From Acidobacteriota bacterium (GTDB lineage Bacteria; Acidobacteriota; Terriglobia; Acidiferrales; UBA7541): a DNA stretch of 38,120 bases. The stretch covers positions 1 through 38,120 of the forward strand of contig QHYZ01000128.1 in assembly GCA_003225295.1 (NCBI GenBank), given 5' to 3'. The notes under the pieces are model-generated. The model searched no databases. It was given only the letters and a program-made list of their open reading frames with translations, and was not told the DNA's origin. A program made the position numbers and the translations under genes. How positions within the stretch are numbered: position 1 is the first letter of the stretch; the number at the start of each line of letters is the position of its first letter. Positions 1 through 38,120 of the stretch are shown one piece after another.

Positions 1-606
1 GACCAAGATACGCGGTCTTCGTTTTCCAATTATGGCAATGCCATCGTGTGGGTTGCCGCTCCGGGCGAGGCCATTGTCACAACCTATCCCTTTGGCACCT
101 ACGCCGCGGGATGGGGAACTTCGTTCAGTGCGCCGTTTGTTTCCGGCGCAGCCGCGCTGCTGCTAAACAAGCAGGCGAATACCAATGAGTCTCAGGCGGC
201 CGCCGCTGTGGCTCATGCCATGCCCGTAGGCCCCGATATGGGCAACGGCAGGTTGGATTTAGTTCAGGCGCTCGGGTCACTTGGTCCCGCAGATGTACCG
301 CCCACGGGGTCGATTGACAGTCCCTCGGGCTATGTGATCATCTTCGCCGGACAGTCCGTGTTTTTCTCTGGATCGGGTACGGACCCAGATGGAACAGTCA
401 CTGCATATTCCTGGTCATTCCCTGGCGGCAACCCCGGGTCTAGTAATGTGGCTACGCCCGGCAATGTGACATACTCGACGCCCGGCATATTCGTTGCGAC
501 TCTCACGGTGACCGACGACGCTGGCCTAAATGATCCATCGCCGAAAACACGCACCGTCGTCGTTTTGCCCTGCGCTTTATTCTGCAATTCGCTCCAGGGC
601 TTATGA
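1..606 (+). CDS. Subtilisin-like (S8) serine protease, C-terminal part with PKD domain (5' truncated by window edge)
   Basis: The frame is open from base 1, so the gene begins before the window; only about 201 codons are visible. Residues near 40-60 read GTSFSAPFVSGAAALLL, the signature around the catalytic serine of S8 subtilases (GTSxxxP followed by a helix of small hydrophobic residues). The Asp and His of the triad would lie upstream. After a short linker, residues about 99-190 form a PKD/Ig-like beta-sandwich with the typical GTDPDGTVTAYSW and LTVTDDAG motifs. This layout belongs to secreted proteases whose PKD module contacts the cell surface or substrate. The protein ends abruptly after the PKD domain with a short Cys-containing tail (ALFCNSLQGL) that does not look like domain sequence, so the natural C-terminus may have been lost by a frameshift. 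Confident in family, not in substrate. Confidence 0.9.
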   Translation, partial: DQDTRSSFSNYGNAIVWVAAPGEAIVTTYPFGTYAAGWGTSFSAPFVSGAAALLLNKQANTNESQAAAAVAHAMPVGPDMGNGRLDLVQALGSLGPADVPPTGSIDSPSGYVIIFAGQSVFFSGSGTDPDGTVTAYSWSFPGGNPGSSNVATPGNVTYSTPGIFVATLTVTDDAGLNDPSPKTRTVVVLPCALFCNSLQGL

Positions 607-884
607 AGATTCGCTAGGTGGAGCTCGGTTGGTTGCACCGTTCGATCTGGTCGGACCCGTCCTACCGCCGATCACGACCGTGCCAATCGTATGGCGGAAG
701 TTGGTCCTCTCGACGATGATCGTCTCGCCTTCCCAGGGTCCTCGTGAGTCGCGCCCGTCCGCTCATGAAGCGAGGCGGGCAAGTGCCGCCGGTCGGCCGA
801 ACATCTAACCCTGACATGGGAAGCTGCTCGGGCCGGTCAGCTTCGCCGGTGCAACGCAGTGAAAGGAGGGGTAAGAAGCTCCCC
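607..884. other. Gap between protease and phospholipase genes
   Basis: I see no convincing gene in these 278 bases. Short overlapping open frames on both strands have no recognisable domain. The right end carries a purine-rich ribosome-binding stretch (AAAGGAGGGG at about 862-871) serving the next gene. Confidence 0.5.
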
Positions 885-2402
885 ATGCTGTCCAGGAATG
901 TTACCCGTCGAGAATTACTCAGGATTGGCGCCGCTACGGCTGCAACAGAGATCGCTGCCGCGCTCCTGCCTGGATGCGGCGGTGGCGATACTTCCCCCGT
1001 TCCCGCTCCATCCGTTTGCTCCAAATTGACTGACATTGAGCACGTGGTGATCTTCATCGAGGAAAATCGTTCCTTCGACCATTATTTCGGAAGCTACCGC
1101 GGCGTGCGTGGATTCTCCGACCAAAGTCCGGCATTCCAGCAACCTGACCCGGCAAATTCCACCAACCCGCCGGCCGGCGCATTGCTGCCATTCCATCTCG
1201 ACACTTCCAAGACGAACGCCGCATGCACCCACGACATCACGCACGACTGGGTGCCACAGCACCAGAGCTGGGACAACGGCGCAATGGATGGCTTTGTGAC
1301 CTCCCGCCTCCCGATCAATACCGATGATGCCGTCCTCACCATGGGTTATTACACTCGCGCCGACCTTCCTTTTTACTACGCCGTGGCTGACGCCTTCACG
1401 ATATGCGATAACTATTTCTGCTCGGTGATCGGCCCCACGGATCCGAACCGTCTCTACACCATGGCGGCTTCCATTGACCCGGCTGGACAGCATGGCGGAC
1501 CCTTACTTCAAACGCTGATCGCAAATCGCTCGTCGTTCTTCGGCAAACTCACCTATACGACCATGCCCGAACAGCTTCAGGCTCGCGGAATTTCGTGGAA
1601 GGTTTACTCGTCGCCTGACCAGAATATCTTGAACATTTTCTCGAACAATGTTCTGTCGTACTTCAAGAATTTCCAGGACCCCGCATCGCCGCTCTACCAG
1701 AACGCGTTCGGGCCCCAGTTTCCAGTTGATTTTCTGACCGACGCGCTGTCGGGAAACCTGCCACAAGTCTCCTGGGTGCTGGCCTCCATCGTTGACTCCG
1801 ATCACCCGCCTGCGCCCTCACTCTTTGGAGAGAACACGCTGTCCGCGATTATCAGCGCTTTGACTGGGAATCCAACGGTGTGGGCAAAGACGGTGCTATT
1901 CGCCACTTACGACGAGAATGGCGGCTTCTTTGACCACCTCGCGCCGGTCACGGCGCCTCCGGGCACACCCGACGAATACATTACTGCCCCCGCAGTCCCG
2001 GACCCCACGGTGGTCGGCACTCCTCCCATTCTCGGCCCCATCGGGTTGGGTTTTCGTGTGCCCATGTTGGTGATTTCTCCGTTCAGCCGGGGTGGATTTG
2101 TATCGTCGGCTCTGTTCGATCACACCTCAGTACTGCGATTCCTCGAGAAACGTTTTGGTGCGGAAGTGCCCAACCTGAGCGCATGGCGGCGGGTCACCGT
2201 TGGCGATCTCACGAGCGCCTTTAACTTCACAAGGCCTGAGCAGTCGATTCCCACCCTGCCGCCCACGCTTCCAGCAATTCCGCAGATACTCGTGGAGTGT
2301 GCAGCCAGCCTAGCCGGCACAACGCCATATCAAGTACCGAACCCGCAGAGCTCCCCGACGCAGGAAACTGGACCGGCGGCTCGACCAAGTGGTCCGTGCT
2401 AG
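885..2402 (+). CDS. Phospholipase C / acid phosphatase family phosphoesterase, Tat-type lipoprotein
   Basis: A 505-residue phosphoesterase of the PF04185 (PLC/AcpA) family that cleaves phosphoester bonds outside the cytoplasm. The ATG at 885 is preferred over upstream in-frame starts: it follows GGAGG and begins a good export signal, with a twin arginine (TRRELLRIG), an Ala-rich core and a lipobox-like LLPGC near residue 30. Mature-protein motifs fit the family: IEENRSFDHYFGSYRG near residue 65 (metal/phosphate site), TYDENGGFFDHLAPV in the second half, then SPFSRGGF and DHTSVLRFLEKRFG close to the C-terminus. It is most likely a Tat-exported, membrane-anchored enzyme scavenging phosphate from lipids or organophosphates. 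The PLC versus acid phosphatase substrate cannot be decided from sequence. It converges with the membrane-protein gene to its right. Confidence 0.9.
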   Translation: MLSRNVTRRELLRIGAATAATEIAAALLPGCGGGDTSPVPAPSVCSKLTDIEHVVIFIEENRSFDHYFGSYRGVRGFSDQSPAFQQPDPANSTNPPAGALLPFHLDTSKTNAACTHDITHDWVPQHQSWDNGAMDGFVTSRLPINTDDAVLTMGYYTRADLPFYYAVADAFTICDNYFCSVIGPTDPNRLYTMAASIDPAGQHGGPLLQTLIANRSSFFGKLTYTTMPEQLQARGISWKVYSSPDQNILNIFSNNVLSYFKNFQDPASPLYQNAFGPQFPVDFLTDALSGNLPQVSWVLASIVDSDHPPAPSLFGENTLSAIISALTGNPTVWAKTVLFATYDENGGFFDHLAPVTAPPGTPDEYITAPAVPDPTVVGTPPILGPIGLGFRVPMLVISPFSRGGFVSSALFDHTSVLRFLEKRFGAEVPNLSAWRRVTVGDLTSAFNFTRPEQSIPTLPPTLPAIPQILVECAASLAGTTPYQVPNPQSSPTQETGPAARPSGPC

Positions 2403-2446
2403 TTCCCTGGCTGGGCTGTTGTCCAACGCTCCTGCCCCCATGGGAT

Positions 2447-3934
2447 TCACCGGACCGGCGGTTTGTATCCAATCCGCCCATTGATCTCCCCGCCTTCCAG
2501 GTCCCGGATGCACAGCTTCGTCAGGTCGTTAGCATCGCATTGATAAATCTGCTTGATCGGCAAGTCTTCGTCCTGCACCTGGTACTGCCCCGACGCCATG
2601 TCCTGCGCATCATCGGCTGATGAAGTCACTAGCGGGCTGCCCTCCCGCACGCGCACTCGAAACTGCCGCGACGACGGTTCGTAATTCGCGTAACTGAAGC
2701 AGTGTTCAATGCAAGCGCGCTCGGCGGCATGCCCCGCAAATTCCATCCGTGAACCCTCCGGGGCTTCAATCGTCACAATGACCCGCGTCCCCGGCGCCAG
2801 CTTGCTCACCAACTCCTCGGAGTGCTCTTCCAGCCGGTTCAGCCATCCTGTGTCCTGGTACAGAAACACGAAGAAAACACCCGCACAAATTCCGAACCCT
2901 GCCAAGTGCCATTTTCGCGGCTTGATGCCTCCCAGTAGGCAAAGAACGAAAATGGCCGAAATCGTCGTCAGCCGGGATGCCAGCAACCCGATCCATCCTC
3001 CCTCGGGAGACGGGCGCAAGTTCTCAGGCAGAAGCGCCGTAGCGCAAAACGTCACCGTGTACAATTCGAGCGGCAATTCAAATTGTCGCCACCAATCGAT
3101 TTCCTTCCTCCGCGAATACAGTTCGTTCGCTGCGCAAGCAATCCCGAAGAAAAACGCCGCTGCCGCCAGCCAAAAGTACCGCGTTCCGAAGAGCCCCAGT
3201 TGATCTGCGCCGTTATACAGATAGAACGGTCCGCGATCCCAATCTCCGAGCAGCGACGCCCGGCGCGCAACATACCAGCGCACGGCAACGAATCCGCCAG
3301 CCACTGCCAGCGGCAGTGTCAATTTCCACCACCCCGACAATTTCGCTCTGATGTTGATGTAGGCCAACGTGCCAACTAGCCACAGAAAACCGATCGGGTG
3401 AGCAAGCATCGCCAGCAGCGCGAACGCCGCGGCGGCGATCCAATCGATTCGTTGCGCGCGCCGGAGGATCGCCAACCCGAAGCAAGCCAGCCCGACCGAC
3501 AAATAATAGTTCATGAAACCCATGTTGAAGGAATAGCCATAAGCCAGCGTGGCGATGCAGGGCGCGAGAAACCACGGCGGGCGCTCCGTTACCACGGCGA
3601 CAAAAGCGAAGACCCCCCAAAAGAAAATCAACACACAAACAGAAACAACAATTGTCTGCGCTGCCGCAATGCCCACAAGATTCGCCACTCGCAGCAACGC
3701 CACATCGAACAAAACATTGTTCCACCGCTTGGCAATGTAGAGCCCCGACGCTTGGCCCTTTTCAATCAATTGCGCAAGCCACGCGTTATAGACATGGCTC
3801 GGCAGATCACCGGCTTCGATGCGCCTGTGCCACACGCACGGGATAAGGAGTGCAAGGGATAGCAACAGGACACGCAGCTTGGATTCGCGCAGAAACGCAA
3901 ACACACCTGCGGGTTGAATGCCAGTGGCCGCCAT
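2447..3934 (-). CDS. Polytopic membrane protein of unknown function
   Basis: A 495-residue protein with roughly ten hydrophobic segments over its first 370 residues, then a soluble C-terminal tail of about 120 residues. The frame is open much farther upstream, but that part overlaps the divergent peptidase gene and lacks coding character. The ATG at 3934 starts the first membrane segment (ESKLRVLLLSLALLIPCVW). The loop after it, EAGDLPSHVYNAWLAQLI, has the acidic and His residues often seen in the first extracytoplasmic loop of GT-C-type glycosyltransferases, and the topology fits that fold, but I do not recognise a named family. The tail contains APGTRVIVTIEAPEGSRM and several Cys. A lipid-linked sugar transferase is a guess; 'integral membrane protein' is the safe call. 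Confidence 0.75.
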   Translation of the reverse strand: MAATGIQPAGVFAFLRESKLRVLLLSLALLIPCVWHRRIEAGDLPSHVYNAWLAQLIEKGQASGLYIAKRWNNVLFDVALLRVANLVGIAAAQTIVVSVCVLIFFWGVFAFVAVVTERPPWFLAPCIATLAYGYSFNMGFMNYYLSVGLACFGLAILRRAQRIDWIAAAAFALLAMLAHPIGFLWLVGTLAYINIRAKLSGWWKLTLPLAVAGGFVAVRWYVARRASLLGDWDRGPFYLYNGADQLGLFGTRYFWLAAAAFFFGIACAANELYSRRKEIDWWRQFELPLELYTVTFCATALLPENLRPSPEGGWIGLLASRLTTISAIFVLCLLGGIKPRKWHLAGFGICAGVFFVFLYQDTGWLNRLEEHSEELVSKLAPGTRVIVTIEAPEGSRMEFAGHAAERACIEHCFSYANYEPSSRQFRVRVREGSPLVTSSADDAQDMASGQYQVQDEDLPIKQIYQCDANDLTKLCIRDLEGGEINGRIGYKPPVR

Positions 3935-4023
3935 TCTTACCTGGAGATCACCAAAATTGTCCCACTCAAGATCGCTGCGGCCGATTCTACTATTGAAGAT
4001 CCGCAGTTCTCCCTGAGATTCGG

Positions 4024-4032
4024 TGATATTAT
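4024..4032 (+). promoter_or_regulatory. Candidate extended -10 promoter for the prolyl oligopeptidase gene
   Basis: TGATATTAT matches the extended -10 pattern TGnTATAAT with one mismatch. A start near 4039 would give a leader of about 22 bases ending in the AGGAGG at 4051. No good -35 box is visible, as is common for extended -10 promoters. Confidence 0.4.
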
Positions 4033-4060
4033 CCTCCCTTCCGGAAACAAAGGAGGAATC

Positions 4061-6220
4061 GTGAAGACGCGGTCGACCCATGTTTTTCGCGGTCGGTGGA
4101 GTCTTATCGGAGCACTTCGATGGATGCTCCAAGGAGTGCTGCTTCTCCTTATGAGTCTGCAGACTGCGGATCTCGCCCGCGCGCAGGAACCTGCGCCAGC
4201 CGCAAAGTGCCCGCCCGCGGCGCGAATCGATTCGGCAAAGGACACCTATGGCACCACCATTGTGACTGACCCCTACCGCTGGCTGGAAGATCAAAACAAC
4301 CCCGAGACCCGGGCATGGATTGATGCCGAGCAAAAGTGCACGGAAAGTGCGCTTTCCAAGCTCCCGGGCCGCGCGGAACTAACTAAACGGATCACGGATC
4401 TCCTTCATAACGATTCCTTCGAAGCGCCAGTGGAACGAGGCGGGCGCTATTTCTTCCGCGAGCGCCTGGCAGGCCAGGACCTCTCTCTTCTTTGTGTTCG
4501 CCGCGGCTTGAACGCCGCCGATGAGATTTTGATCGATCCCCTGCCCTGGAGCTCCGATCACTCCGCCAGTGTCACCTTTGAAAATGTGAGCCGCGACGGC
4601 AGATTCATTTTCTACGGTCGGCGAGACGGCGGGCAGGACGAAATCACACCCAGGGTACTAGACGTGGAAGCAAAAATAACTCTCCCCGATGCCTTTCCCA
4701 AGGCACGGTATTTCGGCCTGGAGCCCACACCCGACAACAAGGGCGTTTACTATTCGCGGGTGACTCCTGATGGGCCGCGCGCCTTCTACCACCCGATGGG
4801 CAGCGACGGCACAAACGACAAACTCATTTACGGAAACACTCTAGGGAGAGAGAAGATTCTTACGTTGCAATTGTCGGAGGACGGCACCTATCTAGTCTAT
4901 CTGGTCATCTACGGTTCCGGATCGGAAAAAACGGAGATCTATGTTCAGAACGTGAAAGAAAACGGCCCGGTGGTGGCCGCGGTCAATGACCAGAAGGCTG
5001 TCTTTTACCCGACCTTTGCGGGGGATGGTTTTTTCATCCTGACGAATTGGAAAGCTCCCCAGTGGCACGTCTTTTCGACAACCTTCGCGACCCCCCAGCG
5101 CGAACACTGGCGTGAAGTTGTTCCCGCCAGCGACGTGCACTTGGAATCCATCGCCGCTGCCGGCGGAAAGCTGATTGGACAATACACGCGTAATGCCACC
5201 TCCGAGCTGAAGGTTTTCGATGGCAATGGCAAACCGGAAAGTTCTATCGCTCTGCCGGCGCTCGGCTCGGTCGGTGCCTTCACGGGGCGTTGGGAAAGCC
5301 CGGAGCTCTTTATTTCCTTCGAATCCTATGACTACGCACCATCCATATTCCGGTACGACGTGAAGCGAGCGAAATCCGAAGTGTGGGCCAAAAGCAAGGT
5401 GCCATTTGATCCCGCCGCCTTCGAGATTCAACAGGTTTGGTACCAATCCAAGGACAAAACGCTCGTGCCCATGTTTTTGTTCCACAACAAGGGTTTGAAG
5501 ATGGAAGGTTCGAATCCCGTTTTGTTGACCGGCTACGGCGGGTTCGACGTCAGTGAAACGCCAAACTACTGGCCGCTCGCGCTTGTTTGGGCCGAGCACG
5601 GTGGAATTCTTGCCGACGCGAATCTTCGCGGCGGTGGAGAATTCGGCGAGGATTGGCATCGCGCGGGGATGCTCGGGAAAAAGCAGACTGTTTTTGATGA
5701 TTTTATCGCCGCGGCCGAATACCTGATTGCCAACAAATACACAACTTCCTCTAACTTGGCGATAGATGGCACCAGCAATGGCGGATTGCTGGTCGGAGCG
5801 GCGATGACGCAACGCCCTGACTTATTCCAGGCTGTCGTCTGCCGGTATCCTCTCCTGGATATGCTGCGCTATCAAAAATTCTTCGAGGGACCGTACTGGG
5901 TTCCTGAGTATGGCACCGCTGAAAATCTCGATCAATTCGGATATCTGTACGAATATTCTCCTTACCATCGCGTCGTGGGCGGCCGGAAGTACCCGTCGGC
6001 GCTGTTCGTTACCGGAGATGGCGACACCCGCGTGGCGCCCTTACACGCGCGAAAAATGACCGCGCAGCTGCAATCCGCCACTGCTTCAAGTCGCCCGATT
6101 CTGCTGCTCTACGACACGAAGTCCGGCCACTCCGGCGGAAGACCCATCAACAAGCAGATCGAGGAAAATACTGACATTCTCAGCTTCCTGTTCTGGCAGC
6201 TCGGTGTCCCCACGAACTGA
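4061..6220 (+). CDS. Secreted prolyl oligopeptidase family (S9A) serine peptidase
   Basis: A 719-residue S9 peptidase that cleaves small peptides, typically after proline. The GTG at 4061 was chosen because AGGAGG lies directly upstream (4051-4056) and it yields a signal peptide: basic start, a long hydrophobic stretch (LQGVLLLLMSLQ) and an ARA-Q cleavage site near residue 43. The N-terminal part (DPYRWLEDQNNPETRAWIDAEQ) is the standard S9A opening, followed by the beta-propeller. The alpha/beta-hydrolase domain carries the triad: Ser572 in GTSNGG, Asp655 in GDGDTRV and His690 in KSGHSGG. Length matches the family. Export suggests a role in digesting peptides outside the cytoplasmic membrane, in keeping with the other exohydrolases here. 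The gene is divergent from the membrane-protein gene; the 126-base gap contains a candidate promoter. Confidence 0.93.
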   Translation: MKTRSTHVFRGRWSLIGALRWMLQGVLLLLMSLQTADLARAQEPAPAAKCPPAARIDSAKDTYGTTIVTDPYRWLEDQNNPETRAWIDAEQKCTESALSKLPGRAELTKRITDLLHNDSFEAPVERGGRYFFRERLAGQDLSLLCVRRGLNAADEILIDPLPWSSDHSASVTFENVSRDGRFIFYGRRDGGQDEITPRVLDVEAKITLPDAFPKARYFGLEPTPDNKGVYYSRVTPDGPRAFYHPMGSDGTNDKLIYGNTLGREKILTLQLSEDGTYLVYLVIYGSGSEKTEIYVQNVKENGPVVAAVNDQKAVFYPTFAGDGFFILTNWKAPQWHVFSTTFATPQREHWREVVPASDVHLESIAAAGGKLIGQYTRNATSELKVFDGNGKPESSIALPALGSVGAFTGRWESPELFISFESYDYAPSIFRYDVKRAKSEVWAKSKVPFDPAAFEIQQVWYQSKDKTLVPMFLFHNKGLKMEGSNPVLLTGYGGFDVSETPNYWPLALVWAEHGGILADANLRGGGEFGEDWHRAGMLGKKQTVFDDFIAAAEYLIANKYTTSSNLAIDGTSNGGLLVGAAMTQRPDLFQAVVCRYPLLDMLRYQKFFEGPYWVPEYGTAENLDQFGYLYEYSPYHRVVGGRKYPSALFVTGDGDTRVAPLHARKMTAQLQSATASSRPILLLYDTKSGHSGGRPINKQIEENTDILSFLFWQLGVPTN

Positions 6221-6405
6221 AGTGCCCAAGAAAGTCGACCTGCGGCATACTGCCAACCTGACATTGTCCGCCGCAGCGGGACCGTGCTCGGAGACTTGAA
6301 CGGTGACATCGGCTAGGGGGGGACATCGGCCCACTTCTGCCCTTTCGTCCAGTACCCCGGGACATCACAATCCCTCAAGCTAGAAACAGCATTGAGTGGC
6401 GCTCA

Positions 6406-8073
6406 GTGCATGTCCTCGGGATGCGCAAATTACTCCATCTCAGTATCACCTTTCCATTCTCTGTTGCTGTGTCCGGTACGACCAACACTGCGGTGAGCTG
6501 GTCCGTCAACGGCACTACTGGCGGCACCACCACAAGCGGAACAATTGACACCAGCGGAAACTACGCGGCGCCAGCTGCCCTTCCAAACCCCAATACCATC
6601 ACCATCCGAGCCACCAGCGCCGCGGACGCTTCGGCTAGCGGATCGAGTAGCGTCACCCTTCTGAATCCGACACCGGGTCTTACCGGCATCAATCCCGCAA
6701 GCGTAGGCACGGGAAATTTCTCTCTCATGGTCACCGGCAGCAAATTTGTAAGTGGCGCTCAGGTGCTCTTTGGCGCGACCCCACTCCAAACGATTTTTGT
6801 TTCTACCACCCAGCTTACGGCCGTAGGCGCGGCTTCCTCCGCGGGATCCTACGCCATCCGTGTGACCAACCCTTCTCCCGGAAGCAGTTCCTCTTCCAGT
6901 ATCGATCTTCACGTCACCGGCTCATCGCAACCTCCCAACTGTGGCAGCATGTCGATCGGCCAAGGCGCGAGTCTCGGAGGCTTCGTGCCTTTTGCCGCCG
7001 ACAGTCTCTGGAACACCGATATTTCTTCCGCGCCCGTGGATCCCAATTCCACGGCAGTGATCAATTTCATCGGCAGCGGCATTGGCATCCATGCGGACTT
7101 CGGGGCGGGCCAGTATCAGGGCTCGACGATCGGTATTCCCTACCTGATCGTTGGCGCGCAGCAACCGCCGGTCACGGTCAATGTCACCGCCTACGGCAGT
7201 GACAGCGATCCCGGGCCCATGCCTGTTCCAGTCACGGCGCCGATCGAAGGCTACCCCAATCCTGGCACGGGCGACCGTCATGTCCTGGTTCTCGACAATT
7301 CGAATTGCTTCCTCTACGAGCTCTACAGTTCTTATATCTCCGGAAATTCCTGGAACGTTGGCTCGGCAGCAGTTTGGGATCTTGTTTCGAACGAACAGCG
7401 TCCCTACACTTGGACTAGCGCCGATGCCGCCGGACTTCCGATCTTTCCCGGACTCGCGCGATACGACGAAGTCATTGCGGGAAAGATTTCCCACGCCCTG
7501 CGTTTCACGCTGCAACAAAGCCGCGCGGCATTCATTCCTCCCGCTTCGCACTGGGCCGCGAACTCCAGCAATGCAAACGCTGCGCCCATGGGAATGCGCA
7601 TGCGTCTGAAGTCCAACTTTGACGTCTCCGCGTATTCGGCAATGAACCAGGTGATCCTGAACGCGCTAAAAAATTACGGCATGATCATGGCCGACAACGG
7701 TTCGAGTCTGTATCTCAGCGGCGCGCCCGATGACCGCTGGGATAACAATGACCTCCACGCTCTTGGGCAGGTGAACGCTTCCGACTTCGAAGTCATTCAG
7801 ATGACGCCGCTGTACACTCAAAACAATGTTCCCAGCGGAGCGGTGCCGCAAATCACTTCCTTCACGGCGAGCGCGAATTCCATTTCCGCCGGCACGCCGG
7901 TCACTTTGTCCTGGCTGGTAAGCGGCGCTTCTTATGTGATTGTTTCCCCAGATGCCGGTGCCGTCCGAAGCACCAGCATCACCGTCGCGCCCGCGCAGTC
8001 CACCATCTACACGCTTTACGCCACCAACGCCTACGGCCGTACCAGCGCAACCGTCTCCATCACCGTCCACTAA
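6406..8073 (+). CDS. Ig-like/TIG-domain extracellular protein, probably missing its true N-terminus
   Basis: A 555-residue protein. Residues about 20-85 are the second half of a bacterial Ig-like domain (VSGTTNTAVSWSVNG and TSGNYAAPAALP are typical of acidobacterial repeats). Residues 88-170 form an IPT/TIG domain (ITPASVGTGNFSLMVTGSKF-like). Residues about 180-470 are an unrecognised globular domain with SLWNTDISSAPVDPNS, GTGDRHVLVLDN, HALRFTLQQSR and APMGMRMRLKS. The C-terminus is another Ig-like domain (SANSISAGTPVTLSWLVSGAS). No signal peptide precedes the first domain, and that domain starts in mid-fold. The +2 frame just upstream (about 6425-6455) reads SISVSP, what the missing first strand should resemble, so a small deletion or frameshift in the 5' region is likely. 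It may be a decayed adhesin or enzyme; the ATG at 6406 is only the first start available. Confidence 0.7.
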   Translation: MHVLGMRKLLHLSITFPFSVAVSGTTNTAVSWSVNGTTGGTTTSGTIDTSGNYAAPAALPNPNTITIRATSAADASASGSSSVTLLNPTPGLTGINPASVGTGNFSLMVTGSKFVSGAQVLFGATPLQTIFVSTTQLTAVGAASSAGSYAIRVTNPSPGSSSSSSIDLHVTGSSQPPNCGSMSIGQGASLGGFVPFAADSLWNTDISSAPVDPNSTAVINFIGSGIGIHADFGAGQYQGSTIGIPYLIVGAQQPPVTVNVTAYGSDSDPGPMPVPVTAPIEGYPNPGTGDRHVLVLDNSNCFLYELYSSYISGNSWNVGSAAVWDLVSNEQRPYTWTSADAAGLPIFPGLARYDEVIAGKISHALRFTLQQSRAAFIPPASHWAANSSNANAAPMGMRMRLKSNFDVSAYSAMNQVILNALKNYGMIMADNGSSLYLSGAPDDRWDNNDLHALGQVNASDFEVIQMTPLYTQNNVPSGAVPQITSFTASANSISAGTPVTLSWLVSGASYVIVSPDAGAVRSTSITVAPAQSTIYTLYATNAYGRTSATVSITVH

Positions 8074-8123
8074 ACACCGCAAACGCAGCAGGCCTTTTCC
8101 GGAGTACGGGCAGGCGCCAAAAA

Positions 8124-8142
8124 CGTTGGCGTCACGCCAACG
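8124..8142. repeat. Perfect 9-bp inverted repeat between convergent genes
   Basis: CGTTGGCGT and ACGCCAACG flank a single C. The left arm can also pair with GGCGCCAA at 8113-8120, so two exclusive hairpins are possible. A second hairpin (CGCATCG, AA, CGATGCG) follows at 8160-8175. The location between convergent genes suggests a bidirectional terminator, though no U-run follows. Confidence 0.45.
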
Positions 8143-8184
8143 GCCCGCGAGGCAGAATCCGCATCGAACGATGCGCTTCGAAAC

Positions 8185-8751
8185 CTATTTGGAGGGTTGG
8201 TTCTCCCCGAGACGCTTCAGGCGATCACGCAAGCGCCGCTGCAACGGCGTGGGGGTGTTGGGATTGAAAGCCACGAGATACCAGAGCGGCTGGCTGCGAT
8301 CCCGGCTTAGCCAGGTCAACGTCGAAGCATCCGCGTTGGGGTGCCGCGCCACATTTTCGCGAATCGCGCCATAGGGATGCTTCGCCAGCTTATTGAGCGT
8401 CTTGGCATTGGCTCGCGGATGCTCGCTGATCAGGCGCAGCAGATAAAAATCCTCTTCCGGCGCTTGCTTGACAAGTTTCTCCAGCATTTCCGGCTTGGCA
8501 TCGGAGCTTAGGACTAACCCGATTTTTTCATCCCACGCCGTATTGATTTGATTCAAATCGCGGGTGCGCGCATGAATCAATTCTTCGAGAATGCGCCGCT
8601 CCTGTTGCATGCGGGCGATCGGCAGCTCCGTGCCCTCCAGGGAATCGAGAACGCGGAGAAGGTGCTGCCTCTCGCCAAAAACGATTTGCGAGGTGCGCGT
8701 GGACGCACCTTTTTCCCTTTCCTTGTGCTGAACCAGGTCGGAACGTCGCAT
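8185..8751 (-). CDS. Leucine-rich-repeat-variant (LRV/HEAT-like) protein
   Basis: A 188-residue protein. The first half (to about residue 95) is basic, then helical and probably coiled-coil. The second half repeats a helical unit about every 23 residues: LISEHPRANAKTLNKLAKHP, IRENVARHPNADASTLTWLS, and LVAFNPNTPTPLQRRLRDR. The recurring HP/NP, N/A and TL positions are those of the leucine-rich repeat variant family, an alpha-solenoid used for protein binding. The ATG at 8751 has GGAG ten bases upstream and is preferred over a TTG seven codons earlier. No enzyme motif is present. It is probably cytosolic. LRV proteins in some bacteria sit beside nif or chaperone genes, but nothing here gives such context. 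Confidence 0.7.
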   Translation of the reverse strand: MRRSDLVQHKEREKGASTRTSQIVFGERQHLLRVLDSLEGTELPIARMQQERRILEELIHARTRDLNQINTAWDEKIGLVLSSDAKPEMLEKLVKQAPEEDFYLLRLISEHPRANAKTLNKLAKHPYGAIRENVARHPNADASTLTWLSRDRSQPLWYLVAFNPNTPTPLQRRLRDRLKRLGENQPSK

Positions 8752-8973
8752 TGTTTGGTCGCTCCAGCCCAATCCCTTCCCAAGCTCTTTGAAGGACCGG
8801 GCGTTTACTAAGCCTTCGCATCACATGCCATGAAGGGCATAAATCACTCCATGGTGGCTTTAGCGAATTATGTTACGCGTGCGCGATGGGGTAAAGTTTG
8901 GTGCGCGCCGCGTGTGCCCGAAGTGCAACCGCCTGCTATGGCAGTCTTGAGGAGAGTACAAACAGGGAGCGAG

Positions 8974-9261
8974 ATGATGTCGGCATTCGAAAAGCACAAA
9001 GAAGAACTGGACAAATTCGAGCAGATGTTTGGCCGCGAGCGGGGCCGGCTGGCGGTGTCACTCGACCGTCTTACGAATGCCCTGGTTCTGGTGGGCCAGC
9101 ACGGAGTGTACTGTACTAGCCAGCGCAATCCGACAGTTCCGGCGATGGACCTGCGCATCATCAATCAAGAGCTGGTGCACGCGAAGGAATTGGTGCAATC
9201 GGTGATGGAAGAACTGCGACGTGCAAAAGAAAAGAAGGAAGATCAACCATTTGAAAAGTGA
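8974..9261 (+). CDS. Small coiled-coil protein of unknown function
   Basis: A 95-residue protein beginning MMSAFEKHKEELDKFEQMF, with AGGGA a few bases before the ATG at 8974. A longer frame extends to 8830 but lacks a ribosome site there. Residues 1-40 and 65-95 are charged amphipathic helices, the last very Lys/Glu-rich (ELRRAKEKKEDQPFEK). A short central segment contains GQHGVYCTSQRNP with one Cys. I do not recognise a family. It is probably cytosolic and oligomeric. It is divergent from the LRV gene with a gap of about 220 bases. Confidence 0.55.
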   Translation: MMSAFEKHKEELDKFEQMFGRERGRLAVSLDRLTNALVLVGQHGVYCTSQRNPTVPAMDLRIINQELVHAKELVQSVMEELRRAKEKKEDQPFEK

Positions 9262-9316
9262 CATTAGAAACTACAAACCACAACAGTGAACTTGAGCTAG
9301 CCGGTACGCAGGATAT

Positions 9317-10147
9317 CTATTCCGGCCGTAAGAAGGGATTCAAGTGGCGCTCGTTCCCAATGGTGGTGACCGGGCCGTGGCCTGGATGCACGCTGGTCTC
9401 GTCCGGCAGGTGCATCAATTTTGATCGCAGGGAATCCATGATTTGGTCCATGGAGCCGCCCCATAGATCCGTGCGGCCGATGCTGCCGGCAAAAAGCGTG
9501 TCTCCCGAAAAAAGCTGAGGCGCGCGAGGCGTGATTTTCTCCGGTTCATCCTGAGCCCCGCTTTGCCCGGCATCCTCAGCAGCAGCCGGTTTCTTCAACA
9601 AATCAGCGAGGGCAATTTTCTGGCCATCCTCGCCTAGAACGGTACGGATTGTCGGAACGGCGGTAACCTTGCCGGCATCGTGCGGGAGATACAGCGAGAC
9701 GCTTCCGGGCGTGTGGCCCGGTGTGTGAATGACCTGTGCTTCAAACGATCCCCAGCGAAGAATGTCTCCTTCCTTCAGCAATTGATCCACCTCGGTGAGC
9801 TCCGGCGGGTGGACGCCGAGGAACGACGCCTGCATCTCCATGGCTTGATAGAGCGGCAAGTCGTCGCGGTGCATGAGCACGGGAGCGCCCGTGTATAGAT
9901 GAAGTTTGCTCAGGCCGCCGACGTGATCGATGTGCGCATGAGTGCTGACGATGGCCTTTACCGTGAGCTTATGACGCCCGAGAAGGTCCAGGATGCGATT
10001 TACTTCATCGCCGGGGTCCACTACCAGCGCTTCGCGAGTCACCGGGTCACCGATAATCGAGCAATTGCACTGCAATATCCCTACCGGGATAGTGATGTGG
10101 ATCAATCCGTCGGTGGCGGCATTCAGTACAAATCGGCCCTCGCTCAT
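9317..10147 (-). CDS. MBL-fold metallo-hydrolase (glyoxalase II-like) with an internal linker insertion
   Basis: A 276-residue metallo-beta-lactamase-fold hydrolase. Metal ligands are visible: H70-A-H72-I-D74-H75, H145 (HTPGHTPGS), D216 (SGDTLF) and H254 (HPGHGP). This is the dinuclear site of glyoxalase II-type hydrolases, which act on thioesters or related substrates. Unlike typical relatives of about 210 residues, it has about 50 extra residues (160-212) between the H145 strand and the SGDTLF strand. The insert is rich in Ala, Lys, Asp and Glu (LADLLKKPAAAEDAGQSG) and probably forms a flexible or helical extension near the active site. The start at 10147 has no clear Shine-Dalgarno, but a perfect extended -10 box lies 7 bases upstream, so the message may be leaderless. 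Confidence 0.88.
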   Translation of the reverse strand: MSEGRFVLNAATDGLIHITIPVGILQCNCSIIGDPVTREALVVDPGDEVNRILDLLGRHKLTVKAIVSTHAHIDHVGGLSKLHLYTGAPVLMHRDDLPLYQAMEMQASFLGVHPPELTEVDQLLKEGDILRWGSFEAQVIHTPGHTPGSVSLYLPHDAGKVTAVPTIRTVLGEDGQKIALADLLKKPAAAEDAGQSGAQDEPEKITPRAPQLFSGDTLFAGSIGRTDLWGGSMDQIMDSLRSKLMHLPDETSVHPGHGPVTTIGNERHLNPFLRPE

Positions 10148-10154
10148 AACGGGG

Positions 10155-10163
10155 ATTATATCA
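10155..10163 (-). promoter_or_regulatory. Extended -10 promoter giving a likely leaderless mRNA for the MBL hydrolase
   Basis: Read on the minus strand this is TGATATAAT, an exact match to the extended -10 consensus. Only seven bases (CCCCGTT) separate it from the ATG at 10147, so transcription should start at or next to the A of the start codon. No -35 match is seen. Confidence 0.55.
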
Positions 10164-10358
10164 TCTGCGATGATGGCCCATGCGACAGACGCCGCATGGA
10201 CTTCTCGCTCGTTGATACAATGCCCTTTGCTAGACTAAGACTGGCGCATAGGTGCTCATCGGGGGTCGGCGCATCAGTTCCGGAGGACAATCCTTCACCT
10301 CCGCAAGCGCATCTATGAGATGGCTTCAACATCCAGGAGGATGCGCGAGGGCCTTGAA

Positions 10359-11564
10359 ATGGCTACTGCAACTACAGCTCTGAACACTCCGCTTGCGGCG
10401 GTGCACCTTGCCGCGGGCGCGAAGATGGGCGTTTGGTTCGGCTGCGCCCTGCCGGATGACTTTGGCGACGCGGCCGCCGAGTTTCACTATGCGCGGGAGA
10501 CGGTGGCGCTGATCGACAAGAACTACCGCGCGCATCTCTCCTTCACTGGGCCCGACCGGGTGCGCTACCTGAACGCGGTTCTGACGAACAACATCAAGGA
10601 CCTGCCCACAGGCTGCGGCACCGTTTCTCTGCTGCTGAATCCGCAGGGCCACATTCTCGCGGAGATCGAGACGTATTCTTTCGTGGACCGGCTCTTCTGC
10701 GTTTCGTACGCGATGATTCGCGAGCGGCTGGTCGAGTGGCTCGACAAATACATTATCATGGACGACGTGACGCTGACCGATGAGACGGCACGCTACGGCA
10801 CGCTGGCGCTGGAGGGGCCACAGGCTGCCGCGATGGTGAAGGATCTCGCGGGTGTTGATCTTGCACAATTGAGCGAGCTCGCCAGTGTGGACGCTGCACT
10901 ACCTCGTCGTTTTTTTTCAAGTGTCATTCCTCATCCCACCGGTGTCGTCCTGAGCGAAGTCCACTTCAGCCAAGCCGGTGTCCCTGCTCCGAATGATCTG
11001 GATGACACCGTTCGAACGGCGCCGGCGCGGGATGCAATTCCCTGCAGAATCGTAAGACGCTCTTTGGGGGGAGTGCCCGGCGCGGAGTTCGTCACCGAAG
11101 CCGGAAAATTGCCAGGGCTTTGGCAGATTCTCTCAAATGAGGCGCGCACGCACGGCGGCGGGCCGACGGGATACTCGGCGCTGAGCGCAATCCGGCTCAC
11201 TCAAGGCGTGCCGTGGTTTGGCTATGACTTCGGAGAAAAACAGCTCCCCCACGAAGCGGGATTGCAGGACAGCCACATCAGCTACACCAAAGGCTGCTAT
11301 ACCGGACAGGAGATCGTGGAGCGCGTGCGCTCGCGCGGCCAGGTAAACCGTCAGCGCGTGCGGCTGACTTTTTCTGGCGCGGCTGTTCCTGAAACAGGCG
11401 CGGCGCTGACTCTGGACGGCACAGAAGTCGGATACGTCACGCGGGCGGCGAAGACTTGGGATCCTCCGCGCATCCTCGGCATGGGCTACGTCCGCAAAGA
11501 AGCCAACGCTTCGGGGAGCGTACTGCACTGGGCTGGCGGCACTGCGACAGTCCTGAACACTTAG
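10359..11564 (+). CDS. ygfZ: YgfZ/GcvT-fold folate-binding protein
   Basis: A 401-residue protein of the aminomethyltransferase-related YgfZ family, which binds tetrahydrofolate and supports maturation or repair of certain Fe-S enzymes. The family signature KGCYTGQE is at about residues 311-318 with the conserved Cys at 313, followed by the RGQVNRQRVRL strand and a C-terminal barrel (GTEVGYVTRA). The start at 10359 has GAGGG eight bases upstream; in-frame ATGs at 10320 and 10341 are possible. YgfZ proteins are usually about 325-340 residues. The extra length is mostly residues 183-226, a Pro/Ser-rich stretch whose DNA is an imperfect palindrome. Removing it joins ELASVDA to IPCRIVRRS, restoring an ordinary domain. 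It is divergent from the MBL gene and convergent with the DinB-like gene. Confidence 0.88.
   Translation: MATATTALNTPLAAVHLAAGAKMGVWFGCALPDDFGDAAAEFHYARETVALIDKNYRAHLSFTGPDRVRYLNAVLTNNIKDLPTGCGTVSLLLNPQGHILAEIETYSFVDRLFCVSYAMIRERLVEWLDKYIIMDDVTLTDETARYGTLALEGPQAAAMVKDLAGVDLAQLSELASVDAALPRRFFSSVIPHPTGVVLSEVHFSQAGVPAPNDLDDTVRTAPARDAIPCRIVRRSLGGVPGAEFVTEAGKLPGLWQILSNEARTHGGGPTGYSALSAIRLTQGVPWFGYDFGEKQLPHEAGLQDSHISYTKGCYTGQEIVERVRSRGQVNRQRVRLTFSGAAVPETGAALTLDGTEVGYVTRAAKTWDPPRILGMGYVRKEANASGSVLHWAGGTATVLNT
10940..11010. repeat. Imperfect palindromic insertion inside ygfZ
   Basis: Arms CGGTGTCGTCC (10940-10950) and GGATGACACCG (11000-11010) pair at 10 of 11 positions. Between them is TCCTGAGCGAAGTCCA, which resembles a dispersed GTCATCCTGAGCGAAG-type repeat I recall from environmental bacterial genomes. 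The segment stays in frame with the host gene and encodes a low-complexity extra loop. Confidence 0.55.
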
Positions 11565-11672
11565 GCTCTAAAGTGCATGCGAGCATAGGGGTTGCGCATG
11601 TCGGATGCCTTTGTTGCCGTCCACAATGGAAGGGCAGCGCCGGAGAAGTCGCAGTAGGAGGCGGTGCCAGAT

Positions 11673-12161
11673 TCACTCAAATTCGCGGCGGGGAGCCGAT
11701 TGTTCGAGACCGACCCGTCCTGCGGCGATGTCGGCTCTGAAATAGCTCTCACCCATGATCGGGGACCCGGCGAGACGGCGGAGCATGGCGACTTGGCCGA
11801 TATGATTGAGGGCGTCGGCGACAGGACCCTGGAAGAGTCCTTCTGCCGATCCGTGAAGCAGTGCGGCTCCGGCCAGATGGTCGTCAAACTTTTTCACGGT
11901 CGCAAAAAATCGTTCGATTTCGGCGTTCCATGCCAGCGGCGTGGAGTCGTGCCAGGTCTGTTTGCCCTGCGCGATCGAAAGGGCCCAGTCGAAGAGGTCG
12001 CCCATGTGCGCGAGGATTTGCGCAGGCGTACGCGTCTTATCTCCGATGTGGAAGCTGGCAAAGTGATCCGGGGCGCCGCGTAGGGCTTTGCCAGCGCGGT
12101 ACGCAACGGTGGCGACGGTGTGGCGAAGCAGTTGCCGGGCGGGATCAGTTGACATGGACAT
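11673..12161 (-). CDS. DinB-like superfamily protein
   Basis: A 162-residue four-helix-bundle protein of the DinB/YfiT-like superfamily, whose members bind a divalent metal through histidines and often act as thiol-dependent transferases or have unknown roles. Helix motifs include AQILAHMGDLFDWAL with one His and VADALNHIGQVAMLRRLAG with another. The second is the typical C-terminal DinB helix. The ATG at 12161 has AGGGA about eight bases upstream, and a second ATG lies two codons in. Bacillithiol-dependent transferases belong to this fold and a bshB1 gene lies about 18 kb away, but a link is only speculation. It is the last gene of the long minus-strand series and converges with ygfZ. Confidence 0.75.
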   Translation of the reverse strand: MSMSTDPARQLLRHTVATVAYRAGKALRGAPDHFASFHIGDKTRTPAQILAHMGDLFDWALSIAQGKQTWHDSTPLAWNAEIERFFATVKKFDDHLAGAALLHGSAEGLFQGPVADALNHIGQVAMLRRLAGSPIMGESYFRADIAAGRVGLEQSAPRREFE

Positions 12162-12195
12162 GCGGTACTTCCCTTCTCGAGCAAGGGTCGAGATA

Positions 12196-12240
12196 AAGAG
12201 TTTAAACGCAGAGACACAGACTGCGCAGAGAAAAAATAGG
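12196..12240. repeat. Dispersed-repeat-like segment (AACGCAGAGACACAGA type)
   Basis: The gap between the GH16 and DinB-like genes holds TTTAAACGCAGAGACACAGA followed by CTGCGCAGAG. This closely resembles an intergenic repeat (AACGCAGAGACGCAGAG) that I recall as abundant in several environmental phyla. Only one copy is obvious in this window, so the call rests on recollection. Confidence 0.35.
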
Positions 12241-12297
12241 AAGGGACAGTGCTCACCCTCCGACCGAGTCAGAATAAATTCTGGGGCGAGCTAGGAG

Positions 12298-13179
12298 TTA
12301 TGGCTTGGCGTAGACGCGGACGTAGTCGACGAGCATATGCTGGGGAAAAGCGGTGGTGTTGTCGGGCGAGCCGGGCCAATCACCCCCAACGGCGACGTTG
12401 AGAATGATGAAGAAGGGATGATCGAAAACCCAGGTGCCGCCGGCGGGCCACTGCGACGAGTTGAACGTGGAGTATAGACTTGAGTCGACGTAGAAGCGGA
12501 TTGTGCCGGGTTCCCATTCGGCGGCGTAGAGGTGAAAGTCATCGGCGAAATTCTGGCCAGCGGGCAGAACGAAGGGAGCGGTGGCGTCGCTCGTTGGGCC
12601 GGTGGTGCTAGGGCCGTGGAGCGAGCCGTGAACGGTGCCCGGCTCCTTGCCGATGTTTTCCATGATGTCGACCTCGCCGCATTTCGGCCAGCCATTGGAA
12701 GTGATGTCGTTGCCGAGCATCCAGAAAGCGGGCCACATTCCCTGCCCCGCGGGAATCTTGATGCGCGCCTCGAAGCGGCCATAGGCTTGGCTGAACAGGC
12801 CCTGGGTTTTCATGCGAGCGGAGGTGTAATTCCGCGTAACGCCATCGGAGCCGGTGTAGCTTTCTTTTTGGGCGATGATGACCAGATGGCCGCCCATGAT
12901 TTGAGCGTTCTGCGTTCGATTGGTGTAGTACTCGAGTTCCTTGTTGCCCCAGCCGTTGCCGCCGATGTCGTACGTCCATTCCGATGAATCGGGCGAGGCG
13001 CCGTCGGCGCCGCTGAATTCATCGCTCCATACAAGTTTGTAGCTCGCCAGGGGAGGCGGCCGAAGTGTTGCTCCTCCGCCACAACCGAGCGAGAGGAGCC
13101 CCGCGGCAAGAAGAATGGGAACGACCCGGGCAGACCGCACAAGGACTGACGTTCTCACAGAGAGTGATCTTGCTTGCAT
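12298..13179 (-). CDS. Glycoside hydrolase family 16 (laminarinase/lichenase-like) lipoprotein
   Basis: A 293-residue secreted beta-glucanase. The N-terminus has basic residues, a hydrophobic core and a lipobox-like LLSLGC with Cys33, so it is probably anchored to a membrane. The GH16 domain starts at YKLVWSDEFSGADG (residue 47) and includes WGNKELEYYTNR and GRFEARIKIPAGQGMWPAFWML. The catalytic motif is E169-V-D171-I-M-E174, with nucleophile E169 and acid/base E174. The EVDIMEN form with an added residue is usual for laminarinase-like beta-1,3-glucanases. HGSLHGPS and WAVEWEPGTIRFYVD-like motifs complete the jelly roll. The start has no strong ribosome site and lies 31 bases after the nuoB stop, so co-transcription is possible although the functions are unrelated. 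Confidence 0.92.
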   Translation of the reverse strand: MQARSLSVRTSVLVRSARVVPILLAAGLLSLGCGGGATLRPPPLASYKLVWSDEFSGADGASPDSSEWTYDIGGNGWGNKELEYYTNRTQNAQIMGGHLVIIAQKESYTGSDGVTRNYTSARMKTQGLFSQAYGRFEARIKIPAGQGMWPAFWMLGNDITSNGWPKCGEVDIMENIGKEPGTVHGSLHGPSTTGPTSDATAPFVLPAGQNFADDFHLYAAEWEPGTIRFYVDSSLYSTFNSSQWPAGGTWVFDHPFFIILNVAVGGDWPGSPDNTTAFPQHMLVDYVRVYAKP

Positions 13180-13210
13180 GCCAGAGTCAGCCAGAGGTTC
13201 CGGGCAGCGA

Positions 13211-13750
13211 TCAGGAAAGATTCATGGCGCGCCGGAAGGAACCCTTCTCATTGTCGATCTTCTTCTGAAGTTGAAGGATGGCGTAGAGAACGGCCTCGGG
13301 GCGCGGAGGGCAACCGGGGACGTACACATCGACAGGAATGACCTGATTGCAGCCCTGCACAATGGCGTAATTGTTGAAAACGCCGCCGGAAGTGGCACAG
13401 GCGCCCATAGAGATGACCCACTTGGGCTCAGGCATTTGGTCATAGAGCTGGCGGATGACGGGAGCCATCTTTTGCGAGAGACGGCCGGCGACGATCATGA
13501 GATCGGCTTGGCGGGGGGATGGGCGGAAGACTTCGGCGCCGAAACGCGCGAGGTCAAAACGCGCGGCGGCCATGGACATCATCTCGATGGCGCAGCAGGC
13601 CAAGCCAAAACCAAGCGGCCAAATGGAACTCTTGCGCGCCCAGTTCACCGCCTTGTCGAGAGTCGTAAAGATGAGGCCTTCATCTTCCAGCAGATTTCCG
13701 AAATCGTCGGGCTTGGTGAGCGTGACGTGTTTGCCGAGTGAGGTGCTCAT
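13211..13750 (-). CDS. nuoB: NADH-quinone oxidoreductase subunit B (NuoB), isolated copy
   Basis: A 179-residue NuoB homologue, the peripheral-arm subunit of complex I carrying Fe-S cluster N2, which passes electrons to quinone. All four cluster ligands are present: the tandem C52-C53 in [11 protein letters not shown]118 in GACATSGG and C147 in PGCPPRPE. Their spacing (65 and 29 residues) equals that of the E. coli protein. The ATG at 13750 was chosen over one 19 codons earlier because the conserved region begins just after it and the extension lacks family character. No other nuo gene is in the window: neighbours are a monooxygenase upstream and a GH16 gene downstream. It is either a second copy or part of a scattered complex I gene set. 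Confidence 0.93.
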
Positions 13751-13836
13751 AGTGTTCCGCCCTAGGTATTTTCGCACAGGGAGCAGTGGGAGACAAATGG
13801 GATGCACTAAACCGAAGTTCCACGAGGTTTGAGAGA

Positions 13837-15222
13837 CTATTCTGCTGATTTCCGGAGAGATAGCGCAAAATTCACCTGGCGGTTACTGGGAACGTCGACA
13901 AAACTTTGTTGTGTCTCAGGACGAACCTCCATGATCCGCCGCCTGCGGCGATGCATAAGCTTCAAACACTTGATCGTGTAGCGGACCTGGGCTTCGATCA
14001 TGAGGACGACGGAATTGTGGCCCAGCCCGGTGTTGGGACCGAGGAGTATGAAGAAATTGGGGAAGCCGCTGACGGTAACGCCAAGATAGGCGGTCATGCG
14101 CTTCCGCCAGGCGTCGTGAATTTCCACCCCGCCCTTGCCCACCACGCGAACGCCGATGAACGGTTCGGTGGCACGGAAGCCCGTGCCATAAATCAGAACG
14201 TCGACCGGGCGCTCCACTCCATCGTCGGTGACGACGCCGCGTTCGCGGACCTCGGCGATAGCCTCGGGGACAAGTTCGACATTGGTGCGGTTGAGCGTCG
14301 GATAGAAATCATCCGAAACGAGAATGCGCTTGCAGCCCAGTTGATAGTTGGGCGTCAGCGTGGCGCGCAGTTTGGGGTCTTTGATCTTGCGCGCGAGATG
14401 GCGGCGGGCAATGTCCTCGACCTTCTTGCGGAAGGTCTGATTGCCGAGAAAGCCGAGGACGCGAACTTCCTGGCGCCAGAAGATATATTGCCGGAAGGCC
14501 CAGCGCGTGAGTGGGATCGCGCGGAAGCGGCGCTTCCATTTGTCGGTGATGGCAAAATCGAGGCGCGGGACGATCCACGGTGGCGTGCGCTGGAACAGAT
14601 AGAGTCTTCCAACACGCGGCGCGATCTGCGGAACGAACTGGATGGCGCTGGCACCGGTGCCGACAACGGCAACGTTCTTGCCATCCAGGTCGACGCTGTA
14701 ATCCCAGGTCGAGGAATGAAACGCCGGGCCGGAAAAGCGTTCGGCGCCGTGCAGCTCCGGATAGCGCGGGACGTGCAGAGCGCCCATGCCGGACACAAGC
14801 ACGCGGGCGCAAACACGCATTCCGTCGCCTACCGTTGCATTCCAGATTCCTTGGGATTCATCCCAGATGGCTTCGCGAAACCGAGTGTTAAGGCGTAGAT
14901 ATGGCGCAAGCCCGTAACGCCCGACGCAGCCTTGCAGGTAGTCGTGGATTTCCCGCTGACCCGGATACATGCGGGTCCAATCCGCTGATGGAGCGAAGGA
15001 AAACGAATAGAGATGAGAAGGGATATCGCAGGCGCATCCGGGGTAACGATTGTCCCACCAAGTCCCGCCGATGTCCTCGCTCTTTTCGACAATGAGAAAC
15101 GATTTCATGCCGGCTTCGAGTAGCTTGATGCCCATGCAGAGCCCGGAAAACCCGGCGCCCACGATGAGCACCTGAACTTTCGTCAGGGCAGATTCTGGGA
15201 AACTAGCGGCGGCTTCGGTCAT
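13837..15222 (-). CDS. Flavin-containing monooxygenase, Baeyer-Villiger type
   Basis: A 461-residue flavoprotein that uses FAD, NADPH and O2 to insert oxygen next to a carbonyl. It shows the FAD Rossmann motif GAGFSGL (22-28), [11 protein letters not shown] near 52-62, the type I BVMO fingerprint F163-S-G165-PAF-H169-SST-W173-D174, and the NADPH motif GTGASA (188-193). The C-terminal YGTGFRA and [10 protein letters not shown] segments also fit. The ATG at 15222 overlaps the esterase stop as ATGA, which fixes the start and implies translational coupling. The enzyme is slightly short relative to many BVMOs of over 500 residues but matches the compact group. Products would be esters or lactones, and the coupled upstream gene encodes a hydrolase suited to open them. 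Substrate unknown. Confidence 0.9.
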
Positions 15223-16160
15223 GCGCGTGTCATCACTTCCTTGCTCGATTCCCTGGGCCCAACGCAACCGCGGAGAAACGCTGCACTCTCTCGGAGTGAT
15301 TGGCGTGCTTCGGGAATCAAGTGCGGGGCGAGCTGCCAGGCATGCGGTACGACCGGCCAGATTTTCAGTTGGACGGAAACGCCAGCGGCTCGGGCACGAT
15401 CAGCGAGGCGGGTGGAGTCATCGCGCAAAACTTCGTCGTCGCCGACATGGATGAGAAGAGGTGGAAAGCCGGCGAAATCGGCGTAGAGAGGAGACGCGAG
15501 GGGATTGCGGGGATCGGTGTCGCCAAGATAGTAGCTTGCGGATGCCGCGATGTCGGAGCCGCTGAACATGGCGCAGCGATCGGTGTTGGTTCGAATAGAG
15601 TCACCGGTCGCGGCAAGATCGGTCCAGGGAGAAAAGACGGCTGCGGCTGCCGGAAGCGGAAGGCCTGCGGTCCGCAGAGCGAGCAGGAGCGCGAGTGTAA
15701 GACCACCGCCGGCGGACTCCCCCGCAACGACGATGCGCTCCGAAGTGTGGCCCGCGCCGAGAAGCGAACGATAGACCGCTACGGCGTCATCCACAGCGGC
15801 TGGAAATTGATTTTCGGGTGCGAGCCGATAGTCCGGAGCAAACACGCGAAACCCTTGGAGCGCAAAGAAAACAGTGATGGAACGATGCGTCTCCGCCGAG
15901 CAGGCGAAGTATCCTCCCCCGTGAAGATAGAGGAGCACAGTATTGTCAGGCGACGGGCCTTCGAGGCGCTCGCCCGGGACGCCGCCGAGTTGTATGGGAG
16001 AAATATGGACGGCGGACGGAACTTTGTACGGGTCGGGATGAAGGATTCGCCTCGCAACGCGATAATCCCGCACACCTTTCAAGCGGCGTTTTATGCGCCA
16101 CTTAATGATCCACACCGAAAGCCGGGCTTGGAAGCTAGCCGCCATTCCCTGCCGCCACAT
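15219..16160 (-). CDS. Alpha/beta hydrolase, HSL-like carboxylesterase
   Basis: A 313-residue esterase of the hormone-sensitive-lipase group (family IV). The oxyanion motif HGGGYF is at 80-85. The nucleophile elbow GESAGG places Ser149, with Asp242 in GDDEVL and His273 in PHAW completing the triad. No signal peptide is evident, though the first 35 residues are strongly basic and amphipathic (LSVWIIKWRIKRRLKGVRDY), perhaps for membrane association. An alternative ATG lies at 16145. Its TGA overlaps the ATG of the monooxygenase (ATGA), so the two are almost certainly made together. Hydrolysing the ester or lactone made by that monooxygenase is the simplest inferred role. The upstream carboxypeptidase-regulatory-like gene ends 66 bases before. 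Confidence 0.9.
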   Translation of the reverse strand: MWRQGMAASFQARLSVWIIKWRIKRRLKGVRDYRVARRILHPDPYKVPSAVHISPIQLGGVPGERLEGPSPDNTVLLYLHGGGYFACSAETHRSITVFFALQGFRVFAPDYRLAPENQFPAAVDDAVAVYRSLLGAGHTSERIVVAGESAGGGLTLALLLALRTAGLPLPAAAAVFSPWTDLAATGDSIRTNTDRCAMFSGSDIAASASYYLGDTDPRNPLASPLYADFAGFPPLLIHVGDDEVLRDDSTRLADRARAAGVSVQLKIWPVVPHAWQLAPHLIPEARQSLRESAAFLRGCVGPRESSKEVMTRA

Positions 16161-16226
16161 TTGGAGTTTTGGGACGAACAGAGGATATCCGATTCGCGGG
16201 AGGGATGAAAGACGAGGCGCTTCGGG

Positions 16227-17378
16227 TCAAGCTGCAGAGCGTTGCCTTTGACGGGCCCGCGGTGCAACCGTTGGTTCCGCTGAGAGGCTTCGTGCTTTGC
16301 GTCCACGCCAAATCAGCAGCGTGCAGGCGGCAAGGAGGACGGAAGTCACTCCTACCAAGACCAGCGATTGTGAGGTTGGCCGTGCCGGCTGCTTCAAGGG
16401 CGAATCGATCCTGGCCAAAGCAGGCAGAGCGGTGCGAGCGAGCGCGGGTTGCGCTGGATGAAGCGGAAGTAGAGAAGGTGACTGGGTTTTGGCTTGATGT
16501 CCGGGAGGCGGAAGTGCTCCGCTTCCGGAGACTTCAAACTCCGGGCCTTCCCCGGCCTTTACTTGGTTCACTACGTGGACCTGATAGCGGCTGTTGCCAG
16601 TTGCCAGGATCTGGAAGGCTGGTGACGGCGAGGAGAATTTCATGGCCAGCGGAATCATAACCGCCAACTGCTCGAACGGATACGCATGCTTTGTTTGGAA
16701 AGCGACGTGACCGTGGTAGGGCAGGTCGTAGTTGAACGCGAACTTGGTTGCTCCAGGACGCAAGGGGAAATTCACCGCGCAGTGTCCGGGCTGGCCGGGC
16801 ACGGGCGTCACGGAAATCATCATGCCCATGTCTTCCGGACCTGCGGCCATGACAGAATCAATCTTGGCACTCGCCGGCAGATACACTTCAAATGTGTGCT
16901 CACCCACTTGCGTCAGAGGCGGGCTGGAAACGTTCGTGATCTCCACAAGGTCAGAAACGTGAAGCAGGTCTCCATTGGTTCCCGTGCGAAGGATTTCGAT
17001 GCCGCCGGTTATGCCCTGCACCTGTGTGGCCGTGTCGAACACTTCGATGGAACGAGCCTGACCTGCGGAAACCTGCTGATCGTAGCTGACACCCTGGTGA
17101 AACACGCGCACCAGGTGTGGTTTGTCAGGACGTTGCACATTGAGGGTAAACGCCCCCTGTGCATCCGTCCTGGCACGCGCCTCCTCCGACATTCCGTCGC
17201 CCAGCCGAATCAGGATCACCTCATCGCCGGCAGCAGGTTCGCCCCGGCTCTGATTGCGGACCGAGCCAGTGACGTGGTTCGCTCCCGTTGCCCCGGTTGA
17301 AAATAAGACAAGCAGCGCCACGACCGGGAGCATCTTCCGTACACAGGATCGCTTGCCAGGCAGACGAGAGTTGATCAT
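16227..17378 (-). CDS. Secreted, C-terminally anchored protein with carboxypeptidase-regulatory-like domain
   Basis: A 383-residue envelope protein. The signal peptide runs from basic residues through MLPVVALLVLFSTGATGA (about residues 16-33). Next is a carboxypeptidase-regulatory-like/Cna-B-type beta domain (HVTGSVRNQSRGEPAAGDEVILIRL and ARTDAQGAFTLNV). Residues about 130-270 form a second beta-rich domain (LVEITNVSSPPLTQVGEHTFEVYLP). A Pro/Ala-rich linker follows, then one C-terminal membrane helix (SLVLVGVTSVLLAACTLLIW) and a basic tail, giving a periplasmic domain anchored in the inner membrane. The ATG at 17378 overlaps the stop of the TonB-C gene as ATGA, which settles the start. Its function is not known. 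Similar proteins in Acidobacteria accompany cytochrome and TonB genes. Confidence 0.8.
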   Translation of the reverse strand: MINSRLPGKRSCVRKMLPVVALLVLFSTGATGANHVTGSVRNQSRGEPAAGDEVILIRLGDGMSEEARARTDAQGAFTLNVQRPDKPHLVRVFHQGVSYDQQVSAGQARSIEVFDTATQVQGITGGIEILRTGTNGDLLHVSDLVEITNVSSPPLTQVGEHTFEVYLPASAKIDSVMAAGPEDMGMMISVTPVPGQPGHCAVNFPLRPGATKFAFNYDLPYHGHVAFQTKHAYPFEQLAVMIPLAMKFSSPSPAFQILATGNSRYQVHVVNQVKAGEGPEFEVSGSGALPPPGHQAKTQSPSLLPLHPAQPALARTALPALARIDSPLKQPARPTSQSLVLVGVTSVLLAACTLLIWRGRKARSLSAEPTVAPRARQRQRSAA

Positions 17379-18379
17379 TCGTTTACTGCCTCGGCGGAGG
17401 AAGATGTCGGCTGGCGTGGCGCACGTCCGAACATGATGCCCGTTTCGACCTCGACGCGCTTTCCATCGCGCAGGTAGGGTCGGAACCGCCACTGAAATAA
17501 GGAATCCGTAATGGCCTTTGCTTGATCAGGAAAGGCGCTGAGAAAATGAACGTGCTTTACCTTGCCTTCTTTATCGATGATAATCCGCACGGGAACCGGA
17601 TTGAATCGGCGTTCGGCAGTGAGCGGATCAATTCTCTCCAGCACGTTTTCGCCCTGGGCGTAGTCCTTGATACACACCGGGACTTCACCGCCGCCTCGTC
17701 CCGAAATGGGACCGGCCTCAACCGGCAAGGTCATTCTGCCCATTTCCTGGATGAGACTCTCCATCAACTTGGTATCGCGACTGGTGAAGACGAATTGGAC
17801 CATATGGCAGCGGATCTGAGTCGCCAGGGCGTGCCAATGCAATTCGGCGACTGGCGAAACATAGTCCAAGCGGACGAAGGAATGGTTCCCAATCCTGACA
17901 AGCGCCGGCGGCTGTTCCACTTTGTAGTCCGCGTTCAACTTGTCCTTGGTGAAATTCATCAGCTCCAGCGCGTTCCCCGCCGGTGTGAAAAAAAGATCCT
18001 GGGCGGTGATCAAAATAATGCCTCGGCTCGTCCCCTTGAATGTGTCTGCGGGCCGGATCTGTGCGAGTACGTAGTAACCGTTGTCCGAAGGAGGCGGACC
18101 GGTGTACCTCTCGGTCCAATCTGGCGAGAGAGTGTAGGTGAGACCAAAATACTGGTTGAGAAAGACTTTGTTGGCCACTCTCCCGCCTTCGGGGACAGGA
18201 GTCTCCGAATCGCTGGCACTCGACCAAGCGCCCTTAACCAGGATGGTCTCTGACGGCAGCTTATGGGCCTCCGGATTGTTGGCAAAGTCTCCCCCACTCT
18301 GAGGAGTGCCCTGCGCGCGGGCAAGCAGCGATACCGATAAACCAAGAAGCACAAAGCAACGCGATAATGTTGTCTGCAT
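17375..18379 (-). CDS. Secreted protein with TonB C-terminal-like domain
   Basis: A 334-residue protein with a signal peptide (CFVLLGLSVSLLARAQ, cleavage near residue 23). The middle region (about 70-210, LNQYFGLTYTLSPDWTERY and SRGIILITAQDLFF) is an unrecognised periplasmic domain. Residues about 265-315 match the TonB C-terminal fold: PVPVRIIIDKEGKVKHVHFL, ITDSLFQWRFRPYLRDGKRVE. It lacks the N-terminal membrane anchor and long Pro-rich spacer of a true TonB, so it is unlikely to transduce energy; such orphan TonB-C domains probably bind proteins or peptidoglycan. It is coupled by ATGA overlap to the next gene and lies 83 bases after the DUF1111 cytochrome gene, which suggests an envelope-linked operon. 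Confidence 0.8.
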   Translation of the reverse strand: MQTTLSRCFVLLGLSVSLLARAQGTPQSGGDFANNPEAHKLPSETILVKGAWSSASDSETPVPEGGRVANKVFLNQYFGLTYTLSPDWTERYTGPPPSDNGYYVLAQIRPADTFKGTSRGIILITAQDLFFTPAGNALELMNFTKDKLNADYKVEQPPALVRIGNHSFVRLDYVSPVAELHWHALATQIRCHMVQFVFTSRDTKLMESLIQEMGRMTLPVEAGPISGRGGGEVPVCIKDYAQGENVLERIDPLTAERRFNPVPVRIIIDKEGKVKHVHFLSAFPDQAKAITDSLFQWRFRPYLRDGKRVEVETGIMFGRAPRQPTSSSAEAVNE

Positions 18380-18462
18380 ATTCAGAGCCCCGTTGTTTCA
18401 AAAATAGAAAAAATCGGGCGAGGCACTCTCGTGACTCGCCCGGGAGAAACCGTGACAAAGGA

Positions 18463-19884
18463 TTACAGCGAGCGCAGGAAGTTCAGGATGTCCTGTTGCT
18501 GGCTGGGTGTCAGGTTTTGGTCGAAGATCGCCTCCACAGTGCTGGCTTCGCCGCCGTTGCTATCGTGTGCCTCGATAGCGCAGAGCAGGTTGCTGCAACG
18601 GCCGTCGTGCAGGAAGAAGATGCGCTGTCCCAGCCCCCACAGAGGAGCCGTACGAAATTGATCTCCACCGGCGCCGCCTTGGGAGACGTTGTCCACCAAC
18701 GTTGCCCCCATGTGGTGGATCTCGATATCGGAGAACAAGTTGGCAGTAGCGTTGCCCAAACCAGCCGTCAACTTGGACGGCTGGGTGGTGAGCGACGGCG
18801 TATGGCAGACCGCGCAGCCCACGGCGCTAAAAAGCCTGCGACCATTAGCGATCGAGGTTGCTCCACCTGGCGAGGTAGTAGAGGGTGTGGGTTGATCCAG
18901 GAACTGCATGAAGACATTGAACAGCGCCGTGTCACTGGTGACAGTGGAGGCGCTGGTGCCATCGGAGTGGGTAGTGTCCTCAGGGTAGCCGATCCCTGCG
19001 AGGTTCAGGCAGTTGGCCGGAAGTCCGCTTCCCAATTGGTCCTCACCCGGCAGCGGCCGATCTTGCGTAAACAGTTCGTTGGAGATGCCCATTTCCACGT
19101 TGTAGGCCTCACCGGCGAAGATCATCAGCGACTTGTTCTGCGCCTTCCAGCCAAAACGGCTAATGGTGCCATCGCTACCGTTGTGATTGAAGGTGCCGCC
19201 GATGCCGAGACCATTGTTTGCCTGGGCCGCGTGATTGGCCAGCAGAGTTGAGTCGTCAATGTTTGCCATTAGTCCCGTGCCAAACGTCGGTGTGGGAATG
19301 CGGAAGATGATGTTGTTTACCGCCCTCGCAGCATTAAAGCTGGGCTGTGGCAGGTTGCAGGCCCCCGCATCAGCGCGGCCGGTAACGGTGAACAGGTCTT
19401 CCACTCCGCCGTTGGGCGCGTTGGTATTGGCCGTGCCGTTGGCGTTAAAAAAGAATGGGAACCGGGCTTCGCGCACCGGACCGTTGGCCACGACGAAAAA
19501 TGGGATGGTGTTGGTGCTGCCATTCACGACCCCGTTGGCGATCACCTGGCTTTGGGGGTTGGGCCCGACATTCGGGAAGACACCGGAGGCCGGGCTGGTT
19601 CCGCCCGCTGCCGGTTGCGAATGACACGCCCCGCACGAGTCCAGGTTGAACCGTGGTCCCAGACCGGGGTTGTCTCCGGTAACCGTCTGGTGCTCGTTGA
19701 ACTGCCCGAGTCCGGTTTGGAAGAAGGCCAAGTCGTTTGCATTGGCGCTGACGGAAGCAAACGGCTGGCCCGCGTTCACTCCCGTGTTGCTGCGTACTCC
19801 TGGATCGGTTTGAGCAAACGCCATTGCCGGAAAGAACAACGCCACCAACAATGCGTAAACCGAAGCGAACTTCATTGTTTTCAT
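18463..19884 (-). CDS. DUF1111 di-heme c-type cytochrome (thiol oxidoreductase-like)
   Basis: A 473-residue periplasmic di-heme protein of the DUF1111 family (COG3488), related to MauG/cytochrome c peroxidases. The ATG at 19884 has GGAG seven bases upstream and begins a signal peptide (FASVYALLVALFFPAMAFAQ). Two c-type haem motifs are present: CGACH in LDSCGACHSQPAAGG and CAVCH in GCAVCHTPSLTTQ. The C-terminal signature LWGLGQRIFFLHDGR followed by AIEAH is diagnostic of the family. The ending ILNFLRSL is typical. A likely role is electron transfer or oxidative chemistry on a periplasmic substrate; this family is poorly characterised. It lies 192 bases downstream of the AraC-type regulator and starts the likely cytochrome/TonB-C/regulatory-domain gene cluster. 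Confidence 0.88.
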   Translation of the reverse strand: MKTMKFASVYALLVALFFPAMAFAQTDPGVRSNTGVNAGQPFASVSANANDLAFFQTGLGQFNEHQTVTGDNPGLGPRFNLDSCGACHSQPAAGGTSPASGVFPNVGPNPQSQVIANGVVNGSTNTIPFFVVANGPVREARFPFFFNANGTANTNAPNGGVEDLFTVTGRADAGACNLPQPSFNAARAVNNIIFRIPTPTFGTGLMANIDDSTLLANHAAQANNGLGIGGTFNHNGSDGTISRFGWKAQNKSLMIFAGEAYNVEMGISNELFTQDRPLPGEDQLGSGLPANCLNLAGIGYPEDTTHSDGTSASTVTSDTALFNVFMQFLDQPTPSTTSPGGATSIANGRRLFSAVGCAVCHTPSLTTQPSKLTAGLGNATANLFSDIEIHHMGATLVDNVSQGGAGGDQFRTAPLWGLGQRIFFLHDGRCSNLLCAIEAHDSNGGEASTVEAIFDQNLTPSQQQDILNFLRSL

Positions 19885-20076
19885 TCCTGGTCTCCTTCGA
19901 TTGGGAAGCCCACCGTGCCCTCCCGTTTGGAACACTTCCAAACAGCTGTTCTGACTATTGGGCAATCTCGCCCCCCACGCGAGTCATCATTCGTTAGAAC
20001 CTAGCTGTGTGAGTTTCTTTTACTACTCGCCGCTTGGCGACCACAAGAAGAAGTGATTAGCATGACCCGTCTTTCG

Positions 20077-20520
20077 TTAGCATTTTGTGTAGTTGCCTTG
20101 TTTCCGGTAGCGGGCCGGAGCCTGTGTAAAGCGTCGTTCAAATGCTCGGATGAAGCTGGAAGCATGCCCATATCCCACGTTGTGGGCAATTTCTTTCACG
20201 CTCAGGTAGCTGTTCTCGAGAAGATGCGCTGCTCTCCGAAGTCTTTGTTCGTTTAACCACTCGCCCATGCAAACGCCGGTCTGGTGCTTGAACAATCGTT
20301 GGAGATACGAAGGGCTCAGGTGGAATTCGAGGGCCAGATCACGTATGGTGAACGTCCCGGAATCAGCCATCCGAAGAATCTTCTGCACGCGCCGTTCGAG
20401 TACCGTGGGCGTCGATGGACGAGATAGGGCGACCGCGGCAGGCGGCATGCCTCCGTCGGGAATTGTGGCGTTTGTGCCATTTGTTCCTACAAAGCTGTCA
20501 CGAGAATCCAAAGAGCGCAC
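20077..20520 (-). CDS. AraC-family transcriptional regulator, DNA-binding domain only
   Basis: A 147-residue regulator starting at GTG 20520, with AGGAGG five bases upstream that fixes the start. Residues about 45-145 form the double helix-turn-helix of AraC/XylS proteins: FTIRDLALEFHLSPSYLQRLFK is the first motif, and SVKEIAHNVGYGHASSFIRAFERRF with APARYR is the second, highly conserved one. The N-terminal 40 residues are low-complexity (TNGTNATIPDGGMPPAA), with no room for an effector-binding or dimerisation domain. It resembles stand-alone members such as SoxS or MarA that are controlled by abundance. It sits just upstream of the DUF1111 gene on the same strand, so that cluster is the obvious candidate target, by inference. 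Confidence 0.9.
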   Translation of the reverse strand: MRSLDSRDSFVGTNGTNATIPDGGMPPAAVALSRPSTPTVLERRVQKILRMADSGTFTIRDLALEFHLSPSYLQRLFKHQTGVCMGEWLNEQRLRRAAHLLENSYLSVKEIAHNVGYGHASSFIRAFERRFTQAPARYRKQGNYTKC

Positions 20521-20902
20521 AGATACCTCCTGTAGGGATCATTATTGGCTTGAACGCGTCTGAGGGAACCGCAAGTTAACGACAGGTCCCTTGGTCACGT
20601 ATCGAAGGCCTTCCCTTTTCACAACTTATCGGACGCGATTCTGAGCGCCGGGAGAAACCAGGGTTGGGTGAAATTGGACCCGGGGAAAATCGCGAGGAAA
20701 TTATTCGACTCAGCAAACCATGTCAATGGTACTTCTGTTAACTACCCGATTATTGGCCATCGGTACAGGGAAGACCAGGCCTGGTGCATTCGAAGCATCT
20801 TCAGTGTGACATCAGTGGCGAATGCCAGCCCAGCACCTCAGGGCGGAGTAAGCGAGCCTAAACGGTCAAAAAGAGTGTGTGCAATTCGGGACCTAGCTCA
20901 CA
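20521..20902. other. Gap upstream of the AraC-type regulator
   Basis: No credible gene is seen in 382 bases. It must contain the regulator's promoter, but I see no clear -35/-10 pair. A perfect 12-bp palindrome ACCAGGCCTGGT lies at 20774-20785 and could be an operator or part of a terminator for the dehydrogenase gene ending at 20903. Confidence 0.45.
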
Positions 20903-21931
20903 TCAGACCGCCAGGACGACTTTGCCGAACTGCGAGCTGGATTCGAGATAGGCATGGGCTTGGGCGCAAGCGGCCAGGGGGAAGATGCGGTCGACAACGG
21001 GCTTGAAGCGTCCGGAGGCCACCAGGCGCATGACCCTGTGGAGCTCTGATTTGGTGCCCATGTAGGACCCGAGTAGCGAAAGCTGTCGACTGAAGAGGAA
21101 TCTCAGATCGACCTTGGCATCGTAGCCTGTGGTGGCGCCGCAGGTTACCAGGCGACCGCCGGGGGCGAGACTTGCGAAGCTGTCGTCCCAGGTGGCCGTC
21201 CCGACGTGTTCGAATACGACATCCACGCCGCGCTTACCCGTGATGCGGCGGACTTCATCGCGGATTTTCTGGTTCTTGTGATTGATGAGATGGTCGGCGC
21301 CGAGTTGTTTTGCCTTTCGCAGTTTTTCATCGGTGCCGGCAGTGGCTATCACGCGGGCGTCAAAAAACCTGGCAATCTGAATGGCGGCGCTCCCGACGCC
21401 GCTTCCTGCCCCAAGGATGAGAACATCCTCGCCGGGCTGCAACTCGGCTCGGACAAGAAGCATATGCCAGGCGGTTTGGAAGACAAGCGGAATCGAGGCG
21501 GCTTCTTCAAAGGTCAGCTTTTCCGGATACGGCATGCAATTTACTTCGGGAGCGCGCAGAAGCTCGGCGCAGCCGCCGTCGATGAGGTAACCAAGATTGG
21601 TGAAGTGGCGGCAGCGGTTATCCTGGCCGGAGACGCAGGCCGCGCATTTGCCGCAGGTCACGCCTGGGGCGAGGACCACTTTCTGGCCAACGCGCACGGT
21701 AGTGACATCCGCTCCGATCTGGGCGATTTCACCGGCAACGTCACTGCCGGGAATGTGTGGTAGAGGGATCGGCACATTGGGATTGCCGATGCGGACCCAC
21801 AGGTCAAGGTGGTTCAGCGCGCAAGCTCTCACGCGAACGAGGACCTCGTTCGGGCGGATCGCCGGGTCGGGAGCGTCCGTGTATTTCAGGACCTCAGGTC
21901 CGCCGTGCTGATGGAAAACAATGGCTTTCAT
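20903..21931 (-). CDS. Zinc-type alcohol dehydrogenase / MDR family oxidoreductase
   Basis: A 342-residue medium-chain dehydrogenase/reductase. The GroES-like catalytic domain has ALNHLDLWVRIG and GSDVAGEIAQIGADV. The structural zinc lobe carries four Cys (C95-G-K-C-AAC and C at about 109 in QDNRC). The NAD(P)-binding motif GAGSGVGSAAIQIA (about 175-188) is intact. The usual first catalytic-zinc Cys is replaced (ACALNHLDLW, with Asn-His in the place of Cys-x-Ser/Thr), a pattern shared with many MDR enzymes annotated as quinone oxidoreductase or zinc-binding dehydrogenase, so substrate prediction is unsafe. A run of G lies before the ATG at 21931. It is divergent from xdhC, and the two share a 149-base control region. 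Confidence 0.9.
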   Translation of the reverse strand: MKAIVFHQHGGPEVLKYTDAPDPAIRPNEVLVRVRACALNHLDLWVRIGNPNVPIPLPHIPGSDVAGEIAQIGADVTTVRVGQKVVLAPGVTCGKCAACVSGQDNRCRHFTNLGYLIDGGCAELLRAPEVNCMPYPEKLTFEEAASIPLVFQTAWHMLLVRAELQPGEDVLILGAGSGVGSAAIQIARFFDARVIATAGTDEKLRKAKQLGADHLINHKNQKIRDEVRRITGKRGVDVVFEHVGTATWDDSFASLAPGGRLVTCGATTGYDAKVDLRFLFSRQLSLLGSYMGTKSELHRVMRLVASGRFKPVVDRIFPLAACAQAHAYLESSSQFGKVVLAV

Positions 21932-22034
21932 GAGGGCCCCCCGGAGGCCGAATCAACCCTAAGCAGCGAACTCACGCTCTCTGACCGACCGATCGTAACA
22001 TAGCGAGGGACACAAGTCCGATCGACACCCAGCG

Positions 22035-22063
22035 TTGACAGCGGCGTGCACGCGCCGTAGGCT
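22035..22063 (+). promoter_or_regulatory. Sigma-70-type promoter of the xdhC-mocA pair with a palindrome in the spacer
   Basis: A perfect -35 TTGACA (22035-22040) is separated by 17 bases from TAGGCT (22058-22063), a weak -10. The expected start is near 22070, followed at once by GAGG and the GTG at 22081. The spacer holds the perfect palindrome GCGTGCACGC (22044-22053), well placed to bind a repressor. Confidence 0.55.
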
Positions 22064-22080
22064 GTGGGCAGAGGAAAAAC

Positions 22081-22917
22081 GTGGACTTGTTTGAAGAGAT
22101 TGTGAAGATGAGACGGGCCGGGCGGCGGGCAGCGCTGGCTACGATCGTTCACACCAACGGATCGATCCCCAGCTATGAGAGTTCGCGGATGCTGGTGCGC
22201 GAGGATGGCTCGATTGCGGGGACTATTGGTGGCGGGTGCGTGGAGGCGGAAGTATGGGCAGCGGCGCGCGAGGTGATGCAGAAGGAATCGCCGCGCAAAA
22301 TGGTTTTCAACCTCAACCATGAAGCGAGCTACGACAATGGGCTGATTTGCGGGGGAACGCTGGAAGTTTTTGTCGAGCCGATTTTGCCGCAGCCCACGGT
22401 GTATTTATTCGGCGGAGGGCATGTTTCGACGGCCGTGGCGAAGGCGGCCAGTGTGGCCGGCTTCGGCATTGGAGTGGTGGATGACCGCGAAGCGTTTGCG
22501 AATGCCGAGCGATTTCCAATGGCCCAGGAGATTCACACGAGTTACGAGGATGCGTTTCAGAGAATTCATCCGAACGCGTCGAGCTATGTGGTGATCGTGA
22601 CGCGCGGACACAAGGAAGACATGCGCGTATTGGCATGGGCGGTGCGCACCGAGGCGCGGTACGTGGGCATGATCGGCAGCAAGCGCAAGGTTTTGTCGGT
22701 ATACCAGGCACTGGAAATCGAGGGCTATAGGGCAGAAGAATTCGACCGCGTTTACGCGCCCATGGGATTGGAGGTTGGCGCGCTTTCACCGGAAGAGATT
22801 GCCATTAGCATCGTGGCGGAACTGGTTGCGGTGCGGCGAAATGTGGCTACCGCAGCGCACAAAAAACTGAAATACGAAGGGCGCCCCGCGCCGATAGACT
22901 CCATGGGCGAGCGCTGA
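22081..22917 (+). CDS. xdhC: XdhC/CoxI-family molybdenum enzyme maturation protein
   Basis: A 278-residue XdhC-family protein. These bind molybdenum cofactor, promote its sulfuration and insert it into xanthine-dehydrogenase-type enzymes. The N-terminal XdhC/CoxI domain shows ATIVHTNGSIPSYESSRMLV, GTIGGGCVEAEVW and the ICGGTLEVFVEPI motif. The C-terminal Rossmann domain has YLFGGGHVSTAVAKAA, VVIVTRGHKEDM, YVGMIGSKRK and LEVGALSPEEIAISIVAELV, all typical. The GTG start has GAGGA upstream. It is followed after 10 bases by the MocA-like gene, and the pair is a common maturation module. No xanthine dehydrogenase or CO dehydrogenase structural gene is in the window, so its client is encoded elsewhere. 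Confidence 0.93.
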   Translation: MDLFEEIVKMRRAGRRAALATIVHTNGSIPSYESSRMLVREDGSIAGTIGGGCVEAEVWAAAREVMQKESPRKMVFNLNHEASYDNGLICGGTLEVFVEPILPQPTVYLFGGGHVSTAVAKAASVAGFGIGVVDDREAFANAERFPMAQEIHTSYEDAFQRIHPNASSYVVIVTRGHKEDMRVLAWAVRTEARYVGMIGSKRKVLSVYQALEIEGYRAEEFDRVYAPMGLEVGALSPEEIAISIVAELVAVRRNVATAAHKKLKYEGRPAPIDSMGER

Positions 22918-22927
22918 AAGGGAGCAC

Positions 22928-23512
22928 ATGCTGGCCGCCGTCATTCTCTCCGGCGGGGCTTCGAGCCGAATGGGCTCGCCGAAGGCGCTGCTTTCCTACC
23001 AAGGAAGGCCGTTCCTCGAACATCTGCTGGAAGTGACTTCTCACCGAAACGTTGGCGTCCGCAGAGTAGTGCTCGGCGCCCACGCCGAACCCATCGCAAA
23101 ATCCGTAGAACTCAAGGCCGATGAAATTGTCATCAATGAAGATTGGGAAAAAGGGCAACTCAGTTCGATCCAGGCGGCGCTGCGAAGCCTGCCGCCGAGG
23201 ACTGACGGAATCCTGCTGTGTTTGATCGATCATCCGTTGATCAGCACGGCGCTCGTTCAAGAATTGATCGAGCTGTTTTATACGTCAAAGAAGCCCATCG
23301 TCCTGCCGGTGTATGAGGGCCGTCGCGGCCATCCGGTGATATTTTCCTCATCCTTGTACGACGAATTACTTCACGCCCCGCTGGAGACCGGAGCGCGAGC
23401 GGTGGTGTGGGCACATCCGAGCGCCGTTGAGGAAGTACGGACAAACGAAGAAGGCTGCGTGCTGAATCTGAACGATCCGGAAACCCTCCATAAAGAGCTG
23501 GGTGGCGCGTAA
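22928..23512 (+). CDS. mocA: MobA/MocA-like nucleotidyltransferase (molybdenum cofactor cytidylyltransferase)
   Basis: A 194-residue NTP-transferase. The N-terminal nucleotide-binding motif LSGGASSRMGSPKALL (about 8-23) is the MobA/MocA hallmark. The metal-site Asp is in LCLIDHPLI (about residue 100), and GRRGHPVIFSSSLYDELL with ETGARAVVWAH is typical of the MocA branch, which makes the cytosine dinucleotide cofactor used by xanthine-dehydrogenase-family enzymes. The gene lies 10 bases after xdhC with GGGAG just before its ATG, so the two are co-transcribed. MocA rather than MobA is inferred from the xdhC linkage and the GHP motif. The usual MobA role in bis-MGD synthesis is the main alternative. 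Confidence 0.85.
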   Translation: MLAAVILSGGASSRMGSPKALLSYQGRPFLEHLLEVTSHRNVGVRRVVLGAHAEPIAKSVELKADEIVINEDWEKGQLSSIQAALRSLPPRTDGILLCLIDHPLISTALVQELIELFYTSKKPIVLPVYEGRRGHPVIFSSSLYDELLHAPLETGARAVVWAHPSAVEEVRTNEEGCVLNLNDPETLHKELGGA

Positions 23513-23930
23513 ACAGGCTCGACGGCTTCTTCCCTCTCGCGCGACTTGGTCGTCAAAGAGAGATACTGGCAAAAAGATTCTGGCCCATGTCCTCGCGACT
23601 TTGCGTTTGGTTCTTTGTCTGTGGCATAGGGCAGACAGGGCTGTCTACTTCCGACCTTCTTTCGGCGGCGATCTATTGTGCCATTGTCTATTTCGTATTC
23701 GGGATCATGGTAAGCAGACCGATTGTCGTCCTATGCGGTACGCGCACCTATGGAGGTCCGCCAAGCTCCGTTTTTCCGCGACTTCCTACATGGTCCCGGG
23801 AGCTTCCCGGCCGCTTCGTTTCGGGCTCTGGAGCGCGCAGCTTTCTCGCTGGTGTATTGCACGCGGTGACCGTCGGCAGGCCGCCAAAAAACGACTACGT
23901 GCGGACTGACCGACTGACCGGAGAAAACCG
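23513..23930. other. Gap with no convincing gene
   Basis: Two overlapping plus-strand frames (to 23909 and from 23587 to 23934) cross this stretch, but their predicted proteins are rich in Arg, Ser and Trp with no domain. One includes a hydrophobic patch (SAAIYCAIVYFVFGIM) that could be a remnant of a membrane-protein gene. I see no terminator with a U-run after mocA. Confidence 0.45.
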
Positions 23931-24287
23931 CTAAGTTGATTTCTCGACCAGGGCTTTCAACGCGTCGATGGCGAGCTGCGCCCCGTGAAATGTTACCGGC
24001 GGCAAGCCGCCGAGAGATATCGAGAGACTTTCAGGCGTCAGGGTGCGGGCTTGGGCGACAGACCGCCCACAGATTTGCACGGTGAGCAGCGACGCGCAGG
24101 CTATCGAGGTAGTGCAACCGCGGCAGAGGAAGCGCGCCTCAGCGATATGTCGGTCCACGATCCGCGCGGAGAGCTTGAGGATGTCGCCGCAGACAGGATT
24201 GCTCACTTCGACGGTGGCAGTGGCGCCGGGAAGTTCGCCGGCGTTTCGAGGGTTGCGGAAGTGATCTAGAACGGCGTCGCTGAACAC
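23931..24287 (-). CDS. IscU/NifU-N-like iron-sulfur scaffold homologue lacking the third cysteine
   Basis: A 118-residue protein of the IscU/SufU/NifU N-terminal fold, which normally assembles Fe-S clusters on three cysteines and an aspartate. It has the opening FSDAVLDHFRNPRNAGELP, the first ligand in NPVCGD (C33, D35) and the second in CRGCTTSIACAS (C58). The third ligand, normally in R-x-x-C near residue 103, is replaced: the segment reads TFHGAQLAIDAL with Ala at that site. Extra Cys at 55, 64 and 73 could compensate. It begins at GTG 24287 without a strong ribosome site. No iscS, sufS or other isc/suf gene is nearby. It may be a non-scaffold paralogue or use a different ligand set. Confidence 0.82.
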   Translation of the reverse strand: MFSDAVLDHFRNPRNAGELPGATATVEVSNPVCGDILKLSARIVDRHIAEARFLCRGCTTSIACASLLTVQICGRSVAQARTLTPESLSISLGGLPPVTFHGAQLAIDALKALVEKST

Positions 24288-24415
24288 TTACGAAAGTATC
24301 CCAAAGACAGTGCTAGGACTGCAACCCAGCATGAGTCAATAGACCTCAACGCGCGACACAGCGCTCGCATCAGAGAGCTACAAAAACTCGCAAGAATATT
24401 CTGCCACAAAAGGAT

Positions 24416-25438
24416 TTATTTCTTGGGGGGCAAATACTTTTTTTCGATGGAGGCAATCACCACGTAGTTCGGATCAACCATCTCGGTGAGATGGATTTTG
24501 CCAACTTTCGAGAGCAGCTCATAGGCATCGAGTTCGGAGAGGCCATAGCCGGCGTGAATCCAGGCTACCAGTTCGGTGAAGGCGATGCGCACCGCGTCAT
24601 CGACGGGACGATAGATGCCCGCGGCCATGATTTCTTTTTCGTTTTCGAGTCGTGGCCAGCCAGTGTGTTTCCCCTTCAGGAGATCGAATTGCAGCCGGGC
24701 CTTCATGGGAACTTCGATGGCGCTGCCCGCAATTTCGCCGTCCCCCATGGCGGCGTGGCCATCACCAAAGTAAAAGAGCGCTCCGGACACGTTCACGGGC
24801 AGATAGAGTGTGTTTCCAGCGGAGACCTCCGGCGCGTCCATGTTGCCGCCGAATTCCGCGGGCACGATGGAGCTACGCGCTTCTCCGTTGGCGGGAGCGA
24901 CACCGATACAGCCAAGAAATGGATGGAGCGGAATTTTCACCTGGTAGTTGGAATCGAGGGCCTGAAACGTAGCGGTGCGGCCCGCGTGGTCGATCGGGTA
25001 AAACCAGATTTTCTCCGGCAGCGCTTCTTTTTCGAGCATCGGCGTATAATGCGTGGCGTTTATCGCTCCGAAGCCTGGTGAAAACGTGCCTACACCCTGT
25101 TGACCATCGACCTGCAGATCGAGGATATGAACGATCAGCGTGTCGCCGGGTTCCGCATCTTCAATATAGAAGGGACCGGTGAGCGGGTTATCTCCTTTAA
25201 CGAGCGCAAACGTGTCGCCAGGCTTTTGGAGCGCGTTACCGAAGCAATCCAGGGAGTTCGCGTCGAGAATGTTGCCGGGTTTCAGCCGGGCCACGGGGGA
25301 AGCGACACCGAAGACGTATTTCACGGTGTCAAGGGTGGCGTGATATTGGACGACTTCTGATTTGGACGGCACAGATGGAGTCTGAGCCAAAGTAGAGATC
25401 GGCAGAATCAAACTGAGAGCAAAGAAATGGACGCGCAC
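24416..25438 (-). CDS. Secreted acetamidase/formamidase family protein
   Basis: A 340-residue member of the FmdA/AmdA (acetamidase/formamidase, PF03069) family, whose known members hydrolyse short-chain amides to ammonia and acid. The GTG at 25438 was chosen over one 13 codons earlier because GGAGG lies six bases upstream and it starts a clean signal peptide (MRVHFFALSLILPISTLAQ). Family motifs include PGDTFALVKGDNPLTGPFYIEDAEPGDTLIVHI (in parts), HPFLGCIGVAPA, GGNMDAPEVSAGNTLYLPV and FYFGDGHAAMGDGE, the last being the most conserved and metal-linked. A signal peptide is unlike the cytosolic formamidases and implies action outside the cytoplasm. It is divergent from the metal-receptor-fold gene. 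Confidence 0.88.
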   Translation of the reverse strand: MRVHFFALSLILPISTLAQTPSVPSKSEVVQYHATLDTVKYVFGVASPVARLKPGNILDANSLDCFGNALQKPGDTFALVKGDNPLTGPFYIEDAEPGDTLIVHILDLQVDGQQGVGTFSPGFGAINATHYTPMLEKEALPEKIWFYPIDHAGRTATFQALDSNYQVKIPLHPFLGCIGVAPANGEARSSIVPAEFGGNMDAPEVSAGNTLYLPVNVSGALFYFGDGHAAMGDGEIAGSAIEVPMKARLQFDLLKGKHTGWPRLENEKEIMAAGIYRPVDDAVRIAFTELVAWIHAGYGLSELDAYELLSKVGKIHLTEMVDPNYVVIASIEKKYLPPKK

Positions 25439-25548
25439 GAATGGCCTCCGACAATTTAGAGAGGCAGTCGAACACACTCCTGGAGTGGAGTCAATCCACA
25501 GTCGCGCGACTCAACGTCCCAGGTGTCTGCTATTCTCTCGCGGTAAGC

Positions 25549-26382
25549 ATGAAAACCACTCGACGAATACCATTGCGCATTGTTTCGCTGGCCCCCAGCG
25601 CTACCTCGATTCTGTGTGCCATCGGGGCGAGGCGCGCTCTGGTCGGCGTTACCAGGTGGTGCGCTGCTGTGGCACCGGTCGGCAAACTGCCGAAGCTTGG
25701 CGATTGCTGGCACGTCGGTTCTGTAGGTGAAATTCTGCGGCTGAACCCTACGTTGGTGATCGGTTCCGTGCCGTATAAGCGGGAGACGGTCGCTAGTCTC
25801 CTAGAGCAGCCGTTCCCTTTTCTGGCCATGAACCCGCGGACGCTCGCTGATATCGCCGCGGACATTCGCTTGTTAGGTGCGATTATGCAAAAGGCAGCCG
25901 CTGCCGAGCGAGTGCTACAGAAGATGCGCCATGCGTTGTCGGAAATCGAGAAGAAGGCGCGGCGATCGAAGCAGCGGGTGCGCGTCTATTGCGAGGCGTG
26001 GCCGAATCCGCGGATCAGTTCTCCTCCCTGGGTGGCGGAACTGGTGAACATCTGCGGCGGTGAGATGGTGGTTCCCGCCGGCGAGAAGATCACCGAGGCG
26101 CAGGTAGCGGCGGCACGGCCCGAGGTGATCGTTCTCGCCTGGGCGGCGACAGGCACGAAATCCGACCCCAGGCAGGCGTACGAAGTAAGGTCGTGGAGAG
26201 ATATGCCGGCAATTCGAAACCGACAGGTACACGTAGTCCGCGATGAACTGCTGAACACGCCGGGGCTTCCGCTGGTCCAGGGCGCGAGAGAATTATGGAA
26301 TGTGCTGCACTCACGAAACCAGAGCGACCACAAAGTACGAAGAACAAATAAAGCGGAAACGCAGAGGAACCCGGAAAGATGA
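25549..26382 (+). CDS. Cobalamin/iron-siderophore binding-protein fold (BtuF-like), apparently cytosolic
   Basis: A 277-residue protein with the helical-backbone metal-receptor fold of periplasmic B12 and siderophore binding proteins (PF01497). It shows RIVSLAPSATSILCAIGARRALVGVTRWC near the start, GSVGEILRLNPTLVIGS, and the C-terminal RPEVIVLAW and WRDMPAIRNRQVHVV motifs. From the ATG at 25549 there is no hydrophobic signal, only MKTTRRIPLRIVSLAPS, and no lipobox. Longer upstream frames do not add one. It therefore probably works in the cytoplasm or was mis-evolved from a transport component. No ABC permease or ATPase is adjacent. It is coupled by an ATGA overlap (26379-26382) to a Nudix gene. 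Calling it BtuF would over-claim. Confidence 0.82.
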   Translation: MKTTRRIPLRIVSLAPSATSILCAIGARRALVGVTRWCAAVAPVGKLPKLGDCWHVGSVGEILRLNPTLVIGSVPYKRETVASLLEQPFPFLAMNPRTLADIAADIRLLGAIMQKAAAAERVLQKMRHALSEIEKKARRSKQRVRVYCEAWPNPRISSPPWVAELVNICGGEMVVPAGEKITEAQVAAARPEVIVLAWAATGTKSDPRQAYEVRSWRDMPAIRNRQVHVVRDELLNTPGLPLVQGARELWNVLHSRNQSDHKVRRTNKAETQRNPER

Positions 26383-26837
26383 TCATCGTGGTGGCGGCGG
26401 TGATTGAGCGCAGCGACCGGCGATTGCTGATCGGGCAGCGGCGCCAAAACGACACCTCTCCGCTCAAGTGGGAATTTCCGGGTGGCAAAGTCAGAGAGGG
26501 CGAAACGCCGGAGGCGGCACTTGCAAGGGAATTGCAGGAAGAACTCGGAGTGACGCTGGTGAAAAGCGTTGAGCTTGGCCGCGTACGTTATCACTATGCT
26601 GGAACGTCCGATGAGCTTGAAATCCGGTTCTTCGCCGCAGCCATCGCGGAATCGGAATTATTGCCGCGCACTTTTGAAAAGATCGCCTGGGCCTTGCCAA
26701 GAGAACTTGGAGAGTATGACTTTCTGGCAGCCAATGGCGGACTCATCGCGCAATTGGCTACCGGACGGATCAAGCCTGCAGACATCCTCGACAGTGCAGA
26801 AGAAACCGATGCGAGCCATGGCCCGGCCGCAGACTGA
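26379..26837 (+). CDS. Nudix hydrolase, MutT-like (8-oxo-dGTP diphosphatase type)
   Basis: A 152-residue Nudix enzyme. The Nudix box begins at GGKVREGETPEAALAREL and continues QEELGV, exactly the G-x5-E-x7-R-E-U-x-E-E-x-G-U pattern with the metal-binding REXXEE core. The flanking IVVAAVIERSDRRLLIGQRR and LKWEFPGGK match MutT, which removes oxidised dGTP from the nucleotide pool. A C-terminal helix (AANGGLIAQLATGRI) resembles the MutT ending. Its ATG overlaps the stop of the preceding gene (ATGA), implying coupled translation. It converges with aceE, the gap being 24 bases. Confidence in family is very high; 8-oxo-dGTP specificity is inferred. Confidence 0.92.
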   Translation: MIIVVAAVIERSDRRLLIGQRRQNDTSPLKWEFPGGKVREGETPEAALARELQEELGVTLVKSVELGRVRYHYAGTSDELEIRFFAAAIAESELLPRTFEKIAWALPRELGEYDFLAANGGLIAQLATGRIKPADILDSAEETDASHGPAAD

Positions 26838-26861
26838 GGACTATTTCTTAAACGACCGGCG

Positions 26862-29540
26862 TCATGAGATCGCTGGGTTTGGCTTGTCGGCATTAATGCC
26901 CAGGTCTTTGATGGCCTTGTCGAGGACGGAACGCTCGATCTTGCCGTCCACGAAAAGCTCATGCAGTGTGGCCAAAGTGATGAAACGGGAGTCGACCTCG
27001 AAGAAGTCACGCAAGGCGGCGCGGCCTTCGCTGCGCCCGAAGCCATCGGTGCCGAGTGCCGCTAGGCGCCGCGGCATCCATTTGCTAATCATATTCGGTA
27101 AGGTCTTCAGGTAATCGGAAGCGGCGACCAGCACTCCCGGCGCGTCGGCGAGGCATTTAGTAACGTACGGGACGCGGGCCTTTTCGCTCGGGTGCAAACG
27201 GTTCCAGCGCTCGCACTCAATGCCGTTCTTATAAAGCTCCTTGTAACTGGTCACGCTCCACACGTCGGCCGCAACGCCGTACTTGGTTTCAAGAATCTCC
27301 TGCGCGCGCAAAGCTTCGTTGAGAATTGCGCCACTCCCGAACAACTGGGCGCACAGCTTCGCTTTTGTATTTGCAGCGGGCCGGAAGCGGTACATCCCCT
27401 GCAGAATGCCGTCCTTCACGTTGCCCGGCATCGGGGGCATGGCGTACGGCTCGTTCATGACGGTGATGTAGTAGAAGACGTTTTCGCCGTCTTTATACAT
27501 GCGCCGAATTCCGTCCTGGATGATCACCGCGATTTCAAACGCGAACGCCGGGTCATAGGCTTTGTTGTTCGGAACCGGCAACGCCAAAATATGGCTGTTG
27601 CCGTCCTGGTGCTGCAGACCTTCGCCGGAAAGTGTCGTGCGTCCCGCCGTGCCTCCGAGCATGAAGCCACGTGTGCGCATATCCGCTGCGGCCCAGATGA
27701 AATCCGCGATGCGCTGAAAACCGAACATCGAGTAATAGATGAAGAATGGAATCGTGTTGATACCGTGCGTGGCAAATGCGGAGCCGGCGGCGATGAAGGA
27801 GGCCATTGAACCCGCCTCCGTAATGCCCTCTTCGAGGATCTGTCCGTCCTTTGCTTCCTTGTAATAGAGCAGCGTGTTCACGTCGACCGGCTCGTACCGC
27901 TGCCCGACGCTCGAGTAGATACCCACGGTCCGGAAGAGCGATTCCATGCCAAAAGTGCGAGCCTCGTCCGGCACGATCGGCACAATGAGCTTGCCGATCT
28001 CAGGGTCCTTCAGCATCTTCCGAAGCATGCCCACGAACGCCATGGTTGTTGAGACTTCCCGGCCATCGCTACCTTCATGGAATTCCTTGAAGAGATCGTC
28101 GTGGTCTGCGACGAGAGGTTTCGAACGAATGCTACGCTTGGGAACGTAGCCGCCGAGCGCTTCGCGCCGCGCGCGAAGATACTGAATTTCGACACTGTCC
28201 TCGGCCGGCCGGTAGAACGGAACCTCGATGCAATCCACGTCGTTCAGAGGAATGCCGAAGCGCGAGCGGAACTCGCGCAGCTCATCTTCGTTGAGTTTCT
28301 TCTGCTGGTGCGTGACGTTCTTGCCTTCCCCGGCTTCGCCGAGCCCATAGCCCTTGATGGTGCGCGCGAGAATCACGGTCGGACAGCCTCGGTGGTCCAC
28401 GGCCGCCTTGTACGCTGCGTAAACCTTGCGCGGATCGTGCCCGCCAAGACGCAGGCGGCGCAAGGCCTCGTCCGGAAGCGGCTCGACGAGCTGGAGCAAA
28501 CGAGGATCACTGCCAAAGAAATGCTCGCGAACATACGCGCCGGAGGACACCACCAGCTTCTGGTAATCTCCGTCCACGGTCTGACCCATGCGCTTGATCA
28601 ACAACCCTTCGGTATCGCGTTCGAAAATCGGATCCCACTCACTTCCCCAAAGAACTTTGATCACGTTCCATCCGGCGCCGCGGAACGCGGATTCGAGCTC
28701 CTGGATGATCTGTCCATTGCCGCGCACGGGGCCGTCGAGGCGCTGCAAATTGCAGTTGATGACAAAAATCAAGTTGTCGAGCTTCTCCCGAGAAGCAAGA
28801 GTGATCGCGCCGAGCGATTCCGGTTCGTCGGTCTCGCCGTCACCCAGAAATGCCCAGACCTTCGCGTCCGTGGCTGGCTTCATGCCGCGATCCTCGAGAT
28901 AACGGTTAAAGCGCGCCTGATAAATGGCCATCAGCGGGCTAAGACCCATGGAAACCGTCGGAAACTCCCAGAAATCTGGCATCAACCACGGATGCGGGTA
29001 GGAAGAAAGTCCGCCGCCAGGCTTCAACTCACGACGAAAGTTTTCCAGTTGTTGCGCGCTGATGCGGCCTTCCAGGAAAGCGCGCGCGTACATTCCTGGC
29101 GAGGCGTGCCCTTGAAAATAAACCGTGTCGCCTTCAAATTCTTCGGTGCGCGCGCGGAAGAAATGGTTGAAACCCACTTCGTAGAGTGTGGCCGCTGAAG
29201 CATAAGTGGAAATGTGACCGCCGATGTTGTGCTCGACGCGGTTAGCGCGCACAACCATGGCCAGCGCGTTCCAGCGGATGAGGCTCTTGATGCGCCGCTC
29301 CAATTGCTGGTCACCGGGGAAAAGCGGTTCGAGGCGCGGAGGAATGGTGTTGGCATACGGAGTGTTTGCCGTGAACGGCAGATCGATGCCGTTGACCGTG
29401 GCGTGCGCGCGGAGGCGCTCAAGAATTTCCGCAGCGACCTCGGGACCGCTGGATTCGAGAACGGAGTCCAACGACTCAAGCCATTCCTGAATCTCAACGT
29501 CTTCCATGCCATGCGGCTGGGTGGATAATTCGTTGTCCAT
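26862..29540 (-). CDS. aceE: Pyruvate dehydrogenase E1 component, homodimeric type (AceE)
   Basis: An 892-residue E1 enzyme that decarboxylates pyruvate with thiamine diphosphate and passes the acetyl group to the lipoyl domain of E2. The full homodimeric form is visible. The N-terminal part includes FFRARTEEFEGDTVYFQGHASPG (in two pieces) and KPGGGLSSYPHPWLMPDFWEFPTVSMGL. The ThDP/Mg motif is GDGETDEPES followed by INCNLQRLDGPVRGN. The central region holds TIKGYGLGEAGEGKNVTHQ, and the C-terminal part has GGTAGRTTLSGEGLQHQDGN. Length is the same as E. coli AceE (about 887). The ATG at 29540 was chosen because the frame upstream lacks conservation; AAGGA lies about 13 bases before it. No aceF or lpd gene is nearby, so E2 and E3 must be encoded elsewhere. 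Confidence 0.95.
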   Translation of the reverse strand: MDNELSTQPHGMEDVEIQEWLESLDSVLESSGPEVAAEILERLRAHATVNGIDLPFTANTPYANTIPPRLEPLFPGDQQLERRIKSLIRWNALAMVVRANRVEHNIGGHISTYASAATLYEVGFNHFFRARTEEFEGDTVYFQGHASPGMYARAFLEGRISAQQLENFRRELKPGGGLSSYPHPWLMPDFWEFPTVSMGLSPLMAIYQARFNRYLEDRGMKPATDAKVWAFLGDGETDEPESLGAITLASREKLDNLIFVINCNLQRLDGPVRGNGQIIQELESAFRGAGWNVIKVLWGSEWDPIFERDTEGLLIKRMGQTVDGDYQKLVVSSGAYVREHFFGSDPRLLQLVEPLPDEALRRLRLGGHDPRKVYAAYKAAVDHRGCPTVILARTIKGYGLGEAGEGKNVTHQQKKLNEDELREFRSRFGIPLNDVDCIEVPFYRPAEDSVEIQYLRARREALGGYVPKRSIRSKPLVADHDDLFKEFHEGSDGREVSTTMAFVGMLRKMLKDPEIGKLIVPIVPDEARTFGMESLFRTVGIYSSVGQRYEPVDVNTLLYYKEAKDGQILEEGITEAGSMASFIAAGSAFATHGINTIPFFIYYSMFGFQRIADFIWAAADMRTRGFMLGGTAGRTTLSGEGLQHQDGNSHILALPVPNNKAYDPAFAFEIAVIIQDGIRRMYKDGENVFYYITVMNEPYAMPPMPGNVKDGILQGMYRFRPAANTKAKLCAQLFGSGAILNEALRAQEILETKYGVAADVWSVTSYKELYKNGIECERWNRLHPSEKARVPYVTKCLADAPGVLVAASDYLKTLPNMISKWMPRRLAALGTDGFGRSEGRAALRDFFEVDSRFITLATLHELFVDGKIERSVLDKAIKDLGINADKPNPAIS

Positions 29541-29706
29541 GACTTCGATCGGTTCCTTTTCTTTCGTTACGCACCATGTCTCGCAGCGCGTGAGCGCATT
29601 TATGCGTCTGATAAGGAGAATAGAATACACCGTGCGGAGATTCTCTGCACTGCCCGGCTGTCGAATTTTATTGCCGCGCTATGCGAATGGAGCGCCGGGA
29701 GCGATT

Positions 29707-30456
29707 CTAGAGCGTGCTGCCGCCGTCAACGACCAGGGTCTGTCCGGTGATGAATTTGGAAAGCGCGAGAAACACTACGGCGTCGGTGATGTCGCTCGGT
29801 GTGCCGGAGCGGCCGAGCGGTGCGAGCTTTCGAAAGCCGGCCTCCCACTCCGGCGGGTCCCCCGTCATGGTGATGGTGCCCGGCGCGATAGCATTCACGC
29901 GCACTTCCGGCGCCAGCGCCTTTGCGAGCACCTTCGTCAGCATCACGACGCCCGCTTTCGAAACCGAATGCGCAATATACCCTGGCCAACCCAACAGTCC
30001 GCCGGTGTCCGCGAAATTGATAATCGTGCCGTTGGTTCGCCGGAGAAGCGGTGCGGCCGCCTGTGCGCAGAAGAACGGCGCTTTCAGATTGGTGTCAACC
30101 GAGGCGTCCCAGATCTCTTCGGTGGTGGAATCCATGCTCGCGGAGAGAAAGTTGGCAGCGCTGTTGACCAGGATATCGAGACGCCCGAATTGCTTGGAAG
30201 TCTCATCGAAAAGCCATTTGATTTCGGACACGTTGCCGAGGTCGGCAGTGATAGCAATAGCCCGACGCCCGAGTTTCTCAACCTCAGCGACCGCCTCCGC
30301 CGCTTCCGCTCGCGACTTCCGATAGTGAATGATGATGTCCACACCTTCTTGCGCTAGACGAAGCGCTACTGCCCGCCCCAGGCGCTTCGCGGACCCGGTG
30401 ACCAGAGCCACCTTGCTGTTGAGCGACTCTCTATTATGTTGGGACGCCGGCATCAT
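29707..30456 (-). CDS. SDR-family, pteridine-reductase-like protein with catalytic Tyr replaced by His
   Basis: A 249-residue short-chain dehydrogenase/reductase. The cofactor motif is TGSAKRLGRA (20-29), then HYRKSRAEA, NSAANF (98-103, as in NNAG), and VRVNAIAPGTI (186-196). TGSAKRLGR with HYxxS resembles pteridine reductase and FolM rather than typical SDRs. At the active site Asp150 stands where most SDRs have Ser, as in pteridine reductase PTR1. The position four before Lys167 is His163 (AHSVSK) instead of the usual Tyr. A single T-to-C change in a TAT codon explains it. The starts at 30456 and 30474 are both possible. It is divergent from bshB1 with a 115-base gap. It could be inactive, altered, or a binding protein. 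Confidence 0.85.
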   Translation of the reverse strand: MMPASQHNRESLNSKVALVTGSAKRLGRAVALRLAQEGVDIIIHYRKSRAEAAEAVAEVEKLGRRAIAITADLGNVSEIKWLFDETSKQFGRLDILVNSAANFLSASMDSTTEEIWDASVDTNLKAPFFCAQAAAPLLRRTNGTIINFADTGGLLGWPGYIAHSVSKAGVVMLTKVLAKALAPEVRVNAIAPGTITMTGDPPEWEAGFRKLAPLGRSGTPSDITDAVVFLALSKFITGQTLVVDGGSTL

Positions 30457-30571
30457 GGCCGAGAACGATAACATACCCACGCCGGGGAGGCTTCGCCGCT
30501 CCAGGTGGCCCGACAGGTGACTCACTTCCCCGAAGATCAAACTGATAGAATCGGCGGGGGATGGAGGCAGA

Positions 30572-31288
30572 ATGAATCTCGATCTGCTGGCGATTGCCGC
30601 GCACCCTGACGACGTTGAGCTGACCTGCGGCGGGACACTCCTAAAGATGGCGCAGCGCGGATACAAAACTGGCATCCTCGATTTGACCGCGGGAGAGATG
30701 GGAACGCGCGGTACCCCGGAAATCCGGGCAAAAGAGGCGGCGCACGCGGCAAGACTGCTCGCCGTTGCTTGGCGCGGCACTCTCGGCGTCCCTGATTCTG
30801 ACGTTCAGCCGAGCCGCCAGCACACATTGCGGCTCGCGGCTGTGATCCGGCAACTCCGGCCGAAGACGGTAATCCTTCCCTACTGGGAAGCGCGTCATCC
30901 CGACCACTACCACGCTTCAGCCCTGGGCTACGAAGGCTGCTTCCTTGCTGGCTTGAAGCAATTGCCCATCGAAGGAGAAGCCCACCGCCCCTTCAAGATT
31001 CTTTATTCGATTTCCTACGCCGACGTGCGACCGACGTTCGTCGTGGACATCACTGCGCAATACGAACGGCGGCGCAAGGCGATCCTCGCCTTCGGATCGC
31101 AGTTCCGGCCCAGAAAGGACCGAACGAAAAGCAGCGTGCACTTGGCCATCGATCGGCTGGAGGGCGAGATGAATCAGTTGGCGCGGCATTATGGCCAGAT
31201 GATCGGGGTGGACTACGGCGAGCCGTTTCTGCAAAAGGAGTTGATGAAGGTTGCGGATATTGTAAAGATGGAGGTTCGCTCGATCTAG
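30572..31288 (+). CDS. bshB1: Bacillithiol biosynthesis deacetylase BshB1-like (PIG-L family)
   Basis: A 238-residue zinc-dependent deacetylase of the PIG-L/LmbE family. Zinc ligands lie in the AHPDDVELTCGG motif (11-22) and the distal HPDHYHAS motif (about 110-117). LDLTAGEMGTRGTPEIRAKEA and the ending HYGQMIGVDYGEPFLQKELM match BshB1, which deacetylates GlcNAc-malate in the synthesis of the thiol bacillithiol. Length equals that of BshB1. The remaining genes of the pathway (bshA, bshC) are not in this window. The assignment to BshB1 rather than another PIG-L deacetylase is based on the C-terminal signature. The gene is convergent with a small minus-strand gene whose stop is only 2 bases away. 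Confidence 0.88.
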   Translation: MNLDLLAIAAHPDDVELTCGGTLLKMAQRGYKTGILDLTAGEMGTRGTPEIRAKEAAHAARLLAVAWRGTLGVPDSDVQPSRQHTLRLAAVIRQLRPKTVILPYWEARHPDHYHASALGYEGCFLAGLKQLPIEGEAHRPFKILYSISYADVRPTFVVDITAQYERRRKAILAFGSQFRPRKDRTKSSVHLAIDRLEGEMNQLARHYGQMIGVDYGEPFLQKELMKVADIVKMEVRSI

Positions 31289-31290
31289 AG

Positions 31291-31512
31291 CTAGAACTTC
31301 TCGTCCTCCTGGGCGGGAGAAAACCCGGGAATGTTCTGACCTCCGGCGGCGCGCTCCACCCGCACACGGATCTGCGCCTCGTCCTCGGCGCCAGACTTGC
31401 GCAAGATGACCATGGTATTCAGCGCCTCGGAGTACAGCCTGGTGACCAGGTAGATATCGCCGGTGCTTTCTTTTTTCCAAAGCTGGCCAATCTGGATTTT
31501 GGAGACGCTCAT
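31291..31512 (-). CDS. Small conserved-looking protein, unknown function
   Basis: A 73-residue protein beginning MSVSKIQIGQLWKKESTGDIYLV. Its first half reads as a compact beta-barrel-like sequence (IYLVTRLYSEALNTMVILRK), the second half as an acidic, unstructured tail (ENIPGFSPAQEDEKF-like). The pattern W-KK--TG--YLVT resembles small SH3-like or DUF-type domains, but I do not recognise a family. An extended frame to 31695 is Gly/Pro/Arg-rich and looks non-coding, so the ATG at 31512 is preferred even though its ribosome site is weak. The stop codon lies two bases after the bshB1 stop. Confidence 0.55.
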   Translation of the reverse strand: MSVSKIQIGQLWKKESTGDIYLVTRLYSEALNTMVILRKSGAEDEAQIRVRVERAAGGQNIPGFSPAQEDEKF

Positions 31513-31559
31513 GGTAGACCGACTCTGACTGTAAATTGGGAGGCGAGGTGTGTCAACTG

Positions 31560-31679
31560 CCTCCCGGGGCGGGAGGTATGCACGTAGTAAGCCAAGGAAA
31601 GAGCTTCGATTCCCCGCGGGTCCAGCACCACTAGCAGTGGCTCCAACCCGGAACCACCTGGGAATAGGAAACCTTCCTA
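31560..31679. repeat. Cluster of three short inverted repeats in a divergent intergenic region
   Basis: The three are: CCTCCCG-GGG-CGGGAGG (31560-31576), CCACT-AGC-AGTGG (about 31628-31640) and TAGGAA-ACC-TTCCTA (31665-31679). They lie between the small gene and the M48 protease promoter. They could be operators or hairpins in the upstream region; none has a U-run. Confidence 0.35.
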
Positions 31680-31744
31680 GACCGTCTAACATCACAGTAG
31701 TCAGTCATTGAGCACCGTAGGAGCCTGCCGGGCGATTCGAGGTG

Positions 31745-31750
31745 TATAAT
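31745..31750 (+). promoter_or_regulatory. -10 box of the M48 protease gene
   Basis: A perfect TATAAT lies 25 bases upstream of the start codon. The predicted start near 31757 leaves a short leader containing GGAGG at 31761-31765. No -35 consensus is seen at the right distance. Confidence 0.5.
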
Positions 31751-31774
31751 CTAAGGCAGGCGGAGGCACACGAT

Positions 31775-32899
31775 ATGCAAGAGATTCTGCGGCTGACCCT
31801 GAAAGTGGCGCTAGTTAGCGCCCTGGTAGCGGGTTCGGCCCTCGCGGCCCCCCAAAGTCAGGATCCCCCGAGCCAGGATCCCGCAAAGACGCCGCCGCCC
31901 GCGCAACAGCAAACCCAGCAGCAAACCGGCTCCCAGCCAGTCCAGCAGAAAGACACGGTGACCCCTAAGAATTCCAAGGAAGACGTCGAGGCCATCGGCA
32001 ACCGCAGCGTGGGTAAAGGCGTGAACCTCTACTCGCTGGAACGAGAAATCTCCCTTGGCAAGCAATTGGCCCAGGAAGTGGAGCGTTCTTCGAAGCTGAT
32101 CGACGACCCGATCGTTACTGAATACGTCAACCGCGTTGGGCAGAATCTTGTTCGGAATTCCGATGCGCGAGTTCCCTTCACCATCAAGGTAATCGATTCG
32201 GACGAGGTCAACGCGTTCGCGCTGCCGGGGGGCTTCTTCTATGTGAACAGCGGCTTGATTCTGCGGGCCCAGGAAGAGTCCGAGCTTGCGGGCGTGATGG
32301 CCCACGAGATTTCCCATGTTTGCGCGAGGCACGGCACGAAAAACGCCACCAAGGGCGAATTGATGCAGTTGGCTACCATCCCGCTGATTCTATTGGGACC
32401 GGGTGGCTGGGCGGGTTACGGCATTTATCAGGGCCTGAACCTCGCCATTCCCGTGACCTACCTGAAGTTCAGCCGCGACGCCGAACGCGAAGCCGATTAC
32501 CTCGGGATCCAGTACATGTACAAAACCGGGTACGACCCGAACTCTTATGTGACCTTCTTCGAGCGCATCCAGGCCGATGAAAAGCGCCGCCCGGGCACCA
32601 TTCCCAAGGTCTTCTCAACACATCCGCCGACGCCCGAGCGCATTGAAAATACGCAAAAAGAGATTGCGCGCATTCTGCCAGCAAGACAGGAATACATCGT
32701 CACCACCTCTGAATTCGATTCCGTGAAGTCACGTCTGCGCAACATCATGTTCTCGCGCAAGGTGACGGACAATGCTCCCGGCAAGCCAACCCTGCGCACC
32801 AAGACTGAGCAATCCAAAAAACAACCCACGGGTAACGATCCCAACAGCACCGACGACGACCGGCCAACGCTTAAGCGCCGCCCCGACTCCCAGCCGTAA
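31775..32899 (+). CDS. Secreted M48-family zinc metalloprotease (BepA/Oma1-like)
   Basis: A 374-residue exported metalloprotease. The ATG at 31775 has GGAGG eight bases upstream and starts a signal peptide (LTLKVALVSALVAGSALA, cleavage near residue 22). A Gln/Pro-rich linker (about 25-60) leads to the peptidase domain. Zinc ligands are H-E-I-S-H in GVMAHEISHVCARHG (about 176-180) and the distal Glu in SRDAEREADYLGIQYM. The substrate-binding ALPGGFFYVNSGLI strand precedes HExxH. FSTHPPTPERI near residue 285 is the usual M48 C-terminal motif. Such proteins act in envelope quality control. Unlike BepA there is no TPR domain; the tail is basic, Lys/Asp-rich and disordered. It has its own -10 box and an intrinsic terminator. 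Confidence 0.93.
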   Translation: MQEILRLTLKVALVSALVAGSALAAPQSQDPPSQDPAKTPPPAQQQTQQQTGSQPVQQKDTVTPKNSKEDVEAIGNRSVGKGVNLYSLEREISLGKQLAQEVERSSKLIDDPIVTEYVNRVGQNLVRNSDARVPFTIKVIDSDEVNAFALPGGFFYVNSGLILRAQEESELAGVMAHEISHVCARHGTKNATKGELMQLATIPLILLGPGGWAGYGIYQGLNLAIPVTYLKFSRDAEREADYLGIQYMYKTGYDPNSYVTFFERIQADEKRRPGTIPKVFSTHPPTPERIENTQKEIARILPARQEYIVTTSEFDSVKSRLRNIMFSRKVTDNAPGKPTLRTKTEQSKKQPTGNDPNSTDDDRPTLKRRPDSQP

Positions 32900-32919
32900 G
32901 CTAAAGACATGCAGAAAGC

Positions 32920-32948
32920 AAAAAGGCGGCCGCTTGGCCGCCTTTTTT
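32920..32948 (+). terminator. Strong rho-independent terminator of the M48 protease gene
   Basis: AAAAAGGCGGCC and GGCCGCC pair around a GCTT loop and are followed by six T. The A-run before the stem means it also works as a terminator on the opposite strand for the DUF507 gene. Confidence 0.92.
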
Positions 32949-32980
32949 GGTGTTGGAGGGGAAATTGTCAGACCGAGAGC

Positions 32981-33283
32981 TTATGAGCGCCGGTCGTCGG
33001 GAGCGGCTGCGATGCCCATGCGGCGAAGCTCATCCAGATAATATCTCCTGTGGAGCACATCCCATTCCTCGCTGCCTTCGAGGATTTCTTTTTTTTGTGA
33101 GGTGATCCGTTTGCGCACTTCCAGCTCGATCTTCTCTTCCTCCTTCAGCGTGGCGGTTAGAATCTGCACTACTTGCTGGCGAATGGTGTCGCGGTCGTCA
33201 ACGAATTCCACTTCTTCGCTTTCGACAAGCACGTCGGTAATCTGGTGTGAGAGGCGGATGATTTTTTCGCGGGTGAGGCGCAT
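32981..33283 (-). CDS. DUF507 family protein (copy A)
   Basis: A 100-residue protein beginning MRLTREKIIRLSHQITDVLVE, the standard opening of DUF507, a small helical family found in Acidobacteria, Aquificae and Deltaproteobacteria. Residues 1-60 are acidic (ESEEVEFVDDRD), then a coiled-coil region EEEKIELEVRKRITSQKKEI and a conserved C-terminus RRYYLDELRRMGI. The longer frame to 33349 starts with sequence unlike the family, so 33283 is preferred; GAGGG lies about 12 bases before it. Function is unknown. It lies 87 bases downstream of another DUF507 gene on the same strand, a tandem arrangement. Confidence 0.85.
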   Translation of the reverse strand: MRLTREKIIRLSHQITDVLVESEEVEFVDDRDTIRQQVVQILTATLKEEEKIELEVRKRITSQKKEILEGSEEWDVLHRRYYLDELRRMGIAAAPDDRRS

Positions 33284-33370
33284 CGTTTCTGGAAACCCTC
33301 TTATGAGCTTGACATTGACTGCGTGAAGCGGATGATGCAAGTACGGCACAAGCTGAAGCCGGCGTTACGG

Positions 33371-33652
33371 TTAGCGAAGGATCAGCTTGCGGTCCCTGGC
33401 CAGCTGCTGCTTCACCTTTTTGTACATCTCCTGATAAGAGACGCTGGTCCGTCGCATCTCGTCCTGGTGGTCGATCAGAATCTGGCGCACTTCCTCATTG
33501 AGCCGATCCTCGACGGTGAGCTCTTCCATCATGCGCTGGCGCACGCGGTTGACTACGGCGGCAGTAGCTTTGGTTTCGATCTGCCCGCCCTCGACCAGAC
33601 GTTTCACAACCTCATTGGCCATATGCGCTACAAAGTCCCGTACGAGAAGCAT
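33371..33652 (-). CDS. DUF507 family protein (copy B)
   Basis: A 93-residue DUF507 protein starting MLLVRDFVAHMANEVVKRLVEG. It resembles the downstream paralogue in architecture: an N-terminal helix, an acidic or polar middle (GGQIETKATAAVVNRVRQRM), and a coiled coil ending in DHQDEMRRTSVSYQEMYKKVK. The C-terminal YYLDELRRMGI-like motif of copy A is not present, so the two are diverged paralogues and may form a heteromeric pair. The start at 33652 lacks a strong ribosome site. The ISKra4-like element begins only 163 bases upstream (33815), so this gene's promoter region is directly next to the insertion. Confidence 0.8.
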   Translation of the reverse strand: MLLVRDFVAHMANEVVKRLVEGGQIETKATAAVVNRVRQRMMEELTVEDRLNEEVRQILIDHQDEMRRTSVSYQEMYKKVKQQLARDRKLILR

Positions 33653-33814
33653 CTGGAGAGTGTTTCCTTTACTGGAATACAAAAGGTTGAGTTTACTGGC
33701 TGCGTCAATAAAGTGCAAGGAAGGGCACCAATCACGAAATTACGAGGAAAATCCTGCCGCTCACCGGATAGAGAATGGTAGCGCAAACCAGAACCAAGCA
33801 TTCCTGCATTCGCC

Positions 33815-33823
33815 GGTATTCGC
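33815..33823. repeat. Left 9-bp target-site duplication
   Basis: GGTATTCGC lies immediately left of the element and is repeated exactly at 35674-35682. Confidence 0.88.
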
Positions 33824-33844
33824 GGGTGCGCGACATAAAAGTGG
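33824..33844 (+). repeat. Left terminal inverted repeat of the ISKra4-type element
   Basis: GGGTG-CGCGACATA-AAAGTGG; matches the right end with two mismatches in 21. Confidence 0.88.
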
Positions 33845-33934
33845 AGACTTGTGCCGTTTCTTTTTTTGGGGCTAATATCCTAGCGTAGTAGTACGCAAGG
33901 ACATACTCGGAATATCCTATGAGGAGAAAGCCCC

Positions 33935-34330
33935 ATGAACGAACCCCTCGGCGATCTCGAACAAGAGCGCAGCGCGATCTTGCAGCAGATACTGCGATTG
34001 CCTGATTTTCGCAGTGGATCGATCACGGCTACCCGCGGCACCTGCGGTAAGCCAACCTGCCACTGCCATCAGCCGAACCAGCCCGGGCACGGCCCCAACT
34101 ATCGCTTGACCCGCAAGGTGAAAGGAAAGACCGTCACCGAAACCTTTGCCAACTCGGCCGAACTGCAAAAGGCACAACGTGAGGTGCAGGCCTATCACCG
34201 CTTTCGTCAACTTGCGCAAGAGTTGCTAGAGATCAACGAGAAAATCTGCCTTGCTCGCCCCGTGGAACAGTTGGCCGGGGCGAAAAAAAAACGGCGGAAA
34301 TCATCCAGCAGGAAGTTGCTCGCGAAGTAG
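33935..34330 (+). CDS. ISKra4-type element ORF A (DUF6788-like N-terminal part of transposase)
   Basis: A 131-residue protein preceded by GAGGAG and starting at ATG 33935. The core is a small Cys/His domain: SGSITATRGTCGKPTCHCH and GHGPNYRLTRKVKGKT, a zinc-binding region of the type found in DUF6788 transposon proteins. The C-terminal region is helical and Lys-rich. The frame runs through nine adenines at 34283-34291 as K-K-K and ends in a stop shortly afterwards. Ribosomes slipping by -1 at the A-run would continue into ORF B, giving a fusion of about 571 residues. The stand-alone product may bind DNA or regulate transposition. Confidence 0.82.
   Translation: MNEPLGDLEQERSAILQQILRLPDFRSGSITATRGTCGKPTCHCHQPNQPGHGPNYRLTRKVKGKTVTETFANSAELQKAQREVQAYHRFRQLAQELLEINEKICLARPVEQLAGAKKKRRKSSSRKLLAK
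34283..34291 (+). other. Programmed -1 frameshift site (A9 slippery run)
   Basis: Nine consecutive A, following GCG of ORF A. A one-base backward slip moves from the ORF A frame to the open ORF B frame. The ORF B frame is open through this point and has no ATG near it, as expected for an ORF expressed only by frameshifting. Confidence 0.75.
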
Positions 34331-34383
34331 AGCATCTGTTACGGCTTGTTTTCCGTGCCGGGGATACGGCTGGTCGTCTGGAT

Positions 34384-35649
34384 TTGGAAGCGGTGGAGGC
34401 GGCGGTTCGTTCCAGCATGCACCAGGCCGGAGCGGCGGTGCTGCAGCAACTGCTGAAGTTCGATCCTCCTCGCTCCGAACAGCGGCAAGTACCGTGTTGC
34501 TGCGGCCATACAGCTAAGTATTTGGAGTTGCGCTCCAAACTTGTGCTATCCGCCGTAGGGGAAGTCCAATGCGTGCGCCCTTATTTCCTGTGCGAGCGCT
34601 GCCATGTCGGCCAGTTTCCGGTGGATGTCGAATTGGACATCGAGAATACGGAGTTTTCTCCCGGAGTGCGCCGCATGCAGGCCTTGGTGGGTCAGCAGGT
34701 CCCGTTCGATCACGGCCGGGCGCAAATGCAAATTCTGGCCGGCTTGGAGGTGACCACCAAATCGGTGGAGCGCACGGCAGAAGCGATCGGAGACGATATC
34801 GTCCAGCGTGAGAAGAAAGAGGTCCAGAAAGCCCTGCAGTTGGATCTGCCGGTCGTCATGGGCGAACCCATTCCTATCCTGTATGTGCAAATGGATGGGA
34901 CCGGAGTCCCCGTGGTGAAGAAAGAGACGGCGGGTCGGCAAGGCAAGACCGAGGGCCTACCTGCTCATACGCGGGAGGCCAAGTTGGGATGTGTGTTCAC
35001 CCAGACTACCTGGGACCAGGAAGGCTACGCGATCCGCGACTCAGATTCCACCACCTACACCGGCGCCATCGAAACCGCGGTAGAGTTTGGCAAGCGCATC
35101 TATCGAGAAGCGTGGAAACGCGGTTGGAGCCGTGCGAAGAAGAAGGTGGTTATTGGCGATGGCGCCGAATGGATCTGGAATCTTGTCGCCGAACACTTTC
35201 CGGACGCCATCCAGATTGTCGATCTATACCATGCTCGCCAGCATCTGTGGGAGGTGGCACGCCAGCGGTATCCCCACGAGGAAGTCAAACAGAAAACTTG
35301 GATGAAGGTCCACCAGAAGCGCCTGCTGGACAAGGGGAAAATCGAAAAACTCGTGGGCGTGCTGCGGTCCATCCACACCGCCAATCCCCAAATGGCCGAG
35401 AAGATTTGCACCGAGGCAGATTACTTCGAGAGAAATGCAGAGCGCATGCGCTATCCCAAGTTTCGCCGCCAGCACTTGTTTGTTGGCTCGGGTGTGATCG
35501 AAGCTGGATGCAAGACGGTAATCGGCTCTCGTCTCAAACAATCGGGAATGTTTTGGACCGTCCGGGGAGCCAACGCCATCCTGGCACTCCGCTGTTCTCA
35601 TTTCAACGGTCGCTTTGAGGATTATTGGGAGGGGCGACGGGCGGCTTGA
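34384..35649 (+). CDS. ISKra4-family DDE transposase (ORF B)
   Basis: A 421-residue catalytic part of the transposase. The frame is open from the A-run at 34291 and reads TAEIIQQEVAREVEHLLRLV before the nominal TTG at 34384, so it is normally made as a fusion with ORF A. A zinc-binding element follows (CVRPYFLCERC-HVGQFP with paired Cys). DDE residues are in VQMDGTGVPV, in VIGDGAEWIWN and in the Glu of GVIEAGCKTVIGSRLKQSG. The last two blocks are highly characteristic of ISKra4. The stop at 35647-35649 lies 24 bases before the right end of the element. No nonsense mutation is seen, so the enzyme may be active. Confidence 0.92.
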   Translation: MEAVEAAVRSSMHQAGAAVLQQLLKFDPPRSEQRQVPCCCGHTAKYLELRSKLVLSAVGEVQCVRPYFLCERCHVGQFPVDVELDIENTEFSPGVRRMQALVGQQVPFDHGRAQMQILAGLEVTTKSVERTAEAIGDDIVQREKKEVQKALQLDLPVVMGEPIPILYVQMDGTGVPVVKKETAGRQGKTEGLPAHTREAKLGCVFTQTTWDQEGYAIRDSDSTTYTGAIETAVEFGKRIYREAWKRGWSRAKKKVVIGDGAEWIWNLVAEHFPDAIQIVDLYHARQHLWEVARQRYPHEEVKQKTWMKVHQKRLLDKGKIEKLVGVLRSIHTANPQMAEKICTEADYFERNAERMRYPKFRRQHLFVGSGVIEAGCKTVIGSRLKQSGMFWTVRGANAILALRCSHFNGRFEDYWEGRRAA

Positions 35650-35652
35650 CTC

Positions 35653-35673
35653 CCACTTCTATGTCGCACACCC
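35653..35673 (-). repeat. Right terminal inverted repeat of the ISKra4-type element
   Basis: Read on the minus strand: GGGTG-TGCGACATA-GAAGTGG; 19 of 21 positions match the left end. Confidence 0.88.
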
Positions 35674-35682
35674 GGTATTCGC
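35674..35682. repeat. Right 9-bp target-site duplication
   Basis: GGTATTCGC, identical to the left copy. Removing the element and one copy restores one continuous promoter-proximal sequence upstream of tRNA-Val. Confidence 0.88.
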
Positions 35683-35689
35683 CGGTGCG

Positions 35690-35718
35690 TTGACGCCTCC
35701 TGCGGCTTCCTGTACGAT
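35690..35718 (+). promoter_or_regulatory. Core promoter of tRNA-Val
   Basis: TTGACG (35690-35695), 17-base spacer, TACGAT (35713-35718). A start near 35725 is five bases before the mature tRNA. The insertion element's target duplication ends only 7 bases upstream of the -35 box. Confidence 0.68.
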
Positions 35719-35729
35719 AAATTGGCTAA

Positions 35730-35805
35730 GGGCGCTTAGCTCAGCGGTTAGAGCGTTCGGTTTACACCCGAAAGGTCGTCCGTTCAAATCGGACAGTGCC
35801 CACCA
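35730..35805 (+). tRNA. tRNA-Val, anticodon UAC, CCA encoded
   Basis: A 76-base cloverleaf. The acceptor GGGCGCT pairs with AGTGCCC (one G-U), the D-arm is GCTC/GAGC, the anticodon stem is TTCGG/CCGAA with loop TTTACAC, and the T-arm is GTCCG/CGGAC with TTCAAAT. Anticodon TAC reads GUA and other Val codons. The discriminator A is followed by an encoded CCA. It has its own promoter just upstream. Confidence 0.95.
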
Positions 35806-35852
35806 GATTTTTCAACAACTTACTTCCCGCGAACTTCAGGTGATAAAACCAA

Positions 35853-35874
35853 TTGTCCGTGTTTTGTCCGTGTT
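35853..35874. repeat. Tandem duplication of an 11-bp unit
   Basis: TTGTCCGTGTT occurs twice with no spacer. Its complement can read as the Asn-Thr-Asp/Lys-Thr-Arg-Thr codons I associate with the region between tRNA genes and integrases, so it may mark a former integration junction. Confidence 0.6.
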
Positions 35875-35948
35875 CTCGCCGCGCCGTGCCTCGGGCAGCA
35901 ACAGACACTCGGCCCACGGCCTCATCGAATACAACCCAAACTTCGGAC

Positions 35949-35976
35949 TTGGGTTCGATTCCCATCGCCCGCTCCA
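35949..35976 (+). other. 3' fragment of a tRNA, probably tRNA-Gly (integration scar)
   Basis: TTGGG-TTCGATT-CCCAT is a T-arm with one outer mismatch; it is followed by CGCCCGC, then T and CCA. The 7-base segment is the 3' acceptor strand expected for tRNA-Gly whose 5' strand is GCGGGCG. No D-arm or anticodon arm precedes it. Such 3' fragments arise when an element integrates at a tRNA gene and carries a copy of its end. Confidence 0.65.
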
Positions 35977-36197
35977 TAAGTCTCGATGATTCAATTGCCT
36001 TATGCGGCTGAGTCGCTGAAAATACCCCTAGAAATGGTCGGTTTTGGACGCCAGCTAGACGCCGGCGCCATCAATTGGACGCTGCTTCATCTTTCGACGC
36101 AAAACCTGACTGGGCACTTGATGTCCGATTTTCCATGGAAGGCACTATCAAGCAAAATTATCGACACGCGAGCACTCGTCGTGGTGTCTAATGTTCT

Positions 36198-36566
36198 GTG
36201 GGACCACTTCGTTCTCTGCGCAAATTTCTCGTCGCTCTTTCCCTGAGCCTTTGTTCACTGCTGTTCCTAACGCTGTTAGCCAGCCAAGTCGAGCAGCGCC
36301 TTTTTCGTCGTCGTGCTGAATTGCTCTTGTCCCAGCTTCAATCGCTCGAACTACGCAAGACTTCTTGGCAGGATGCACAGACTCAGTTCCAGCGCTGGGG
36401 CCCAAATCGCGAATTTGACGAACACTGTGACTCGCACAAATGTTCTCTCAAAATAACCCTGACCGAATTTGCGTTTGGTTATCTTAGCGAGCGCAATTTG
36501 TTCGTTAAGTTCAGAGCTCCTGACACGCCCCCCTTGGGAAACCGCCCAAAATCAGATGAATGGTGA
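36198..36566 (+). pseudogene. Truncated membrane-anchored protein gene
   Basis: A frame of 122 codons from a weak GTG. The first part looks genuine: a basic start, one membrane helix (FLVALSLSLCSLLFLTLLASQ), then a helical region (RRRAELLLSQLQSLELRKTSWQDAQTQFQRWG), and Cys-containing HCDSHKCSLKITLTEF. After about residue 105 it becomes Pro/Arg-rich (APDTPPLGNRPKSDEW) and stops, about 80 bases before the first 70-bp repeat. It appears to be the 5' end of a single-pass membrane-protein gene whose 3' part was lost when mobile elements arrived. No ribosome site is visible. The intact family is one I recall only vaguely as a hypothetical protein of Acidobacteria. Confidence 0.5.
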
Positions 36567-36648
36567 AGCAGACAATGCCGTCTCCTTTTGCATTGTAGCT
36601 GTATCCTCAGGCTTAAGCTGTACGTCACGGCGGAAGGTACTTACTGAG

Positions 36649-36718
36649 CTTGCATCCCACCCGCATTGGGCTTGGGTTTTTGCCTACCAGGGTGCGGACC
36701 AAAACCTGTCCGCTTTTT
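36649..36718 (+). repeat. 70-bp direct repeat, copy 1
   Basis: It starts CTTGCATCCCACCCGCATT and ends in a terminator hairpin. It differs from copy 2 at three positions. The repeat period is 133 bases. Confidence 0.9.
36694..36718 (+). terminator. Rho-independent terminator in repeat copy 1
   Basis: GCGGAC (36694-36699) and GTCCGC (36708-36713) form a perfect GC-rich stem with an 8-base loop, followed by five T. It would stop plus-strand transcription coming toward the transposase-like gene. Confidence 0.75.
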
Positions 36719-36781
36719 AATTGCCCGCCCGAATACCGCTCGCATCCCCCGCGACTGCCAGTGAGAAATCATCGTGCACGA

Positions 36782-36853
36782 CTTGCATCCCACCCGCATT
36801 CGGCTTGGGTTTTCGTCTACCAGGGTGCGGACCAAAACCTGTCCGCTTTTTTT
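36782..36853 (+). repeat. 70-bp direct repeat, copy 2
   Basis: About 67 of 70 positions match copy 1. It ends in the same hairpin with a longer T-run, 30 bases before the start codon of the transposase-like gene. Confidence 0.9.
36827..36853 (+). terminator. Rho-independent terminator in repeat copy 2
   Basis: GCGGAC (36827-36832), 8-base loop, GTCCGC (36841-36846), then seven T. It shields the transposase-like gene from outside transcription. Confidence 0.78.
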
Positions 36854-36883
36854 CTCCGGAAAGCTGGGACATCCTGTCCGGCC

Positions 36884-38120
36884 ATGAACCCGGATGCCGA
36901 TCCCAGCGATCTCTTCCCCGACTTCTCCCCGGTTCCGCAGATGGTGTTCGTCAATGACCGCGTTTCTTTCCAGACCGAAGGGAATCAGCGCGTCATTCTC
37001 GTCCATGGCGTCGTCTATTCCCACTACTCCCGGGAGGATCGCACCGCCGAAGCCTATGCCCTGGTTTCGTTGTACGAATCCGGATACGTCGATCAGAACG
37101 ATCTGGCGCGCTCGTTCGGTTACTCCACGCGAACCCTGCGCCGCTTCGAGCAGCGCCTGCAGTCCGGAGGACTGAACGCCCTCGTCCGCCCTGAGGGACG
37201 ACCCGCAGACGGTTCGATACCCAAGCCCACCTCACGCGACCGCACCATTCTGCGCCTCAAGGCCCAGGACATCAGCAATCGCGGAATCGCTGGACGGCTG
37301 GGACTCAGCGAGATGATGATTCGGAAAATTCTCCGTCGACTGGGATGGCAACCGGCTCCGGAAGCCACTCTTCCTCTCTTGCCCCAGGCCGATGCGCCAG
37401 CTAAGCCGGTCACGATTTCCGATAGCACAGCGGACCAGATTTCACTCCCCGCGCCACCACCGCCACCTCCCCAGAGGCAAGAACCAGGGGTCAAACCGGC
37501 GGCTCAGAGCTTCGATCAGAATCCCTTGGACCGCTCCATGGATCGTCTCTGGGCCGCCCTGGGGCTGCTCGACGATGCGCTGCCCCTGTTTGCAACGGCA
37601 CAGAATCTGCCTCGTGCTGGAGTTTTGTTGGCCATCCCGGCACTGCTCGCCAGTGGACTGCTGTCGGCGGCGGAGAAGATTTACGGAAGCCTCCGCCCCT
37701 CCTTCTATGGCCTGCGCACAACGTTGGTCGCCTATGTTCTGTTAGCTCTTCTCCGCATCCCACGCCCGGAGGCGCTGAAGGAATATTCCCCCGGGGAACT
37801 GGGCCGCATTGTGGGGCTGGACCGCATGCCGGAAGTCAAGACCTTGCGCCGCAAGCTGTCCCAGCTGGCGGCACGCCAAGGCAGCCAGGCACTCGGTCAG
37901 GAGATCGCGCAGCGGCGCATCCGAGAACATGGCCACGTGTTCGGCTTCCTTTACGTCGATGGTCATGTGCGCGCCTATCATGGCAAACACACGATTCCCA
38001 AAGCCTATATCACTCGAGCGCGACTGGCTGCCCCGGCGACCACCGATTATTGGGTAAATGATCAGCGTGGGGATCCCTTGTTTGTGGTCACGGCCGAGGC
38101 CAATGCCGCACTCACCCGCA
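36884..38120 (+). CDS. Large transposase-like protein with N-terminal helix-turn-helix domains (3' end beyond window)
   Basis: A frame of at least 412 codons from ATG 36884, open to the window end. Residues about 45-105 form a winged or simple HTH (EAYALVSLYESGYVDQNDLARSFGYS in parts, TRTLRRFEQRLQ). Residues about 112-155 hold a second HTH of the Hin/resolvase sort (IAGRLGLSEMMIRKILRRLGW). A Pro-rich linker (APPPPPP) and a hydrophobic helical region follow. Near residue 357 the motif YVDGHVRAYHGKH begins a DDE-type catalytic domain, D359 being the likely first acidic residue, then TTDYWVNDQRGDPLFVVTAEAN. I recognise this as a putative transposase type common in environmental bacteria, without an ISfinder name. 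A 5-bp hairpin GGACA-TCC-TGTCC lies 4 bases before the ATG and may limit translation. Confidence 0.72.
   Translation, partial: MNPDADPSDLFPDFSPVPQMVFVNDRVSFQTEGNQRVILVHGVVYSHYSREDRTAEAYALVSLYESGYVDQNDLARSFGYSTRTLRRFEQRLQSGGLNALVRPEGRPADGSIPKPTSRDRTILRLKAQDISNRGIAGRLGLSEMMIRKILRRLGWQPAPEATLPLLPQADAPAKPVTISDSTADQISLPAPPPPPPQRQEPGVKPAAQSFDQNPLDRSMDRLWAALGLLDDALPLFATAQNLPRAGVLLAIPALLASGLLSAAEKIYGSLRPSFYGLRTTLVAYVLLALLRIPRPEALKEYSPGELGRIVGLDRMPEVKTLRRKLSQLAARQGSQALGQEIAQRRIREHGHVFGFLYVDGHVRAYHGKHTIPKAYITRARLAAPATTDYWVNDQRGDPLFVVTAEANAALTR

Follow-up and report, generated by a model that had tools for sequence, protein, structure and literature searches.

A Baeyer-Villiger monooxygenase-esterase gene pair inherited in class Acidobacteriae and very probably broken in one genome by a transposon-borne deletion

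Background

Does an esterase gene that overlaps the gene of a type I Baeyer-Villiger monooxygenase (BVMO) form with it a working two-step pathway in an acidobacterial genome? We studied such a pair in a stretch of 38,120 nucleotides from an Acidobacteriota bacterium (contig QHYZ01000128.1), hereafter the window. The preliminary description of this DNA held that the monooxygenase makes an ester and that the esterase opens it. A survey of 2015 reported no BVMO from Acidobacteria (PMC4498894), so that the conserved BVMO-esterase module described below is placed in a phylum without a BVMO in that survey. Our search of the literature on the BVMO control loop and on BVMO-esterase gene pairs found no paper on this acidobacterial pair.

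Results and discussion

The gene pair

Both genes lie on the minus strand, arranged as follows:

15219..16160, minus strand: HSL-family (family IV, GESAG) esterase, 313 aa in an open frame, with the triad, HGGG and PF07859
15219..15222, minus strand: ATGA stop-start overlap of 4 nt, from esterase to monooxygenase
13837..15222, minus strand: monooxygenase ORF as read, 461 aa
13897..15222, minus strand: coding part of the type I BVMO, 442 codons, from its motifs and the alignment to relatives

The ATGA overlap reported to join an HSL-type esterase to the monooxygenase was seen at 15219-15222, and a motif check located the triad Ser149, Asp242 and His273 at the positions claimed, together with HGGG at 80 and GESAGG at 147. 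The esterase matched PF07859 in Pfam (E 9.6e-52), and two HSL family IV esterases of known structure, Est8 (6y9k) and EstD11 (7at3), resembled it over the catalytic domain (phmmer E 3e-71 and 2e-69). Its best NCBIfam family was GESAG_HSLs (242.8 bits, E 4e-72), below the 430-bit cut-off; by sequence, the protein belongs to the same superfamily, beneath the cut-off of that curated subfamily.

The monooxygenase presented both Rossmann motifs (GAGFSG at 22 and GTGASA at 188) and both BVMO fingerprints, [A/G]GxWxxxx[F/Y]P[G/M]xxxD at G52-D66 and FxGxxxHxxxW[P/D] at F163-D174. The catalytic Arg and Asp (R337 and D66 in PAMO numbering) corresponded to R299 and D66, which are the same in all 17 aligned sequences. 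Its match to the FMO-like family PF00743 had an E value of 8.7e-14 in Pfam, and that to BVMO structures 2e-67 (phmmer against PDB sequences). The fingerprint is thus complete in every named motif, as the preliminary description stated, but the monooxygenase itself is not whole, lacking its C-terminal ~55 residues (see below). A search of the window's own genome for the FMO-like family gave this protein as the single match. A scan for promoters returned 1 site where 2.9 were expected, and one for terminators 11 where 8.9 were expected.

Inheritance of the pair

The BVMO was found at E 1e-120 or better in 22 of 399 genomes drawn from the larger number in class Acidobacteriae; with G008, included although its broken copy misses this limit, the set comprised 23 genomes. 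The esterase gene was directly upstream of the BVMO gene in 20 of them (16 of the window's genus and four of another family). The expectation that the pair would be conserved in related genomes held for these 20 and failed for the other three (G023, G052 and G053), where the esterase was not adjacent and no orthologue was found in the genome; note that the contig of G053 has only ~470 nt upstream of the BVMO. Nineteen members of the genus had no BVMO orthologue, and in the 10 of these that were searched no esterase orthologue was found. Three of the 10 (G021, G024 and G030) do contain a distant relative of the BVMO, with 28-30% identity.

The two genes remained adjacent and co-directional, with an exact ATGA at 8 of the 19 junctions read. 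At the others the genes overlapped by up to 59 nt or stood up to 4 nt apart, except for 194 nt in G009, where the esterase frame is broken. Some start codons were set by rule in this reading; the loop pattern missed G182, whose block was seen as locus L117.

Among the best 80 named loci, all three acidobacterial ones (L113, L114 and L117) have the esterase; by their length, their contigs are those of G009, G378 and G182, so that they are not independent of the 23 genomes. The other 77 showed no like esterase upstream in the flank available, which extended to at most 6 kb and was short or absent in a few loci, and two of them had a distant esterase downstream. The frequent neighbour clusters in the 80 loci, named via Pfam from one representative each, were an SDR (42), a PF10118 protein (22) and other alpha/beta hydrolases (14 and 9).

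Judged from these sequences, the conserved BVMO and esterase are a real pair, have been inherited together and represent a known kind of module. Two known systems can be likened to it by description. AcmA/AcmB of Gordonia sp. TY-5, an acetone monooxygenase and an esterase in a bicistronic operon (PMC6215540), is likewise a two-gene operon of a type I BVMO and an esterase that takes a ketone through an ester to acid and alcohol, and differs in that the window BVMO is truncated. In the mymA locus of M. tuberculosis (PMC10272862), the monooxygenase MymA (Rv3083) adjoins the probable esterase LipR (Rv3084), but there the two belong to a longer locus (Rv3083-Rv3089) that is linked to the cell envelope. 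By analogy with AcmA/AcmB and with a proteomic study of subterminal alkane oxidation (PMC6304351), an intact acidobacterial module would convert a ketone to an ester and cleave this to acid and alcohol.

The missing C-terminus of the BVMO

The window BVMO has 461 aa, against 485-513 aa for the 20 class orthologues with an unbroken frame, a comparison that leaves out G003 with its broken frame. It matched its relatives up to residue 442, beyond which all 16 aligned full-length relatives from its family run ~55 residues further. In all 16 this extension contains a block resembling VWQSGGCxSWYQDxxTGxxTTLWPGSVxxY that is missing entirely from the window, and 20 columns of the lost segment are invariant among them. 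The block was also present in every one of 34 wider relatives, which represent several phyla by their record titles (a subset of the best 80 named loci of a longer list), with W458, G462, C463, S465, W466, Y467, G473, W479 and P480 invariant.

In a profile of the relatives, the lost part aligned to the C-terminal part of the Acinetobacter cyclohexanone monooxygenase (CHMO), and its GGCxSWY block lined up with the BVMO control-loop region. The Trp of that loop (W492 in CHMO) sits in a mobile loop that partly covers the substrate entry channel, according to a paper on a fungal BVMO (PMC4966971). This C-terminal segment is conserved in the subfamily and is not a formal fingerprint; because it is absent from the window copy, we filed that copy as a truncated descendant and not as a working member.

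A plain frameshift at the end of the gene was ruled out, as the lost block is coded in no frame of the downstream DNA. When the lost 55 residues, taken from G003, were searched against the window assembly, the best E value was 0.8, nothing beyond chance, whereas the same query matched fully in G003. An enzyme can, then, be broken although its motifs are complete: the fingerprints by which BVMOs are recognised fall in the first half of the protein, and motif-based annotation would therefore pass the truncated copy.

A transposon remnant at the end of the gene

The sequence that replaces the lost segment comprises two features:

13837..13896, minus strand: last 19 codons and stop of the BVMO frame, foreign to it and supplied by a transposon end
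13806..13896, minus strand: right end of an IS1634-type element, 91 bp, with same-genome copies in contigs C142, C34 and C108

Compared with G003, 95% identical in DNA over the compared stretch, the window has ~90 bp of unrelated sequence where G003 has ~185 bp. The 91-bp stretch recurs in three contigs of the same genome (C142 at 100%, C34 at 100% over 90 bp, C108 at 99%), each time inside the first 310 bp of the contig, and in none of five relatives searched; all three contigs start inside the element. In C142 and C108 it is preceded by a shared coding sequence for a transposase-like C-terminus, whose product is 33-40% identical to plasmid-encoded proteins, five of six annotated as IS1634 family transposase. 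The 80-aa piece of this C-terminus had no Pfam match. A search with the 22-base element end found it four times, every time as the known right end; no left end was found, nor any clear target duplication at the window site when compared with G003.

The interval between the MDR gene and nuoB

The pair and a second group of genes lie between two boundary genes:

13214..13750, minus strand: nuoB, the neighbour conserved on the downstream side (13211-13807 as mechanical ORF; translation likely begins with the ATG at 13750)
16227..20520, minus strand: second cargo block between the MDR gene and the pair (CarboxypepD_reg-like protein, 334-aa protein, di-haem oxidoreductase and AraC-type regulator)
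20903..21931, minus strand: gene of a medium-chain dehydrogenase/reductase (MDR), which bounds the variable site upstream and adjoins the pair in several relatives

This interval (13750-20903 in the window) is variable in the genus, being empty or holding the BVMO-esterase pair, the di-haem block, or both. It is nearly empty in G026, G027, G028, G029 and G011, with about 70-115 bp between matches; in G030 and G021 it measures 0.8-0.9 kb and lacks the pair. The pair occupies it in 14 genomes, with both flanks seen in 10 and one flank in G006, G008, G013 and G015. The four-gene minus-strand block at 16227-20520 is common to G003, G017 and G023 and partly to G018; it lies in the interval of G017, G023 and, as far as its contig reaches, G018. 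Pair and di-haem block stand there together in the window and G003, and G023 has a BVMO alone, outside the interval.

The MDR gene occurs in 30 of 36 genomes of the genus and is thus not tied to the pair; since it also occurs without the pair, we did not adopt it as the maker or preparer of the ketone. Its usual catalytic-zinc ligands seem to be missing and it keeps a four-Cys stretch resembling a structural-zinc site, so that it may be an enone or quinone reductase.

Independent lesions and selection

In a tree of MDR proteins, the window, G003, G017 and G018 formed one clade (support 100/98). The tree used 26 of 31 matches, leaving out a second G007 copy and four partial genes; its labels give G018 as di-haem block, though its contig stops partway through it. 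G005, G031 and G035 are labelled as empty, though in none of them was the MDR gene observed adjacent to nuoB. A separate 32-bp deletion in the middle of the BVMO gene breaks the frame in G003, the nearest relative, and the next nearest by this tree, G017 (74% complete) and G018, had no BVMO match. In G008 (L050) the two genes are still in place but degraded, and the esterase frame is interrupted in G009 and G013, where a sequencing error is possible. Altogether a broken gene was present at 5 of the 16 pair loci of the genus, and the repeated lesions offer a small test case for the loss of accessory catabolism in soil bacteria.

Between the window and G003, dN/dS was 0.19 and 0.06 for two parts of the BVMO (33 and 13 changes) and 0.26 for the esterase (41 changes), with 0.08 for the flanking MDR gene and 0.10 for nuoB. 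At a similar distance, G019 against G001 gave 0.12 for both BVMO and esterase, and the BVMO and esterase comparisons other than window-G003 gave 0.05-0.14. The window-G003 values are well under 1, so that any decay would be recent or weak, but they come from few changes; dN/dS was dropped as proof of decay.

Predicted structures

The two nucleotide domains of the window BVMO were modelled with confidence (mean pLDDT 85.6). The tail of this protein reached a pLDDT of only ~58, and the block 391-400 stood at 64, against 77-88 in the matching blocks of the model of intact L113. The latter, full-length model (mean pLDDT 88.1) aligned to the phenylacetone and cyclohexanone monooxygenase structures (1w4x, 5m0z and 6er9) over ~473 residues with Z 37-40 and 31-32% identity. 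The acidobacterial BVMOs share fold and catalytic residues with these enzymes and are shorter (~500 aa), and the window copy is in addition without the C-terminal control-loop part. For the window model the aligned span extended up to residue 461; this was discounted as a sign of an intact end, the low-confidence tail having perhaps been superposed on the C-terminal helix.

How the pair may have been broken

The explanation that we favour, with a probability of about 80%, is that a module taking a ketone through an ester to acid and alcohol, intact in relatives, has very probably been broken recently in the window genome by a transposon-borne deletion. In the ancestral module of class Acidobacteriae, a type I BVMO would oxygenate a ketone to an ester, which a co-translated HSL esterase would then hydrolyse. 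An IS1634-type element would have inserted shortly past the BVMO stop codon; a later deletion would have taken most of the element together with the last ~55 BVMO codons, leaving 91 bp of the element as the new 3' end. With the control-loop block missing, the truncated protein should not run the normal coupled Baeyer-Villiger reaction; the esterase, still open, may act alone. The proposal that the BVMO makes an ester which the esterase opens thus agrees with the anatomy of the pair, its inheritance (20/23) and the known bicistronic pairs, but, given the lost residues, a working coupled pathway in the window genome is not supported.

We consider it quite unlikely that the pair works here all the same, the truncated BVMO still folding and oxidising a ketone and the esterase opening the product. 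The frame is open for 461 codons and keeps the catalytic R299 and D66, both nucleotide domains are modelled with confidence, and dN/dS is below 1. Moreover, EthA, MymA and Rv0565c are active BVMOs without the loop Trp (PMC9044951), which means that this Trp is not universal and that its loss alone is not fatal. The window copy, however, has lost the whole ~55-residue segment with its 20 invariant columns, its tail and block 391-400 are modelled with low confidence, and its nearest relatives have a broken gene or no gene.

The truncation might instead lie in the assembly. In that case the genome itself would have a complete IS copy or an undamaged BVMO, and the BVMO would have been misjoined to a repeat during assembly. 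The 91 bp are indeed a multi-copy repeat of the kind where contigs of this draft assembly break, as C142, C108 and C34 do; yet both flanks are the right neighbours in the same order as in G003, the join lies 91 bp inside the element and not at its far end, few bases are shared at the join, and the missing segment turned up nowhere else in the assembly, all of which makes such an artefact very improbable. Side reactions of N- and S-oxygenation are known for the BVMO family, and the protein could be a class B monooxygenase with such a reaction beside an unrelated esterase. That reading would suit the finding that, outside Acidobacteria, none of the 77 named loci (of the best 80 listed) had a like esterase upstream in the available flank. 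We regard it as unlikely, as both BVMO fingerprints are present and the frequent neighbours outside Acidobacteria, SDRs and alpha/beta hydrolases of another family, fit ketone and ester chemistry. Under the favoured reading of a recently broken module, the copies to express are full-length relatives, e.g., L037 of G020 or L117.

An unlikely but broader possibility is that the MDR-nuoB interval is a standing exchange site in this genus, where redox modules (the BVMO with its esterase, or the di-haem oxidoreductase block with its AraC-type regulator) are swapped and lost within a possible transcription unit feeding complex I, and that the IS-tailed BVMO has an altered activity, for example as an NADPH oxidase. 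As a separate observation, the window genome (G000) measures 8.13 Mb; the other genomes of the genus range from 3.3 to 6.8 Mb, except for one of 8.8 Mb.
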